Source: Magnetospirillum sp. XM-1 (GTDB lineage: Bacteria; Pseudomonadota; Alphaproteobacteria; Rhodospirillales; Magnetospirillaceae). Taken from it: a stretch of DNA of 64,000 nt. The first letter of the stretch is position 1; the number at the start of each line of letters is the position of its first letter. The notes below the pieces were generated by a model. The model was not told the DNA's origin. It saw only the letters and a program-made list of their open reading frames with translations, and did not search any database. Both the position numbers and the translations under genes were made by a program. Below, piece after piece: positions 1 to 64,000 of the stretch. The stretch spans positions 620,001 through 684,000 of the forward strand of contig NZ_LN997848.1 in the NCBI RefSeq assembly GCF_001511835.1, in the 5' to 3' direction.

Positions 1-2220
1 CACCATGCGGATGCAGTCCAGGCCGTCGGCGGCCTCTCCCACCACTTCGAAATCCGGCTGGCTGCCGAAGACGGCGCGCAGGCCGTCGCGGACCATTTCG
101 TGGTCGTCCACCAGCAGCACCCGCACCGGGCCGGCGGCCTGCGGCCGGCGGCGGTCGCGGCTGAGGCGGCGGGCCTCGTCGGCCAAGGCGTGGTCGAGGC
201 AGGCCAGTTGCGGGGCGGACGCGTTCTTCGAGCCGGCAAGGGCGGATTCGATGGCTTCCGCGGCGCGGGCCACGGCGGGCATGGCGAAGACCATGCCGAT
301 TCCCTTCAGCCGATGGGCAAGGTGGCCGGCTTCCTCCAGATTGGCCGCCGTAACCGCCGCCGCCAGCTTGTCCGCGTCCTCGCGGCAGTGGGCGATGATC
401 GTGGCGTCGGCGATGGCGAGGGGGGGATGGCCGGGCATCGGGGCGATGGGGCCCGGCAGGTGGCGGGCCAGCAGTTCGGCCAGGCCGGCCCGGGAAAACG
501 GCTTGGCGAGGTAATCGGCGAAGCCCTCGGCGATGAAGTCGGCCCGCACCTTGCCGGGCATGCCCGCCGTCATGGCCACCACCGGAACCGGCGGCAGCCC
601 GTGCCGGGCTTCGCCCTGGCGGATGGCCGCCAGGGCCTGGGAACCGTCAAGGCCCGGCATGCGCTGATCCAGCAAGATCAGGTCGTAGCGGTTCTGGGCC
701 GCCTGGGTCACCGCCTGCGTGCCGTTGTCGGCCAGGTCGAGAAACAGGCCGGGGGCGGTCATCATGGCCGCCACCATGTCGCGGCCGAACGGATTGTCGT
801 CGGCCACCAGGACGCGCCCGCGGCAGGTCAGGGGCTGGGGGGCGGGCTCGTCCGCCGTGTCGGGCGCCACCACTGCGGGCAGGATCGTGGTGAAACAGAA
901 GCGGGTTCCCTGTTCCAGCGGCTCCAGCCACAGCGAGCCGCCCATCAGCGCGACCAGCCGGCGGCTGATGGCCAGCCCAAGCCCGGCTCCCTCGTGCCGG
1001 GCGGAGGCGCTTTCGCCGCGCAGGAACGGCTCGAAGACGGCCTCGCGGCGGTCGGGGGGGATGCCCGCCCCCTGGTCCTCGATGCTGCAGCGGACCACCG
1101 CGTCCCGGCATGCGTCCACGCACAGGCGAATCGTGCCGGCCTCGGTGTACTTGATGGCGTTGTGCAGCAGATTGACCAGAATCTGCCGCAGCCTCCGGCT
1201 GTCGCCCTGGCGGTAGGGCCATCCTCCGTCCTCGATCTCCACCCGCAGGGACAGCCCCTTGCGATAGGCCTGCTCTCCGAGAAGGTCGACGGTTTCCGTG
1301 GCCAGCGCCCCGATGTGGAACGGCTTCGACGCCAGTTGGACCCGTCCCGCCTCGATGCGTGAAAAGTCCAGCATGTCCTCGATCAGCCCCAGGATGTGGT
1401 CGCCCGCCGCGCGCAAGGTGTCGAGGCGCCGCCGGTGGGCCTCCTCCAGCGGCGCCTCGGTCAGGAGCTCGGTCATTCCCATCATGGCGTTGAGCGGAGT
1501 CCGCACTTCGTGGCTGACCACCGCCAGGAAGGCGGACTTCGCCTCGCTGGCCGATTCGGCCTGGTCGCGCGCCCGTCTGAGCTCCTCCATCAGGTCGGCA
1601 TTGGCGAGGCCGAGCCGCAGCATCCGGTCCAGGGCCCGATGGCTGGACCGGGTGAAGCCGATGCCGAAGATGACAAGGGCGATCAGGAAGACCAGCAGGA
1701 AGCCGCTGCCCGCCCCGGCTCGGGGCGCCACCGCGACCATGGACAGCGCCAGGGAGGGAAGGAAGGTGAAATAGGCGCAAAGCGGAATGGCCATCTTGGC
1801 GTGACTGGCCGCGATCGAGAAGACCACCACGAAGACCAGCGGGACCAGGGCGTCGACGCCCAGCCTGGGGTCGAAGAACAGCAGCGCGCCCAGCCCCAGC
1901 ACCACGCCGTTCGCCGCCGACAGCGCGATGAAGCGCCGCATCCAGTAAGCGGCGCGGTCGGCGCGGCCGGGGTCGGCGGCGTAGCGCCGCTGCTGCCACA
2001 GGCTCGTGCCGACGATGATTGCTACAGCCGCCCACCAGCCGAGCAGCGAAATCGTATCGAGATCGCCGTAAAGCGACACCGTCAGGCCGGTGACCAATGC
2101 CAGATAGAGCAGCATGGTCATCGGGGGATGATGAGCATGATAGATATCGACCAAACCGGAAGTAATAGAGGGTGTTCCTCCATTTGGTGGTGTTGAGTTG
2201 CGCCAATTCTCAAAAGACAT
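1..2220 (-). CDS. Membrane-bound hybrid sensor histidine kinase with two receivers and HPt (3' end outside window)
   Basis: Read on the minus strand from ATG at 2220, the frame is open for 740 codons to the window edge with no stop, so the C-terminus is missing. Residues about 30-165 are four to five hydrophobic segments with no recognised sensor fold. The HisKA box has the phospho-histidine in SHEVRTPLN (H237). The HATPase N-box is near N350/N354, followed by DQGAGIPP and GAGLGLAI. A first receiver starts near 468 (acidic pair D474/D475, phospho-acceptor D518). An HPt domain carries HRLKG (H636). A second receiver opens at about 699 with VLLVDDHEMVRDGL, which resembles NarL/FixJ regulators. 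The upstream gene is a divergent chemoreceptor. Function and ligand are unknown; the kinase assignment is firm. Confidence 0.93.
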   Translation of the reverse strand, partial: MSFENWRNSTPPNGGTPSITSGLVDIYHAHHPPMTMLLYLALVTGLTVSLYGDLDTISLLGWWAAVAIIVGTSLWQQRRYAADPGRADRAAYWMRRFIALSAANGVVLGLGALLFFDPRLGVDALVPLVFVVVFSIAASHAKMAIPLCAYFTFLPSLALSMVAVAPRAGAGSGFLLVFLIALVIFGIGFTRSSHRALDRMLRLGLANADLMEELRRARDQAESASEAKSAFLAVVSHEVRTPLNAMMGMTELLTEAPLEEAHRRRLDTLRAAGDHILGLIEDMLDFSRIEAGRVQLASKPFHIGALATETVDLLGEQAYRKGLSLRVEIEDGGWPYRQGDSRRLRQILVNLLHNAIKYTEAGTIRLCVDACRDAVVRCSIEDQGAGIPPDRREAVFEPFLRGESASARHEGAGLGLAISRRLVALMGGSLWLEPLEQGTRFCFTTILPAVVAPDTADEPAPQPLTCRGRVLVADDNPFGRDMVAAMMTAPGLFLDLADNGTQAVTQAAQNRYDLILLDQRMPGLDGSQALAAIRQGEARHGLPPVPVVAMTAGMPGKVRADFIAEGFADYLAKPFSRAGLAELLARHLPGPIAPMPGHPPLAIADATIIAHCREDADKLAAAVTAANLEEAGHLAHRLKGIGMVFAMPAVARAAEAIESALAGSKNASAPQLACLDHALADEARRLSRDRRRPQAAGPVRVLLVDDHEMVRDGLRAVFGSQPDFEVVGEAADGLDCIRMV

Positions 2221-2341
2221 GCCAGTATCCCTGAATGTGGAGCCAATCTAGCGCCAAAGGCTCGTTTTGGGTAGTTCCACCCATTTACCGGCGGAAAGCC
2301 TGTGGCGATAATCTACCCCAGGGAATTGATACACGATCGCC

Positions 2342-4102
2342 ATGGTGGGGGATATGCACGTATCGTCGCAGGATCTCAACGCCCTCGGCCGGGGTGCCGC
2401 AGGGATGGCTTGGTTCATTTCGAACATACGGCTGCGGCTGGTGGGCATCCTGATTTCGGTGCTGATGGCCCTGCTGCTGGCCGCCGGAATCGGCGGCACG
2501 GTGGCCAGTTTCGCCAAGGTCGCCGAGATCGGGTCGGTCTGGCGGAACTTCGACACCGGATTGGCCCGGCGGTTGATGCTGCTGTCGGATCTGCGCCAGC
2601 ATCTGGGCTTCGGCGGCCTCAGCCAGCACTTCCACGATTACCTGCTGACCGATGATCCGCTGCTGCGCCAGGCGGTGACCCGCGATCTGGCCCGGCTGCG
2701 CGAGATCGAGCCGGCCTATCTCACCGCCGGCGCCTCCAAGGACGAGCAGGAAGCGCTGAAGACGGTCATGGCCCTGGTGGCGGCCTATGAGCGCGCCATG
2801 CCCCAGGTGACCGAGGCCCTTGCCCGCAAGGAGCCTGCGGACAAGGCCCACGGCCGCGCCGCGGTGGACGAGGCCTCCGCCCTGGCCGCCCTCGACCGGC
2901 TGGGAGCCCTGCTGCGGCAGGAACACAAGGACAGCGCCGACCGGGTCGAGGACGCCACCTGGACGGTGTCGGCCACCGTCGGCGGCGTGATGCTGTTCAA
3001 CGGCCTGCTGCTGCTGTTGCTGGCGGTGTTCTTCTACTGGTTCACCCGCTTTCGCATCGTGCGGCCGCTGGATCGGCTGGGCGGGGTCATGGCCCACCTG
3101 TCCAAGGGCGACAAGACGGTGGGCGTGCCCCTGGTGGACAAGCAGGACGAGATCGGCGACATGGCCCGCGCCGTCGAGGTGTTCAAGGAAAGCATGATCC
3201 GCGCCGACCAGTTGGAGGCGCAGAAGCAGGCGGCCGACCGTCTGCTGCTCGAGCGCGCCCAGATGCGCCAGCGCCTGACCGAGGAATTCGGCGTGGTCGC
3301 CACCCGGGTCCTGGCGGTGGTCAACCATTCGGTCGAGGACGTGCGCGAAACCGCCCACACCCTGTCGGCGGTGGCCGAGGAGACCGAGCGCCAGGCCCAG
3401 CAGGTGGCGGTGGCCGGCGAGCAGGCCGCCGCCAACGTGGAATCCGTCGCCAGCTCGACCGAGCAGCTGGGCGCCTCGGGCCGCGAGATCAGCCGCAGCG
3501 TCGGCGCGTCGACCGCCATCACCCGCGAGGCGGTGGAGGGCATCCAGGGCCTCAACTCCACCATGGGCCAGCTGGCCGAGGCCGCCGAGAAGATCGGCGA
3601 GATCGTCACCCTGATCGGCGAGATCGCGGCCCAGACCAACCTGCTGGCGCTCAACGCCTCCATCGAGGCGCAGCGGGCCGGCGAGGCGGGCAAGGGCTTT
3701 TCCGTGGTGGCCAACGAGGTCAAGCACCTGGCCAGCCAGACGGCGCGCGCCACCGAGGAGATCGCCGACCAGGTCAGCGGCATCCAGGCCACCAGCCGCA
3801 ACGCCGCCGCGTCGCTGGCCACCGTCCACGACACCATCGTCAGGGCCGACGAGGTGGTCTCGACCATCGCCTCGGCGGTGGAGGAGCAGAACGCCGCCAC
3901 CCAATCCATCGTCGGCAACATCAACGAATCGGCCCATGGCAACCGCGCCGTCTCGGCCGGCATCAGCGAGGTGTCGGGGGCGGCGCTCCACACCGGCGAG
4001 ATGGCGGCCCGCATGGTCGAGGTGACCGACAAGCTGCGCGCCGAATCGGAAACCATGCGCGCCGAGGTCGAAAACTTCCTGGCCGCCGTCAAGGCGACCT
4101 GA
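2342..4102 (+). CDS. Methyl-accepting chemotaxis protein
   Basis: Inner-membrane chemoreceptor that signals to CheA/CheW. A first membrane helix lies at about residues 31-53, a mostly helical periplasmic domain of about 150 residues follows (four-helix-bundle style, no PAS seen), a second helix lies at about 208-238, then HAMP and a cytoplasmic coiled coil. The conserved hairpin tip, with [18 protein letters not shown], is near residues 428-450. Three starts are possible: 2342, 2354 (preceded by a GGTGGGGG stretch) and 2405 ([12 protein letters not shown], preceded by GCAGGG); the last fits typical receptor N-termini best. The stop lies only 7 bp before hupS in the same direction, so co-transcription with the hydrogenase is likely; that link is inference. 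Confidence 0.93.
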
Positions 4103-4109
4103 GGCAGGG

Positions 4110-5228
4110 ATGAAAGACGGGATGTCCAGCAAGAAGACGTTTTACGAGGTGATCAGCGAGCAGGGCATTCCCCGCCGGGAATTCCTGAAATTCTGCGCGG
4201 TGACGGCGATGAGCATGGGCCTGGGGCCGGGCGGCCACGATGCCTTGGCCAAGGCGCTGGAGACCAAGCCGCGCCTGCCGGTGCTGTGGATTCACGGGCT
4301 GGAATGCACCTGCTGCTCGGAAAGCTTCATCCGCGCCTCGCATCCGCTGGCCAAGGACATCATCCTGTCCATGATCTCGCTGGATTACGACGACACCTTG
4401 ATGGCGGCGTCGGGCTTCCAGGCGGAAGCCATCCTGGAGGAGATCACCACCAACTATAAGGGCAACTACATCCTGGCGGTGGAGGGCAACGCCCCGCTGC
4501 TGGACGACGGCATGGCCTGCATCGTCGGCGGCCGTCCCTTCACCGACCAGCTGCTGGAAACGGCGCGCCACGCCAAGGCGGTGATCGCCTGGGGAACCTG
4601 CGCCTCGTTCGGCTGCGTCCAGGCGGCCAAGCCCAACCCCACCAAGGCCACGCCGGTGTCGAAGTTCATCAAGGACAAGCCGGTGATCAACGTTCCCGGC
4701 TGTCCCCCCATCGCCGAGGTGATGGCCGGGGTGCTGAGCTATATCGTGACCTTCGACCGCCTGCCCGAACTGGACCGCCAGGGCCGTCCCAAGATGTTCT
4801 ATGGCCAGCGCATCCACGACAAATGCTATCGCCGCGCCCATTTCGACGCCGGCCAGTTCGTCGAGGCCTGGGACGACGACGGCGCGCGGCAGGGCTGGTG
4901 TCTTTACAAGCTGGGCTGTCGCGGCCCGACCACCTACAACGCCTGCACCACCATCGGCTGGAACGACGGCGTGTCGTCGCCCATCAAGTCGGGACACGGC
5001 TGCATCGGCTGTTCCGAGGACGGCTTCTGGGATCGCGGACCCTTCTACGAGCGGGTTCCCGACATGGCCCAGTTCGGCATCGAAGCCAATGCCGACAAGC
5101 TCGGCCTGGGCGCCATGGCCGGACTGGGCGCCGCCATGGCCGCCCATGCCGGCGTGACCGCCGCCCGCCGGGTGCTGGGCGGCAAGGACAAGGACAAGGA
5201 AGCGGAGGGTCAGGATGGCCAAGGTTAA
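4110..5228 (+). CDS. hupS: Uptake [NiFe]-hydrogenase small subunit
   Basis: Small subunit of a membrane-bound group 1 hydrogenase; it relays electrons from the NiFe site through Fe-S clusters toward cytochrome b. The N-terminus has a twin-arginine signal (RREFLKF, near residue 23), so the folded heterodimer is exported by Tat. Cluster cysteines are visible in [50 protein letters not shown] and GHGCIGCSE. The C-terminus has an Ala/Gly-rich weakly hydrophobic stretch and then a charged tail, the usual place of the membrane anchor. Its 372 aa is normal for the family. The start is preceded by GAGGCAGGG, and the 3' end overlaps hupL by 14 bp, indicating translational coupling. Confidence 0.97.
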
Positions 5229-7011
5229 GACGCCCAACGGCTTCGAGCTGGACGATGCCGGGCGCCGGGTGGTGGTCGATCCCGTCACCCGCATCGAAGG
5301 CCATCTGCGGGTCGAGGTCAACGTGGACGACCGCAACCGCGTCACCAACGCGGTGTCTTCGGGCACCATGTGGCGCGGCCTGGAGAACATCTTGCAGGGA
5401 CGCGACCCGCGCGACGCCTGGGCCTTCGTGCAGCGCATCTGCGGCGTCTGCACCGGCGTTCACGCCATGGCCAGCGTGCGGGCGGTGGAGGACGCGCTGG
5501 GCATTCCCATCCCGCGCAACGCCAACACCATCCGCAACATCCTGCACCTGACGCTCTACGTCCACGACCATCTGGTCCACTTCTACCATCTGCACGCCCT
5601 GGACTGGGTGGACGTGGTCAGCGCCCTGTCGGCCGATCCCAAGGCCACCTCGGCCCTGGCCCAGTCCATTTCCCCCTGGCCCATGGCGTCCGAGGGCTAT
5701 TTCCGCGATGTCCAGGAGCGGGTGAAGAAATTCGTCTCGTCCGGCCAGCTGGGGCTGTTCAAGAACGGCTATTGGGGACACCCCGCCTACAAACTGCCGG
5801 CCGAGGCCAACCTGATGGCGGTGGCCCATTACCTGGAGGCGCTGGACTTCCAGAAGGAGATCGTCAAGATCCAGGCGGTGCTGGGCGGCAAGAATCCCCA
5901 TCCCATGTGGCTGGTCGGCGGCGTGCCCTCGGCGGTCAACGTCCATTCCGGCGGTGCGGTGGGGGCGCTGAACATCGAACGCCTGGCGCTGATCAAGGAC
6001 GTGGCGGCCCGCGCCAAGACCTTCATCGATCAGGTCTACATTCCCGATCTGCTGGCCATCGCCTCGTTCTACAAGGAATGGGGGACCATCGGCGCCGGGC
6101 TTTCGGGACGCAACCTGCTATCCTACGGCGAGTTCCCGGCCCAGGCCAACGACGATTCCAACGACAGCCTTCTGCTGCCCAGGGGCGCGATCATCGATGG
6201 CAAGCTGACCGAGATTCATCCGGTGGACCTGCGCAATCCCGACGAGATCCGCGAGTTCGTCCCCCATTCCTGGTACCGCTATCCCGACGAGGGCAAGGGC
6301 CTGCATCCCTGGGACGGAATGACCGAGTACGACTTCAAGCTGGGCCCCAACACCAAGGGCGACAAGAAGCACATCAAGGCGCTCGACGAGGGCGCCAAGT
6401 ACTCCTACATCAAGGCGCCGCGCTGGAAGGGCCACGCCATGGAGGTGGGGCCGCTGGCCCGCTTCGTCATCGCCTACGCCATGGGCAAGCGCGACATCAA
6501 GGAGATGGTGGACGGCACCCTGGCCAAGCTGGGCCTGCCTCTGCCCGCCCTGTTCTCCACCCTGGGCCGCACCGCGGCGCGCGGGCTGGAGTGCCAGTGG
6601 GCCGCCGACCGTCTGGTCGAGGCGGTCGACCAGCTGATCGCCAACGTCAAGGCCGGCGACCTGGACACCGCCAACACCGACAAGTGGGGACCGGAAAAGT
6701 GGGCCAAGTCGGCCAAGGGCGTCGGCTATGCCGAGGCGCCGCGCGGCGCGCTGGGCCATTGGCTGCGCATCCAGGACGGGCGCATCTCCAATTACCAGTG
6801 CGTGGTTCCCACCACCTGGAACGGCAGCCCGCGTGACGCCCAGGGCGCCATCGCGCCCTTCGAGGCGGCGCTGCTGGGCACCCCCATGGCCGACCCCGCC
6901 CAGCCCCTGGAAGTGTTGCGCACCATCCACAGCTTCGATCCCTGCCTGGCCTGCGCCACCCACGTGATCGGGCCGGATGGCGGCGAGCGGGCGGTGGTCA
7001 GGGTCCTTTAG
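5215..7011 (+). CDS. hupL: Uptake [NiFe]-hydrogenase large subunit
   Basis: Catalytic subunit holding the NiFe(CN)2CO centre, oxidising H2 on the periplasmic side. Both nickel-binding cysteine pairs are present: [10 protein letters not shown] near residue 80 and DPCLACATH near the C-terminus. The residues after CATH form the short tail that the HupD endopeptidase removes after nickel insertion. At 598 aa it is full length. It overlaps hupS by 14 bp and is followed by hupC after 14 bp, so the four structural and processing genes form one unit. The hyp maturation genes are not in this window and must be elsewhere for the enzyme to be active. Confidence 0.98.
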
Positions 7012-7025
7012 CAAAGGAGGGCGGC

Positions 7026-7748
7026 ATGGCCCGGTTCGACCACGCCTACCGCGAGATCGCCGACCACGAGAACGTCCGCCAGATCTATGTCTACGAGGCG
7101 CCCATGCGCCTGTGGCACTGGCTGAACGCGGCGGTGGTCGTGGCGCTGGCGGTGACCGGCTATCTGATCGGCACGCCGTTGCCGTCCTATACCGGCGATC
7201 CCAGCACGGTCTATGTGATGGGCTGGATCCGCTTCATCCATCTGGCGGCCGGCTATCTGTTCGCGGTGCTGTGGGTCATGCGGATCTGGTGGGCGGTGGT
7301 GGGCAACGCCTTTGCCCGCCAGCTGTTCATTCCGCCGGTATGGAGCAAGCGCTGGGTGGACGGCTTTCTCTACCAGGCCGCCTGGAACCTGTTCCTGGTC
7401 AAGGAGCCCCGGCGCTACAGCGGCCTCAATCCCCTGGCCCACATCGCCATGCTGACCATCTATGTGGCGCCCTCGGCGCTGCTGCTGGTCACCGGCTTCG
7501 GCATGCTGGCCGAGGTGGCCGGGCACGACAGCTGGCAGTACCACGCGTTCGGCTGGATGCGCGATTTCGCCGTCAACACCATGGACCTGCACACTATCCA
7601 CCGGGCCGCCATGTGGCTGGTGGCGCTGTTCGTGATGGTTCACGTCTACACCGCCGTGCGCGAAGACATCGTGTCGCGCCAAAGCATGGTGAGCACCATG
7701 CTGTCCGGCTATCGCCTGTTCAAGGACCGGGGACGTTCCGATGAATGA
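7026..7748 (+). CDS. hupC: Hydrogenase b-type cytochrome subunit
   Basis: Integral membrane diheme cytochrome b (HupC/HyaC family) that anchors HupSL and passes electrons to the quinone pool. Four hydrophobic helices are visible. Candidate heme-ligand histidines lie in MRLWHWLNA (helix 1), IRFIHLAAG (helix 2), and DLHTIHRA and VMVHVYTAV (last helix). Length 240 aa is typical. The start is preceded by AAAGGAGGGCGGC, a strong ribosome site. The last 8 bp overlap hupD. Confidence 0.96.
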   Translation: MARFDHAYREIADHENVRQIYVYEAPMRLWHWLNAAVVVALAVTGYLIGTPLPSYTGDPSTVYVMGWIRFIHLAAGYLFAVLWVMRIWWAVVGNAFARQLFIPPVWSKRWVDGFLYQAAWNLFLVKEPRRYSGLNPLAHIAMLTIYVAPSALLLVTGFGMLAEVAGHDSWQYHAFGWMRDFAVNTMDLHTIHRAAMWLVALFVMVHVYTAVREDIVSRQSMVSTMLSGYRLFKDRGRSDE

Positions 7749-8229
7749 CGGCCCCGAGGTTCTGGTGCTGGGCATCGGGAACCTGCTGTGGGCGGACGAG
7801 GGGTTCGGGCCGCGCGCCCTGGCCGCCTTGCAGGACCGTCACGCCTTTCCGGCGGGTGTGGAACTGGTGGATGGCGGCACCCAGGGCCTTTATCTGATGC
7901 CCATGGTGCGGGCCGCCCGGCGGTTGCTGGTCCTCGACGCCGTGGATTTCGGCCGCCCCCCCGGTGAACTGGTGATCCTGAGGGACGACGAGATCCCCAG
8001 GCTGATGGGGGCCAAGCGGCTGTCGCTGCACCAGACCACCTTCATGGACGTGCTGGCGGCGGTGGAGCTGCTGGGCGGCGGGCCCGAGGCCATGGTCGTG
8101 GTGGGCGTCCAGGCCGGGCAGCTCGACGATTTCGGCGCGGGCCTGACCCCGGAGGTGGAGGGCCGTCTGGACGAGGCGCTGGCGGCGGCGGTCGGGCAGT
8201 TGAGCGAATGGGGCTTCCCGCCCGCTTGA
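7741..8229 (+). CDS. hupD: Hydrogenase maturation endopeptidase
   Basis: Cytoplasmic nickel-dependent protease (HyaD/HybD family) that clips the C-terminal tail of HupL once NiFe assembly is complete. The N-terminus shows GIGNLLWADEGFGPRAL, with the conserved acidic residue used for nickel binding; a second conserved acidic residue lies in VLDAVDFG and the histidine in SLHQTTFMD. Length 162 aa is normal. It overlaps hupC by 8 bp. The next gene is convergent 21 bp away, so hupD closes the operon. Confidence 0.95.
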   Translation: MNDGPEVLVLGIGNLLWADEGFGPRALAALQDRHAFPAGVELVDGGTQGLYLMPMVRAARRLLVLDAVDFGRPPGELVILRDDEIPRLMGAKRLSLHQTTFMDVLAAVELLGGGPEAMVVVGVQAGQLDDFGAGLTPEVEGRLDEALAAAVGQLSEWGFPPA

Positions 8230-8249
8230 GCCCGTGGGCGCGGCCGGGG

Positions 8250-8690
8250 CTAGCGCCCGTAGACGTGGCGGATGCGTTCCTTGAAATTCTGCACCACCTT
8301 GTGCTCCATGGCCGGCAGGGCCATGGCCGCCATGGATTGCAGCATGGGCGAGCGCAATTCCATCTTGTAGCGCGCCTCGACCCGGCAGCCTTCGCCCAGG
8401 GGCTCGAATTCCCATATCAGGCGGAAGCGGCGGAACGGGCCGTCCTGGGAGGTGATGGTCAGCCTTTCGGGAGGCTCCTCCACCGCATGGGAGGTGAAGC
8501 GCGCCTGCATGGGCCCCAGGCCGAACAGGTTGTCCACGTCCATGCGGTCGCCGTCGCGGGTGCGGATGCGCGCCTTCTGGCACCAGGGCAGAAAACGGGG
8601 ATAGGATTCGATGTCCACGGCCAGGGCGTAAAGCTCTTCCGGCGTGTGGCGGGGCACGTCGACGCGCCAGCCGCCGCTTAAGGGGTGCAT
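8250..8690 (-). CDS. RatA/COQ10-type START-domain protein
   Basis: A 146-aa single-domain protein of the polyketide cyclase/START superfamily, close to COQ10 and RatA. The diagnostic N-terminal stretch YALAVDIESYPRFLPWC is present and the C-terminus ends in a long helix. COQ10-type members bind ubiquinone and support respiration; the E. coli name RatA refers to a ribosome-association toxin. Without a cognate antitoxin next to it, the quinone-binding role is the likelier one (inference). It lies 8 bp downstream of the cyclic-nucleotide-binding gene in the same direction, a probable two-gene operon. Confidence 0.88.
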   Translation of the reverse strand: MHPLSGGWRVDVPRHTPEELYALAVDIESYPRFLPWCQKARIRTRDGDRMDVDNLFGLGPMQARFTSHAVEEPPERLTITSQDGPFRRFRLIWEFEPLGEGCRVEARYKMELRSPMLQSMAAMALPAMEHKVVQNFKERIRHVYGR

Positions 8691-8697
8691 GGCGGGC

Positions 8698-9036
8698 TCA
8701 GCGGGTCAGGTTGCGGATGTTGCGCACGAAGATATTGAGCAGGCCGCGGATGAAGGGATCGGCCTTGGCCAGCTTCTCGCGGAAGGTATCGCGCGAGATG
8801 ATGATGCACGACACGTCGGACAAGGCCTTGGCAGTGGCCATGCGCGGCTGGTCGTCGACCAGGGCCATCTCGCCGAACAGTTCGCCCTTGCCGATGGTGG
8901 CCAGCGTCATGCCGTGCTTGATGATCTCCACCTGTCCGTCCTGAATCAGGTAGGCGCGATCGCCGCTGTCGCCTTCATTGAAGATCTTCGCTCCGGCATA
9001 AAAGACTTTGCGCTCGAGAATCCTATCGTTACGCAT
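8698..9036 (-). CDS. Cyclic nucleotide-binding domain protein
   Basis: About 112 aa and almost entirely one cNMP-binding beta roll: GAKIFNEGDSGDRAYLIQDG, then the phosphate-binding cassette GELFGEMALVDDQPRMATAKA. There is no HTH or kinase domain, so it is a stand-alone sensor or scaffold rather than a Crp/Fnr regulator. The chosen start is ATG 9036 (MRNDRILERK), preceded by GGGTGG; a GTG at 9093 would add 19 residues with little domain-like character. It precedes the RatA/COQ10-like gene by 8 bp. Confidence 0.85.
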   Translation of the reverse strand: MRNDRILERKVFYAGAKIFNEGDSGDRAYLIQDGQVEIIKHGMTLATIGKGELFGEMALVDDQPRMATAKALSDVSCIIISRDTFREKLAKADPFIRGLLNIFVRNIRNLTR

Positions 9037-9212
9037 GCCCGCCACCCCAATATCTTCCCATACGACTTTATTCGTGTTCGGCCTCCGAGTCACTCCCGAA
9101 GGCGTATATCAGGTAATCACCCCCCGGGCGCGGCACAACCACCGCCTTGCCCATCGACAGGAGGGCGGGGTCGGGCATAGACTTGCCCGATGATTGCGAG
9201 GGCGACGCACCC

Positions 9213-9695
9213 ATGAACACCGACGACCGTGCCAGGGGGCTTGCCCGTCTCAGGGCGCTGATGGCCATGACCACCGCCAACGGCTGCACCGAGGAGGAAG
9301 AGCTGTCGGCGGCGCGCATGGTCGCCAAGATGGTCGAGCAACTGGACGGAAATCCGGCCGCCCAGCCGGCCACCGACCCGTCCTGGGCGGCGCGCGAACG
9401 CGACAATCCGCAGTATCAGCTGCTGCTGGAGAAGAACACCCTGGAAGGCATGCTGAAGGCGACGCTGCAGGAACTGGCGCTCGCCCATATCAACACCGTG
9501 TCGCCGGCCAGGCGCAATCTGCGCGGCCAGCCGGTGGAGTGGGTGCGCACCACCGAACTGATGCTGCCCTATTTCAACATGATGCTGGGCAGCGCCGGCG
9601 CGTCCCGCCTGGCGCGCGGCATCGTCGAGGGCATCGTCGAGGAATTGATTCTCGACGGCCTGCTGCCCGACGCCCTGGCCATGCCCCGGGATTAA
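9213..9695 (+). CDS. DUF2786 domain protein
   Basis: 160-aa protein whose N-terminal 45 residues match the DUF2786 pattern (ARLRALMAMTTANGCTEEEE followed by a helix ending MVEQLDG). The middle part is helical, with VSPARRNLRGQPVEWVRTTE and an MLPYFNMMLG segment. Function is unknown; DUF2786 proteins are often linked to DNA metabolism or phage. The start is ATG 9213 because the protein begins with the family domain there. It ends just before a strong bidirectional terminator. I am confident it is a gene, less so of the family name. Confidence 0.75.
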   Translation: MNTDDRARGLARLRALMAMTTANGCTEEEELSAARMVAKMVEQLDGNPAAQPATDPSWAARERDNPQYQLLLEKNTLEGMLKATLQELALAHINTVSPARRNLRGQPVEWVRTTELMLPYFNMMLGSAGASRLARGIVEGIVEELILDGLLPDALAMPRD

Positions 9696-9717
9696 TCCGG
9701 CGCCGACCCCAAAAGCA

Positions 9718-9747
9718 AAAAGCCCCGGACCGTAATCCGGGGCTTTT
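9718..9747. terminator. Bidirectional rho-independent terminator
   Basis: A perfect 12-bp inverted repeat (AAAAGCCCCGGA / TCCGGGGCTTTT) with a 6-nt loop lies between convergent genes. The A-rich and T-rich ends let it work on both strands. Confidence 0.9.
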
Positions 9748-9768
9748 CGTTTGTCCGAAGGCCGGCTT

Positions 9769-10872
9769 TTAGCGCACGAAGACCTGCACCTCGCCGCCCG
9801 ACACCGCCGGGCTGGTGGTGGACGAGGTCCGCACCCGGCTGGCCGGCAGGTTCATGTTGGTCAGCGAACGCAGCACCGAATCGGCGTTGCGCTTGGCGTT
9901 GGTGGCGGCCAGGGCCTGGGTGCCGGGCGTGTTGCCCACCGGCGACACGGCGACCACGTCGAAGGTGGCGCTGGGGCGGCGGTCGAGCGCGCTCTTGATG
10001 GCGGCGTAAAGGGCCGGCTCGTAGTTCACGTTGGGCTTGTCGAAGCGGATGGTCACCAGCGGAGCCTCGCCGGCCGCCATGGCGCGGGCCGGGGCGGCGG
10101 TCTCGTAGCTGGCGTTGACCCGGGACGTCAGGCCGCCGGCGAACAGGGCGCCGTTCTTGATGCCGAGAGCCAGGGTGTTGAGGTTCTGCTTCTCGGAGGC
10201 GACGTACTGCTGCTGGCGGATGGAATCGCTGGTCAGTTCGGACAGCAGGCGCTCGACCATCACCACGGTGCGGTTGGTCTCGTCCTCGAGAATGCGCAGC
10301 TGGCGGTGATCCTCGTCCACGGCGCCGGACAGCGAGCGGGCCGAGCGCACCGAATCCAGCAGGAAGCCGGCCATGGTCGACGACGCGGTCACGTCGTTGG
10401 TCAGGCGGTTCATCTTCAGCACGTCGTCGGTGATGCGGTCCAACTCGCCCTGGGCGGCGTTCCACTGCTGGGTCAGCACCGGGTTGCCCGGGGTGGTGCC
10501 CACCTGCAGGCGGGCGTTAATGGCGGCGACGGTGCCGTGATAGCGCTGGGAATCCTGGACGGTCTCGTTGCGGATCTGCTGCAGCGCCTGGTTCTGCCGG
10601 GCCAGGGTGGCCTGCAGCGCCTGCAGGTCGGCGCGCAGCGCCATGACCTTGCCGCCGACGAAGGTGCCGGTGGGCGAGCCAGCGGTGACGCCGACGGGCT
10701 CGTAATTGCCGGTTCCCATGGCGGGGGGCGCTTCGGCCATCGCTTCGGCGGTCACGGCCTGGCTGGGGGCGACGGTTCCCGAGGACGGGAACAGCACGTC
10801 CTCGGCAAACGAGCATCCACTCGCCAGGAGGACCGCGCACAGGGCGGCGGCATGGGTCTTTTTCACGGCCAT
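9769..10872 (-). CDS. OmpA-like lipoprotein with coiled-coil region
   Basis: 367-aa probable lipoprotein. The N-terminus MAVKKTHAAALCAVLLASGC is a signal peptide with lipobox LASGC. Residues about 75-230 are helical and Gln/Asn-rich, probably a periplasmic coiled coil. The last ~110 residues resemble an OmpA-type peptidoglycan-binding domain: VTIRFDKPNVNYEPALYAAI, then repeated-looking NAKRNADSVLRSL and a final beta strand VQVFVR. The start at 10872 is chosen because it begins the signal peptide and has AAAGGA upstream; the frame is open farther upstream but without coding character and through the tRNA. Role: envelope-cell wall linkage, by inference. Confidence 0.85.
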   Translation of the reverse strand: MAVKKTHAAALCAVLLASGCSFAEDVLFPSSGTVAPSQAVTAEAMAEAPPAMGTGNYEPVGVTAGSPTGTFVGGKVMALRADLQALQATLARQNQALQQIRNETVQDSQRYHGTVAAINARLQVGTTPGNPVLTQQWNAAQGELDRITDDVLKMNRLTNDVTASSTMAGFLLDSVRSARSLSGAVDEDHRQLRILEDETNRTVVMVERLLSELTSDSIRQQQYVASEKQNLNTLALGIKNGALFAGGLTSRVNASYETAAPARAMAAGEAPLVTIRFDKPNVNYEPALYAAIKSALDRRPSATFDVVAVSPVGNTPGTQALAATNAKRNADSVLRSLTNMNLPASRVRTSSTTSPAVSGGEVQVFVR

Positions 10873-11154
10873 GGGGATTGCTGATCCTTTGCGTCGCCAG
10901 TTCGGACAAGTACCGGCGGGAGCGGACCTTTCATATCCACGAATGAATATCCAGATTGCCCCCGCAAACTTTGGGGCGGATTTTACGCAAATGACCAACC
11001 GGCCACAAGTACGCATTTCGATAAGTGGTGCATTCCTGTGGCCCGAGTCCACTGGGTTTTGCGGTTTTTCGTCCGGTTGAAATTGGCGCTTGCGGGGGGG
11101 CGGGTGTTTGTGTATGGTCCGCGTCCTCGCCGGGGGACATCCCCTGGAAAGAGT

Positions 11155-11231
11155 GCGCCCGTAGCTCAATTGGATAGAGCACCAGACTACGAATCTGGGG
11201 GTTGGAGGTTCGATTCCTTCCGGGCGCGCCA
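11155..11231 (+). tRNA. tRNA-Arg (anticodon ACG)
   Basis: Complete cloverleaf: acceptor GCGCCCG pairs with CGGGCGC, the anticodon stem CCAGA/TCTGG frames loop CTACGAA (anticodon ACG at 11189-11191), the T-loop is TTCGATT, and 3' CCA is encoded at 11229-11231. Confidence 0.97.
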
Positions 11232-11264
11232 CTTTCCCTTAAGTCTTACAAGCCGTTAGCCAAT

Positions 11265-11294
11265 AAAACCCCGCACCCCTGGTGGCGGGGTTTT
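11265..11294 (+). terminator. Terminator after tRNA-Arg
   Basis: A 10-bp stem AAAACCCCGC / GCGGGGTTTT with a 10-nt loop, ending in TTTT, lies 34 bp after the tRNA. Confidence 0.85.
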
Positions 11295-11458
11295 GGCTTG
11301 ATGGGGCTTAGGCTGCCGCATGTAGCCACTGCCAGCCCCGCACGGGATTCCATCGACTTTCCGGGCTTGCCCATCCTCGGCGAGCCTGCGGTGGGATGCG
11401 ACGGGGCCGCGCCTCAAAAAGGCCGTGGCGCCGAATTCATTATATTCATTGGGGAAAG

Positions 11459-11505
11459 TGGTGCCGGCGAAGAGACTCGAACTCCCGACCCGCGCATTAC
11501 GAATG
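11459..11505 (-). repeat. 3' half of a tRNA-Thr(CGT) gene: remnant attachment site
   Basis: On the minus strand this reads as the last ~47 nt of a tRNA-Thr: anticodon loop TTCGTAA, T-arm GGGAG-TTCGAGT-CTCTT, acceptor CGCCGGC plus ACCA. No 5' half adjoins it: the sequence turns abruptly AT-rich at 11506. Tyrosine integrases commonly leave such 3' fragments when they use a tRNA as target, so this is probably an att site marking the edge of a former insertion. The intact gene is not in the window. Confidence 0.8.
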
Positions 11506-11507
11506 GA

Positions 11508-11969
11508 TAGCTAAAAAATAGCGCATTGAAATTAAACATTGAAATGCGCCATTGCCTAACTGTGAAAAGAATGTGAAATGATTTGTGGAAAACATTAGGA
11601 TAAGAATATAACAAAATGTAGCGCATAATGGCGCTGTAAGCGCCAGCATATAGTGTCATCGGGTGCATTCCGCGCAGTAAAAATGCGCGGGTCGGTCAGC
11701 AATAAGTTCCCGGTTTGTTCTTGTCCGATTTTGCTCGTTATCGTATGCTATAATGGGAAGTCTGACCACCGAACGCGGCGGTCGGCTGTCGTGTAACACG
11801 ACGGCGATGCGGACAACTTGTCGGGAAACCCGACAACATGAGCGCGTCGCCTCAGGCATATAAGCATCGCAGTATATTTATCAGCTGTTTACAGTCGATT
11901 TGAGACGCGAGCAGCGCAACGTGTCATAAGTATGCCCTGCAACGCCGATGTGGTCGTGGAGCAAGCAAC
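11508..11969. other. AT-rich stretch without a convincing gene
   Basis: No reading frame with coding character was found. Composition is markedly lower in GC than the core, as expected for acquired DNA. It holds two small perfect hairpins: GTCGTG-taa-CACGAC around 11787-11801 and TTGTCGGG-aaa-CCCGACAA at 11818-11836. They may be regulatory for the hemerythrin gene downstream, but nothing proves this. Confidence 0.5.
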
Positions 11970-12362
11970 TTGTTGAGCGATATAGGTCAAGAGCATGCAC
12001 GCCTTTATGAAATGATTGGGTCACTGTCCGCTGTTATCGCGGCCAGTCCGAATGAACGCGTCATAAATGATGGCATTTCAATAATTTCAGAGCGACTTAA
12101 GCTTCATTTTGATATTGAAGAGCGTGCGCTTGAGTTTTTAGATGCAGAACTGAATGTTCTTATGCATTCAGATCATCAATTAATTCTTTCCAAAATAGAG
12201 ACTGCGAGGGCCTGCGTATCAGGAGATAGGCAGAAGCTTATAGCCGCACTTGATGAGGTTAAATCATCACTTAAGAAGCACGATAGAGAGCTTGATTGGC
12301 CAATATTTCACTATGTGAATAACAATGAGTGCTCTGACTGTAGGCACGAGGACCGCAATTAG
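11970..12362 (+). CDS. Hemerythrin-like protein
   Basis: 130-aa hemerythrin-fold protein that would bind O2 or sense NO/O2 through a diiron site. Ligand candidates are spaced as in the family: H in GQEHARLYEMI, H and E in LKLHFDIEERA, H in MHSDHQLIL, and H and D in KKHDRELDWP. It starts abruptly at the first ligand helix, lacking the usual tryptophan-containing N-terminal arm, so the N-terminus may be shortened. The start is TTG 11970 with GGAG about 9 nt upstream; no ATG/GTG alternative exists in frame. Codon usage is AT-rich compared with the core genes. Its 3' end overlaps the convergent gene by 92 bp. Confidence 0.8.
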   Translation: MLSDIGQEHARLYEMIGSLSAVIAASPNERVINDGISIISERLKLHFDIEERALEFLDAELNVLMHSDHQLILSKIETARACVSGDRQKLIAALDEVKSSLKKHDRELDWPIFHYVNNNECSDCRHEDRN

Positions 12363-12633
12363 TCATAGCGCTATTAATTTCATGGCACAAAATAACCAAT
12401 CGCTTGCAATTAGCCAGTTCCATCTCGGTCGTTGCCACAGCGGCGTATTTGGCCGAGATGGACGCAAGCCGTTGCGACAGTCGCATCAGCACCAACAATG
12501 ATGGTGGCCGCTTCCGCGCCTTGGCACAGGACATATAGCTGCGCGATTGGCCGAGCCAAAACCGCGAAAACTCATATTGGCTCTCGACCATCCACATATC
12601 GCGCAATTCCCCATAGACCTTCTCCAACAGCAT
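12271..12633 (-). CDS. Small hypothetical protein (possibly DUF6626-like)
   Basis: 120 aa, preceded by an excellent ribosome site (GGAGGAGGAACGGCC-ATG). The N-terminal 60 residues (MLLEKVYGELRDMWMVESQYEFSRFWLGQSRSYMS, read in parts) look like a short helical domain I associate with small alphaproteobacterial DUF6626 proteins; this assignment is from memory and weak. The C-terminal third looks less protein-like and overlaps the hemerythrin gene, so the reading frame may have been altered. The IS630-type element begins 50 bp upstream of its start. Confidence 0.5.
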   Translation of the reverse strand: MLLEKVYGELRDMWMVESQYEFSRFWLGQSRSYMSCAKARKRPPSLLVLMRLSQRLASISAKYAAVATTEMELANCKRLVILCHEINSAMTNCGPRAYSQSTHCYSHSEILANQALYRAS

Positions 12634-12695
12634 GGCCGTTCCTCCTCCAGCGTTTCGTCCAGCTATTTAGCCGTCCGCGCTAGAGCAATTCGCGA

Positions 12696-13301
12696 TCACA
12701 CTGGTTCATATCCGGCAGCCTTGAAGAAATTTCGGCACTCTTGAGGTTCGTAGAGATCGCAGATTCGGCCGATGGCGTCCCATAGGTCCTGAATGGTCCT
12801 GGCAGCCGTTTTTCTGAGGTGTGCCTTGAGCTTCGAGAAGGCCATTTCGATGGGATTGAGGTCGGGGGAATACGGCGGCAAGAACAGCATGAAGGCACCA
12901 CGATCTTGGATGATCCGTTCTGCCCGAGGACTTTTGTGAGCTGAGAGATTGTCGAGGATCACGACGTCGCCCGGCTCCAGGGTTGGGGCCAGTTGGGTCT
13001 CGATATAGGCCTCGAACATCTTCCGGTTCATCGGGCAATTGATGACAAAGGGCGCCACCAAGCCATCATGACGCAGCCCGGCGATGAATGTTTCCGTCTT
13101 CCAATGTCCGAAGGGCACAGCGGCTTTCAACCGCGCCCCTTTGGGTGAGCGGCCCCGCAGACGGGTCATTTTGGTATTGGTTCCGGTCTCGTCGAGGAAC
13201 ACCAGGCGATGGGCCTGACGCCGCATCAGCGGTTGGCGGCCTTTAATCCACTCCTCGCGCAGCAACCGGACGTCCGGCCTCATCTGCTCGGACGCGACCA
13301 A
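12696..13301 (-). CDS. IS630-type transposase, catalytic (DDE) part
   Basis: 201-residue frame with the DDE catalytic core: first Asp in LVFLDETGTNTKM, second in GDVVILDNLSAHKS, Glu in SPDLNPIEMAFSKLKAHLR, the signature of IS630/Tc1. It probably has no start of its own; it is joined to the upstream frame (13243-13647) at an A8 run (13304-13311 on the minus strand), needing a +1 shift. One A fewer would give a single continuous transposase. Confidence 0.88.
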   Translation of the reverse strand: MVASEQMRPDVRLLREEWIKGRQPLMRRQAHRLVFLDETGTNTKMTRLRGRSPKGARLKAAVPFGHWKTETFIAGLRHDGLVAPFVINCPMNRKMFEAYIETQLAPTLEPGDVVILDNLSAHKSPRAERIIQDRGAFMLFLPPYSPDLNPIEMAFSKLKAHLRKTAARTIQDLWDAIGRICDLYEPQECRNFFKAAGYEPV

Positions 13302-13647
13302 AGTTTTTTTTATAGGTCAGCCCCTGTGCCCGGAGAAACCGGGCAAGGTTGGAAAGATGGATTTGAACGCCCCGCTCGGCCAGTTCTTTGGTTAAATCGG
13401 CCAGCGAGATATCCGGAACCTGCTTAACACGCAGCAGCACATAGGCCCGATGGTCGCCCAATTTACTGCGCCGATCACCGCCTTGCCGCTTTGGCGCCAC
13501 CGTCCCACTCGACAGATATTGCGCCACATAGCGTACCGCCGAGCTCACCGAGATATTGAAGACACTGGCCGCCTGTCGGCGCGAATGGCCAGCCAGAACA
13601 TATCGCGCAACACGGTCGCGCAGATCTACGGATAAAGGTCGAGTCAT
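13243..13647 (-). CDS. IS630-type transposase, DNA-binding part
   Basis: 134-aa N-terminal part with a helix-turn-helix of transposase type (MTRPLSVDLRDRVARYVLAG, SRRQAASVFNISVSSAVRY) and a second winged segment ADLTKELAERGVQIHLS. The start is 13647, with GGAGGTGG upstream. The frame runs on 61 bp past the A8 slip site and ends at 13243 with unrelated residues (ADEAGRPVAARGVD), so it is half of a frameshifted orfAB pair. Confidence 0.87.
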   Translation of the reverse strand: MTRPLSVDLRDRVARYVLAGHSRRQAASVFNISVSSAVRYVAQYLSSGTVAPKRQGGDRRSKLGDHRAYVLLRVKQVPDISLADLTKELAERGVQIHLSNLARFLRAQGLTYKKNFGRVRADEAGRPVAARGVD

Positions 13648-13797
13648 CGTGGGCCACCTCCACAGGAAGTGAATCACGATTAGCCGCGCCTGTGAATCTG
13701 GAGGGTTCTCTGAGGTCCGGCCGGTACGACGGCAGCCTCAAAGGAGCCGGACCTCTGAGAAGCCGGATTGAACGAAACCGCGGGACGCAGACGAGGT

Positions 13798-14046
13798 CTA
13801 TGGGGATTTGGCCGTGGCGGTGGGTGCGCCGGGCGGCTGGGGCGGTGAGATGACGGCCGAGGGGGCGTTCACGGGCGCGGCGGCCAGGACCAAAATTGCG
13901 GCGGCGGTTGCCGTGAGGTGCCGATCGGCGGCAATCGCGCTGACCATGATGGGCGCCAGGACACGATGTGGGCGACCGAGCGCGATGCCGACGGCCAGCG
14001 TCGGTGCGAGCACGGTTCCCAAGAGCAGGCACGGTACGGCGGTCAT
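13798..14046 (-). CDS. Small hydrophobic protein coupled to the IS91 transposase
   Basis: 82 aa with two hydrophobic stretches: PCLLLGTVLAPTLAVGIAL and a second rich in Ala/Val (LTATAAAILVLAAAPV), then a Pro-rich tail. Its ATG (14046-14044) overlaps the transposase stop TGA in an ATGA, a typical translational coupling arrangement, so it may be a real third gene of the element. High GC and Ala richness mean a chance frame cannot be excluded. Function unknown. Confidence 0.45.
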   Translation of the reverse strand: MTAVPCLLLGTVLAPTLAVGIALGRPHRVLAPIMVSAIAADRHLTATAAAILVLAAAPVNAPSAVISPPQPPGAPTATAKSP

Positions 14047-15251
14047 GACGTGTCGATCCGGTAGGCGGCATGGCCGGCCGGTGATCGAGGGATGGCGCCG
14101 AGCGGCGCCATAGTGCCGCCGCAGCATGGGCAGCGGCGGAGGTCGTGGCCGGTGAGGCGGTGATGGCGGTCGCGGTAGTCGTCGGGCGTCCCCGCCGTGA
14201 CCGTTGCCGGCGCCGGCACGGCCAGCAGGCGACGGCAGTTTTCCAGCTTGGCCGCCCGCTGGCCGTTGGCGAGGAATCCGTAATGACGGATGCGGTGGAA
14301 GCCGTCGGGCAAGACGTGGAGCAGGAAGCGGCGGATGAATTCGCCGGGCTGCAGCGTCATCACCTTCTGCTTGTCGTGATGACGATAGTCTTTCCAGCGG
14401 AAACGGACCGAGCCGTCCGCGATCTCGACCAGGCGGCTGTTGGCGATGGCAACGCGGTGGGTGTAGCGGCCGAGATAGGCCAGCACCTGCTCGGGGCCGC
14501 CGAATGGGCGTTTGGCGTAGACCACCCAGTCGGTTTTGCGCAGCGGCGCCAGATGGCGGGCAAAGGCGGCCGGCTCGGCGAGGGCTGCGAGGTCGGAGAA
14601 GAAGGCGAGCTTGCCCGCCAGGAACGCCGCCGTCATTTGGGCCAGAAACAAGCGGCGGAACAACCGGGACAGCACACGCACCGGCAGGAAGAAGCCCGGA
14701 CGGCAGGCGACCCAGCGGCTTCCGTCCGGCGACAGGCCGCCGGCCGGCACCACGCAATGGAGATGGGGATGGTGCTGGAGCGCCTGTCCCCAGGTGTGCA
14801 GCACGGCGACGAAACCGGGTTCGGCGCCGAGATGCCTGGGATCGGCGGCGATGGTGCGCAGTGTCTCGGCTGTCGCCTTGAACAGGATGTCGTAGACCAC
14901 CGCCTTGTTGTGGAAGGCAATGGCGGCGATCTCGGCCGGCACGGTGAAGACGACGTGGAAGTATGGCACCGGCAGCAACTCGGCTTGGCGGTCGGCCAGC
15001 CACTGGGCGCGTGCCAGCCCCTGGCATTTGGGACAATGCCGGTTGCGGCAGGAATTGTAGGCGATGCGCACCAGCCCGCACGCACCACAGGACTCGCTAT
15101 GGCCGCCCAATTGCGCCGTTCGGCAAGCCTCGATGGCGGCCATCACCCGGCGGCGGCCGCGGTCGAGATGTCCATCCTGGGCAGCCCGCCATGCACTGCC
15201 GAAGCGGCGGAACACGTCCGCCACCTCCAGTCCCCCGGCCATGGCTGCCAT
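14043..15251 (-). CDS. IS91-family transposase (HUH endonuclease)
   Basis: 402-aa rolling-circle-type transposase. The N-terminal zinc-binding part has CGACG and CRNRHCPKCQ. The HUH metal motif is HPHLHCVVPAGG near residue 165, and the nucleophile tyrosine lies in LAYLGRYTHRVAIAN near 270. A C-terminal Cys pair (CPCCGG) follows. It nicks one strand and moves by rolling-circle copying, as known for the family. Its start abuts the recombinase stop (15253), so the two are probably translated together. Confidence 0.92.
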   Translation of the reverse strand: MAAMAGGLEVADVFRRFGSAWRAAQDGHLDRGRRRVMAAIEACRTAQLGGHSESCGACGLVRIAYNSCRNRHCPKCQGLARAQWLADRQAELLPVPYFHVVFTVPAEIAAIAFHNKAVVYDILFKATAETLRTIAADPRHLGAEPGFVAVLHTWGQALQHHPHLHCVVPAGGLSPDGSRWVACRPGFFLPVRVLSRLFRRLFLAQMTAAFLAGKLAFFSDLAALAEPAAFARHLAPLRKTDWVVYAKRPFGGPEQVLAYLGRYTHRVAIANSRLVEIADGSVRFRWKDYRHHDKQKVMTLQPGEFIRRFLLHVLPDGFHRIRHYGFLANGQRAAKLENCRRLLAVPAPATVTAGTPDDYRDRHHRLTGHDLRRCPCCGGTMAPLGAIPRSPAGHAAYRIDTS

Positions 15252-15252
15252 C

Positions 15253-16110
15253 TCAGGACGGCGGCACCACCATCAGGTCGAGGCCGTCGAGTGGGCTGGT
15301 CGTCTTGGCGATCATTGCGTTGGAGACCTGGGTGTAGCGGGCCGTGGTCGACAGATTGTTGTGGCCGAGCAGCACCTGAATGATGCGGATGTCGGTGCCC
15401 GCTTCCAGCAGATGGGTGGCAAAGCTGTGGCGCAGGGTATGAACGGTGACGCACTTGTCGATCCCGGCGGCGGCACAGGCCGAGCGGCACGCGCAATTCA
15501 GCACATTCGGCTCGATCGGCTTGTCCTCGCGGCCGGGAAACAGCCAATGCCCGGGCCGCGCCAGCCGCCAATAGGTGCGCAGGATGCCGAGCAACTGCGC
15601 CGACAACATGACGTAGCGGTCCTTGCGCCCCTTGCCCTGCTCGACCCGGATCACCATCCGGCCGCTGTCGATGTCGGCCAGCTTGAGCGCCACCACCTCT
15701 GATACTCGCAGCCCGGCGGCATAGGCCGTGGTCAGCGCCGTGCGGTTCTTCAGGCTGGGCACCGCCTCCAGGAAGCGCACCACCTCGTCGGCGCTCAATA
15801 CTACTGGCAACCGCCGCGGCTGGCGGGCATAGGTGATCCGCTCCGGGGTCTCGGGGCACCGCAGCGTCACCCCGTAGAAGAACCGCAGCGCCGCCACAAA
15901 CTGGTTGAGGCTGGCCCACGAAATCCCCTGCGACACCAAGTGGACCTGCCACGTGCGCACGTCTTCAAGGTCGAGCCGATCCGGCGATCGATTGAAGAAG
16001 CGGCTGAACTTCGAAACCGCATGAAGGTAGGATCGTTGCGTCGCCGGCGAAAGATTGCGGACCGTCATGTCCTCGATCATGCGGCGACGCAAAGGGCTCA
16101 ATTCGGCCAT
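15253..16110 (-). CDS. Tyrosine recombinase of the IS91-type element
   Basis: 285-aa site-specific recombinase with a SAM-like N-terminal domain (SYLHAVSKFSRFF) and a full catalytic set: Arg in AAGLRVSEVV, HTLRHSFATHL, His in LLGHNNL and the tyrosine nucleophile in TARYTQVS. Recombinase-plus-IS91-transposase pairs are a known IS arrangement; the recombinase may resolve cointegrates or help target choice (inference). It is not an island integrase: it sits inside the IS91-type unit. Confidence 0.9.
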   Translation of the reverse strand: MAELSPLRRRMIEDMTVRNLSPATQRSYLHAVSKFSRFFNRSPDRLDLEDVRTWQVHLVSQGISWASLNQFVAALRFFYGVTLRCPETPERITYARQPRRLPVVLSADEVVRFLEAVPSLKNRTALTTAYAAGLRVSEVVALKLADIDSGRMVIRVEQGKGRKDRYVMLSAQLLGILRTYWRLARPGHWLFPGREDKPIEPNVLNCACRSACAAAGIDKCVTVHTLRHSFATHLLEAGTDIRIIQVLLGHNNLSTTARYTQVSNAMIAKTTSPLDGLDLMVVPPS

Positions 16111-16488
16111 CGGGGGCCTCCTGTCTGTAGGGGGGGGCGTGGAAAACCAACCTTCTCAGACAGGAGCCTTCGCCGTCCCCTCAGGCTCCAATACCGCGCC
16201 AGCGGTTTCGTTCAATCCCCTGCGATTCCGTTAGATCGCGAACCGCTCTAGGCATACAGTAACCGTATCAATCGAAATCAACCGGAATTGGGGGTGTTTG
16301 GAGACCGCAGCCTGGGGTACGGCAACAGAGTTACCTCCAAACGGTTGTCAAATAGATGGAGTTTGAATCCGAGTTTGTATGTGTCCCCCCAACTTGTTGG
16401 TTTTTCTATTATTTCGGGCGATCTTTCCCTCTTGCGTTTGTAAAATTACTAGAGCAAGTATTGGGCGCTTCATGGATCAGAGGGAAAC

Positions 16489-16950
16489 ATGCCGCGCAGA
16501 AAGGCAAATCGGGGTCGCACACCAGCCGGGGCACCCAATCCGATTGATGTCCATGTCGGGTCACGCATGCGCCTGCGCCGGACGTTACTGGGACTCAGCC
16601 AGGAAAAGCTTGGTGAGTTGATCGGACTTACCTTCCAGCAGGTGCAGAAATACGAACGCGGCGCCAACCGGATCAGCTGTTCGCGTCTGTTCGATTTGTC
16701 CCGATCCCTGGAAGTGCCGATTTCCTACTTCTTCGACGACATGGCCGAAGAGACCAAGGGCCTGTCGCCGGTGCAGATGGTGCGCGAGCCCCCCAAGGAG
16801 GAGCCGCCGGCCGCCGAGGCCGATCCGCGCCTGCGCCGCGAGACCCTGGAACTGGTGCGTAATTACTACAGCATCACCGATCCCGACGTGCGCCGCCGGA
16901 TCTACGATCTGGCCAAGGCCCTGTCCGACCGCGGCGGCGACGAGGACTAG
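16489..16950 (+). CDS. XRE-family helix-turn-helix regulator
   Basis: 153-aa cytoplasmic DNA-binding protein. The HTH is at about residues 25-80 (RMRLRRTLLGLSQEKLGELI, QQVQKYERGANRISCSRL), followed by an acidic linker and a C-terminal helical segment RRETLELVRNYYSITDPDVR. This architecture (HTH plus short C-terminal helix) is common and conserved in Rhodospirillales; targets are unknown. The start has AGAGGGAAAC upstream. GC content returns to core values within this gene, so it marks the right border of the decayed island. Confidence 0.88.
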   Translation: MPRRKANRGRTPAGAPNPIDVHVGSRMRLRRTLLGLSQEKLGELIGLTFQQVQKYERGANRISCSRLFDLSRSLEVPISYFFDDMAEETKGLSPVQMVREPPKEEPPAAEADPRLRRETLELVRNYYSITDPDVRRRIYDLAKALSDRGGDED

Positions 16951-16961
16951 GAGACCGGACC

Positions 16962-16985
16962 GCGTTGATCGGAACCGATCAACGC
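16962..16985. terminator. Hairpin after the XRE gene
   Basis: Nearly perfect palindrome GCGTTGATC-ggaacc-GATCAACGC 12 bp after the stop. No U-run follows, so it may act as an RNA-end stabiliser rather than an intrinsic terminator. Confidence 0.5.
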
Positions 16986-17065
16986 CTCCCGCCGGATCGA
17001 ACGGCATGGCCCCCCGGATCCGGCAGATCAGCGATGAGGTCCCTCATCTCGGATCGGTACGAGCC

Positions 17066-17578
17066 TCAGCCGCCGCCCGCCGTGTCGCGGATGGGCAGCG
17101 GATAGACGGCCCGGGGCGGCAGGCGATGGATCAGCACCGCCACCGCCACCAGGGTCAGCGCTCCGATCAGGACCGGCATGAACAGGAAGCCCCAGCCGGG
17201 ATGGGTCATCATGACCACCAGCGGGTCGGCCCCAGCCGGCGGATGGGTCAGGCGCAGCCCGGCCAGCACCACCATCACCACCGCCACCGACAGGACCATG
17301 CTGATCCAGCCGCCCGGCAGGAAGTGGTCGAACAGCAACCCGATGAAGGTGGCGATCAGATGGCTGCCGATCACGCTGGACGGCTGCGACAGGGGCGAGT
17401 CGGGCATACCGAACACCAGCACCGCCGAAGCCCCCAGCGGCGCCGCCAGCATGGGCGCCCCCGTCACCTGATCCAGCATCGCCACCGTACTGAGCGCCAG
17501 CACGACACCTAGCCCGGCCTTGGTCCAGGACGGCAGGCACTGACGCGACTGATGACGATGGATGAAGCGACGGGGCAT
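17066..17578 (-). CDS. HPP-family membrane protein
   Basis: 170-aa integral membrane protein with four hydrophobic segments and the family signature LRLTHPPAGADPLV near residue 115. Another conserved stretch is GAPMLAAPLGASAVLVFG. HPP proteins are thought to be transporters, some linked to nitrite; substrate here is unknown. The start is 17578 (MPRRFIHRHQ) because AAGAGGAG lies just upstream; the frame extends to 17623 without support. It is divergent from the purine permease, sharing a 115-bp promoter region. Confidence 0.87.
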   Translation of the reverse strand: MPRRFIHRHQSRQCLPSWTKAGLGVVLALSTVAMLDQVTGAPMLAAPLGASAVLVFGMPDSPLSQPSSVIGSHLIATFIGLLFDHFLPGGWISMVLSVAVVMVVLAGLRLTHPPAGADPLVVMMTHPGWGFLFMPVLIGALTLVAVAVLIHRLPPRAVYPLPIRDTAGGG

Positions 17579-17693
17579 GGGGGCTCCTCTTGATAGCCTC
17601 GGTAAAGCGGGGCGAAAATACATCTTTGTGCCCGGGACCTTCCATGATGAGGGTCAAGGATGCTGTCGATTCCATGCATGGGAGAGTTGAGGG

Positions 17694-18992
17694 ATGCTCG
17701 AACGCCTGTTCCGCCTGTCCGAGCACCGGACCGATCCCCGGACCGAGATGGTGGCCGGGGCCACCACCTTCCTGACCATGGCCTACATCATCTTCGTCAA
17801 TCCGGCCATGCTGGCGGAAACCGGCATGGACAAGGGCGCGGTGTTCGTCGCCACCTGCCTGGCCGCCGCGCTGGGCAGCGCCGCCATGGGTCTGCTGGCC
17901 AATTATCCCATCGCGCTGGCGCCCGGCATGGGGCTCAACGCCTATTTCACCTACGGGGTGGTGATCGGCATGGGGGTGCCCTGGCCGGTGGCGCTGGGCG
18001 CGGTGTTCGTATCCGGCGTGCTGTTCCTGGTCCTGGCGGTGACGAAGGTGCGCGAAGCCATCATCAACGCCGTGCCGCAATCCCTGAAGCTGGCCATCTC
18101 GGCCGGCATCGGCCTGTTCCTCGGCCTGATCAGTTTCGAGAACGCCGGGCTGATCGAGGGCCACAAGGCCACCCTGATCACGCTCGGCCATCTCAACCGG
18201 CCCGAGCCGCTGCTGGCGGCGGCCGGCTTCGCGGTGATGGTCGGGCTGGAGGCCCGCCGGGTGCCCGGCGCCATCATGATCGGCATCTTAGGCACGGCGG
18301 CGGCGGGCATGGCGCTCGGCGTCACGCCCTTCGGCGGCATCGCCGCCTGGCCCCCCTCCATCGCGCCGACCTTCCTGAAGATGGATGTGGCGGGCGCACT
18401 GAACCTGGGGCTGGTGACCATCGTCTTCGCCCTGCTGTTCGTCGACCTGTTCGACAATGCCGGCACCCTGATCGGTCTGGCCCACCGGGCCGGCATGCTG
18501 GACGCCAACGGCCGGCTGCCCCGCCTGGGCCGCGCGCTCGTCGCCGATTCGCTGGCCGCCATGGCGGGCGGCGCGCTGGGGACGTCCACCACCACCAGCT
18601 ATATCGAAAGCGCGTCGGGCATCAATGCCGGGGGACGCACCGGGCTGGCGGCGGTGGTGACGGGGCTCCTGTTCGTCGCCGCCCTGTTCCTGGCCCCCCT
18701 GGCGGCGGCCATTCCCGCCTACGCCACCGCACCCGCCTTGCTGTTCGTCGCCTGCCTGATGGCCCGCGCCCTGGCCGACATCGCCTGGGACGACATCACC
18801 GAGGCGGTGCCCGCCTTGGTCACCGCCATCGCCATGCCCTTCACCTTCTCCATCGCCCACGGCATCGCGTTCGGCTTCATCACCTATGCGGCGGTCAAGC
18901 TGCTGGGCGGCAGGGCGCGCGACGTCGGCCCGGCGGTCTGGGCGCTGGCCGGGGCCTTCGTGCTGAAATTCATGTTGCTGGGGAGCGTTTAG
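17694..18992 (+). CDS. NCS2/AzgA-type purine permease
   Basis: 432-aa transporter with 12-14 hydrophobic helices. Family marks: TFLTMAYIIFVNPAML in the first helix, ALAPGMGLNAYFTY, FVDLFDNAGTLIGLA, and GTSTTTSYIESASGINAGGRTG, all typical of AzgA adenine/guanine/hypoxanthine permeases. It imports purine bases by proton symport (family knowledge). The start has GGAGAGTTGAGGG upstream. A repeat-rich spacer follows. Confidence 0.92.
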   Translation: MLERLFRLSEHRTDPRTEMVAGATTFLTMAYIIFVNPAMLAETGMDKGAVFVATCLAAALGSAAMGLLANYPIALAPGMGLNAYFTYGVVIGMGVPWPVALGAVFVSGVLFLVLAVTKVREAIINAVPQSLKLAISAGIGLFLGLISFENAGLIEGHKATLITLGHLNRPEPLLAAAGFAVMVGLEARRVPGAIMIGILGTAAAGMALGVTPFGGIAAWPPSIAPTFLKMDVAGALNLGLVTIVFALLFVDLFDNAGTLIGLAHRAGMLDANGRLPRLGRALVADSLAAMAGGALGTSTTTSYIESASGINAGGRTGLAAVVTGLLFVAALFLAPLAAAIPAYATAPALLFVACLMARALADIAWDDITEAVPALVTAIAMPFTFSIAHGIAFGFITYAAVKLLGGRARDVGPAVWALAGAFVLKFMLLGSV

Positions 18993-19009
18993 GGGAAAGA
19001 CCCCGATTA

Positions 19010-19135
19010 TTCATAGGACACGGATGGACGCGGAAACGGCGCTGACGCGCCGTCACGGATGAATGGGATTATTTCAAATCCGTGTTCATCCGCGATGCCG
19101 CTCCGCGGCCTTCCGTGTTCATCCGTGTGAAATGA
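19010..19135. repeat. Intergenic repeat cluster with ATCCGTG-type units
   Basis: Four related units in both orientations: ACACGGATGGACGCGGA, CACGGATGAATGGG, ATCCGTGTTCATCCGCG, TCCGTGTTCATCCGTGTG. They can fold into long imperfect hairpins after the permease stop. Such units resemble widespread intergenic palindromes; this copy may serve as the 3' end of the permease mRNA. Confidence 0.65.
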
Positions 19136-19156
19136 CCGGACGTAAGCCGTCCCGGA

Positions 19157-20077
19157 TCACCCGGCCTTGATCAGCGTTCCCACGCCGTGGGGGGTGAACA
19201 GTTCCAGCAGGATGGCGTGGGGCACGCGGCCGTCCAGGATGACGGCGCCGTCCACACCCTGGCGCACGGCGTCCAGGCAGGTCTCCACCTTGGGGATCAT
19301 GCCGCCCGAGATGGTGCCGTCGGCGATATAGGCCTTCACCTGGGCCTCGGTCATCTCGGGGATCAGGTTGCCGGCCTTGTCCAGCACCCCGGCCACGTCG
19401 GTCAGCATCAACAGGCGCTTGGCGTTGGTGGCGCCGGCGATGGCCCCGGCCGCCGTGTCGGCGTTGATGTTGTAGGTCTCGCCCGCCCCGCCCATGCCGA
19501 CGGGGGCGATCACCGGAATGGTGTCGGACTTCTTGAACTGGTCGAGGATGTGGGGGTTGATCTCGGCCGGCTCGCCGACGAAGCCCAGGTCCAGCACCTT
19601 TTCGATGTTGGAATCCGGGTCCTTCTTGGTGCGGCGCAGCTTGCGGGCGCGGATCAGGTGGCCGTCCTTGCCCGACAGACCCACGGCGAAGCCGCCGGCC
19701 TCGTTGATGGCCGAGACGATCTGCTTGTTGATCTTGCCGGCCAGGATCATCTCCACCACCTCGACGGTGGCCTCGTCGGTGAAGCGCAGGCCGTCGACGC
19801 GCGGCGTCTGGATGTCGAGCCGCTTCAGCATGGCGTCGATCTGCGGCCCGCCGCCATGGACCACCACCGGGTTGATGCCCACCTGCTTCAGCAGCACCAC
19901 GTCGCGGGCGAAGAGGCGCGCCAGATCGTCGGATTCCATGGCGTGGCCGCCGAACTTGATGACCAGCGTCTCGTCGTTGAACTGGCGCATGAAGGGCAGC
20001 GCCTCGGACAGGGTCTTGGCGCGGTCCAGCCAGGACTTGCGGTCGTGCAGGATGTCGGCGGTGGAATCGGTGCTCAT
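19157..20077 (-). CDS. argB: Acetylglutamate kinase
   Basis: 306 aa. It phosphorylates N-acetyl-L-glutamate with ATP, the second step of arginine synthesis. Motifs: [10 protein letters not shown] (phosphate loop), [13 protein letters not shown] (substrate), [16 protein letters not shown] and [17 protein letters not shown] (nucleotide binding). The N-terminal helix (about 20 residues before the kinase fold) is present, as in the hexameric, arginine-inhibited type; inhibition is inferred. It lies 13 bp downstream of engB. Confidence 0.97.
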
Positions 20078-20090
20078 GGCGACACGCTCC

Positions 20091-20654
20091 TCAGGCGAGA
20101 GAGGCCAGCTCGGCGCGCAATTCGGGGATGCCGGTCCCCTTTTCCGAACTGGTGACGATCAGGGTGGGATGGGCGGCGACGCGGGACTTGATCTCTTCCA
20201 GGGTGCGGGCCTGGACGGAGTCCAGCTCGGCGGCCTTCAGCTTGTCGGCCTTGGTCAGCACCACCTGGTAGACCACGGCGGCCTTATCCAGCATCTTCAT
20301 CATGTCGCGGTCGCTGTCCTTCAGGCCATGGCGGGAATCCACCAGCACCATGGTCCGGCGCAGCACCGAGCGGCCCTTGAGGAAGCCGTTGACCAGCCGG
20401 GTCCATTTCTCCACCACCCCCTTGGGGGCCTGGGCGAAGCCGTAGCCCGGCATGTCCACCAGCACCAGCCGTCCGCCCAGATTGAAGAAGTTCAGCTCCT
20501 GGGTGCGGCCCGGCGTGTTGGAGGTGCGCGCCAGGGTGTTGCGGCCGGTCAGCGCGTTGATCAGCGAGGACTTGCCCACGTTGGAGCGCCCGGCGAAGGC
20601 CACCTCGGTCAGGGTGGCTTCGGGCAGGTGGTCCAGGCCGGACGCGCCCTGCAT
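20091..20654 (-). CDS. engB: Ribosome-biogenesis GTPase EngB/YihA (start uncertain)
   Basis: GTPase needed for 50S assembly. G motifs: GRSNVGKSS (G1), TPGRTQ (G2 region), DMPGYGFA (G3), TKADK (G4). From ATG 20654 it has 187 aa. In frame upstream, the codons give GRLLFARECTF directly before this Met, a stretch conserved in alphaproteobacterial EngB, so the true N-terminus is probably longer. There is no ATG/GTG/TTG upstream; the only near-start is CTG at 20741-20739, which has GAGGAG 7 nt before it. The SD sits at the end of yidC. Confidence 0.93.
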
Positions 20655-20745
20655 GAAGGTGCATTCGCGCGCGAACAGAAGACGGCCGGCTTCAAGGAAG
20701 CCGGCCTTCTCCGCATCGTCGCTGGTGAGAGAGTCGCTCAGGGCT

Positions 20746-22479
20746 CTACTCCTCGGCCTTCTTCATGATCACCCATTGCTGCAGGATCGACAGCGCGTTG
20801 CTCCACGCCCAGTAGATCACCAGGCCCGAGGCGAAATTGGCCAGCAGGAAGGTGAAGACGATCGGCAGGAAGCTCATCATCTTGGCCTGCACCGGGTCGG
20901 TGGGCTGGGGATTGAGCTTCTGCTGCAGCCACATGGTGACGCCCATGATCAGCGGCCAGACGCCCAGATGCATGAAGGTGGGCGGCGTCCAGGGGATCAT
21001 GCCAAACAGGGTGAAGATGTTGGTGGGATCCTGGGCCGACAGGTCGCTGATCCAGCCGTAGAACGGCGCGTGCCGCATCTCGATGGTGACGAACAGCACC
21101 TTGTACAGCGCGAAGAACACCGGGATCTGCACCATGATGGGCAGGCAGCCCGAGACCGGATTGACCTTCTCGGCCTTGTACAGCGCCATCATCTCCTGCT
21201 GCAGGCGCATCTTGTCGTCGGCGTAGCGGGCCTGCAGCTCGGCGACGCGGGGCTGCAGCTTCTTCATCTTGCCCATGGCCACGTAGGACTTGTTGGCCAG
21301 CGGGAACATGGCGAGCTTGAGCACCACGGTCAGCGCCAGGATGGCGAGGCCCATGTTGCCCAGCGCGGTGTGCAGCATCTGCAGCAGATAGAAGAACGGC
21401 TTGGTCAGGAAGTAGAACCAGCCGAAATCGATGGCGAGGTCGAAGCGGTCGATGCCCAGCTTCTCGGCATAGCCGTCCAGCAGGCTGACCTGCTTGGCCC
21501 CGGTGAACAGGTGGAAGCCGGCTTCCTCGGACTTGCCGGGCTCGACCATGCGGGCCGAGGCCAGGTAATCCACCTGATAGCGGTCGGCATTCCCTAAGCG
21601 CTGATGGACGAAGCGGCCGGTGATCTCGGTCTTGGCCGGCGGCACCAGGGCGGTCAGCCAGTACTTGTCGGTGATGCCGGCCCAGCCGCCGGTGGTCTTG
21701 TGCCGGGCCGATCCCTCCTTGCGCAGGTCGTCGTACTTCATCTCCTTCAAGGTGCCGTCGAACACGCCGAGCGGACCTTCATGAAGGATGTACATGCCCG
21801 CCACATGGGGGGTGCCGGTGCGGGCCAGCAGGGCATAGGGATGGAGCGCCGCGGCCTTGGTGCCGTAATTCTCCACCCGCTGGCTGACGCCGAACATGTA
21901 GTTCTCGTCCACGGTGTAGGTGCGCACGAAACGCAGGCCTTCGCCGTTGTCCCAGGTCAGAACCAGCGGCGAAGCGGGAGTCAGCGGGCCGTCGCCCTGG
22001 GCCTGCCACACCGAATCGGGGCCGGGAACCTTGGTGCCGGCCTCGGCGGCGACCCAGCCGAACTCGGCCCAATAGGGCTCGGGCGATTCGGCCGGCGACA
22101 GCAGGTTGATCTCGCGCGCGTCGGCGGCGGGCGTCTCGCGGTACTTCACCAGGGTGATGTCGTCGATGCGCGCGCCCGTCAGGGCGATGGAGCCGTGCAT
22201 GGAAGGGGTCTGGATGGCGATGCGGCGGCTCTTGGCCAGGGCGTCGCCCCGCGACGCGCCGGTCTGGACGGCGGCGGCGGGGGTGCCGGGCACCTGGGCC
22301 GGGCTGGCCGCATTGGCCGGGGTGGGCGCATTGGCAGGCGAGGACGCGGTCTTGTTGGCGTCCGCCGATTGGCTCTGGGCCACCGGCTCGGGCTGCTTGC
22401 TCGGGAAGAAGTACTGCCAGCCGATCAGGATGGCGACCGAAATGGCGATGGCGACGAAGAGATTGCGCTGGTCGTTCAT
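20746..22479 (-). CDS. yidC: Membrane protein insertase
   Basis: 577 aa. Inserts and folds inner-membrane proteins, alone or with SecYEG. An N-terminal membrane helix (LFVAIAISVAILIGWQYFF) is followed by an Ala/Pro-rich linker (~40-90), a large periplasmic beta domain (~95-340) and the conserved five-helix core starting at GWFYFLTKPFFYLLQML. Conserved core elements: MQIPVFFALYKVLF and PTDPVQAKMMSFLPIVFTF. This is the full-length Gram-negative form. It lies 6 bp downstream of yidD, in the order rpmH-rnpA-yidD-yidC-engB. Confidence 0.97.
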   Translation of the reverse strand: MNDQRNLFVAIAISVAILIGWQYFFPSKQPEPVAQSQSADANKTASSPANAPTPANAASPAQVPGTPAAAVQTGASRGDALAKSRRIAIQTPSMHGSIALTGARIDDITLVKYRETPAADAREINLLSPAESPEPYWAEFGWVAAEAGTKVPGPDSVWQAQGDGPLTPASPLVLTWDNGEGLRFVRTYTVDENYMFGVSQRVENYGTKAAALHPYALLARTGTPHVAGMYILHEGPLGVFDGTLKEMKYDDLRKEGSARHKTTGGWAGITDKYWLTALVPPAKTEITGRFVHQRLGNADRYQVDYLASARMVEPGKSEEAGFHLFTGAKQVSLLDGYAEKLGIDRFDLAIDFGWFYFLTKPFFYLLQMLHTALGNMGLAILALTVVLKLAMFPLANKSYVAMGKMKKLQPRVAELQARYADDKMRLQQEMMALYKAEKVNPVSGCLPIMVQIPVFFALYKVLFVTIEMRHAPFYGWISDLSAQDPTNIFTLFGMIPWTPPTFMHLGVWPLIMGVTMWLQQKLNPQPTDPVQAKMMSFLPIVFTFLLANFASGLVIYWAWSNALSILQQWVIMKKAEE

Positions 22480-22485
22480 GTCATC

Positions 22486-22755
22486 CTATTCCGGCAGTCG
22501 CGACGGACGAAGGTGTCCGCATTGATCGGTTTTGGCAGGGGGAACGGGGTCGTAGCCCCCGTCGTTCCAAGGGTGGCAGCGGCATATCCGCTTGACGCCG
22601 AGCCACGAGCCGCCGATGGGCCCGTGCGCCTCGATGGCTTGCATGGCGTAGGCGGAGCACGACGGCGTGAACCGGCAGCTGGCCGGCAGCACCGGGCTCA
22701 GCAGCAGCTGGTACAGGCGGATCAGGCCGCGCATTCCCAGACCGATGGGGTTCAT
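22486..22755 (-). CDS. yidD: Membrane protein insertion efficiency factor
   Basis: 89-aa small protein with [11 protein letters not shown], the cysteine motif [17 protein letters not shown] and [17 protein letters not shown], all diagnostic for YidD. It helps YidC-dependent insertion at the membrane. The ribosome site AGGAGAGGC is strong. It is separated from rnpA by 138 bp that include half of a 46-nt hairpin. Confidence 0.95.
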
Positions 22756-22867
22756 GCCTCTCCTGGTCGTTACCGGCGTATCGGTGAACCGATCCGCCGT
22801 ATTGCCCTCAAACGCCGGGCGCTTCGCTAGGCTTTCGCGGCATAAGCCGCGACGGGCCTTGCCCTTG

Positions 22868-22913
22868 CCGCCTCACCACAGAACTGAAGCCGGTCAGTTC
22901 TGTGGTGAGGCGG
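22868..22913 (-). repeat. Perfect 20-bp inverted repeat at the 3' end of rnpA
   Basis: On the minus strand CCGCCTCACCACAGAACTGA, then a 6-nt loop, then the exact complement. The first arm is the last codons and stop of rnpA (stop 22896-22894). No U-tract follows. It could be a transcription attenuator, an RNase processing site or an mRNA stabiliser between rnpA and yidD. Confidence 0.85.
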
Positions 22914-23295
22914 TATCGGATGCCTCGGCAGCATGCGTCTTTTGCAGCGCGCCGACACGTTTTAACGCCGCCAGCAAATCCTGCAAGAGAAGAGAATATG
23001 GCCGCTCCAGCGTCTCCTTGCGGCCGATCACCACGTAATCGACGCCCGCGCTGGCATGGGCCGGAAAAACCTCGGACACCGCCGCCTTGAGCCGACGTCT
23101 GGCCCGGTTGCGGCACACCGAATTGCCCACCTTCTTGGAAACGGTGAAGCCGACCCTGAGCGAGTCGGCTTGCATTTCCGTTCCGGGAGCGGGCGCGGCC
23201 TGAAGAATCAGGCCCGGCGCCGCCCACTTTCGCCTCAGGGCCGCGACACGCAGGAAATCGGCCCGTTTCTTAAGCCGATTCAGCCGCGCGGCCAT
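22894..23295 (-). CDS. rnpA: Ribonuclease P protein component
   Basis: 133 aa, highly basic. It assists RNase P RNA in 5' maturation of tRNAs. The start region LNRLKKRADFLRV and the signature VGNSVCRNRARRRLKAAV (the RNR motif) are clear. Its C-terminal ~20 residues are extra relative to short homologues, and the final codons form one arm of a perfect hairpin. It lies just after rpmH, as is nearly universal. Confidence 0.96.
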   Translation of the reverse strand: MAARLNRLKKRADFLRVAALRRKWAAPGLILQAAPAPGTEMQADSLRVGFTVSKKVGNSVCRNRARRRLKAAVSEVFPAHASAGVDYVVIGRKETLERPYSLLLQDLLAALKRVGALQKTHAAEASDTASPQN

Positions 23296-23301
23296 GGGGA
23301 C

Positions 23302-23436
23302 TTAAGCGGACAGCTTCTTGCGGCCCTGGCGGCGGCGGTTGGCGATGACCTTGCGGCCGCCGACGGTGGCCATACGAGCGCGGAAGCCGTGGCGGCGGGC
23401 GCGGACGAGCTTGCTCGGCTGATAGGTACGCTTCAC
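23302..23436 (-). CDS. rpmH: 50S ribosomal protein L34
   Basis: 44 aa: [18 protein letters not shown]..., [18 protein letters not shown] is the textbook L34 sequence. The start is GTG at 23436 with GGAG 8 nt upstream; a longer frame to 23508 is not protein-like. First gene of the rpmH-rnpA-yidD-yidC cluster. Confidence 0.97.
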
Positions 23437-23580
23437 GGGAGGTACTCCAAACTGGAACGGACTTGAAAATGAGCGGACGTGTATAAGCCGGGCGATCCCA
23501 AGAGTCAATGCGTGGAGTGCATGGGTTTTAGAACCCCGGCCAAAGGGCTACACTGGGGCGATTTTCCAAGAGGAGCCGCC

Positions 23581-24351
23581 ATGGCCTGGGACCCCGCCAT
23601 CTATTCCGCCTTCGCCCAGCCGCGCCTGCATCCGGCGCTGGATCTCATGGCCCGCATCGACCTGGCCGACGCGACGCGCGTGGTGGACCTGGGCTGCGGC
23701 ACCGGCAACGTGACGCGCATCCTGAAGGAGCGCTGGGCGCAAGCCGACGTCATCGGCATCGATTCCTCGCCCGAGATGCTGATGACGGCGCGCGACCACG
23801 GGGGCGGGGTGCGCTATCTCCAGGCCGACGCCGGGACCTGGGCGGAAAGCGGCGGCGAGGTGGACATCCTGTTCTCCAACGCCGCCCTGCACTGGCTGGG
23901 CGACCACCAGAGCCTGTTCCCCAAGCTGCTGGAGCGCGTCGCGCCGGGCGGCGTGCTGGCGGTGCAGATGCCCCACAACCACTATGCCGCCTCCCACACC
24001 GTCATGGCCGAAGCCGCCGCCGCCGGGCCGTGGTCCGAGGTCTTGAGCCCCCTGGCGGCGCGCTTCCCCGTCGGCGAGCCCTCCTTTTATTACGACCTGC
24101 TGGCGGGGCACTCCTCCCATGTCGACATCTGGGAGACCGAGTACCTGCACGTGCTGGAAGGCGACAACCCGGTGGTCACCTGGACCAAGGGCACGGCGCT
24201 GCGCCCGCTGCTGGACGCGGTGGACGGCGCCTGGGCCACCGGCTTCCTGGCCGAATATTCCAAGCGCATCCAGGCCGCCTACCCGCCGCGCCCCGACGGC
24301 AAGACCCTGTTCCCCTTCCGCCGCCTGTTCATGGTGGCGCGGAAGTCCTGA
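23581..24351 (+). CDS. tam: Trans-aconitate 2-methyltransferase
   Basis: 256-aa SAM-dependent methyltransferase that methylates trans-aconitate, a spontaneous product of the TCA cycle that inhibits aconitase. It begins MAWDPAIYSAF, a family hallmark; SAM site VVDLGCGTGNVTRIL; then NAALHWLGDHQ and VQMPHNHYAASH, typical of Tam. The start has AGAGGAGCCGCC. Monocistronic and divergent from rpmH. Confidence 0.92.
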   Translation: MAWDPAIYSAFAQPRLHPALDLMARIDLADATRVVDLGCGTGNVTRILKERWAQADVIGIDSSPEMLMTARDHGGGVRYLQADAGTWAESGGEVDILFSNAALHWLGDHQSLFPKLLERVAPGGVLAVQMPHNHYAASHTVMAEAAAAGPWSEVLSPLAARFPVGEPSFYYDLLAGHSSHVDIWETEYLHVLEGDNPVVTWTKGTALRPLLDAVDGAWATGFLAEYSKRIQAAYPPRPDGKTLFPFRRLFMVARKS

Positions 24352-24385
24352 CCGCAACCCTTTTATTTCCAAATCAAGGAGAGGT

Positions 24386-24404
24386 CTGGAGGCATCGCCT
24401 CCAG
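24386..24404. terminator. Small hairpin between tam and the HD gene
   Basis: Perfect 8-bp stem CTGGAGGC-atc-GCCTCCAG between two convergent genes; no T-run. Possible weak terminator. Confidence 0.4.
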
Positions 24405-24430
24405 CCGGGGCCGGGGCGGGAGCACCGAAA

Positions 24431-25030
24431 TCACGGCGCCAGATAGCCGCGCCGCACCGCCTCGTCCACCAGGGCGCGGGCATAGGCGCCCAGGCGCTCG
24501 GACCCGGCCGCGATACGGGGCGTCAGCTTGTCCACCTTGGCCCGGGTGACGCCGTGGGGCTTCCAGGTGGCGCCCTCGGTCTCGAAATTGTGAAGCAGCG
24601 GCTGCAGGCGGTCGAGCGCGTCGGCAAAGCGGGCATCGGCCGTTTCCCTGGCTTCGTATTCCTGCCACAGCGCGGTGTATTCCCCGGCCTGATCGGCGGG
24701 CAAAAGGCCGAACAGGCGCGCCGCCGCCTTCCTTTCCCGCTCTTCCTTGTCCTCGTGCCCGGCCTCGTCGTGGATGAAGGTGTCGCCGGCGTCGATCTCG
24801 ACGATGTCGTGGATCAGCAGCATGCGGGCCGCGCGGGCCACGTCCACCCCCGGATCGGCGTATTCGGCCAGCAAAAAGGCCATGGCGGCGATGTGCCAGG
24901 AATGCTCGGCGTCGTTCTCTTGCCTGGACGAATCGGTGAGCAGGGTCTGGCGCAGAACGGTCTTCAGCTTGTCGATCTCGACGATGAAGGCGATCTGGGC
25001 GGCCAGGCGGGGATCGGCGAAAGGAATCAT
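24431..25030 (-). CDS. HD-domain phosphohydrolase (YfbR-like)
   Basis: 199-aa HD hydrolase. Metal ligands: HSWHIAAMAFLLAEY and LLIHDIVEIDAGDTF, and a downstream Asp in ADALDRLQPLLHN. The layout fits the HD_3/YfbR group, many of which are 5'-deoxynucleotidases; specificity here is inferred. The start is 25030, where ATG overlaps the stop of the upstream MFS gene (ATGA), so the two are coupled. Confidence 0.88.
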   Translation of the reverse strand: MIPFADPRLAAQIAFIVEIDKLKTVLRQTLLTDSSRQENDAEHSWHIAAMAFLLAEYADPGVDVARAARMLLIHDIVEIDAGDTFIHDEAGHEDKEERERKAAARLFGLLPADQAGEYTALWQEYEARETADARFADALDRLQPLLHNFETEGATWKPHGVTRAKVDKLTPRIAAGSERLGAYARALVDEAVRRGYLAP

Positions 25031-26238
25031 GGGGAACTCCGGGGAAGCTCGAAATTGCGAAGGGCGGGAAAGCGCCAGGCCCACACCCCGGCTACGATCA
25101 GGCAGCCCAATCCGCCCGCCACCACCGCCGGAACGGTGCCCAGCAAAGCGGCGGCGACGCCCGATTCGAACTCGCCCAGCTCGTTCGAGGCGGTGATGAA
25201 CACCATGTTGACGGCGCTGACCCGGCCGCGCATGTCGTCGGGCGTGCTGATCTGCACCAATGTCTGGCGCAGCACCACGCTGACCATGTCTGCGGCGCCC
25301 AGCACCGCCAGGGCGGCCAGCGACAGGGGAAAGCTGGTGGACAGGCCGAACACCACGGTGCCCAGGCCGAACACCGCCACGGCGATGAACAGCTTGTGGC
25401 CGGCATGGCGCTCGGGCGGGCGATGGGCCAGCAGGAAGGCCGACAGCGCCGCGCCCACCGCCGGCGCGCTGCGCAACAGGCCGAGGCCCAGCGGCCCGGT
25501 CATCAGGATGTCACGGGCATAGATGGGCAGCAGGGCGGTGGCGCCGCCCAGCAGCACGGCGAACAGATCGAGCGAGATGGAGCCCAGGATCTCGGGCCGG
25601 CTTTTGACGAAGCGGATGCCGTCCAGGATGTGGGCCCGCTCGGTCCGCTCGCCCGGCGGCATGGGAGCCAGCAGGAAGGCGGCACTCGCCGCCCCGGCCA
25701 GCAGCAGGCCCGAGGTGGCGAACACCACCGCCGGCCCCAGGGCGTAAAGCAGGCCGCCCAGGGCCGGGCCGGCGATGACGCTGACCTGCCACACCGTGGA
25801 ATTCAGCGCCACGGCGCGGCTGAGCAAGTGGCGGGGCACCAGCCGGGCGGTCATGGATTGTCCCGCCGGCGCCCAGAAGGCCCGCACCGCGCCGAGCACC
25901 GCCATGACCGCGAAGATGCCGTGGAGGCTGGGCCGGCCCGAAGCGGTGAGAGCGAGCAGCCCGCCCATGGCCAGCATGGTCAGCAAGGTGGCGGCCAGCA
26001 GGATGCGGCGGCGGTCGGCATGGTCGGCCAGATGCCCCCCGGGCAGGGTCAGAGCCAAGGCGGGGACGAATTGGACCAGGCCGACCAGGCCCAGCTGCAG
26101 CGGATCTCCCGTCAGGTCGTAGACCAGCCAGCCCACCGCCACCGTGGCGATCTGCTGGGCCAGGGACGACAGCAACCGGGCCGCCAGGAACAGGCGAAAA
26201 CCGCCCAGCGCCAGGACATCGCGCGCCGTCGCCGTCAT
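25027..26238 (-). CDS. MFS transporter (DHA3/EntS-like)
   Basis: 403 aa, 12 predicted helices. Begins LGGFRLFLAARLLSSLAQQI and carries the MFS loop motif GGHLADHADRRRIL between helices 2 and 3. A C-terminal element, QTLVQISTPDDMRGRVSAVN, is typical of the DHA3 exporter group that includes EntS. Probably a proton-driven exporter; substrate unknown. It is translationally coupled to the HD gene. Confidence 0.88.
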   Translation of the reverse strand: MTATARDVLALGGFRLFLAARLLSSLAQQIATVAVGWLVYDLTGDPLQLGLVGLVQFVPALALTLPGGHLADHADRRRILLAATLLTMLAMGGLLALTASGRPSLHGIFAVMAVLGAVRAFWAPAGQSMTARLVPRHLLSRAVALNSTVWQVSVIAGPALGGLLYALGPAVVFATSGLLLAGAASAAFLLAPMPPGERTERAHILDGIRFVKSRPEILGSISLDLFAVLLGGATALLPIYARDILMTGPLGLGLLRSAPAVGAALSAFLLAHRPPERHAGHKLFIAVAVFGLGTVVFGLSTSFPLSLAALAVLGAADMVSVVLRQTLVQISTPDDMRGRVSAVNMVFITASNELGEFESGVAAALLGTVPAVVAGGLGCLIVAGVWAWRFPALRNFELPRSSP

Positions 26239-26409
26239 GGCGAGGCCGGGGGAGCGGGAAAAGCGGCGGCACGGATCATGGCGGAACCCTATCAGCGGAA
26301 CGAAAGGAGTCTACTTACCCTTGCCAACCGGGCGCAACCGGTGTAAACGACCCGCTTCCGCGTGGCACCCCTGGAGGCCGCGCTCATATACGTTTGTCAG
26401 GAGAGTTCA

Positions 26410-27018
26410 ATGTCCGAAGCAATCGCCATCGCCGCCGAGCTGCGCGACGGAAGCGGAAAGGGGGCCGCCCGTGCCACTCGTCGTGCTGGTCTCGTTCCCG
26501 GTGTGATCTACGGCGCCAAGCAGCCCGCCATCTGCATTCAGATGGACCCCCGCGTGGTCTGGGCCCAGATTTCCAAGACCGGCTTCTTCACCCAGCTGTT
26601 CAACGTCGATCTGGGCAAGAACGGCAAGCACCTGTGCCTGGCCCGCGACGTCCAGATGCATCCGGTGACCGATCAGCCGATCCACGTCGACTTCATGCGC
26701 GTCCCCACCGACCACGCCATCCACGTGAAGGTGCCGGTCCACTTCGCCAACGAGACCAAGTCTCCGGGCATCAAGAAGGGTGGCGTGCTCAACGTCGAGC
26801 TGCACGAAATCGAGATCACCTGCACCGCCGACAACATCCCCCACGAGATCGTGGTGGATCTGGCCGGCCTGGAGATCGGCGCCTCCGTGCACCTTTCGGA
26901 CCTGAAGCTGCCTGCGGGCGCCAAGCCCTACCATGTGGCCGCCGGCGCCACCGTGGCCTCCATCGCGGCCCCGACCGTGAGCCGCGCCGAGACCACCGAG
27001 ACCGAGGCTGCCGGCTAA
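26410..27018 (+). CDS. rplY: 50S ribosomal protein L25 (Ctc form)
   Basis: 202 aa. The N-terminal domain binds 5S rRNA (ELRDGSGKGAARATRRAGLVPGV read in parts; VIYGAKQP) and is followed by the TL5/Ctc C-terminal beta domain (VPVHFANETKSPGIKKGG, HEIEITC). The long Ctc form is usual in alphaproteobacteria. The start is ATG 26410 after CAGGAGAGTTCA. The stop codon directly abuts the pth start. Confidence 0.97.
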   Translation: MSEAIAIAAELRDGSGKGAARATRRAGLVPGVIYGAKQPAICIQMDPRVVWAQISKTGFFTQLFNVDLGKNGKHLCLARDVQMHPVTDQPIHVDFMRVPTDHAIHVKVPVHFANETKSPGIKKGGVLNVELHEIEITCTADNIPHEIVVDLAGLEIGASVHLSDLKLPAGAKPYHVAAGATVASIAAPTVSRAETTETEAAG

Positions 27019-27738
27019 ATGATCCTGCTGGTCGGACTGGGCAATCCCGGCTCCGACTACGCCAGGAATCGGCACAATATCGGCTTCATGGCGGCGGACG
27101 TGATCGTCCGCCGCCATTCCTTTGGGCCCTGGCGCTCCAAGTTCCAGGCCGAGATGGCCGAGGGCATCATCGGCGCTGAAAAGGCCGTGGTCTTGAAGCC
27201 CCAGACCTACATGAACCTGTCGGGCCAGTCGGTGCAGGCGGCGGCGCGCTTCCTGAAGATCCCGGTGGACGACGTGGTGGTCGTCCATGACGAGCTGGAC
27301 ATCGCCCCGGGACGCCTCAAGGTCAAGCGGGGCGGCGGCGCGGGCGGCCATAACGGGCTGAAAAGCATCGATTCCCATCTGGGCCAGAATTACCGCCGGG
27401 TCCGCCTCGGCATTGGCCATCCCGGCGACCGCGACCTGGTGTCGGGCTATGTGCTGCACGACTTCGCCAAGGCGGACGAGGCGTGGCTGGTGCCGCTGCT
27501 CGACGCCGTGGCCGACACGTTCCCCATGCTGGTCGCGGGCGACGATGCCGGCTTCATGACCAGGGTGGCGCACCTCACCGCGCCGCCCAAGCCGAAGAAG
27601 GAGAAGGTGGCTGCCGAGGCGGCCCCTGCTCCCGCTCCGGCACCCGTTTCCCCCCCGCCGCCAGCCAATCCGACATCGGGCAGCAGCCTCGCCGAGGCGC
27701 TGAAGGCGGCCATGACCAAGATCACCAGGAAGGACTGA
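27019..27738 (+). CDS. pth: Peptidyl-tRNA hydrolase
   Basis: 239 aa; releases peptides from prematurely dropped peptidyl-tRNAs. Catalytic His lies in [11 protein letters not shown], and the conserved Asp in [12 protein letters not shown]; other family elements are [10 protein letters not shown] and [13 protein letters not shown] Pro/Ala/Lys-rich tail of about 40 residues (from residue ~190) is longer than in E. coli and ends in a short helix. Start directly follows the rplY stop. Confidence 0.96.
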
Positions 27739-27742
27739 GTCC

Positions 27743-28846
27743 ATGGGTTTCAACTGCGGTATCGTCGGCCTGCCCAACGTGGGCAAGAGCACCCTGTTCA
27801 ACGCGCTGACCCAGACGGCGGCGGCCCAGGCGGCCAATTATCCCTTCTGCACCATCGAACCCAATGTGGGCCGGGTGGCGGTGCCCGATCCGCGCCTCGA
27901 CAAGCTGACCGAGATCGGCAAGAGCCAGAAGGAAATCCCGACCCAGCTGGAATTCGTCGACATCGCCGGACTGGTGCGCGGCGCTTCCAAGGGCGAGGGC
28001 CTGGGCAACCAGTTCCTGGCCAATATCCGCGAGGTGGACGCCATCGTCCACGTGCTGCGCTGCTTCATCGACGACGACATCAAGCATGTGGAGGATTCGG
28101 TCGACCCGGTGCGCGACGCCGAGATCATCGAGACCGAGCTGATGCTGGCCGACCTGGACTCGCTCGAACGCCGCATCGTGCCTTTGGAAAAGAAGGCCAA
28201 GGGCGGCGACAAGGAGGCCAAGGCCCAGGTGGACGTCATGACCCCCATCCTGGCGGTCCTTCGTGACGGCAAGCCGGCCCGCACGGTCAAGTTCGATTCC
28301 GAGGAGGACCGCGTCGCCGCCAACCGCCTCGGCCTGCTGACCATCAAGCCGGTGGTCTACGCCTGCAACGTGGAAGAAGCCTCGGCCGCCACCGGCAACG
28401 CGCTGTCCGAGAAGGTGTTCGCCATGGCCCAGGCCGAGGGCAACTCGGCGGTGGTGATCTCGGCCGCCATCGAGGCCGAGGTGGCCCAGCTCTCCTCCGA
28501 CGAGGAGAAGGCCGAGTTCCTGGAGACCCTGGGCCTGGAGGAAACCGGTCTCGCCCGCGTCATCCGCGCCGGCTACGACCTGCTTCACCTCATCACCTTC
28601 TTCACCGTGGGGCCGAAGGAGGCCCGCGCCTGGACCGTGCAGAAGGGCGCCAAGGCCCCCCAGGCGGCCGGCGTCATCCACACCGATTTCGAGAAGGGCT
28701 TCATCCGCGCCGAAACCATCGCCTATGCCGATTTCATCGCGCTGGGCGGCGAGGCGGGCGCCAAGGAAGCCGGCAAGATGCGGCTCGAAGGCAAGGAATA
28801 CGTCGTCCAGGACGGCGACATCTTCCACTTCCGCTTCAACGTATGA
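27743..28846 (+). CDS. ychF: Redox-regulated ATPase/GTPase YchF
   Basis: 367 aa, Obg-related P-loop protein that binds ATP rather than GTP. G1 [15 protein letters not shown]3 [16 protein letters not shown], and the non-canonical G4 (NVEE) typical of YchF. The C-terminal TGS domain ends [11 protein letters not shown]. Acts on ribosomes and the stress response. It lies 4 bp after pth; a terminator follows. Confidence 0.97.
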
Positions 28847-28854
28847 TGTGAGAA

Positions 28855-28872
28855 GCGGGGCGAAAGCCCCGC
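28855..28872 (+). terminator. Terminator after ychF
   Basis: Stem GCGGGGC-gaaa-GCCCCGC with a stable GNRA-type loop, 8 bp after the stop, between convergent genes. Confidence 0.75.
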
Positions 28873-28881
28873 GTCTCTTCG

Positions 28882-29793
28882 CTATCCGAGAAAAGCCGCG
28901 CCCGCCAGACTCAGGCCGCCCAGCAGATGGATGGCCAGCGTGATGCGGATGGCGGCCAGCTGGCCCGAGCGGCCGCCGGCCATCAGGGGCGTGGCGGCCA
29001 GGGCGGCCAGCATGGCCAGCAAGGGCGGCGCCACCGCCCAGGGCGGCAATTGGGACAGCCAGCCCAAGGCCAGCATCAGGGCCGAGGCCACCGCCTGCAC
29101 CGAAAGATAAAGCGACGGCGCCCCCTTGGCGCCTAAGCGCACCACCAGGGTGCGTTTGCCCGCCTGGGCATCGGCGGCCAGGTCGGGCACCTCGTTGACG
29201 ATCAGGATGGCGGCGGTCCAGGCGCCGACGATGGCCGAGCACAGCACCGCCTCCAGCCCGAACGTGCCGCTTTGCAGCCAGAAGCAGGCGGCCACCGGCA
29301 GGCCGAAGGCCAGCGCCACCGCCGCCTCGCCCAGGCCGCGCGACGCCAGGCTGAAGGGCGGCAGGGAATAGGCGACCGCCAGCCCGCCGCCCACCAGACC
29401 GAACCACAGCACCCATTCGCCCTTGGTCAGGCTGAGGATGCCGCCCAGAACGCCGGCGGCCAGCAGCAGGACCACGCCCCACGCCGCCATGGCCCGAAGG
29501 CCGAGCCGTCCCTCCTGGATGAAGCGCGAACCGCCGGTGAAGGGGGAAATGCGGTCCTGGTTGACGCGGTCGGCGCCGTTGAGCTCGTCGCCCACGTCGT
29601 TGATCACGTTGGCCCCGGCATGCAGGCAGGCCATGCCCGCCGCCGCCAGGCCCAGGGCCAGGGTATCGAGGGCATGGGCGCGGTGAACGCCCCAGCAGGT
29701 TCCCACCAGCACCGGAACCAGGGCGGCGGGCAGGAACATGGGGCGGGTGGCGAGAAACAGGGTTCGGGGCAGGGCCGGGGGCAGATTGGGCAT
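28882..29793 (-). CDS. UbiA-family prenyltransferase, MenA-like
   Basis: 303-aa membrane prenyltransferase with nine hydrophobic segments. Two aspartate-rich sites bind Mg-prenyl diphosphate: NVINDVGDELNGADRVNQD and NEVPDLAADAQAGKRTLV. The arrangement ATRPMFLPAALVPVLVG and DRISPFTGGSRFIQEG resembles 1,4-dihydroxy-2-naphthoate prenyltransferase (MenA), which would imply menaquinone or a related lipid; a ubiquinone-type or other aromatic substrate is possible. Start 29793 (MPNLPPALPRTLF). Confidence 0.8.
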   Translation of the reverse strand: MPNLPPALPRTLFLATRPMFLPAALVPVLVGTCWGVHRAHALDTLALGLAAAGMACLHAGANVINDVGDELNGADRVNQDRISPFTGGSRFIQEGRLGLRAMAAWGVVLLLAAGVLGGILSLTKGEWVLWFGLVGGGLAVAYSLPPFSLASRGLGEAAVALAFGLPVAACFWLQSGTFGLEAVLCSAIVGAWTAAILIVNEVPDLAADAQAGKRTLVVRLGAKGAPSLYLSVQAVASALMLALGWLSQLPPWAVAPPLLAMLAALAATPLMAGGRSGQLAAIRITLAIHLLGGLSLAGAAFLG

Positions 29794-29959
29794 GGCCTCA
29801 GACTGCCCTTGCGGGGAACCGCTCGCGTTGACGCGGGTCAAGAACGCGGCTTCCCGATGCCCCGATGGTATAGACGGGAGTCCACCCGATTGTTCCGCGG
29901 CGGGCAACGGGCGTAGAGTCCCGCCTTCATGATTGGCGACGCAGTCTTTGGGGGACGCG

Positions 29960-30331
29960 ATGCCGGACAGAATACGCGGTTTCCAGACGTTGATTCATGT
30001 CTCGCTGGGCCTCGGCGCCGTGGCGTCGCTGCTCGAGGTCGGCCAGTTGGACACCAACGCCGACGCCAGCTTCGTCATCGTCGTCCAGGCGGCCACCATG
30101 GCGGCCTTGGCGTTCTTCACCCACCTGATCACCCATCATGGCGGCCATTGGGCCCGCTGGGCCTGCGCCATCCTGTGGTGCGTCGGACTGCCCTTCCTGA
30201 TGATGGCCCTGATGCTGGCCTACCGCGCCGACGCGCTGGTCGGCGGCCTGCTGGCCGCCCAGGCGCTGGTCCAGGGCGCGGCGATAGCCCTGCTGTTCAC
30301 CGAGGACGCCGGAAACTGGTTCGAGGCCTGA
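29960..30331 (+). CDS. Hypothetical membrane protein
   Basis: 123 aa with four hydrophobic helices and one short polar loop containing HLITHHGGHWARW. No family recognised. ATG 29960 (MPDRIRGFQTLIH) is preferred because GGGGGA lies just upstream. It lies 40 bp before the diguanylate cyclase in the same direction; a shared transcript is plausible, and the His-rich loop could bind metal, both by inference. Confidence 0.7.
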   Translation: MPDRIRGFQTLIHVSLGLGAVASLLEVGQLDTNADASFVIVVQAATMAALAFFTHLITHHGGHWARWACAILWCVGLPFLMMALMLAYRADALVGGLLAAQALVQGAAIALLFTEDAGNWFEA

Positions 30332-30370
30332 TGTTGTGATACCAGTGAGGCATGGGGAGGACGCGACTCC

Positions 30371-31438
30371 ATGCGTGATCTGGTTGCCCGGGTGATGGAT
30401 TCCCGATTGGCCGACCTGCTGGCCCGGTGGCGGCAGGGCGGAATGGACGAGGACGACCCGGCGGCGCGGTTCGCCGGGCATGCCGACCACCTGCTGGTCA
30501 TCGAGGCCGAGGACGGCGCCAACCGCTACGCCCATTATGGCAAGGCCTTCGCCGATTGCTTCGGCAACGACCTCACCGGCCAGGTCATCCACCTGCTGCC
30601 GCCCGACATCCTGCCCGCCGACCGCCGGTTCATGCTGGAATTCGAATACGGCTTCGTGCGGCGCAGCGGCCGGCCCCTGTGGCGCTCCTACACCGCCTTG
30701 TTCGGCCGGGACCTGCCCCAGACCTGGCAGCGTCTGGTGCTGCCCGCCGGTAAGGGGCGGCTGGTGGTGGGGGCTTATCCAGTAGCGGATTACGCCCCCG
30801 ACGACGACGGGGCGGCGCTGCTGCGTCTGGTCATCGACCGGGTGCCGGTGGTGCTGGGAGACGATGGCGGCGTCGAGGACATGGCCCTGTCGCTGGGGGC
30901 CTTCTGCGACACCAGCCGGCACGCCGCCGAGCTGGAGGAGCTGGCCAGCCGCGATTCGCTCACCGGCGTGGCCAACCGCCGCCATTTCGAGCATCTGGCC
31001 GGGCTGGAACTGGACCACGCCCGGCGCATGGGCCGCTCCTTCGCCCTGCTGGCCCTCGACATCGACCATTTCAAGCGGATCAACGACACCTGGGGCCACG
31101 CCGCCGGCGACGAGGCGCTGAAAGCCTTCACCAACGCCTGCCGCGTGGGCTTGCGCGAATACGACATCCTGGGCCGTGTCGGCGGCGAGGAATTCGCCGT
31201 TGCCCTGCCCAACACCGGCCTGGACGGGGCCCGGGTCATCGCCGAGCGCCTGCGGGCCGCCGTGGCGGAACTGCTGGTCCACCCGGCCAAGGGCCAGTTC
31301 TTCGACCTGACGGTCAGCATCGGCGTCGCCCAGCTGCGCGAGACCGACACGAACGTCGCCAGCCTGCTGCAGCGGGCCGATCAGGCGCTGTATCGCGCCA
31401 AGCACGGCGGACGCAACCGGGTGGTGACGCAAGAGTAG
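30371..31438 (+). CDS. PAS-GGDEF diguanylate cyclase
   Basis: 355 aa, cytosolic. Residues about 15-150 form a PAS-type domain of the PAS_5 kind (DHLLVIEAEDGANRYAHYGKA, then LLPPDILPADRRF). The GGDEF domain starts near 195 with SRDSLTGVANRRHFE. The active site GGEEF is at 271-275, and an inhibitory I-site REYD lies at 262-265, five residues upstream, so c-di-GMP synthesis with product feedback is expected. Its stop directly abuts the convergent greB stop (31439). Confidence 0.93.
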   Translation: MRDLVARVMDSRLADLLARWRQGGMDEDDPAARFAGHADHLLVIEAEDGANRYAHYGKAFADCFGNDLTGQVIHLLPPDILPADRRFMLEFEYGFVRRSGRPLWRSYTALFGRDLPQTWQRLVLPAGKGRLVVGAYPVADYAPDDDGAALLRLVIDRVPVVLGDDGGVEDMALSLGAFCDTSRHAAELEELASRDSLTGVANRRHFEHLAGLELDHARRMGRSFALLALDIDHFKRINDTWGHAAGDEALKAFTNACRVGLREYDILGRVGGEEFAVALPNTGLDGARVIAERLRAAVAELLVHPAKGQFFDLTVSIGVAQLRETDTNVASLLQRADQALYRAKHGGRNRVVTQE

Positions 31439-34026
<2,588 letters not shown>

Positions 34027-34029
34027 GCC

Positions 34030-34758
34030 ATGCGCGCTTTGGTGACCCGCCCCAAGGAGGATTCCGAAGGCGTGGCCCGCGCGCTGGCCCAACGCGGTCT
34101 CGAGGTGATGGTCGAGCCGCTGCTCGACATCGCCCCGGTGGAGGGCGCGGCAATCGACACCGCCGGCGCCCAGGGCATCCTGGTGACCAGCGCCAACGGC
34201 ATCCGCGCCCTGGCCCGCCTTTATCCCGGCCGCGAGCTGCCGGTCTGGGCGGTGGGCGACGCCTCGGCCCGCGCCGCCCGCGAGATGGGCTTTTCCCAGG
34301 TCGAAAGCGCCGACGGCGACGTGGACACCCTGGCCGAGCTGGTGGCGGCCCGCGTCGAGCCTGCGGCCGGCGCCCTCTTGCACGCCGCCGGCACGGTGGT
34401 GGCCGGCGACCTGTCGGGCCGGCTGTCGGCCCTGGGCTATGAGGTCCGGCGCCAAATCCTCTATCAGGCGGTGACCGCCACCCGCCTGTCGCCGGCGCTG
34501 CTCGACGCGCTCGGCGCCGGCGGCCTGGACCTCGCCCTGTTTTTCTCTCCCCGCACGGCGCGGACCTTTGCTACCCTGGCGACGCAAGCGGGCGTACAGG
34601 GGAGTCTCGCCGCCATCGCCGCCTACGGCCTGTCGGCCAATGTATCGGCCGAACTGGCCCCGCTTCCCTGGCGGGTGCTGCGCCAGGCGTCCGAACCCAC
34701 CCAGGCCGCCCTGCTGGCCGCCATCGACGACGATCTCAACCGGGGATTCAGCCCATGA
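34030..34758 (+). CDS. hemD: Uroporphyrinogen-III synthase
   Basis: 242 aa. Cyclises hydroxymethylbilane with inversion of ring D; product feeds heme and cobalamin. The family is divergent; support comes from [17 protein letters not shown] at the start, [13 protein letters not shown], and [16 protein letters not shown] in the C-terminal half, plus position after hemC. Its stop overlaps the start of the Mic60-like gene (ATGA). Confidence 0.93.
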
Positions 34759-35753
34759 CGTCAGAGCCCGCATCCGAGCCCACCACCTCCGTGGAGGCGA
34801 CGGCTCCGCCGCCCGGCCGCACGAAGGGCCCCCTGATCGGCGTTCTGGCCATCCTCGCCTTGGGCGCCGCCGCCTATGGGACCTTCCCCATGTGGCAGGC
34901 CCGCCTGGGGCTGCCCGCCGCCCCGACCGCCGATTCCTTCGAGATCGAGAATTTGCGGGCCGAGCTGTCGGCCGCCACCGCCCGCATCGCCCAGTTGGAG
35001 ACGCGGGCCCCCGGAACGGTGGACAACACCCGCCTCGACCGCCTGGAAGAGGCGGTGAAGGCCACCCACGGCCAGGCGGGAGCCCCGGCCGGCGAAATCG
35101 AATCGCTGTCGAAACAGGTCTCGGACCTCAAGCGCAATTCCGCCGAGGCCAGCGCCGTCCTGCGTCTGGCCGAGCGCCTGGAGCAGCTGGATTTCACCGT
35201 TCGCGAGATGCAGAGCAAGCGCTCCTCGGCCGTCGCCCTGCTGCTGGCCGCCGGCCAGCTGCGCGAAGCGGTGGCGGCGGGACGGCCCTTCGAATCCGAG
35301 TGGCGCGCCGCCCGCGTGCTGGCCGGCGAGGATGGCGAGAGCCTGGGCCTGCTCGACCAGTTGAAGGATCATGCCGCCGCCGGCATCGCGCCCCGCGCCG
35401 CCCTGGTCCAGCGCTTCGACACCCTGGCCCCGGCCCTGATCCGCGCCGAGATCCTGCCCGAGGGCGAGGGCTGGTGGCGCCGCGCCGCCGACCGCCTGCT
35501 GTCGCTGGTCACCATCCGCCGCGAGGACGGCGCCGCCATCGGCGTCAACGCCGCCGCCGTGGTAGGACGCGCCCAGGCGGCGCTCTCGCGCGGCGATATG
35601 GGGGCCGCCCTTTATGAACTGGAGGCGTTCAGCCCCGGCCCGGCCGAGGCCGCCGCCGCCTGGATCGCCGAGGCCAAGGCCCGTCAGGTCGCCGACAAGG
35701 CCCTGTCCCAGCTGGCCGCCCAGGCGGTGGCCCTGGCCGGAGCGAAACCATGA
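34755..35753 (+). CDS. Mitofilin/Mic60-like inner-membrane protein
   Basis: 332 aa. One N-terminal membrane helix ([21 protein letters not shown], residues ~30-50), then a coiled coil (~60-160) and a helical C-terminal mitofilin-type domain ([30 protein letters not shown]...). Alphaproteobacterial Mic60 shapes intracytoplasmic membranes and is known to lie beside hemD in the heme operon; this gene fits in topology and place. Overlaps both neighbours by 4 bp. Confidence 0.85.
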
Positions 35754-37030
35754 GGCGGCTGCTCGTCTTCCTGGCCCTCACCGGACTGGCGGTGGCCGGC
35801 GCCGTCTGGCTGGCCGACCGGCCGGGCGAGGTGACCATCCGCTGGCAGGGCTGGCGGGTCGATACCACCGTGCCGGTGCTGCTGGCCTTCCTGGCGGTGC
35901 TGCTGGTGGCGCTGTCGGCTCTCGGCCGCCTGATCCGCGCATTGTTCGGCGCCCCCGGCCGCTGGTTCCAGTCGCGCAGCATCGGACGCCAGCGCAAGGG
36001 CTATGCCGCGCTGGCCGACGGCCTGGCCGCCGCCGCCTCGGGCGACGCGCTGCGCACCGCCCGGCTGGCGGCCAAGGCCGACAAGCTGCTGAACGACCCG
36101 GCGGTGACCGGCCTGCTGACCGCCCAGGCCGCCCAGCTCAGCGGCGACGACGACCAGATGCGCCAACGCTTCGAAGCCATGACCGGGCGCAAGGAAACCG
36201 CCTTCCTGGGCCACAAGGGCCTGGCCGAGCTGGCCCTGAAGCAGGGGGACCGCGCCGGCGCCCGCGATTCCGCGGCCAAGGCCTTCGACCTGCAGCCCGG
36301 CGCCGAGGGTCTGGCCGCCCTGCTGCTGGACCTGCAGACCGAGGCCGGCGCCTGGGCCGAGGCCGAGCAGACGCTGCGCGTCGCCAGGCGCCGCGACGCC
36401 CTGCCCGCCGCCCAGCTGGCGCGCCGCCGCGCCCTGATCCTGTTGGGCCGCGCCGAGGAGAGCCTGGCCGCCGGCAACGAAGCCCAGGCCCTCGACTGGG
36501 CGCTGGAGGCCCGCGATTCCGATCCGCTGTTCGTGCCCGCCATTTCCCTGGCCGCCCGGCTTTACGCCAAGCGCGGCAAGGGGCGCAAGGCGGCGTCGCT
36601 GCTGAAATCGGCCTTCAAGGCCACCCCCCACCCGCTGCTGACCGCCGCCTGGCGGGAGCTGGGGGCGGGCGAGGGCGCGCTCGACCGGGTGAAAAGGATG
36701 CAGGAGCTGGTCCAGGCCAATCCCGCCGCACCCGATGGTCATGTGGCCCTTGCCGAAGCCGCCCTGGCCGCCCAATTGTGGGGCCAGGCCCGCACCCATC
36801 TGCACACGGCCCTGGAACAGCGCCCGACCCGGGCCGTCTTCGACCTGCTGGCCCGCGTCGAGCGCGACGAGCGCAAGGACGAGATCGCCGCCACCGCCTG
36901 GATCGTCAAGGCCGGAACCGATTCGGTACCGGAACCGTCCTGGACCTGCGGCGGTTGCGGCCATCATAGCCCCGATTTCGCCGTAAGCTGCCCGGCCTGC
37001 GGTGCCGTCGGCCGACTGGAGTGGACATGA
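35750..37030 (+). CDS. hemY: HemY-like TPR protein with C-terminal zinc ribbon
   Basis: 426 aa. Two N-terminal membrane helices (~5-22 and ~40-62), then about ten TPR-like helical repeats (AAKADKLLNDPAVTGLL, GLAELALKQGDRAGAR). The last 30 residues form a zinc ribbon: CGGCGHHSPDFAVSCPACG, as in LapB and alpha HemY proteins. This is the COG3898 HemY, of unclear role in heme synthesis or envelope control, and not protoporphyrinogen oxidase HemG/HemY of Gram-positives. Overlaps the cytochrome gene by 4 bp. Confidence 0.88.
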   Translation: MRRLLVFLALTGLAVAGAVWLADRPGEVTIRWQGWRVDTTVPVLLAFLAVLLVALSALGRLIRALFGAPGRWFQSRSIGRQRKGYAALADGLAAAASGDALRTARLAAKADKLLNDPAVTGLLTAQAAQLSGDDDQMRQRFEAMTGRKETAFLGHKGLAELALKQGDRAGARDSAAKAFDLQPGAEGLAALLLDLQTEAGAWAEAEQTLRVARRRDALPAAQLARRRALILLGRAEESLAAGNEAQALDWALEARDSDPLFVPAISLAARLYAKRGKGRKAASLLKSAFKATPHPLLTAAWRELGAGEGALDRVKRMQELVQANPAAPDGHVALAEAALAAQLWGQARTHLHTALEQRPTRAVFDLLARVERDERKDEIAATAWIVKAGTDSVPEPSWTCGGCGHHSPDFAVSCPACGAVGRLEWT

Positions 37031-37623
37031 GCCCCTATGCCCTGATCGCCGCCGCCCTGGCGGCTCTCATCGCCTCACCCGCTTTGGCCGCCGACGGCAA
37101 GGCCATCTACGCCGCCAAGGGCTGCCAGGCCTGCCACGGTGAGAACGGCGCCAAGCCCATCGCCGGCTCGCCGGTTCTCGCCGGGCAAAGCTCGGTCTAC
37201 CTGCTGCGCCAGATGAACGAGATCGCCAGCGGATTGCGCAGCTCGAACCCGGTCAAGGTTATGAAGCCGGTGATCGACAAGACCGGCCCGGACGACCGCA
37301 TCGCGCTCGCCGACTGGCTGGCGGCGCAAAAGCCGGCGGAGTCCCAGAACGGCGACAAGGCCAAGGCGGAAGCGGGCGTCGAGCTGTTCGACGAGAAGGG
37401 CTGCATCGGCTGCCACGGCGCCGACGGGGCCAAGCCGCTGTCGCCGGACTATCCCTATCTGGCCGGCCAGCGCAAGGACTACCTGATGGTCCAGATCAAG
37501 GCCATCCGCGACGAGATCCGCTCGACCCGGCGCGCCCGCATGATGGCGGCCAACGTGCGCAAGCTCTCCGACGCCGAGGTGGAGCAGCTGGCCGAATTCC
37601 TTTCGCAGAACAAACGGAAATAG
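37027..37623 (+). CDS. Diheme c-type cytochrome (c4-like)
   Basis: 198 aa. A Sec signal peptide (cleavage after PALA-A, residue ~22) exports it to the periplasm. Two heme sites: CQACH at 33-37 and CIGCH in the second half, each in a c-class domain of about 85 residues, the layout of cytochrome c4. Likely carries electrons to an oxidase or reductase. ATG 37027 overlaps the hemY stop (ATGA). Being inside the heme operon could tie apo-cytochrome supply to heme supply (inference). Confidence 0.93.
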   Translation: MSPYALIAAALAALIASPALAADGKAIYAAKGCQACHGENGAKPIAGSPVLAGQSSVYLLRQMNEIASGLRSSNPVKVMKPVIDKTGPDDRIALADWLAAQKPAESQNGDKAKAEAGVELFDEKGCIGCHGADGAKPLSPDYPYLAGQRKDYLMVQIKAIRDEIRSTRRARMMAANVRKLSDAEVEQLAEFLSQNKRK

Positions 37624-37632
37624 GCGGCCGGG

Positions 37633-38154
37633 ATGAGCAAGCTTCCCCTTAGCTCCCTGATCCTGGGCGGCGCCCGTTCGGGCAAGTCGGCCTACGCCGA
37701 ATCCCTGTTCGGCGACCAGCCCGCCCTCTACCTCGCCACCGGCCAGGCCCTGGACGGCGAGATGGCCGAGCGCATCGACCACCACCGCCGCCGCCGGGGA
37801 CCGGGCTGGAGCACGCTGGAAGACCCCCTCGACCTGCCCGAGACGCTCGACAACGTCATGCGCCCCGACCGGCCGATCCTGGTGGATTGCCTGACCATGT
37901 GGCTGTCCAACCTGATGCATGCCGGCCGCGACATCGACCGCGCGGTGGACCGGCTGTGCGAGGTGCTGGCCGCCCCCGCCGGGCCGGTGGTGATGGTCTC
38001 CAACGAAGTGGGCCTGGGCCTGGTGCCCGAGACCCGGATGGGCCGCGAATTCCGCGACCACCAGGGCCGGGTCAACCAGCGGGTCGCCGCCCAATGTCGC
38101 CGGGTGGTGTTCGTCGCCGCCGGCCTTCCCCTGATCCTCAAGGACGTTCCTTAA
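37633..38154 (+). CDS. cobU: Adenosylcobinamide kinase/guanylyltransferase
   Basis: 173 aa (CobU, or CobP in Pseudomonas naming). Phosphorylates adenosylcobinamide and adds GMP in the nucleotide-loop assembly of cobalamin. P-loop LILGGARSGKSAYAE; histidines in IDHHRRRRG, where the guanylylated His lies; LVDCLTMWLSNLM; SNEVGLGLVPE. First of three cobalamin genes, 9 bp after the cytochrome. Confidence 0.96.
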   Translation: MSKLPLSSLILGGARSGKSAYAESLFGDQPALYLATGQALDGEMAERIDHHRRRRGPGWSTLEDPLDLPETLDNVMRPDRPILVDCLTMWLSNLMHAGRDIDRAVDRLCEVLAAPAGPVVMVSNEVGLGLVPETRMGREFRDHQGRVNQRVAAQCRRVVFVAAGLPLILKDVP

Positions 38155-38156
38155 CC

Positions 38157-39164
38157 ATGCGCAAGGTTCCCGCCACCATCGTCACCGGCTTCCTGGGGGC
38201 CGGCAAGACCACCCTGGTCCGCCATCTGCTGACCCACAACCAGGGAAGGCGCATCGCACTGATCGTCAACGAATTCGGCGACATCGGGGTGGACGGCGAA
38301 TTGCTGGCGGCCTGCGGCGTGGCCGGCTGCACCGAGGACGACATCGTCGAGCTGGCCAATGGCTGCCTGTGCTGCACCGTGGCCGACGAGTTCCTGCCCA
38401 CCATGCAGGCCCTCCTCGACCGCCCCAACCCGCCGGACCACATCGTCATCGAAACGTCCGGCCTGGCCCTGCCCAAGCCGCTGGTCAAGGCCTTCCACTG
38501 GCCGGAGATCCGCTCGCGCGTCACCGTGGACGGCGTGGTCGCCGTGGTGGACGCCCCGGCCGCCGCCGCCGGCCGCTTCGCCTCGACGCCGGAAGAGATG
38601 GCCCGGCCCGACCACGACAATCCGCTGGAAGAGGTGTTCGAGGACCAGCTGGCCTGCGCCGACCTGATCTTGCTGAACAAGTCGGACCTGATGGAGGAGG
38701 GCACGCTCTCCGCCTTCCGCGCCGAGGTCCAGGCCCGCCTGCGTCCCGGGGCCAAGACCCACCCCACCCGCATGTCGGCCATCGACCCGCTGGTGGTCCT
38801 CGGCCTGTCGGCGGCGGCCGAGGAGGATCTGGCGGCGCGCCCCTCCCACCACGACGCCGAGGACGGTCACGACCACGACGATTTCGAGAGCTTCGCGGTC
38901 AGGCTGCCCATGGTCGACGACCCGGCGGTGGTCGAGGCCCGCGCCGTTTCCGCCATCTCCGCCCACGACATCCTGCGCCTGAAAGGCTTCCTGGCGGTGA
39001 CCGGCAAACCGGCCCGCCACGTGGTCCAGGCGGTCGGTACGAGGGTGGAACGATATTTCGACCGCCCGTGGAAGGTGGACGAGGAGCGCGTCGGCACCCT
39101 GGTGGTGATCGGCCGCAAGGGGCTTGACCGCGCGGCTATCGAAGCCGCGCTTCAAGGGCTCTGA
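38157..39164 (+). CDS. cobW: CobW-type metallochaperone GTPase
   Basis: 335 aa. GTPase thought to deliver Co(II) to CobNST. P-loop TGFLGAGKTTLV; metal site GCLCCTV (CxCC); LLNKSDL for guanine. A His/Asp-rich linker HHDAEDGHDHDD (~residue 235) is a second metal-binding stretch. The C-terminal CobW domain contains DILRLKGFLAV. The stop overlaps the cobN start by 1 nt, supporting cobalt supply to CobN. Confidence 0.95.
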   Translation: MRKVPATIVTGFLGAGKTTLVRHLLTHNQGRRIALIVNEFGDIGVDGELLAACGVAGCTEDDIVELANGCLCCTVADEFLPTMQALLDRPNPPDHIVIETSGLALPKPLVKAFHWPEIRSRVTVDGVVAVVDAPAAAAGRFASTPEEMARPDHDNPLEEVFEDQLACADLILLNKSDLMEEGTLSAFRAEVQARLRPGAKTHPTRMSAIDPLVVLGLSAAAEEDLAARPSHHDAEDGHDHDDFESFAVRLPMVDDPAVVEARAVSAISAHDILRLKGFLAVTGKPARHVVQAVGTRVERYFDRPWKVDEERVGTLVVIGRKGLDRAAIEAALQGL

Positions 39165-42100
39165 TGCACCTCCTCGCCGCCCAGCCCGGCACCATCTCCG
39201 ATGGGAACGAGGCCGTCGACCTCGGCCAGAGCCCCGCCGACATGGTGGTGCTGTCGGCGGCCGATACCGAGCTGGCGGCCCTTTCCGCCGCCTTCGGCGC
39301 CTGGAGCGACGCGCCCTTCACCCTGCGGCTGGCCAATCTCACCCGCCTTAACCACCACATGTCGGTGGACCTTTACGTCGAGCAGGTGATCGCCAAGGCG
39401 CGGCTGGTGGTGGTGCGCCTGTTGGGTGGACGCTCCTACTGGCCCTACGGCGTCGAGCAGATCGCCAATGCCTGCCGCCGCCTTGGCGTTCCGCTCGCCC
39501 TGCTGCCCGGCGCCGACCAGCCCGATCCCGACCTTGCCGCCGATTCGACCCTTGCCCCGGAGGTGGTGGAGCGCCTGTGGGCCTACCTGCTGCATGGCGG
39601 GCCGGACAATTGCCGTTCGTTCCTGGCCCATGCCGCCGGGCTGATCGGCCACGGGGCGGAATGGCTGGAGCCCCGGCCCCTGCCCCAGGCCGGGCTTTAC
39701 GGCCCCGCCGATGCCGAAGGCGAGCGCCCCCGCGCCCTGGTGGTGTTCTACCGCGCCCTGGTGCTGGCCGGCGACACCGCCCCCATCGACGCCCTGACGG
39801 CCGAGCTGCGCCGGCGGGGAATGGCGGCCTCGGCGCTATACGTCCACAGCCTGAAGGACCCTCTCAGCGCCGCGCTCACCCGCACCCTGCTGGCCGAGAC
39901 GCCGCCCGACGTCATCGTCAACGCCACCGGTTTCGCCGTCTCGTCCCCGGGCAAGGCGGAAACCGGCCCCTTCGATTCCGCCGATTGCCCGGTGCTGCAG
40001 GTGATCCTGGCGTCCGGCACCGAGGAATCCTGGGCGGCGGGCAGCCAGGGGCTGGGGCCGCGCGACATCGCCATGAACGTCGCCCTGCCCGAGGTGGACG
40101 GCCGCCTGATCACCCGGGCCATCTCGTTCAAGCGGGCAAGGCGCGACGAGGCCACCCAGTGCGACCTCGCCACCCACGCCCCCGTCGCCGACCGCATCGA
40201 GTTCGTTTCCGCCCTGGCCGCCAATTGGGCCAAGCTGCGGCGCAAGGATGCGCCTGAGAGGCGCATCGCCCTGGTGCTGGCCAACTACCCCAACCGCGAC
40301 GGCCGCATCGGCAACGGCGTCGGCCTCGACACCCCGGCGGCCACCATCGAGGTGCTGCGCGCCCTGGAAGCGGCCGGCTACCGGGTGGGCGGCATCCCCG
40401 ACAGCGGCAACGCCCTGATCGAGCTGATGCAGGCGGGCGCCACTAACGACTGGCGGGCGCTGGCCCATCGGGAGAGGCGGGAGGTCCTGTCGCTGCCCGA
40501 TTACCTCGCCTGGTTCCACTCCCAGCCTAAGGCCCTGCAGGACAAGGTGAACGCCCGCTGGGGTGCGCCGGAAGCCGACCCCTTCTTCGCCAAGGGCGAG
40601 CTGCATTGCGGCGACTTCATCCTGCCCGCCACCCGTTTCGGTTCCGTTACGGTGGCGGTGCAGCCGGCGCGCGGCTACAATATCGATCCCGCCAGCTCCT
40701 ACCACGACCCCGATCTGGTGCCGCCCCACAACTACCTGGCCTTCTACGCCTGGGCACAGGATTCCTTCCGCGCCGACGCCATCGTCCACATGGGCAAGCA
40801 CGGCAATCTGGAATGGCTGCCGGGCAAGGCGCTGGCCCTGTCGGCCGATTGCTTCCCCGAGGCAGCCCTCGGGCCGTTGCCCCACCTCTACCCCTTCATC
40901 GTCAATGATCCCGGCGAGGGAACTCAAGGAAAGCGCCGGGCGGCGGCCGTGATCGTCGACCATCTGACCCCGCCGCTGACCCGCGCCGAAAGCTATGGCC
41001 CGCTTCGCGAGCTGGAGCGGCTGGTGGACGAGTATTACGAGGCGGCGGGCGTCGATCCCCGCCGGCTCAAGGTGCTGCGGCGCGAGATCCTGACCCTGTC
41101 GGCCGCCGCCGGGCTGGACGAGGATCTGGGCATCGCCCGCGACGACGACCCGGACGAGGCCTTGCGCAAGCTCGACAACCATCTGTGCGAGTTGAAGGAG
41201 CTGCAGATCCGCGACGGCCTGCACATTTTCGGCGTTTCGCCCACCGGCGACCAGCTGACCGATTTGCTGGTCGCCCTCGCCCGGGTGCCGCGGGGAAGCG
41301 GCCCGGAAGGGGCCTCGCTGCCCCGCGCCCTGGCCGCCGATCTGGGGCTGGAGGGGTTCGACCCCCTGGATTGCACCCCCGCCGAAGCCTGGACCGGCCC
41401 CCGGCCCGCCGCCCTGGACGGTGCCGATCCCTGGCGCAGCCAGGGTGACGCGGTAGAGCGGCTGGAAGCCTTGTCGCGTGCCCTGATCGCCGGTGAGCGG
41501 CGGCCCGAGCCCTGCTGGGCGCGGACAATTCCGGTGCTGCAATGGATCGAGGCCACGCTTCGCCCCTGTGTGGAATCCTGTGGCGCGGCCGAGATCGGGG
41601 GGCTGCTGCGAGGGCTTGCCGGCCGTTTCGTCCCCCCCGGCCCGTCGGGCGCGCCCACCAGGGGGCGCCCCGACGTGCTGCCCACGGGGCGCAACTTCTA
41701 TTCCGTCGACACCCGCGCGGTGCCGACCCCCGCCGCCTGGAGCCTGGGGTGGAAATCGGCACAGCTGCTGCTCGAGCGCCATCTGCAGGAGCATGGCGAC
41801 TGGCCCAGGGCCCTGGCGCTGACCGCCTGGGGCACCTCGAACATGCGCACGGGCGGCGACGACATCGCCCAAGGTTTGGCCCTGATGGGGGTGAAGCCCC
41901 GCTGGGATGTGGGTTCGAACCGGGTGGCGGGCTTCGAGATCCTGCCGGCCTCGGTGTTGGACCGCCCCCGAATCGACGTCACGCTGCGGGTGTCGGGCTT
42001 TTTCCGCGACGCCTTCCCCGGCCTGATCGATCTGTTCGATTCGGCGGCCCGCGCCGTGGCCGATCTGGATGAGCCCGCCGACATCAACCCGCTGGCCTCC

Positions 42101-42865
42101 CGCGTCCGGGCCGAACGCGCCCGGTTGGAAGCCCAAGGCGCCAGCCCGGAACAGGCGGCGCGCCGGGCCGGTTTCCGGGTGTTCGGCTCCATGCCGGGCG
42201 CCTATGGCGCCGGGCTGCAGGCGCTGATCGACGAGAGGGGCTGGACCACGCGGGCCGACCTGGCCGAATCCTACATCGCCTGGGGCGGCTGGGCCTATGG
42301 CGCGGGGGCGGAGGGCGAAGCCGGCCACGCCCTGTTCCGCGACCGCCTCGCCAAGGTCGAGGTGGTGGTGCAGAACCAGGACAACCGCGAACACGATTTG
42401 CTGGATTCCGACGATTACTACCAATTCGAGGGCGGGCTGGCGGCGGCGGTGGAAACCGTCTCGGGCAAAGCGCCGACAATCTACCACGCCGATCATTCCC
42501 GCCCCGAAACGCCCCGCATCCGCACGCTGGACGACGAGATCGCCCGGGTGGTGCGCGCCCGGGTGGTCAATCCCAAATGGATCAGGGGCGTGATGCGCCA
42601 CGGCTACAAGGGTGCCTTCGAGATGGCGGCCGGGGTGGATTACCTGTTCGCCTTCGCCGCCACCACGCGGGCCGTCAAGGACCACCATTTCGACCTGGTG
42701 GCCGAGGCCTATCTGGGCGACGAGGCGGTGCTGGAGTTCTTGAAAGCCAACAACCCCGCCGCCCTGGCCGAGATCCGCGCCCGCCTGAACGAGGCCATCG
42801 AGCGCGGCCTGTGGCATCCCCGGCGCAACTCCACCCACCGCTTGCTGGAGCCCGATCCGTCATGA
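39164..42865 (+). CDS. cobN: Cobaltochelatase subunit CobN
   Basis: 1233 aa. Large subunit that inserts cobalt into hydrogenobyrinate a,c-diamide in the aerobic pathway, powered by CobS/CobT (not in the window). Family marks: LLGGRSYWPYG near residue 87, AIVHMGKHGNLEWLPGK near 540, and NSNP-like GTSNMRTGGDDIAQGL near 890, HGYKGAFEMAAGVDYLFAF near the end. Full length. Its stop overlaps a tiny downstream frame. Confidence 0.97.
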   Translation: MHLLAAQPGTISDGNEAVDLGQSPADMVVLSAADTELAALSAAFGAWSDAPFTLRLANLTRLNHHMSVDLYVEQVIAKARLVVVRLLGGRSYWPYGVEQIANACRRLGVPLALLPGADQPDPDLAADSTLAPEVVERLWAYLLHGGPDNCRSFLAHAAGLIGHGAEWLEPRPLPQAGLYGPADAEGERPRALVVFYRALVLAGDTAPIDALTAELRRRGMAASALYVHSLKDPLSAALTRTLLAETPPDVIVNATGFAVSSPGKAETGPFDSADCPVLQVILASGTEESWAAGSQGLGPRDIAMNVALPEVDGRLITRAISFKRARRDEATQCDLATHAPVADRIEFVSALAANWAKLRRKDAPERRIALVLANYPNRDGRIGNGVGLDTPAATIEVLRALEAAGYRVGGIPDSGNALIELMQAGATNDWRALAHRERREVLSLPDYLAWFHSQPKALQDKVNARWGAPEADPFFAKGELHCGDFILPATRFGSVTVAVQPARGYNIDPASSYHDPDLVPPHNYLAFYAWAQDSFRADAIVHMGKHGNLEWLPGKALALSADCFPEAALGPLPHLYPFIVNDPGEGTQGKRRAAAVIVDHLTPPLTRAESYGPLRELERLVDEYYEAAGVDPRRLKVLRREILTLSAAAGLDEDLGIARDDDPDEALRKLDNHLCELKELQIRDGLHIFGVSPTGDQLTDLLVALARVPRGSGPEGASLPRALAADLGLEGFDPLDCTPAEAWTGPRPAALDGADPWRSQGDAVERLEALSRALIAGERRPEPCWARTIPVLQWIEATLRPCVESCGAAEIGGLLRGLAGRFVPPGPSGAPTRGRPDVLPTGRNFYSVDTRAVPTPAAWSLGWKSAQLLLERHLQEHGDWPRALALTAWGTSNMRTGGDDIAQGLALMGVKPRWDVGSNRVAGFEILPASVLDRPRIDVTLRVSGFFRDAFPGLIDLFDSAARAVADLDEPADINPLASRVRAERARLEAQGASPEQAARRAGFRVFGSMPGAYGAGLQALIDERGWTTRADLAESYIAWGGWAYGAGAEGEAGHALFRDRLAKVEVVVQNQDNREHDLLDSDDYYQFEGGLAAAVETVSGKAPTIYHADHSRPETPRIRTLDDEIARVVRARVVNPKWIRGVMRHGYKGAFEMAAGVDYLFAFAATTRAVKDHHFDLVAEAYLGDEAVLEFLKANNPAALAEIRARLNEAIERGLWHPRRNSTHRLLEPDPS

Positions 42866-42963
42866 TGAGCCCCCGCGCCCTGATCCTCGCCGCCCTGGCC
42901 TTCGCCGGCACCGTCGGCGGCTATCTGCTGTCGCGGGGAATGCTGCACTGGCCCAGGGGATGA
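42862..42963 (+). CDS. 33-aa membrane peptide coupled to cobN
   Basis: ATG 42862 overlaps the cobN stop (ATGA). The product is one membrane helix (LILAALAFAGTVGGYLLSR) with a short tail GMLHWPRG. It resembles no family I know; CbtB-type cobalt transport peptides are longer and have a His-rich end. Translational coupling and a clean helix argue that it is expressed; its small size leaves doubt. Confidence 0.5.
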   Translation: MMSPRALILAALAFAGTVGGYLLSRGMLHWPRG

Positions 42964-43027
42964 ATCTGGCGGGCCGGCCACCAATCTCTTAGTATGGCTT
43001 TTCCCTGATCGGTTCCGTGCGTCTCCC

Positions 43028-44311
<1,284 letters not shown>

Positions 44312-44326
44312 TCTAAGGAAATAGCT

Positions 44327-44370
44327 TGGCTGGGGCGCCAGGATTCGAACCTGGGAATGCCGGTACCAAA
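44327..44370. repeat. attL: 44-bp copy of tRNA-Gln 3' end
   Basis: Identical to 55715-55758. It covers the tRNA from the anticodon (TTTGGTACC on the minus strand) through the T-arm and encoded CCA. Beyond it the sequence diverges completely. Confidence 0.95.
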
Positions 44371-44754
44371 TCGCATAGGCTTGCTTTTTTAATAAGCATT
44401 TCAATGTATTATAGCAAGCAATAATATTGCTAACACAATGCTAACAAAACAATGATTTCACCCTCGCCGCGCTTCTGTTCAGCGCGCAGCATCTCTGCCA
44501 ATGCGAGGCATTTGCCAGAATGCTAAGATGCACGGTGATACAGTGCGATTTTCCGCTCGCACAGCAATGCTACGGATTTAAGCTAGTTGGGTGGCAGGCT
44601 TTTGGAATATCGCGTTGTATGAGCGTTAAAACGCGTTTTTGAGCGAGGCTGTGCGGCAGGGATGCCCTGTCCGGCGAAAACACAAAACGCCGCAACAGCG
44701 GCGCTTCATGAATTTTAAGTATTAAAATTTTCTGATCTGCTTTTTCGGCGCCAA
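44371..44754. promoter_or_regulatory. Island left end: integrase arm-type sites, no gene
   Basis: No supported gene. Two GCTAACA repeats at 44429-44435 and 44440-44446, 11 bp apart, match the repeats near the right end. This is the expected place for the left arm of an integrase attachment site. The segment is AT-rich near attL. Confidence 0.65.
44684..44703 (-). terminator. Terminator of the DUF3768 gene
   Basis: On the minus strand CGCCGC-tgtt-GCGGCG followed by TTTT, 51 bp after the stop at 44755. Confidence 0.8.
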
Positions 44755-45081
44755 TCAATATTCATCGGCCAGCATGATCGTGAATACGCGAACGGTTTTT
44801 TGCGGATCAGCAGGATCATCGCTGGCGTAGGCAAACGACGCATCGTAGTAGTCGATTTTCCACATGGCCTTTGTACCTGCGACATCCACCGTACCCATGT
44901 CATGCTCGCCATATGGATCGTTACTTTGATCGAATTGATCGAATTCACGGACGGCGGTGATAATGGCGCGGCCCAGCCACTCCTCAAGGGCCTGTATGCC
45001 GGATGTGATGTAGACCTTGCCGCCGATCCCGTGCTGTCGGAGCTGGTCATTCAGTTCGCGGATGATTCGGGTGCGTTGCAT
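44755..45081 (-). CDS. DUF3768 family protein
   Basis: 108-aa soluble protein. Family-typical elements: ITSGIQAL near residue 25, AVREFDQFDQSNDPYGEHDMG, MWKIDYYDASFAYASDDPADP and the final VRVFTIMLADEY. DUF3768 proteins are common on plasmids and islands of alphaproteobacteria; function unknown. GGAG precedes the start. It is separated from the upstream gene by a terminator, so it has its own promoter or depends on readthrough. Confidence 0.85.
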   Translation of the reverse strand: MQRTRIIRELNDQLRQHGIGGKVYITSGIQALEEWLGRAIITAVREFDQFDQSNDPYGEHDMGTVDVAGTKAMWKIDYYDASFAYASDDPADPQKTVRVFTIMLADEY

Positions 45082-45102
45082 GCGATGGCTCCAAAAAGAA
45101 AA

Positions 45103-45118
45103 GGGGGCCGAAGCCCCC
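45103..45118 (-). terminator. Rho-independent terminator with UUCG-type loop
   Basis: On the minus strand GGGGGC-ttcg-GCCCCC followed by TTTTCTTTTT, directly after the 45129-45584 gene. Confidence 0.9.
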
Positions 45119-45128
45119 TATGGTTCCT

Positions 45129-45584
45129 CTACTTCTTAGTCATTCGCTTACGAGCGGTGATTGCCTGAGCTTCGAGCACATCATCCAGCTCACCCGCTTC
45201 AGCGGCGGCCTTGACGGTGTTTAGCGTGGCGGCCACATCGGACAGGCTCTTGCCGCACACCACCGTGGGCTTGGACTTGTTCGCACCGAGCGTCAGCGGC
45301 TGATTGGCGTACTTGGGAGCCAGATAGAAAACATCACCCTGGAGGAACCACCAGGGTCGCACCTGCACATCATGGCTTACCTGACGGTGCGATCCATCTT
45401 CACCAGTGATGCGATGCACCTTCTGGACGGCGAAGCTCTTACCCGAAATCGCCGCTTCAACGGCACCGATCTGATTGACCACGGCGGCGATGAACTTGGA
45501 GCGGGCGCGGGTCTTGGTATTCATCGCATTCCGCGAAACCTTGGGCGGAGCAATGGTGGAAAATTCGAGGTTCTTGATGGACAT
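45129..45584 (-). CDS. Hypothetical island protein (possibly DUF6641)
   Basis: 151 aa, basic, no membrane helix. N-terminal segment is Lys/Arg-rich (NAMNTKTRARSKFIAAVVNQI); the middle has RPWWFLQGDVFYLAPKYANQPL, a compact beta-like stretch; then a helical C-terminus ending ARKRMTKK. The pattern recalls DUF6641 proteins found on alphaproteobacterial mobile DNA, from memory and unverified. A strong terminator follows, so it is a single-gene unit. Confidence 0.7.
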   Translation of the reverse strand: MSIKNLEFSTIAPPKVSRNAMNTKTRARSKFIAAVVNQIGAVEAAISGKSFAVQKVHRITGEDGSHRQVSHDVQVRPWWFLQGDVFYLAPKYANQPLTLGANKSKPTVVCGKSLSDVAATLNTVKAAAEAGELDDVLEAQAITARKRMTKK

Positions 45585-45666
45585 GATTGCCTCCAGGGCG
45601 TGATTGCACTGGAGCTAACGTCACCCAATTGGATTCATGGGTCTCCCCTGAAAGGGAATTACCTTC

Positions 45667-45813
45667 ATGCGTGAAGATAATTTTAGAGATATCAGCCTAA
45701 CCGGCTCCAAGCATGAGTTCAAAGGTGGCCAATTGGCCACCATTTTCCCGAAATCCCAAAATAATGCTGATCATGGTGAATTCAATTGGCCTAATTCCCG
45801 CATCGAGGGCTAA
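45667..45813 (+). CDS. Putative 48-aa protein
   Basis: ATG 45667 to TAA 45813, with AAGGGA about 10 nt upstream. Sequence is hydrophilic and varied (REDNFRDISLTGSKHEFKGG ... EFNWPNSRIEG), which is more protein-like than chance frames here. It contains an 18-bp perfect palindrome (45724-45741). Divergent from the gene at 45129-45584. Function unknown. Confidence 0.35.
   Translation: MREDNFRDISLTGSKHEFKGGQLATIFPKSQNNADHGEFNWPNSRIEG
45724..45741. repeat. 18-bp perfect palindrome
   Basis: GGTGGCCAATTGGCCACC. Could be an operator for a dimeric regulator or a hairpin (7-bp stem, AATT loop, followed by ATTTT). Confidence 0.6.
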
Positions 45814-46051
45814 ATATACATGTAGGTCAATGTGGTTCAGTCGACGTGCCTTTATGGGATGTCTAGTGTTGAATATAGCGCATTGACCTGCTTGATTAAC
45901 TGGATAAGGAAATGAATTTAATTTATTTCAAAGAGCAATTTACGTCAGGTGTTCAGTCGCGTGTTCGTCATGTGGTGAATAGGGCGGAAGCCCAAAGTCG
46001 GGTGTTTGGAGCCCACCACTCTGCCTTGGTGCAGGCCTGGGCCTCATGGAT

Positions 46052-46138
46052 AAACACACGACGACAAACACATGACGCTTCCCTACGGGATGTTCCTTCG
46101 GAACACATGACAGGAACACGCGACGGGAACACAGGACG
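46052..46138 (+). repeat. Five iteron-like direct repeats
   Basis: 12-bp units fitting RAACACRNGACG at 46052, 46066, 46101 (last base A), 46114 and 46127; the last three are exactly 13 bp apart. A small hairpin TGTTCC-ttc-GGAACA (46091-46105) overlaps the third unit. Spacing suggests binding sites for a protein on one DNA face over adjacent turns. Confidence 0.7.
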
Positions 46139-46271
46139 TGAATGTGTAGGGGAGTTAGGTGTTGATAAAATTTCAGCTCAACCCTCAGATTTCATGTATG
46201 CGGAATTGCATCCACAGATAAATACAAGTGCCAGCAAGGCCAGTTTCATTGCCTGCCAGTTAATCAAACCA

Positions 46272-46299
46272 AGGGCGACGTTTCCAGCGTCGCCCTTTT
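46272..46299 (+). terminator. Rho-independent terminator
   Basis: AGGGCGACG (46272-46280) pairs with CGTCGCCCT (46288-46296), followed by TTT. It ends a transcript coming from the repeat region rather than from the gene at 46330. Confidence 0.85.
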
Positions 46300-46329
46300 C
46301 AACGTTTGAATTAACAGGAGGCAATCTAA

Positions 46330-46872
46330 ATGAAGCAAATATTCAAACTTTGGTATAACGCCAATCCCAAAATGGGTTCAAAATTCCACAAAGGCTACAG
46401 CATATCTGTTGAGGTTGATGCCGTTGAAGCTTTTTATCTAAATTTCCACACGCCGGATCATTGGTATCTGCAAACCAATGCCCCTGCTCACGTTACATCC
46501 GAGCTGCTGGATAAAATCTCGCAAATCAACGACGAACGCGACGCCGATCATATAGTGCTCGCTGACTTCAAGCCCAAGCTGTATGGCCAGCACACACCGC
46601 GATGGACGTGCTTGCTTGATCCGGCAGGCAGTTTGCCTGAGCTGATCTTTGTCAGCTGGGACGACGAACTCAGCATTCAGTGGTTGATGTGTCGGGAGCT
46701 CAACCGGGGAGGTAATCGCCGCAACACCCACGTTTGGCAGGACGACTACAACGCTTTGGGAATTAGAGGTGTCCGCAAGCAGCAGGCAGCACAAGCGAAT
46801 GCGGCTCTATCCAGCAAATTCCAAGCTGAACGCAGCTTCCAGTCAACACCATCAGGGAGGGCACAGCAATGA
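46330..46872 (+). CDS. Hypothetical island protein, first of a coupled pair
   Basis: 180 aa, soluble, no family recognised. It has an aromatic-rich N-terminus (KQIFKLWYNANPKMGSKFHK, FYLNFHTPDHWYLQTN) and a polar Gln/Ala-rich tail. AGGAGG lies 9 nt upstream, so translation should be strong. Its stop overlaps the next start (ATGA). GC is low relative to the chromosome. Confidence 0.72.
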   Translation: MKQIFKLWYNANPKMGSKFHKGYSISVEVDAVEAFYLNFHTPDHWYLQTNAPAHVTSELLDKISQINDERDADHIVLADFKPKLYGQHTPRWTCLLDPAGSLPELIFVSWDDELSIQWLMCRELNRGGNRRNTHVWQDDYNALGIRGVRKQQAAQANAALSSKFQAERSFQSTPSGRAQQ

Positions 46873-47144
46873 AAAGCAAGGAAAGTTACTGCTACCTCAT
46901 CGAATATGCCGACGTGCGCTTCCACAAGGAATTTTTGGATGAAGTGGTTCCTCGGGGATACAAAAAGACATGGTGCCCCATTTATAAGCGAGAGCTGTTG
47001 GGGATGTTCGGGCATGAGGTTGATCCCGATCAATATGCCAACAGCAGCTATTACCTGGGCCATCTACCCGAGCAAAATATCCTGCTCCTCAAAATGCGCC
47101 ATTTGGGTATAAAGCGGATTTGGCGAGTAAGCGCGACGGTCTAA
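46869..47144 (+). CDS. Hypothetical island protein, second of a coupled pair
   Basis: 91 aa, rich in Tyr and charged residues (SYCYLIEYADVRFHKEFLDE, RGYKKTWCPIYKREL). No family recognised. Translation is coupled to the 46330 gene by a 4-bp overlap, so the two products probably act together. A terminator follows directly. Confidence 0.7.
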   Translation: MKSKESYCYLIEYADVRFHKEFLDEVVPRGYKKTWCPIYKRELLGMFGHEVDPDQYANSSYYLGHLPEQNILLLKMRHLGIKRIWRVSATV

Positions 47145-47153
47145 TAAACAACG

Positions 47154-47181
47154 AAAGGGACGGCCTTCAAACCGTCCTTTT
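47154..47181. terminator. Bidirectional terminator
   Basis: AAAGGGACGG pairs with CCGTCCTTTT with one bulged G, between two convergent genes. The minus-strand gene's stop codon lies in the loop. Confidence 0.75.
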
Positions 47182-47532
47182 CACGTAGCGCATCGCCATG
47201 TCGTCCAGCTTGGCCTGAAGCTTTTCATGTCGAGAAATGCGCGATTGCATGTCACCGAGTTCAAGTTGCTCGGCTTGTGCATGTCCCCCATACATCAACC
47301 CGCGAAATGCTGTCAGCTTTTGCAGCGCTTCCAGGTAGCGACGACGCAACAGCTTCATTCTGTGGACGTGCTTCAATGTCAGCTTTGGGGGCTTGTTGGG
47401 TATGGTCACTACACGTCCATTTTTGTGATCGACAGACAAGCTCGGCTTCTTACGGACTTTCAGCCTGTTGAATTTCACGTCGTAGGACAGATCGGCAGAC
47501 AGTGGTGTTTGGATGATTTCATAAAGACGCAT
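47167..47532 (-). CDS. Hypothetical basic island protein
   Basis: 121 aa, strongly basic (KFNRLKVRKKPSLSVDHKNG, KLTLKHVHRMKLLRRRYLEAL), helical C-terminal half. Looks nucleic-acid binding, but no known family. Lies 60 bp downstream of the AbiH gene on the same strand. Confidence 0.6.
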   Translation of the reverse strand: MRLYEIIQTPLSADLSYDVKFNRLKVRKKPSLSVDHKNGRVVTIPNKPPKLTLKHVHRMKLLRRRYLEALQKLTAFRGLMYGGHAQAEQLELGDMQSRISRHEKLQAKLDDMAMRYVKRTV

Positions 47533-47592
47533 GTTGATACCCTCGGCTTAAGGGTATTTATAATCGCACATAGTGGAACGTGATGCCTTAGA

Positions 47593-48477
47593 TCATGCTA
47601 CTGCGACTATTGATCCGAACACTCGGTCATTGGGCGAAATCCCAATAGCATCAGAAATATCGAATTTCGAAAATAAGTCACCCTTCTCAAAGAAGCTGAT
47701 GCGCCATTTCGGATTGTTTGTAACTTTGATTATTTCTTCAAAATAAGGAAGGTCAACCTTCGACATTGAGTGCCCTAGAACGACAACTTCATTGACGTAT
47801 TGAAGGCTTCGAAAGTAAGTGTGGTTTAAATCTATGATGTTTGATGTTGGTTTGAATGTTTTTTTAAAGTAGCTATCTATGATTTCGTTGCCCTCCGTAA
47901 CCCGCGTGTCCTGTTCTTCCAAATCGGCGTGCGAGTTTAAGGGGAGGGGTGCCCAGTCATGACCTAGAATAACGCTCCCTTTCACCGATCGCTGTCCATG
48001 TATGTGTAAAACCTGCTCATCAGGTATGCCGTAAGTCGTTTGGAGCGTTTCTGTGTAATTAAACGTCAAATATCGACCATCTTTTGGCAGCGGTAGCTTG
48101 GGAATGGAAAGCGACTGGGGGCTTGGCATAACCAACGTCGCAAGCCAGTTCTCGAAATTTAGATACAATTTCGATGAAAGTGCCGAAACAATCCGGTTAA
48201 CTTCAAATTGGTAGTCATGGTGATAAGCGTCGCTCCATTCATCCACAGCGTAAGAAACTAAAAATTTTCCAGCATCATCGGCCATAGTGTCAGTGTCTAA
48301 ATCTGCTAGCCGCGCTTCAAAAGCACACCATAGATCATCGTCAGCTCCGAGGTATCTATCAACTATTTCGAATATTTCTGGAGCCATACATTTCAAATAC
48401 ACCCCAAAGTGTTTGTACGATGTGGGGATGCCGTGGTAAAGGTCGAGGCCATTTCCTACTACGTATAATTTATTCAT
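47593..48477 (-). CDS. AbiH-family abortive infection protein
   Basis: 294 aa. Begins with the family's hallmark KLYVVGNGLDLYHGIPTSY, a nucleotide-binding-like loop. It also has YLTFNYTETLQTTYGI, VLHIHGQRSVKGSVILGHD and, near the end, VNEVVVLGHSMSKVDLPYF, all AbiH elements. AbiH was named from lactococcal abortive infection; the biochemical activity is unsettled. It stands 47 bp downstream of the DUF4041/GIY-YIG nuclease on the same strand, so the two may be one defence operon. Confidence 0.88.
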   Translation of the reverse strand: MNKLYVVGNGLDLYHGIPTSYKHFGVYLKCMAPEIFEIVDRYLGADDDLWCAFEARLADLDTDTMADDAGKFLVSYAVDEWSDAYHHDYQFEVNRIVSALSSKLYLNFENWLATLVMPSPQSLSIPKLPLPKDGRYLTFNYTETLQTTYGIPDEQVLHIHGQRSVKGSVILGHDWAPLPLNSHADLEEQDTRVTEGNEIIDSYFKKTFKPTSNIIDLNHTYFRSLQYVNEVVVLGHSMSKVDLPYFEEIIKVTNNPKWRISFFEKGDLFSKFDISDAIGISPNDRVFGSIVAVA

Positions 48478-48524
48478 TGCGCCTTGCTATTCAAATTTTG
48501 CGGATCACCTTGCGTGATTTTTCA

Positions 48525-49871
48525 TTATATTTCGTTTGGCAGATTTAATTCAGTTCTTGCGTCAAGCGCGGCAATCTCCTCGCGCCTCCGCAATAATGTT
48601 TCGTGCCATTCCTCCGCGTCACGATCTTTAAAGAAGTTTGCATCGGGGGCAAGCCTTGCAACAGCTTCCTCCACTTCATCAAGCTTAACGCGAAAGAACT
48701 CCTTCCTGAGATTCGCCATGTTAACTCTGCGATCAGAAAATTCCCTATGCAAAGCGCTTTCAAGTGCCGGCGCATCATCCGAATAAATCATAGCGTGGGT
48801 ATCAAAGGTAAAGGGAACGCTCGCATCACCTAATTCGCGAACTCGATCATCCGGATCAAGGCGACGAGTAAGGCCAATTTTTACAATGTCTTCCCCAAAC
48901 GATCCAATATTTGAAATAATGTAAACATAACCAGACTTAGTCATTTCAGCCATAGACCGAGCCCTCTCGCTTGCCATGCGGGCATCCGCAAGCAGGGCCT
49001 CTAGTTCGGCGATTCTTTTCTGGTCTACGCCTGTTTCTGACCGCGCCTGTTCTAGCAGTGACAGGTATTCTCTTTCTTTTTCTTCTGCCGCAGCAGCTTC
49101 TTCAAGCAACCTCTTTTCCTCACGCTCGGCCCTTAACTTTTCAGCTCTTTCTTCTTTTTCTGCTTTTAGTCGTTCGCGATATTCGTGGGTTAAATAAAGC
49201 TCCTGAAGCTTAAGTTCGACATAGCTTTCATCAATTTCCAGCCCGACCGGCTCATTAGCTTTGTTTATTCTCTCCGCAGCGCTCAAAATACGCTTTTCAA
49301 TTGTTGCGACATTATCTCCGCGAACACTTTCTATAGCGGAATCGCACTCAAGATTAAATGCGCGCATGCTTAAATCAGACTGCCGCTTTACCAAAGTTCT
49401 CCCCTTGGATTGACTATCTCCAACATACCACTCAAACGCACATGTACTCGGCAAGTTGGCCGCCTCTAACTTTTGCCTTTCTCTTATAGCCAATATTTCT
49501 TTCTTAAATGATTCGCTATCATTAAACTTAAATTTTGGCTCATAGAATCCCTGATTAATCTGTCTAACGTTCCAGCTATAAGCGGCAACCTCATCAATAA
49601 GCCTTCCTAGCAATTGCCGTTTCTCAGAATATGTACTGCGAACAGCATCAATGCTGCTGCGTATCTCGCTCTCTTCATTAGAGAGTCTGGCCACTTCAGC
49701 CTCTATCGAATTAAGCGGGGCAATACGATCTTTCAGCAATTTTAATTCAGAAGAAATAGCGTCTACCTGCCGATTGCTAGCGCTCAGCATTTCTCTGGTC
49801 TTAAATAAGATGACGCCTAAGGTAATTGCAATTAGCGCAGCGGATAGGGCGGCGAGGAGCGTTAATTCCAT
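48525..49871 (-). CDS. Membrane-anchored DUF4041 + GIY-YIG nuclease (SNIPE-like)
   Basis: 448 aa from ATG 49871. Residues 5-23 are one membrane helix; ~25-95 coiled coil; ~108-290 DUF4041 (AFEWYVGDSQSKGRTLVKRQ, FNLECDSAIESVRGDNVATI, then a charged helix of Glu/Lys/Arg repeats). The GIY-YIG-type (T5orf172/Mug113) nuclease is at ~313-395: GYVYI (314), VKIGLTRR (330), RVREL (343), catalytic Glu in LESALHREF (371). This order matches the SNIPE proteins reported to cut phage DNA at the membrane during entry. The frame is open to 50114; 49901 is an alternative start. I infer antiphage function from architecture and context. Confidence 0.85.
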   Translation of the reverse strand: MELTLLAALSAALIAITLGVILFKTREMLSASNRQVDAISSELKLLKDRIAPLNSIEAEVARLSNEESEIRSSIDAVRSTYSEKRQLLGRLIDEVAAYSWNVRQINQGFYEPKFKFNDSESFKKEILAIRERQKLEAANLPSTCAFEWYVGDSQSKGRTLVKRQSDLSMRAFNLECDSAIESVRGDNVATIEKRILSAAERINKANEPVGLEIDESYVELKLQELYLTHEYRERLKAEKEERAEKLRAEREEKRLLEEAAAAEEKEREYLSLLEQARSETGVDQKRIAELEALLADARMASERARSMAEMTKSGYVYIISNIGSFGEDIVKIGLTRRLDPDDRVRELGDASVPFTFDTHAMIYSDDAPALESALHREFSDRRVNMANLRKEFFRVKLDEVEEAVARLAPDANFFKDRDAEEWHETLLRRREEIAALDARTELNLPNEI

Positions 49872-50090
49872 TTTGCGATATCCGTCATTTTGAGACTTCA
49901 TAGAAACGGATGCTATGAAGTAATGGTAACATATCATTTTTGAATCACCACGCAAGCAACGACATGAATAAGGGTATGGGCGTGGCCGTTGGCAAATGTG
50001 ATGTAATTCCAAAACCATAACCAAGCGCGGATTTCCGCCGTTTTCAAAGCCCGATATCGAGGAGACCGCCGCAAAAGGTGATGTGACACT

Positions 50091-50121
50091 ACCCATAGGA
50101 TGAAAACATAACATTATGGGT
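50091..50121. promoter_or_regulatory. Inverted repeat in the recombinase promoter region
   Basis: ACCCATA (50091-50097) and TATGGGT (50115-50121), 17 nt apart, directly before the recombinase start. Possible operator or recombination site. Confidence 0.4.
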
Positions 50122-50128
50122 GTTCGTC

Positions 50129-50698
50129 ATGTCGCAAGCCAAAGTCCTGTCCGAAGCCGAGATGAAGCGCGTCCTGGCTGTGGTCGCCCAGCACGGCGTT
50201 CTTTCCACCCGTAATCGCCTTGCTGTGTTGCTGTCGCACTGGGCGGGCATGCGGGCCGGTGAAATCGCGGCCTTGAAAATTATGGATGTCGTTAATGAAG
50301 GCGGTGCGGTTCGTGATCGCATCCACCTGTCCGCGTCACAGACCAAGGGCAACCGTGGCCGCACGGTGTTCATCAACAGCAAGCTCCAGCGCGAGATCGC
50401 TCGTTACCTTGAACAACGTGAATGGACGGACGAACGCAAGGCGCTGATCCGTAGCCAAAAGGGCGGACACTTCACACCGACCACGATGGTGATGCTGTTC
50501 CGCCGGATTTACGATGAAGCGGGTTTGACAGACGCTCGCTCACACAGCGGGCGACGGTCGTATTTGACCACGCTGGCGAACAAGGGGGTTTCGGTATTCG
50601 TGCTTCAACAACTGGCGGGACACCGTAGCATCCAAACCACCCAGCGTTACGTCACGGTCAATGAAGAGATGATGGTGAAGGCGGCTGAGCTGGCCTAG
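50129..50698 (+). CDS. Minimal tyrosine recombinase (FimB/FimE-sized)
   Basis: 189 aa, catalytic domain only. Arg in WAGMRAGEIAALK, HSGRRSYLTTL (HxxR), His in QQLAGHRSIQTT, nucleophile Tyr in QRYVTVNE. The N-terminal core-binding domain of ordinary integrases is absent, as in FimB/FimE-type invertases. It is the only rightward gene in the defence block, between two leftward ones. It may invert or excise a segment, or be a shortened relic. ATG 50129 preferred; GTG 50120 adds three residues. Confidence 0.85.
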   Translation: MSQAKVLSEAEMKRVLAVVAQHGVLSTRNRLAVLLSHWAGMRAGEIAALKIMDVVNEGGAVRDRIHLSASQTKGNRGRTVFINSKLQREIARYLEQREWTDERKALIRSQKGGHFTPTTMVMLFRRIYDEAGLTDARSHSGRRSYLTTLANKGVSVFVLQQLAGHRSIQTTQRYVTVNEEMMVKAAELA

Positions 50699-50722
50699 GG
50701 GTGTCAAATGATTTGACACCCC
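50698..50722. terminator. Bidirectional terminator
   Basis: Perfect 11-bp stem GGGGTGTCAAA-tga-TTTGACACCCC between convergent genes. Confidence 0.8.
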
Positions 50723-50732
50723 CTCGCAGATA

Positions 50733-51512
50733 TCACGTCCCAGCCTTCTTGGGCTTCGGAGCATGCGAACGGACTTCCTTTGCAGTCCGCACATCACCTT
50801 CCCCATAAGCTTTGCTGACTACGAAATTGCCGTCACCATCCACCTCAGCGAGAAGCAGGTACATTCCTGCCGTCAAAGCTGGAGCGTCGGGGGATAGTTT
50901 TCCAGTGGCGACGGGCGAGAGTTCACGAAGCGCAGCGATGCCACCGGCTTTGGCCGTTTCATTATGCTCGTTGATCACATCCTGCGTGGCGGCCTTGGTG
51001 ATTTTTGCAATTCCACAAATGGGCTGCTTCTTAAGCTCTCCGTTTGCCTTGCGGTCATAACCCTCTTTGGGCTCAATCCCAAACTCGATGACTTCGGCGG
51101 CCTTCTCAGTTGGAACGTCATTCTGACGAAGCCATTTAAGAACCAAACTGTAATTTCGGTTGTTCGCACTCTTCTTACGACTTGCCTGTGGGTGGCCAAA
51201 TGCCAATCGAATAACCTGCTGCTCCAATTCCTGATTATCTCCCAGATCCTGAAACTTGTCCTGGAAGTGTTCAACGAAAGCCTGACGTTTTGGCTCAACG
51301 TGTTTAAGCAAGCGGTATGCACGCCCAATAAGCTCATACCGGCCACGGTGGACAGAAAGCGTATTAGCTTTGTTTTGCTTCTGAAGGTTCGAGACTTCGC
51401 TTTCAAACGAAATGGCGTCTGCGGTTAGCGCCTCTATCTCAGTGTCCAGTTGGTCAAAAAAACTGTGGTCTTCAATACTGTCGTTCAACATCACCTCCCC
51501 TGATAGGTTCAT
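50733..51512 (-). CDS. Unrecognised partner of the DUF5131-methylase gene
   Basis: 259 aa, hydrophilic, mostly helical. Residues ~15-50 form a coiled coil (DQLDTEIEALTADAISFESE); the middle is SANNRNYSLVLKWLRQNDVP, EKAAEVIEFGIEPKEGYDRK; the C-terminal ~60 residues look like a small beta domain (AGMYLLLAEVDGDGNFVVSK) and a basic tail. No Cys cluster, nuclease or P-loop motif found. It begins 9 bp after the fusion gene stop, so the two are surely co-transcribed. The start is uncertain: 51512 has weak SD; ATG 51491 or TTG 51488 follow AGGGGAGG. Confidence 0.75.
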   Translation of the reverse strand: MNLSGEVMLNDSIEDHSFFDQLDTEIEALTADAISFESEVSNLQKQNKANTLSVHRGRYELIGRAYRLLKHVEPKRQAFVEHFQDKFQDLGDNQELEQQVIRLAFGHPQASRKKSANNRNYSLVLKWLRQNDVPTEKAAEVIEFGIEPKEGYDRKANGELKKQPICGIAKITKAATQDVINEHNETAKAGGIAALRELSPVATGKLSPDAPALTAGMYLLLAEVDGDGNFVVSKAYGEGDVRTAKEVRSHAPKPKKAGT

Positions 51513-51521
51513 TCCAGGACG

Positions 51522-53819
51522 TCAATCGTAGAGGTTTTTGTACCAATTTAGCATGTCGATTTTTAGACTTTGGCTAAGGATTGTATGGGCAAAGTACGCC
51601 TCAGTGACAAGCAAGCCCATCATGTCCGCCCCGCGTCGCGATGCGCCCCAATCCCAACATTTCCAAAAATGGGTTGCGGCCTGGTTATCCGCCTTCGGAT
51701 CACCTGTGCGAGCAAATCTATGAATTGCATTAATGAAGTCTTGTCTGTTGGCGCCAATGCCGTGGTCTCGTTCCCTGATTGATGTTCCCCAAGATGAGAA
51801 TAAGCCGCCAGCATATTGCTTGTGAGCGCGTTCAAGCCAGGGGTCTTCAGTCCAGTAGGCGAAAAATGGAAACTCGGATACGAAGGTTCCGTCATCTTTA
51901 CGTGTCCACCTCGTTCCCCATGGCAAGGTTTTATCGAGGTCTTTTACCTCCTTCACATCGCGAGCTGTCGTTTTTTTAAATCGCCCACTCAGATACGAAC
52001 GAGGCTTGTAGTTGTAGCCGATCCTGCTTGCGACTTCTTGGAAACGGCCCTCGTCAAATTCAAATTCATACTGGGCATCCAGGCCATTCCAATATATGCG
52101 CTCAATCCAAACGAAAAATTCCTGAACATCGGCCTCATCTCCTTGGCGCGAGAAACGTAGAAGATCTTTCAGCAGCTCGACGTTAGTCGTGGCAATGGCC
52201 GTTGTTTCATGGACGTAATTTAAAATCCCTTTGATCGGGTCCGTGCGTTTTTGAACGGAAGGCCCCAGTCTATCCCAATCGTGGACTAACTCTTTGACGT
52301 TGTGGCGAGAAGCCCATGCGCTTGTTTCATCTTCCAGTCGTTTCAATAGCTGGATCAAATTGGTGAGGGATGTGATGAGCTTCAATTCAGGCCTCTTTGT
52401 GTTCGCTCTGAATGCTGCCAATTGCTTTGCTGGGTCGCCGGTAATTCCGATGAGAGCCTCCATATCTTGGATATATGGAGCGTTGTGTGTGGCGATTACG
52501 AAACCAGATGGAAACTGGATTTCTTGGACACTGTCCCAGTAATCATCATTTTCCAAATCCGATGATAGGGCGTCACCCTGGCGTAAATTTTTGGAAACCA
52601 GTTCCCTAGCTTGGGCGCTATTCCAAAGACCTGCGGCTTTGAGCACTCGAGCCCTGGCAACCAAAGTGTTGTCTGGCAATAACTCAATGCCATAGGTTGT
52701 TTCTAATGCTTGAAGTGAAGTGCTCCCTCCATTGATTTTTCGTCGAACGACCTCGACCAAAAAATTTCCGGTCCCCATTGCTGGGTCTAGGTAAGTCAAG
52801 CTTGGATCGAGCCAATCGGAAGCGGGGAGTTGATCAAGCACCTCGTTGACCAACTCAGGTGGTGTAAACACCTCGCCGTACTTTTTTTCTCTCGAATTGT
52901 CGCCGTCTGTCATGGGGCCGATGGCACCGTCTATGGTTGCTAAAGAAATTTCTCTGACATTCGTCGGCTCGAACTTTCGGCATGCCTGCCTGTGCAAAAG
53001 CACGCCATATCGCTTTTTTAATAGTCTACGCTTTTCACATACAGCAGGATGGGCTGCTGGATATTCAAGCCAATACTTTCTATCAATGGTGTGGGGCCTT
53101 ATCCGTTTAACGCCTTTACCGCCTTCGGAGCTTGAAATTTTTTGAGCATCCCCCCATTGCTTAAAGAACAATGGAACATTCTGGTTATCGCACAAGTCTT
53201 TAATTCGCCGAACCCAGGGCTCTTCCATTATGCGAGCCCCCTTTCCGCTTTCCCCGCCCAAGATTACCCAGTCAATCTCCGATAGTTCAAAATCACCAAG
53301 GTCTTCGATCAATGGCTCAATTGATACAAACTTAGTTTTTGCTGGGCACTTGCGGAGTTCTTCAAGGTAGGCCAGTGAATGTTTATCGCCAACACTTACC
53401 CCCATCCAAACATTGCTCGGCCAGATGACTTTGTGCCCTTCCGTTCCTAGCCGTTCAGCTCGCTTTGTCAGGCACAAAAATAAATTTTCAGGATGCTTTG
53501 AAAAAGCAATATGGCACTGGCTTATCCAGTCCAAATCTACTTTCTCGTGCCACATGTCGGACATAGAATTAACAAAATATATTTTATTATTTCCTTTTAT
53601 GCTCTGAAGCACTTCAGGGTGAAATTTAACTTCACCGGTCCATGAAATGGCGCCATTCTTATTTTGCACAACCCCAGTATAATGTTGTCCAGGTTTACCC
53701 ATTGTAGTCAGGCGGTAAGCCCATCGCTCTGCATAGCAGTTTTTGCAAACTGTGCTTACCCGGGAGCATCCAGCAAACGGGTTTAGGACCTCATCAGACC
53801 ATTCGATTTGAGTTGCCAC
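51522..53819 (-). CDS. DUF5131 three-cysteine domain fused to N6-adenine-methylase-like domain
   Basis: 765 aa. Residues 1-~235 are a DUF5131 (phage Gp37/Gp68-type) domain: IEWSDEVLNPFAGCSRVS, then C18, C25 and C28 with CKNCYAERWAY, NVWMGVSVGD, WVILGGESGKGARIM. These cysteines resemble a radical-SAM-like cluster site. Residues ~310-460 resemble Eco57I-type N6-adenine methylases: KKYGEVFTPPELVNEVLDQL (312), motif I LDPAMGTGNFLVEV (344), YGIELLP, and a motif IV place reading NAPY (446) instead of NPPY. The last ~300 residues are unassigned. GTG start after GAGGGGGAG. DUF5131 is usually stand-alone and paired with TcmP; the fusion is unusual. Confidence 0.85.
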   Translation of the reverse strand: MATQIEWSDEVLNPFAGCSRVSTVCKNCYAERWAYRLTTMGKPGQHYTGVVQNKNGAISWTGEVKFHPEVLQSIKGNNKIYFVNSMSDMWHEKVDLDWISQCHIAFSKHPENLFLCLTKRAERLGTEGHKVIWPSNVWMGVSVGDKHSLAYLEELRKCPAKTKFVSIEPLIEDLGDFELSEIDWVILGGESGKGARIMEEPWVRRIKDLCDNQNVPLFFKQWGDAQKISSSEGGKGVKRIRPHTIDRKYWLEYPAAHPAVCEKRRLLKKRYGVLLHRQACRKFEPTNVREISLATIDGAIGPMTDGDNSREKKYGEVFTPPELVNEVLDQLPASDWLDPSLTYLDPAMGTGNFLVEVVRRKINGGSTSLQALETTYGIELLPDNTLVARARVLKAAGLWNSAQARELVSKNLRQGDALSSDLENDDYWDSVQEIQFPSGFVIATHNAPYIQDMEALIGITGDPAKQLAAFRANTKRPELKLITSLTNLIQLLKRLEDETSAWASRHNVKELVHDWDRLGPSVQKRTDPIKGILNYVHETTAIATTNVELLKDLLRFSRQGDEADVQEFFVWIERIYWNGLDAQYEFEFDEGRFQEVASRIGYNYKPRSYLSGRFKKTTARDVKEVKDLDKTLPWGTRWTRKDDGTFVSEFPFFAYWTEDPWLERAHKQYAGGLFSSWGTSIRERDHGIGANRQDFINAIHRFARTGDPKADNQAATHFWKCWDWGASRRGADMMGLLVTEAYFAHTILSQSLKIDMLNWYKNLYD

Positions 53820-54042
53820 ACACTCCCCCTCAACATGTGTCTTAAATACAGTAAAATAGGGGGCGTGTTAGCGGAAGTAGATAAGCTTCAATCGTCCCTA
53901 TACCAGTCAACAGTGCTTTCCTGGGCATAGTGTTTTCCAGCATCTTCACGTCGCCATCCCCTTGCTCTCTGCTGCCAAGGCAGCAGGGGAACTGGCCCAC
54001 CATCCATCGACGGACACGATCTTGGCGCACATGGTTTGGGTT

Positions 54043-55437
54043 TTAACCCTTTTTGGCGTCTGGTCCATTCCGCTTCCGGTCTGGGGCGTTTATGGCAAAC
54101 ACCGCCGCCAGCTTTTCGTAATGGTGCTTCACGCTGTCCTGGCCGTAATGGCGCTTCAACATCTCGATGTCCGCGTGCCCCATCGACTTGGCGATAACCC
54201 ACGGATCAACGCCAGCGGCAAGGTTGATGGTCGCAAAGGTATGCCGTAGCGAATACGGCTCATATTTGATCCCGCACACGTCCTTGGTCAGGCCGCATTC
54301 GTCCAGCAGGTGACAGAATTGGCGATTGAAGCTTTTCACATAGGTGCCGTCAGGATTGCACAGGATGTAGTCGTCCGCGCCGATGAATTTGTTGTCGGGG
54401 TCATCCCGCCATTGGTTCAGGATGACAAAGAGACGGGTGGGCACGGCGACGGCACGATAGCTTTCTTTGCCATTTTTGCGCTTCGACGTCCTGATGTTCA
54501 GGTAAAATTCTATGGTTTGCTCATTGCCACTGGCATTGTTGCGATGAACGAAGTCGTGGGTTAAATCCCGCCACTTCAGAGGCCGAGTTTCCTCCCCAGG
54601 ACGGATGCCGGTCATCAGCAGGATGTTCATAAACACCTTGAAGACCTTGCGCTGGAAACGAATTGTCGGGCTCATAGCCACAGCTCGTTTGCCCGGCGCA
54701 CTTATCGATGCATCGTTGATACGGTCATCCACGCAGCCCAACAAAATATCAAGATGATCGCTTCGCGGATCAAACGCGGTGCGGGTGCTCTCTTCCTTCG
54801 GCGGCGATACGATTGGTGGGATCTGATCCTGGCTTATCCAATTGCGTAGCCGGGCATACTCGAAGACTTTCTTAAGCGGGATGTCCTCGTTGCGGATTGT
54901 GTTGGCCGACGGCTCACGTATCCAGCTCTTCGGCACATTCTTAACGACAGTTTTCCCGTTCAAGGTGATTTTGAATTGCTTCAAGCGGGAGCCTGGGCCG
55001 GTAAGCCAATAGCCATTGCGCCACTTGCGATACTGGTGGACGTCATATTCTGAGATTTCCCAAATTTTCTTGAGAAGCACCCCGTCGAAATAGGGCGTGA
55101 GATATCGCTCGATGGTCACGGTGTAGTCCGCATGCGCGTTCTTGGAACGGGTGGTTTCCTTGAAATCAGCAAGCCATGCCTTGGCGGCAACGCCAAAGCT
55201 GACACTGTCCAAGACACCACCGGCCCGCCTGATCCCGCGATGTTCCCAATAGATGTCCCTGGCTCGCGCTTCAGCTTCAGCGAGATTGGCGGAGCCCGTG
55301 CTTTTCAAGCGCCACTTGCTGTCACCAGCCAGTCGGAACCGTGCAAAGTAGTTGTCCGAGCGCACCAGCCCGTGCTGGAGCGTAATTTTGCCGCCCGGCT
55401 CAGGATCGGCTTGCTTGATCGTGCGCGACATGGACAC
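54043..55437 (-). CDS. Island integrase (tyrosine recombinase)
   Basis: 464 aa. Full P4/DUF-type island integrase: N-terminal arm-binding and SAM-like domains (~1-200), then catalytic domain with Arg in MTGIRPGEETRPLKW, LRHTFATINLA (HxxR), His in KSMGHADIEML and nucleophile Tyr in KRHYGQDSVKHH. It lies 278 bp inside the intact tRNA-Gln, the standard place for the gene that recombines the tRNA 3' end. The 44-bp att duplication is its likely product. Confidence 0.94.
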   Translation of the reverse strand: MSMSRTIKQADPEPGGKITLQHGLVRSDNYFARFRLAGDSKWRLKSTGSANLAEAEARARDIYWEHRGIRRAGGVLDSVSFGVAAKAWLADFKETTRSKNAHADYTVTIERYLTPYFDGVLLKKIWEISEYDVHQYRKWRNGYWLTGPGSRLKQFKITLNGKTVVKNVPKSWIREPSANTIRNEDIPLKKVFEYARLRNWISQDQIPPIVSPPKEESTRTAFDPRSDHLDILLGCVDDRINDASISAPGKRAVAMSPTIRFQRKVFKVFMNILLMTGIRPGEETRPLKWRDLTHDFVHRNNASGNEQTIEFYLNIRTSKRKNGKESYRAVAVPTRLFVILNQWRDDPDNKFIGADDYILCNPDGTYVKSFNRQFCHLLDECGLTKDVCGIKYEPYSLRHTFATINLAAGVDPWVIAKSMGHADIEMLKRHYGQDSVKHHYEKLAAVFAINAPDRKRNGPDAKKG

Positions 55438-55478
55438 AGCTTCCCAGGTTTTGGCGCGAAAAACAGCGATTTGTGCGG

Positions 55479-55692
55479 GCTAACACATTGCTGTGATTGC
55501 GGAAAATTGGCTAACACGAAGCTAACACAACCCTGCACGCGGATGCAGTCAACCTGGAAATTTTAGATTTTGCCATCCCGCATATGGTGTCTTCTTCGCG
55601 AGAAATGCGCCAATTGGCATGCAAAAATGACTGCTAACAAGCGCTAACAGGCGCCTTTAGTCGTGCTTGCCGACCGCTGGCATCTGCTAACG
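55479..55692. promoter_or_regulatory. Integrase arm-type repeats next to attR
   Basis: GCTAACA occurs at 55479, 55510, 55521, 55633 and 55643, and GCTAACG at 55686. Two pairs are 10-11 bp apart, matching the pair near attL. The region lies between the integrase start and the tRNA and probably also holds the integrase promoter. Confidence 0.7.
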
Positions 55693-55714
55693 CATTGAAA
55701 TCATTGGGAAAAGA

Positions 55715-55789
55715 TGGCTGGGGCGCCAGGATTCGAACCTGGGAATGCCGGTACCAAAAACCGGTGCCTTACCGCTTGGCGACGCCCCA
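55715..55789 (-). tRNA. tRNA-Gln (anticodon TTG), island target
   Basis: Minus-strand cloverleaf: acceptor TGGGGCG pairs with CGCCCCA; D-arm GCCAAGCGGTAAGGC; anticodon stem CCGGT/ACCGG frames TTTTGGT (TTG); T-arm CCAGG-TTCGAAT-CCTGG; CCA encoded. Its 3' 44 nt are the attR repeat, so the gene remains intact after integration. Confidence 0.97.
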
Positions 55790-55829
55790 CCAGCGCGGGC
55801 CGGCACCATAGCCCGACCCGCGACGAGTT

Positions 55830-56690
55830 TCAACGCCCCAGCAAGGGGGCGGGAGCCACCCACCAGGCGGGATGGGCGGCGGCCACCCGGGCGGCGGCGG
55901 CGCGGGCCTGGGCTTCCCCGGCGTAGAGGCCGAAACAGGTGGCGCCCGAGCCCGACATGCGGGGCAGCAGGCAGTCGGCGGTGGCGGCGATGGCGGCCAG
56001 CACCTCGCCCACCACCGGCTCGATCAGAATGGCCGGGGGCGTCAGGTCGTTGCGCCGCACCGCCAGGGCCTCGGCCAGCGCCTGGGCGTCGGAAGGCGCG
56101 GCGGTCAGGGGGTCGGCCTCGGAGAAGGGGCCGGTGCGCGCCTTGAACACCGGCGGCGTGTGCAGCGGCACCATGGGATTGACCAGCAGCAGCCAGGCGG
56201 GCGGCAAGGCGGGCGCGGGCTCCAGCACCTCGCCCACCCCCATCATGCGCATGGGCCGGCCGGCCAGGCAGACCGGCACGTCGGCCCCGATGGAGAGCGC
56301 GACCTTGGTCAGCGCCTCGGGGGCCAACGAGACGTTCCACAGGCGCATCAGGCCTTTCAGCGCGGCCGCCGCGTCGGCCGAACCGCCACCGATGCCGGCG
56401 GCCACCGGCAGACGCTTGGTGAGACGGATGGCGGCGCCCTTGTCCACGCCGGCGGCGGCGGCCAGCAGGCGGGCGGCCTTGATGACGATGTTCTCGCCTT
56501 CGGGGATCTGGTCGGCGGTGGGGCCGGCAACCTCGAGCCGAAGAGTGTCGGCGGGGGCGAAGTCCAGGGTGTCGCCCACCCCGGCGAAGGCCACCAGCGA
56601 ATCCAGCAGGTGATAGCCGTCGTCGCGCTTGCCGACCACGTGAAGGGTCAGGTTGATCTTGGCCGGGGCCTCGACCGAGAAGCTGGTCAT
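55830..56690 (-). CDS. ispE: 4-diphosphocytidyl-2-C-methylerythritol kinase
   Basis: 286-aa GHMP kinase; phosphorylates CDP-ME in the MEP isoprenoid pathway. Begins FSVEAPAKINLTLHVVGKR; ATP loop LPVAAGIGGGSADAAAAL; C-terminal MSGSGATCFGLY. ATG 56690 (MTSFSVEAPAK) fits the family start and has AGGA upstream. Lies 14 bp downstream of the TPR lipoprotein gene and is probably co-transcribed. Confidence 0.96.
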   Translation of the reverse strand: MTSFSVEAPAKINLTLHVVGKRDDGYHLLDSLVAFAGVGDTLDFAPADTLRLEVAGPTADQIPEGENIVIKAARLLAAAAGVDKGAAIRLTKRLPVAAGIGGGSADAAAALKGLMRLWNVSLAPEALTKVALSIGADVPVCLAGRPMRMMGVGEVLEPAPALPPAWLLLVNPMVPLHTPPVFKARTGPFSEADPLTAAPSDAQALAEALAVRRNDLTPPAILIEPVVGEVLAAIAATADCLLPRMSGSGATCFGLYAGEAQARAAAARVAAAHPAWWVAPAPLLGR

Positions 56691-56704
56691 GGTCGTCCTG
56701 TCGT

Positions 56705-58417
56705 CTATTTCTTCGGAGTGGCGGGCAGCCGCCCGGTGGAGATCTTGGCCTTCAGGGGCTCGATCTGCTCGGGCTCGGGGTCGAGGCCCATGGCCCGCTG
56801 CCACTGGAAGCGGGCCTCGGTGTCGCGGCCCACCTGCCAGAAGGCGTCGCCCAGATGCTCGTTGATGGTGGGGTCCTCGGGCTTCAGCTCGGAGGCGCGC
56901 TCCAGATGCTTCACCGCCGCCTGGAACTCGCCCATGCGGTACAGCGCCCAGCCCAGCGAATCGACGATGGCGCCGTCATTGGGGCGCAGCTCCACGGCGC
57001 GTTCGATCAGCTTGCGGCCCTTTTCCACGTTGATGCCCTGGTCCACCCAGGTATAGCCCAGGTAGTTCAGCACGTCGGGCTGGTCGGGATTGAGCCGCAG
57101 CGCCTCGAGCATGTCGGGCTCGGCCTTGGACCATTGCTTGGCCCGCTCATAGGCGATGCCGCGAGCGTAGAACAGCGACCAGTTGCGCGCCTCCCGGCTC
57201 CCGCCGGCCCGGGCCAGGGCGCCGCCATAGGCCTCGGCCGCCTCGCCGAAGCGCTTCTGGCGGCGCAGGATGTCGCCCAGGGTCACCAGCGCCTCGTAGG
57301 ATTCGGGCCACTGGGCCGCCAGGGCCTTCAATTCGGTGATGGCGGCGTCGGTCTGCTTCAGCTCGTCCAGATTAACCGCCAGCTTGAGCCGCGCGAAGGT
57401 CCCCGGCTGGCTGGAACGGTTGATGGAGCGGTAAATGGCGTTGGCCTCCTCCAGCCGCCCCTGCGCCCCCATGGAATCGGCCAGCAGCAATTGGGCCAGG
57501 GGGAAATCGGGCCTGAGGCTAAGCGCCAGGCGCGAGAACACCAGCGACAGCTCCTGGGCGTTGCCCTGGCGCACCAGCGAGGCGGTGTCGAACAGCGCCT
57601 CGGCCAGGCCGTCGGCGGCGGTTTCCACCACGCGGGGCGGATTGGGGCCCGCCGCCAGCTGGCGGCTGCCGTCCAGCAGCGAACGGTCCCCGTGCTCGGC
57701 GTGATAGCGCTCGTACAGCGCCTTGGCCTCGTCGACGCGTCCCGCCCGCTGGTACCAGATGCCCGCCGCCTCGACGGTGCGCACGCTGGTCTGGTTGAGC
57801 AGCGCCGCCTTGAAATGGGTCTCTGCCTGATCCGGCCGCCCGGCCAGGTCGCCCATCAATCCGGCATGGTATTCCCAGATGGGAGCGAAGCCGGCGGTGT
57901 CGGCCCTGGGCGCCAGGGTGGCGAGGCCATCGTCGAAGCGGCCCTGTCCGGCGCGGCTCCAGGCGGTGAGCAGCGGCCCGAGAAAGCCGTTGATGCCCTT
58001 GGCCGGAAGCGCCGCGAAGCGCTTTTCCGCCAGATCGAAATGTCCGGCGCGGGCGTCCTGCACCCCCATCACCAGGATGGGCAGGGGGGAATCGTCGTCG
58101 ATGACCAGCAGGCGCTGGGCGATGGCCCCGGCCTCGTCCAGGCGTCCCTCGGCCAGCAGCAGGGCGAAGCTGCGCTGCTGGATGTCGATGTTGTCGGGGT
58201 CGCGCCGGGCGGCGGCGCTGTAATACTCGGCGGCAGCGCGGGTGTCGCCGCGCGCATGGGCGTAACGCCCGGCGAGATAGGCCCCCAGGCCCGTCTCGTT
58301 GCCCGCAATATCCGCCTTGCCGTTGCCGGAGGCATCGGGCCGCGGGGCACAGGCCGCCAGACCGGCCCCGACCACCGCCGCCATCACCACAATCCCGAAC
58401 CGCTTCACGCCCAACAC
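56705..58417 (-). CDS. Tetratricopeptide-repeat lipoprotein
   Basis: 570 aa. N-terminal signal with lipobox GLAACAP (Cys near 23), so it is anchored in an envelope membrane. From ~45 to the end it is TPR repeats; the clearest are at the C-terminus: LRLNPDQPDVLNYLGYTWVD, AVELRPNDGAIVDSLGWALY, ASELKPEDPTINEHLGDAFW. These scaffolds support envelope complexes; partners are unknown. Start GTG 58417 or GTG 58408. It precedes ispE in a likely operon, an arrangement often seen in Rhodospirillales. Confidence 0.9.
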   Translation of the reverse strand: MLGVKRFGIVVMAAVVGAGLAACAPRPDASGNGKADIAGNETGLGAYLAGRYAHARGDTRAAAEYYSAAARRDPDNIDIQQRSFALLLAEGRLDEAGAIAQRLLVIDDDSPLPILVMGVQDARAGHFDLAEKRFAALPAKGINGFLGPLLTAWSRAGQGRFDDGLATLAPRADTAGFAPIWEYHAGLMGDLAGRPDQAETHFKAALLNQTSVRTVEAAGIWYQRAGRVDEAKALYERYHAEHGDRSLLDGSRQLAAGPNPPRVVETAADGLAEALFDTASLVRQGNAQELSLVFSRLALSLRPDFPLAQLLLADSMGAQGRLEEANAIYRSINRSSQPGTFARLKLAVNLDELKQTDAAITELKALAAQWPESYEALVTLGDILRRQKRFGEAAEAYGGALARAGGSREARNWSLFYARGIAYERAKQWSKAEPDMLEALRLNPDQPDVLNYLGYTWVDQGINVEKGRKLIERAVELRPNDGAIVDSLGWALYRMGEFQAAVKHLERASELKPEDPTINEHLGDAFWQVGRDTEARFQWQRAMGLDPEPEQIEPLKAKISTGRLPATPKK

Positions 58418-58471
58418 CTTAGGTCAAAAGGAAACCGGGGCGTCCGCTTCGAACAGACGCCCCGGATACTC

Positions 58472-60094
58472 TTACATGTTGGGATAGTTCGGTCCACCGC
58501 CACCTTCGGGAACCACCCAATTGATATTCTGGGTGGGGTCCTTGATGTCGCAGGTCTTGCAGTGCAGGCAGTTCTGCGCGTTGATCTGCAGGCGCGGATT
58601 CGAGCCGTCGTCGTTTCGGACGATCTCGTAGACGCCGGCCGGGCAGTAGCGCTGCTCGGGGGCGTCGTAATGCTCGAGATTGATGGCGACGGGCACCGCC
58701 GCGTCACGCAGCTTCAGGTGGGCCGGCTGGTTCTCCTCGTGGTTGGTCGAGGAAATGAACACCGAGCTGAGCTTGTCGAAGCTGACCACCCCGTCGGGCT
58801 TGGGATAGTTGATCTTCGGGCATTCCGACGCCTTCTTCAGCGCCAGGTGGTCGGGCTGGTGGTGCAGCGTCCAGGGCATCTTGCCCTTGAACACATAGGT
58901 CTCCAGCGCCGAATAGGCGATGCCGCCCCACAGGCCCCAGTGGAAGCTGGGACGGATGTTCCTGACCTCGTGCAGTTCCTTCCACAGCCAGGACTGTTTC
59001 AGGTGCTCGGGGTAGGCCGCCACCTCGTTGGAGCCACCCTCGTGGCCCAGGGCCTCGGCGACGGCTTCAGCCGCCACCATGGCCGACTTCATGGCGGTGT
59101 GGGTGCCCTTGATCTTCGGCACGTTGAGGAAGCCGGCCGTGTCGCCCACCAGCACGCCGCCCGGGAAGGTCAGCTTGGGGATGGACTGGAAGCCGCCTTC
59201 CGACAGCGCGCGCGCGCCATAGGACACCCGGCGGCCGCCCTCGAAGATGGGACGGATGGCCGGATGGGTCTTGAAGCGCTGGAACTCGTCGAAGGGCGAC
59301 AGATGCGGGTTGGCGTAGTCCAGGCCGACCACGAAGCCCACCGCCACCTGGTTGTTCTCCAGGTGATAGAGGAACGAGCCGCCATAGGTCTGGGTATCCA
59401 AGGGCCAGCCGACGGTATGGATGATGGTGCCGGCCTTGTGCTTGGCCGGATCGATCTCCCACAGCTCCTTGATGCCGATGCCGTAGGTCTGGTCCTCGCA
59501 ATCACGGCGTAGGTCGAAGCGCTCGAACAGCGTCTTGGTCAGCGAACCGCGGCAGCCTTCGGCGAAGATGGTCTGGCGCGCCCACAGCTCGACGCCCGGC
59601 GTGTGGTTGTGGGTGGGCTGGCCGTCCTTGCCGATGCCCATATCGCCGGTGGCGACGCCCTTGACCGAGCCGTCCTCGTTGTAAAGCACCTCGGCGGCGG
59701 CGAAGCCGGCGAAGATCTCCACGCCCAACGCCTCGGCTTGGGCGCCCAGCCAGCGGGTGAAGTTGCCCAAGCTCACGATGTAATTACCGTGATTGTTCAT
59801 CTGCGGCGGCGTCATCAGGCGGATGGCCTTGGACTCCGTCAGGAACATGAAGCGGTCGTCGGAGGCCGGAGTCAGCAACGGGGCGTCGCGCTCCTTCCAG
59901 TCCGGGAACAGTTCGGCCAGCGAGCGGGTCTCGATCACCGCGCCGGACAGGATGTGGGCGCCGATCTCCGAGCCCTTCTCCAGAACGCAGACATTGAGGT
60001 CGGCGTTGATCTGCTTCAGCCGGATGGCCGCCGTCAGGCCCGAAGGCCCGCCGCCCACCACCACGACGTCGAATTCCATGGATTCACGTTCCAT
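58472..60094 (-). CDS. Electron transfer flavoprotein-ubiquinone oxidoreductase
   Basis: 540 aa. Passes electrons from ETF (fatty acid and amino acid oxidation) to ubiquinone. FAD site [19 protein letters not shown] at the N-terminus; membrane-associating and quinone region in the middle ([20 protein letters not shown]); C-terminal ferredoxin-like 4Fe-4S cluster [19 protein letters not shown], diagnostic for ETF-QO. ATG 60094 has AGG upstream; ATG 60079 (MEFDVVVV) is the alternative. Confidence 0.96.
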
Positions 60095-60267
60095 AAGACC
60101 TGCAACTCCCCTTGCGTCACCCGTTCCACCGTCGACGCCCGATTCGGACCTGGGTGCCTCTATAGCACAGCGGGTGCGATAGATTCGATTCCTTATGGGG
60201 GGTTATAAGGAAAGAATGTGTCTCAAATATTTCCCCGCGCTCCGCCGGGGCTGCTAAAATCGCCGCC

Positions 60268-61116
60268 ATGACCGCACATTGCGCCGATCTTCACCCCTAC
60301 GACATCCTGCGCTGGTACCTGGAGGCCGGCGTGGACGAGACCATGGGCGAGGAGCCGGTGGACCGCTACGCCGCCACCCGCCGGGCGGCGGAAAGCCGCG
60401 CCGCCGCCCAGCCGGCCGCGCCGCCGCCACAGGCCCGGCAAGGCCACGCGCCCCGGCCCGAACCCGTCGCCCACCTGCCCGCCGCCGGCCCGTCCTCCGC
60501 CTCGCCCCTGCCCGGCACCGCCGCCCATCTGGCCGCCGAATGCCGCGACCTGCAGGCGCTGCGCCACGCCATGGAAGGGTTCGAGGGGCTGCCGCTGAAG
60601 CAGGCGGCCAGTTCCACCGTGTTCGGCGACGGCAACCCGGAAGCCGCCGTGATGTGCATCGGCGAGGCCCCCGGCCAGGAAGAGGACCGGCGCGGCCTGC
60701 CCTTCGTCGGCGCCAGCGGCAAGCTGCTCGACCGCATGCTGGCCTCCATCGGGCTGGACCGCACCACCTGCTACATCACCAACGTGGTGCCCTGGCGCCC
60801 GCCGGCCAACCGCAAGCCCACCCCCGACGAGGTGGCGGTCTGCATGCCCTTCCTCACCCGCCATATCGAGCTGGTCGACCCCCAGGTGCTGATCCTGCTG
60901 GGCGGCGCGGCAGCCTCGGCGGTGCTGGCCAAGGCCGACGGCATCAACCGCCTGCGCGGCCGCTGGTTCGAGTTCAACTCGCCGGGCCTGCCACGCCCCG
61001 TTCCGGCGCTGGCCACCTTCCACCCCGCCTACCTGCTGCGCACGCCCGAGGCCAAGCGCGACGCCTGGCGCGACCTGTTGATGATCCGGCACAGGATGGA
61101 TGCGGCGCGGCATTGA
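60268..61116 (+). CDS. Family 4-like uracil-DNA glycosylase
   Basis: 282 aa. Removes uracil from DNA. Motif [21 protein letters not shown] and motif B-like [10 protein letters not shown] are clear; [14 protein letters not shown] follows. Residues 1-100 include a Pro/Ala-rich segment. In Thermus family 4 enzymes four cysteines hold a 4Fe-4S cluster; here only VCMPFL aligns with one of them, while the other three positions are Phe/Leu/Trp, so a cluster is unlikely. Start ATG 60268 has a weak ribosome site. Confidence 0.88.
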
Positions 61117-61132
61117 GCGCCGGATCCGTATC

Positions 61133-62230
61133 CTAGACGATCTTCGTTCGAAGATAATCCACCCACTGCGTGGCCCTCAGCGGCCAGGCGTAGTTCTTGC
61201 GGGTGAAGGCCGCCTGCTCCTCGCGACGCTTGCGCGCCGCGTCGGGATTGCGCCGGCACTCCTCGATGGTTTTCGCCGCCATCGCCGCCCATTCGCCCGG
61301 CAGGGCGAACCGGTTGGAGGGAAGGGGAAGAAGGTGGCCGTACCCGGCCGTCGTCTCTGGAATGGCGCCGTAAACGGTGGACAGGATAAGCCCGCCCGCC
61401 GCCATGACTTCCATCGCGGCAATGCACGATGTTTCCGCCCAGATGCAGGGATAGGCCATGCCGGCCGCGGACGCGATGGCGCCGGCCAGCTCGCTCTGTC
61501 CCACGACGCCCTTGTATTCCACGCCGGGAAGCGCCCGGGCCAATTCGTAGAGCGAGTCGTAACAATCGACGACCGTGGTCTTCCGATAAACGTTCATGCC
61601 GGAATATACGTGCAGGGTGACATCGGGAACGGCCCGACGCAGCGAAGGAAACCCGATCAGCAGGGTTTCCAGTCCACGGAAGGGTGTGCTGGTATAGACC
61701 AGGACCGGCGCCTCGCCGGTGTCGAACCAGGCGGGCGCAAGCGGCATGGCGGCAAGCGACGGCGGAACGGCGTTGCCGATGACCTTGATCCGGTCGCGCG
61801 GCAGTCCGAAGGCGGCGACATACCGGTCGGCCTGCCATTGCGAAACCATCACGTATCCCGACCAGGCGCTCCGCTCCGGGCCCATCTTCAGTTTCTGGAC
61901 ATCGGGCTCGTTGGGCGCATGGTGCGCCCACAGCACCAGGGGAACGCGGACGCCGGAACGCCGCAAATCCTCGGCCAGCGCCCCCAGAAGCACGACCACC
62001 ACGTCGAAGCCGTTCATGCGCTCGGGCGACATGCCGCGCAGGGGAACGAAATCCACGTTCCGCGACCGGATCGGGGCCGGAACATCGTTGGCCACGGTGA
62101 CCTCGATACCCTGAGCGGCCAGTTCGGCGGTGAGGTAGGCGACCGCGGATTGCGTCCCTCCCAACGGCTCGTTGTAGGGCGTATCCGCATCATAGGCCCA
62201 GCCGATGGCGTCGTAGAATAGTACCCTCAT
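61133..62230 (-). CDS. GT-B glycosyltransferase (family 4-like)
   Basis: 365 aa, two Rossmann domains. The N-terminal half begins MRVLFYDAIGWAYDADTPYN and has PLGGTQSAVAYLTAELAAQG. The C-terminal half has APVLVYTSTPFRGLETLLIGF and the donor-binding motif ETSCIAAMEVMAAGG near residue 275. It likely builds an envelope polysaccharide; substrate unknown. ATG 62230 follows GGAGG; the upstream frame is not protein-like. Confidence 0.9.
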   Translation of the reverse strand: MRVLFYDAIGWAYDADTPYNEPLGGTQSAVAYLTAELAAQGIEVTVANDVPAPIRSRNVDFVPLRGMSPERMNGFDVVVVLLGALAEDLRRSGVRVPLVLWAHHAPNEPDVQKLKMGPERSAWSGYVMVSQWQADRYVAAFGLPRDRIKVIGNAVPPSLAAMPLAPAWFDTGEAPVLVYTSTPFRGLETLLIGFPSLRRAVPDVTLHVYSGMNVYRKTTVVDCYDSLYELARALPGVEYKGVVGQSELAGAIASAAGMAYPCIWAETSCIAAMEVMAAGGLILSTVYGAIPETTAGYGHLLPLPSNRFALPGEWAAMAAKTIEECRRNPDAARKRREEQAAFTRKNYAWPLRATQWVDYLRTKIV

Positions 62231-62377
62231 TGTGCCTCCAACCCGCCCGCAACCACGCTGAAGCGGCCCTGCTTCCCGCCGGTCTTTGCCGGAAAAAAAG
62301 CCCCTCCCGCCCGTTTCGGCCGAAGATAGCCCAGCCCGCCCCCGCCAGAAAGGGGAAACACCCCGCCAATCAGGGAG

Positions 62378-62406
62378 TTGCGCGCCTCCCATACCGCCCT
62401 ATATAA
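62378..62406 (+). promoter_or_regulatory. Heat-shock (RpoH-type) promoter for dnaK
   Basis: TTG (62378-62380), 17 bp, then CCTATATAA (62398-62406), matching the alphaproteobacterial RpoH pattern (TTG, N17-18, CYTATNT). It lies about 120 bp upstream of dnaK. Confidence 0.6.
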
Positions 62407-62527
62407 CGCCGGTGGGCCAGAATTGGTGCGGCCCGGCAATTGATGGATTCAACCCGGATGGGGATTCCGGGGCGGCTGCTGAAGCTTCAGGGCCGCCGGG
62501 ATCTGCCGAACTTAGATGAGGACAGTC

Positions 62528-64000
<1,473 letters not shown>

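Follow-up and report, generated by a model that had tools for sequence, protein, structure and literature searches.

A complete DUF5131 domain and the predicted SAM-binding half of an N6-adenine DNA methylase are joined in a single open reading frame on an island of Magnetospirillum sp. XM-1, and this is so far the single example of such a fusion. With the smaller gene that follows it, the fusion forms a two-gene unit that we tentatively read as island cargo encoding an enzyme that would modify nucleic acid, most likely DNA, in the manner of the DUF5131-TcmP pairs. We rate that reading as somewhat short of an even chance. Computation establishes where the modules begin and end, that the DUF5131 signature is intact, which fold the SAM-binding half is predicted to take, how the two genes are laid out, and the island itself. 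Coordinates are those of the window, the whole 64,000-nucleotide stretch analysed (contig NZ_LN997848.1, positions 620,001 to 684,000, assembly GCF_001511835.1).

A two-gene unit on a tRNA-Gln island

Both reading frames lie on the minus strand where an earlier note, made from the sequence alone, had placed them: the fusion (51522..53819; 765 aa, GTG start) and a predicted helical partner of 259 aa (50733..51512) that begins 9 bp past the fusion stop. Directly after the partner stop, and before a converging recombinase ORF, comes a palindrome with 12-bp arms (50698..50722); it is a candidate two-way transcription end, and it was not among the terminator-like sites of the terminator scan. Homologues that would make the fusion a well-known restriction-modification subunit were sought: no full-length homologue was found, and coverage of 80% or more was reached in 0 of the 200 phage and 0 of the 437 plasmid records having a match. 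Nor was any nuclease family that might supply a restriction-modification endonuclease matched in the partner or in the fusion outside the methylase region, where residues 434-765 and the partner are both stretches without an assigned fold.

The unit sits in an 11.4-kb island within tRNA-Gln (ttg; 55715..55789, minus strand), the integration site. A 44-nt stretch identical to the 3' end of the tRNA (44327..44370) bounds the island together with 55715-55758. The island's 464-aa integrase (54043..55437; PF00589, phrog_1) is encoded on the minus strand, as the fusion is, and lies 223 bp upstream of it. The cargo is low in GC, and in a relative the tRNA site is occupied by a different insert. As the earlier note had it, two defence-type genes are close by, both on the minus strand: a PD-Lambda-1/SNIPE-type nuclease (48525..50114; DUF4041 plus T5orf172) about 0.6 kb beyond the unit, and AbiH (47593..48477; PF14253, E 2e-63) about 2.3 kb beyond it. 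The SNIPE name and mechanism come from PMC13190303, where SNIPE is presented as a nuclease whose defence role was demonstrated by experiment. Further along the island is a 151-aa protein (45129..45584, minus strand), a relative of DUF6641-like proteins that a profile built for the analysis picked out of the 312 window ORFs (E 3.3e-17); the protein has no Pfam match itself, the DUF6641 match belonging to its relative in locus L319.

The DUF5131 module and its methyltransferase-like companions

The three-cysteine DUF5131 domain named in the earlier note is present at residues 3-234 of the fusion (53118..53813, minus strand; PF07505, E 2e-70) and is also matched by the PADLOC model PDC-M41B (E 4e-69). 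Among 63 columns conserved at 90% or more in DUF5131 proteins, 51 are retained, including all three cysteines (C18, C25, and C28, spaced CX6CX2C), NSMSD, LTKR, EPL, GGESG, and KQWG; the fusion deviates at the other 12, with Y151 standing where 99% of the others have Arg. Profile similarity to radical-SAM proteins of the SPL/PA0069 type spans the barrel and the cysteine loop: an hhalign comparison built from few sequences (12 and 5) aligned DUF5131 with the PA0069 type over 160 columns, cysteine motifs included (probability 92, pairwise E 6e-7). TIGR04471 (radical SAM mobile pair A) also matches, far under its cut-off (E 1e-18, 67.6 bits vs 355). The cysteine spacing differs from the canonical radical-SAM CX3CX2C.

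Relatives of this module turn up often in records of phages, plasmids, viral contigs, and genomes, with at least 590 confirmed in viral contigs among the 600 pattern matches listed; the closest, in locus L033, is 45% identical over residues 1-271. None of the papers searched uses the word DUF5131. The domain is often found beside TcmP, as the earlier note had stated: of 160 loci sampled, 103 have a TcmP gene no more than 300 bp away. PADLOC carries DUF5131 plus TcmP as candidate system PDC-M41. TcmP is itself "methyltransferase-like" by weak, below-cut-off matches (TIGR00095, E 3e-4; PF03602, E 1.6e-4).

The study unit resembles this pair in having a complete DUF5131 and a methyltransferase-like protein on mobile DNA, even in one chain, since the two are fused in P0003 (TIGR04474, E 4e-58). 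It differs in being without TcmP and in carrying instead a methylase half with no detectable kinship to TcmP, an orphan C-terminus, and an orphan partner. The proposal that a built-in methylase has replaced TcmP survives in part: no TcmP model (PDC-M41A, TIGR04474) matched any of the 10 island proteins scanned, but what is built in is only half a methylase. TcmP and the methylase half were also compared as a single family, which was rejected (hhalign probability 1); because no relationship is detectable, saying that they do the same job is an analogy.

Other arrangements couple DUF5131 with methylases. In L016, from a genome of the same family, DUF5131 and a DNA methylase share one chain as in the study fusion, but the methylase is a cytosine-5 enzyme placed ahead of DUF5131 and there is no orphan C-terminus (PF00145, E 3e-60; PF07505, E 5e-61). 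L249 has a DUF5131 gene preceded, at about 0.5 kb and on its own strand, by a stand-alone methylase half. Whether TcmP-less loci are generally enriched in DNA methylases close to DUF5131 was considered; the enrichment is not clear, and we do not claim it: another DNA methylase was found within 3 kb in 8 of 55 such loci, versus 8 of 105 and 6 of 80 in the comparison sets.

A predicted half of an adenine methylase and the NAPY tetrapeptide

Residues 303-423 (52551..52913, minus strand) are predicted with confidence to fold as the SAM-binding half of an N6-adenine DNA methylase, with motif I (DPAMGTGNF) at 345-353. PF02384 (N6_Mtase) matches residues 309-389 (E 2.5e-4; 20.9 bits, cut-off 20.4) and phrog_21201 matches 309-415 (E 8e-16). 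None of the 12 columns with a conservation of at least 85% is altered, and the cysteine usual in motif I of relatives is Met in the fusion. The methylase domain of the earlier note is borne out for this half; the Eco57I model itself (PF07669) has no match to the fusion at E 1, and the rest of the domain is at best hinted at. Since homology covers the SAM-binding half, "methylase built in" becomes "methylase half built in." Absence of a methylase fold, which the earlier note had named as damaging to its claim, was checked by AF2: the SAM-binding half is confidently predicted and residues 434-765 are of low confidence.

The fold predicted for this half, from a run on residues 283-765 with a methylase-only alignment as input, matches CamA, MmeI, and BrxX, and the CamA-type structure matches stop near residue 424. 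The fusion shares with these gamma-type N6-adenine methylases the SAM-binding half and motif I, and differs in having NAPY for NPPY and in that the rest of the fold and a target-recognition domain were not detected. In a PDB sequence search, residues 310-418 hit bunyavirus nucleoproteins (E 0.008); this is read as chance because the region is modelled as a methylase half.

The nearest relatives of the methylase half are themselves half or permuted forms, the proteins of L193 and L194, on viral contigs, being 51-52% identical to it. Across 119 related viral-contig ORFs, 68 (57 distinct sequences) are halves without motif IV, and DUF5131 occurs on none of the 119. Such half, permuted, and split methylases (phrog_21201, phrog_4376; L193, L194) have the SAM-binding half in common with the fusion; unlike it, they are without DUF5131 and stand alone, are permuted, or lie beside a gene with the catalytic motif. 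Because clear homology ends ahead of the catalytic strand, the methylase half of the fusion is probably not an autonomous methylase. A separate catalytic half was not found in its own genome in a search with one viral query and no positive control.

The motif IV pattern [DNS]PP[YFW] is not matched in the fusion, which has NAPY at residues 446-449 (52473..52484, minus strand); the earlier note took this for motif IV. The tetrapeptide is there and the spacing fits, while alignment support is thin. Its context, FVIATHNAPY against FDVVIGNPPY, suggests a plausible strand at the right spacing from motif I, and AF2 places a short strand, at low confidence, at 441-444. The PADLOC type II methylase model PDLC03335 matches 308-451 (E 1.5e-5), and when the fusion is aligned locally to L253, a canonical ORF (E 1e-12), the alignment reaches residue 449 and sets NAPY on NPPY. 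Among the 46 NPP[YFW] ORFs that align with the fusion, only two give alignments extending beyond 449, and the one with L250 puts NAPY off NPPY. With a profile built from 24 canonical relatives, the alignment goes no further than residue 398 and the envelope reaches 458; this is a weak test of NAPY because the spacer varies. With one clear pairwise alignment of 46 plus the spacing, NAPY is a possible motif IV.

The orphan C-terminus

Residues 434-765 (51525..52520, minus strand) are modelled by AF2 as mostly helical, at low confidence, and 14 Trp fall within residues 426-765. The C-terminus had been called unassigned and it stays so: a Pfam scan of 434-765 at E 10 gave no family, and searches for relatives found no protein and none in phages or plasmids. 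The long fusion ORF is coding and not a product of chance. When a codon score was trained on four island genes and applied to residues 431-765, only the annotated frame came out positive; that frame has 0 stops, while the remaining same-strand frames have 13 and 22; the chance of 332 open codons at the local base composition is about 3e-8.

The idea that the C-terminus is the missing catalytic half was checked against the fetched loci (11,295 ORFs plus proteins, E 1), and none of their catalytic halves, split or permuted, matched it. The sole match of the C-terminus at E 1 in the 11,295 is a 249-aa frame in L022/L025 (E 0.0019; E 0.008 in another search). At 27% identity over 85 aa it is taken as chance, and the frame looks sigma-factor-like by eye.

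Possible function

If the unit encodes a modification enzyme of the DUF5131-TcmP kind, the methyltransferase-type partner would be built into the same chain as DUF5131. As a relative of SPL/PA0069-type radical-SAM proteins, DUF5131 would use its three cysteines to hold an iron-sulphur cluster and would perform the primary chemistry; the methylase half could hold a second SAM or position the nucleic acid, and the orphan C-terminus and helical partner might help in choosing the target or in assembly. Nucleic acid of the island or the host would be marked or altered by the product. Counting for this reading are the well-kept DUF5131 signature, its radical-SAM similarity, its recurrent methyltransferase-like companions, the DNA methylase in one run with the closest DUF5131 relative (L033), the 151-aa island protein, the conserved columns and predicted fold of the methylase half, and the intact coding frame. 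Counting against it are the unusual cysteine spacing and the few sequences behind the radical-SAM comparison, the weak matches of TcmP and its lack of detectable kinship to the methylase half, the 12 deviating DUF5131 columns, the failure to find a catalytic half in the genome, the unclear methylase enrichment, the lack of any paper on DUF5131 among those searched, and the weak link of the partner to the 253-aa protein of L033. A bolder version, which we regard as a long shot, is an enzyme with two cofactors on a single chain: its radical-SAM-type module and its methylase half, the latter without its catalytic strand, would act on the same target to make an undescribed modification, against phages or as a mark on mobile DNA. 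The half would then be a SAM- or nucleic-acid-holding subunit, and the stand-alone halves of viral contigs may be likewise.

The candidate new antiphage system of the earlier note is not supported as written. A defence role is compatible with the modification-enzyme reading: the fusion would sense incoming phage nucleic acid or alter it chemically and the partner would act as effector or regulator, among several island defence genes. The company of SNIPE/PD-Lambda-1, whose defence activity is described as experimentally shown, and of AbiH speaks for it, as do the PADLOC entry and the low GC of a cargo whose tRNA site is filled by another insert in a relative. But gene neighbourhood does not equal function, PDC-M41 is a candidate system, no nuclease or toxin family was matched in the partner or in the fusion outside the methylase region, and the abundance of DUF5131 in viral contigs fits a mobile-element gene of any purpose; we consider the role doubtful. 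The methylase homology that stops short of the catalytic part, together with the lone example and the Met in motif I where Cys is common in relatives, could instead point to a fusion that arose by accident or is decaying: a broken methylase gene attached to a complete DUF5131 gene, with DUF5131 alone, or nothing, still working. That is unlikely, given 332 orphan codons kept open with codon usage like that of other island genes and a methylase half with every conserved column in place; moreover, halves lacking motif IV are common, so the cut alone is no sign of damage.

The opposite view credits the fusion with more, as a working N6-adenine methylase with an altered motif IV (NAPY), a new target-recognition C-terminus, and DUF5131 as accessory. 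The strand and spacing around NAPY, the L253 alignment, the reach of PDLC03335, and the short AF2 strand agree with it. The L250 alignment, the scarcity of alignments passing residue 449, the early ends of the canonical profile (in that weak test) and of the CamA-type structure matches, and the half or permuted nature of the nearest relatives all argue the other way, and we find it quite unlikely. Taken together, the three types of DUF5131 fusion (to a methylase half, to TcmP, and to a C5 methylase) turn a loose link between genes into a testable proposal, that DUF5131 acts on nucleic acid with a SAM-binding partner. The study fusion also draws attention to the half, permuted, and split adenine methylases of viral contigs.

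The partner protein and the T253 loci

The AF2 model of the partner is helical, with long helices at 10-45 and 49-81 and a mean pLDDT of 67. Its one relative, P0037, is 54% identical and lies on a 1,061-bp contig; scans of viral contigs and of genomes used two short patterns each and were not sensitive. A match of the partner profile to interferon in the PDB (E 0.11) is put down to chance.

In L033, the DUF5131 gene lies in one run with a 253-aa protein (T253) and a three-module DNA methylase. Compared directly, T253 and the partner gave a phmmer E of 0.31 among 11,295 sequences and an hhalign probability of 6. With a T253 HMM, the partner ranked first of the 312 window ORFs (E 0.061, two colinear segments); in the reverse search, a partner model run against 13,051 ORFs of 319 loci returned the window's own copies only at E 1. 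Kinship of the partner to the T253 family is suggestive only, on sequence comparison.

Ten regions fetched from related genomes (L310-L319) represent loci with a T253 protein of about 245 aa, a DNA methylase, and a DUF6641-like gene. These loci carry multi-module D12/Dam-type methylases, whereas the study island, with no such family among the 10 proteins scanned, has a methylase half inside the fusion only. DUF5131 is present in 4 of the 10, and in 7 of the 10 the DUF6641-like genes, of the family that includes the 151-aa island protein, converge on the DNA methylase genes.

The two-gene unit and its DUF5131 module

As the earlier note had claimed, the unit consists of two adjacent minus-strand open reading frames 9 bp apart, the fusion gene (53819-51522; 765 aa, GTG start) and the partner gene (51512-50733; 259 aa). 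Residues 434-765 of the fusion have no Pfam match. The long reading frame is real: the codon score of this C-terminus is highest in the annotated frame in each of three parts and over the whole, residues 431-765 contain no stop in that frame versus 13 and 22 in the other same-strand frames, and, given the base composition, a run of 332 codons would stay open by chance with a probability of ~3e-8. A palindrome with 12-bp arms (50698-50722) separates the partner gene from a converging recombinase gene.

The three-cysteine DUF5131 domain described in the same note is likewise present, as a PF07505 match over residues 3-234 (E 2e-70) with all three cysteines, spaced CX6CX2C. Judged against 186 distinct relatives from the fetched loci, the sequence retains 51 of the 63 columns conserved at 90% or more, including the three cysteines and the motifs NSMSD, LTKR, EPL, GGESG, and KQWG; the 12 departures include Tyr for Arg at position 151 and Val for Gly at position 24. 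By hhalign, a 12-row DUF5131 profile aligns over 160 columns (probability 92, pairwise E 6e-7) with one built from five PA0069-type radical-SAM sequences; the Cys loops superpose, that of DUF5131 being three residues longer. These profiles point to a likeness between DUF5131 and PA0069-type proteins, not to family membership. A sequence-profile search of the PDB yielded no DUF5131 chains. The window's own genome carries two more DUF5131 copies (C1:455768-456547 and C2:97722-98390), where matches are restricted to the DUF5131 part, and a genome of the same genus encodes DUF5131 with a 280-aa C-terminal extension without known family (L011:1489-3093).

A methylase half with abundant viral relatives

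The Pfam family N6_Mtase (PF02384) matches fusion residues 309-389 barely over the cut-off; phrog_21201, a phage methyltransferase family of 156 positions, matches residues 309-415 at E 8e-16. With a five-row alignment as query, the best 80 of 121 confirmed viral loci hold 119 ORFs (96 distinct sequences) matching this SAM-binding half. Short ORFs (<300 aa) lacking the catalytic motif [NDS]PP[YFW] make up 68 of them (57 distinct; two of the 68 end at a contig edge), the remainder being full (39), permuted, in which the catalytic motif sits close to the N-terminus and the SAM half comes last (9), or other (3). Closest to the module in the window are a permuted protein (P0008, 56%) and several halves (L193, L194, L198, and others; 51-54%). 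Since halves are common and the nearest relatives are halves or permuted forms, the truncation seen here is not unusual within its relatives' group.

Some viral halves may be parts of split enzymes. In 40 of the 67 half-bearing loci among the best 80 of 121, an ORF of 200 aa or more with [NDS]PP[YFW] lies no more than 200 bp away in the same orientation, and several of these catalytic-motif neighbors (L194, L195, L205, L221, L245, and L267 among them) have no match to the SAM-half profile; such pairs look like a split methylase. Compared with the permuted form's catalytic portion (14-sequence set), the neighbors in L194 and L221 match at best E values of 9e-9 and 6e-16, those in L205 and L245 at 2e-4 and 7e-4 only, and those in L195 and L267 give nothing at E 1e-3.

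Partners of DUF5131 in other loci

The pairing of DUF5131 with the three-Cys-motif partner protein TcmP, put forward in the earlier note, is borne out: in the best 80 genome and best 80 viral contigs by similarity among the matches listed, TcmP lies within 300 bp of DUF5131 in 103 of 160 loci (68/80 genome, 35/80 viral). TcmP here is TIGR04474, or PDC-M41A in PADLOC, where DUF5131 is PDC-M41B; weak, below-cut-off matches suggest that it is methyltransferase-like. Other arrangements include DUF5131 and TcmP in one chain (P0003), a C5 DNA methylase fused on the N-terminal side of DUF5131 (L016:1405-3507, 700 aa), DUF5131 with a ParB_N match under the cut-off (P0002), and, on a viral contig, a DUF5131 gene separated by ~0.5 kb from a stand-alone methylase half in the same orientation (L249:4878-6700). 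Another DNA methylase occurs within 3 kb in 8 of 55 loci without TcmP in that range versus 8/105 and 6/80 in comparison sets, not a clear excess.

The fusion may best be read as a nucleic-acid modification enzyme. From its profile similarity and the company it keeps, DUF5131 would perform the chemistry; the methylase half may be a SAM- or substrate-holding partner replacing TcmP, and target selection could fall to the C-terminus together with the 259-aa protein. The enzyme may defend against phages, protect or mark the island, or do neither. A literature search, with bioRxiv and most subscription journals outside its scope, returned no papers naming DUF5131; titles and abstract openings among the matches listed in related searches do not mention a DUF5131 function, and the mentions of "three-Cys-motif partner" that were looked up are table rows.

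Rarity of the fusion and its partner

Among the 7,997 candidates sharing most words with the whole fusion, 35 relatives reach E 1e-3, and the window's own copy alone exceeds 32% coverage. None of the matching phage (200) and plasmid (437) records reaches 80% coverage; the plasmid maximum among the matches listed is 41%, spanning a DUF5131 gene and the adjoining tcmP. The C-terminus has no relatives among 854 candidates of 183-581 aa or in phage and plasmid records, and in whole genomes it finds itself and one borderline match (2/297 in the order; 1/385 in the class). For the partner, P0037 (54% identity, on a 1,061-bp contig) is the single relative, with no others in phages, viral contigs, or genome contigs; whole genomes return the window's own copy only (1/297 and 1/385). 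A plasmid match to it at E 0.8 is at chance level.

The T253 loci

The closest DUF5131 among the fetched loci is from Terasakiella pusilla (L033; 45% over residues 1-271). Its likeness extends into the stretch past the domain, so the fusion seems to have been joined after a complete DUF5131 protein. There, the genes after DUF5131 encode a 253-aa protein (T253), one of 151 aa, and a methylase combining D12, Dam, and N6_N4 modules. Of 248 genomes searched in the order, 11 match T253; they include the window's own and G118, whose copy is identical to the query. Ten of the 11 regions were compared (L310-L319), and in every one a relative of the L033 methylase, complete or cut, lies downstream on the same strand, separated by no more than 450 bp or a single small gene; DUF5131 is present in four of the ten, and seven have a DUF6641-like gene converging on the methylase gene. 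The island has a member of the DUF6641-like family (45129-45584; E 3.3e-17 among 312 ORFs), and the partner may, tentatively, be a distant T253 protein. The recurrent locus of these related genomes comprises the T253 protein (~245 aa) and a D12/Dam(/N6_N4) multi-module methylase, often with the converging DUF6641-like gene and sometimes with DUF5131; other neighbors we take, by eye, to be UmuC-like and resolvase-like.

The tRNA-Gln island

The 11.4-kb island (44327-55758) is bounded by a perfect direct repeat of 44 nt, with copies at 44327-44370 and 55715-55758, which corresponds to the 3' end of tRNA-Gln(ttg) (55715-55789). Five island genes have a GC content of 43-55% versus 65-74% in four right-flank host genes. 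Besides the unit, the island holds an integrase adjoining the tRNA, a small tyrosine recombinase, DUF3768, and the two nearby defense-type genes that had been proposed, which prove to be a PD-Lambda-1 homolog (48525-50114; E 4e-140) with DUF4041 and T5orf172 and an adjoining AbiH (47593-48477; PF14253, E 2e-63). PD-Lambda-1 has been renamed SNIPE, a membrane-bound nuclease cutting phage DNA during injection (PMC13190303). The annotated start of the SNIPE-type gene may be too early. The recombinase (50120-50698), which converges on the unit, has 192 aa, the size of a catalytic domain, and may be either a fragment or an intact, invertase-like enzyme.

All 16 genomes of the genus, the window's own among them, have the right-flank gene; the match takes in the tRNA end in 12 and leaves it out in four. 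No match to the island interior turned up in the 1.5-kb flanks of the 15 other genomes or in four longer stretches. One genome, G014 (L289), has the same repeat twice, ~14.5 kb apart, with different contents between.
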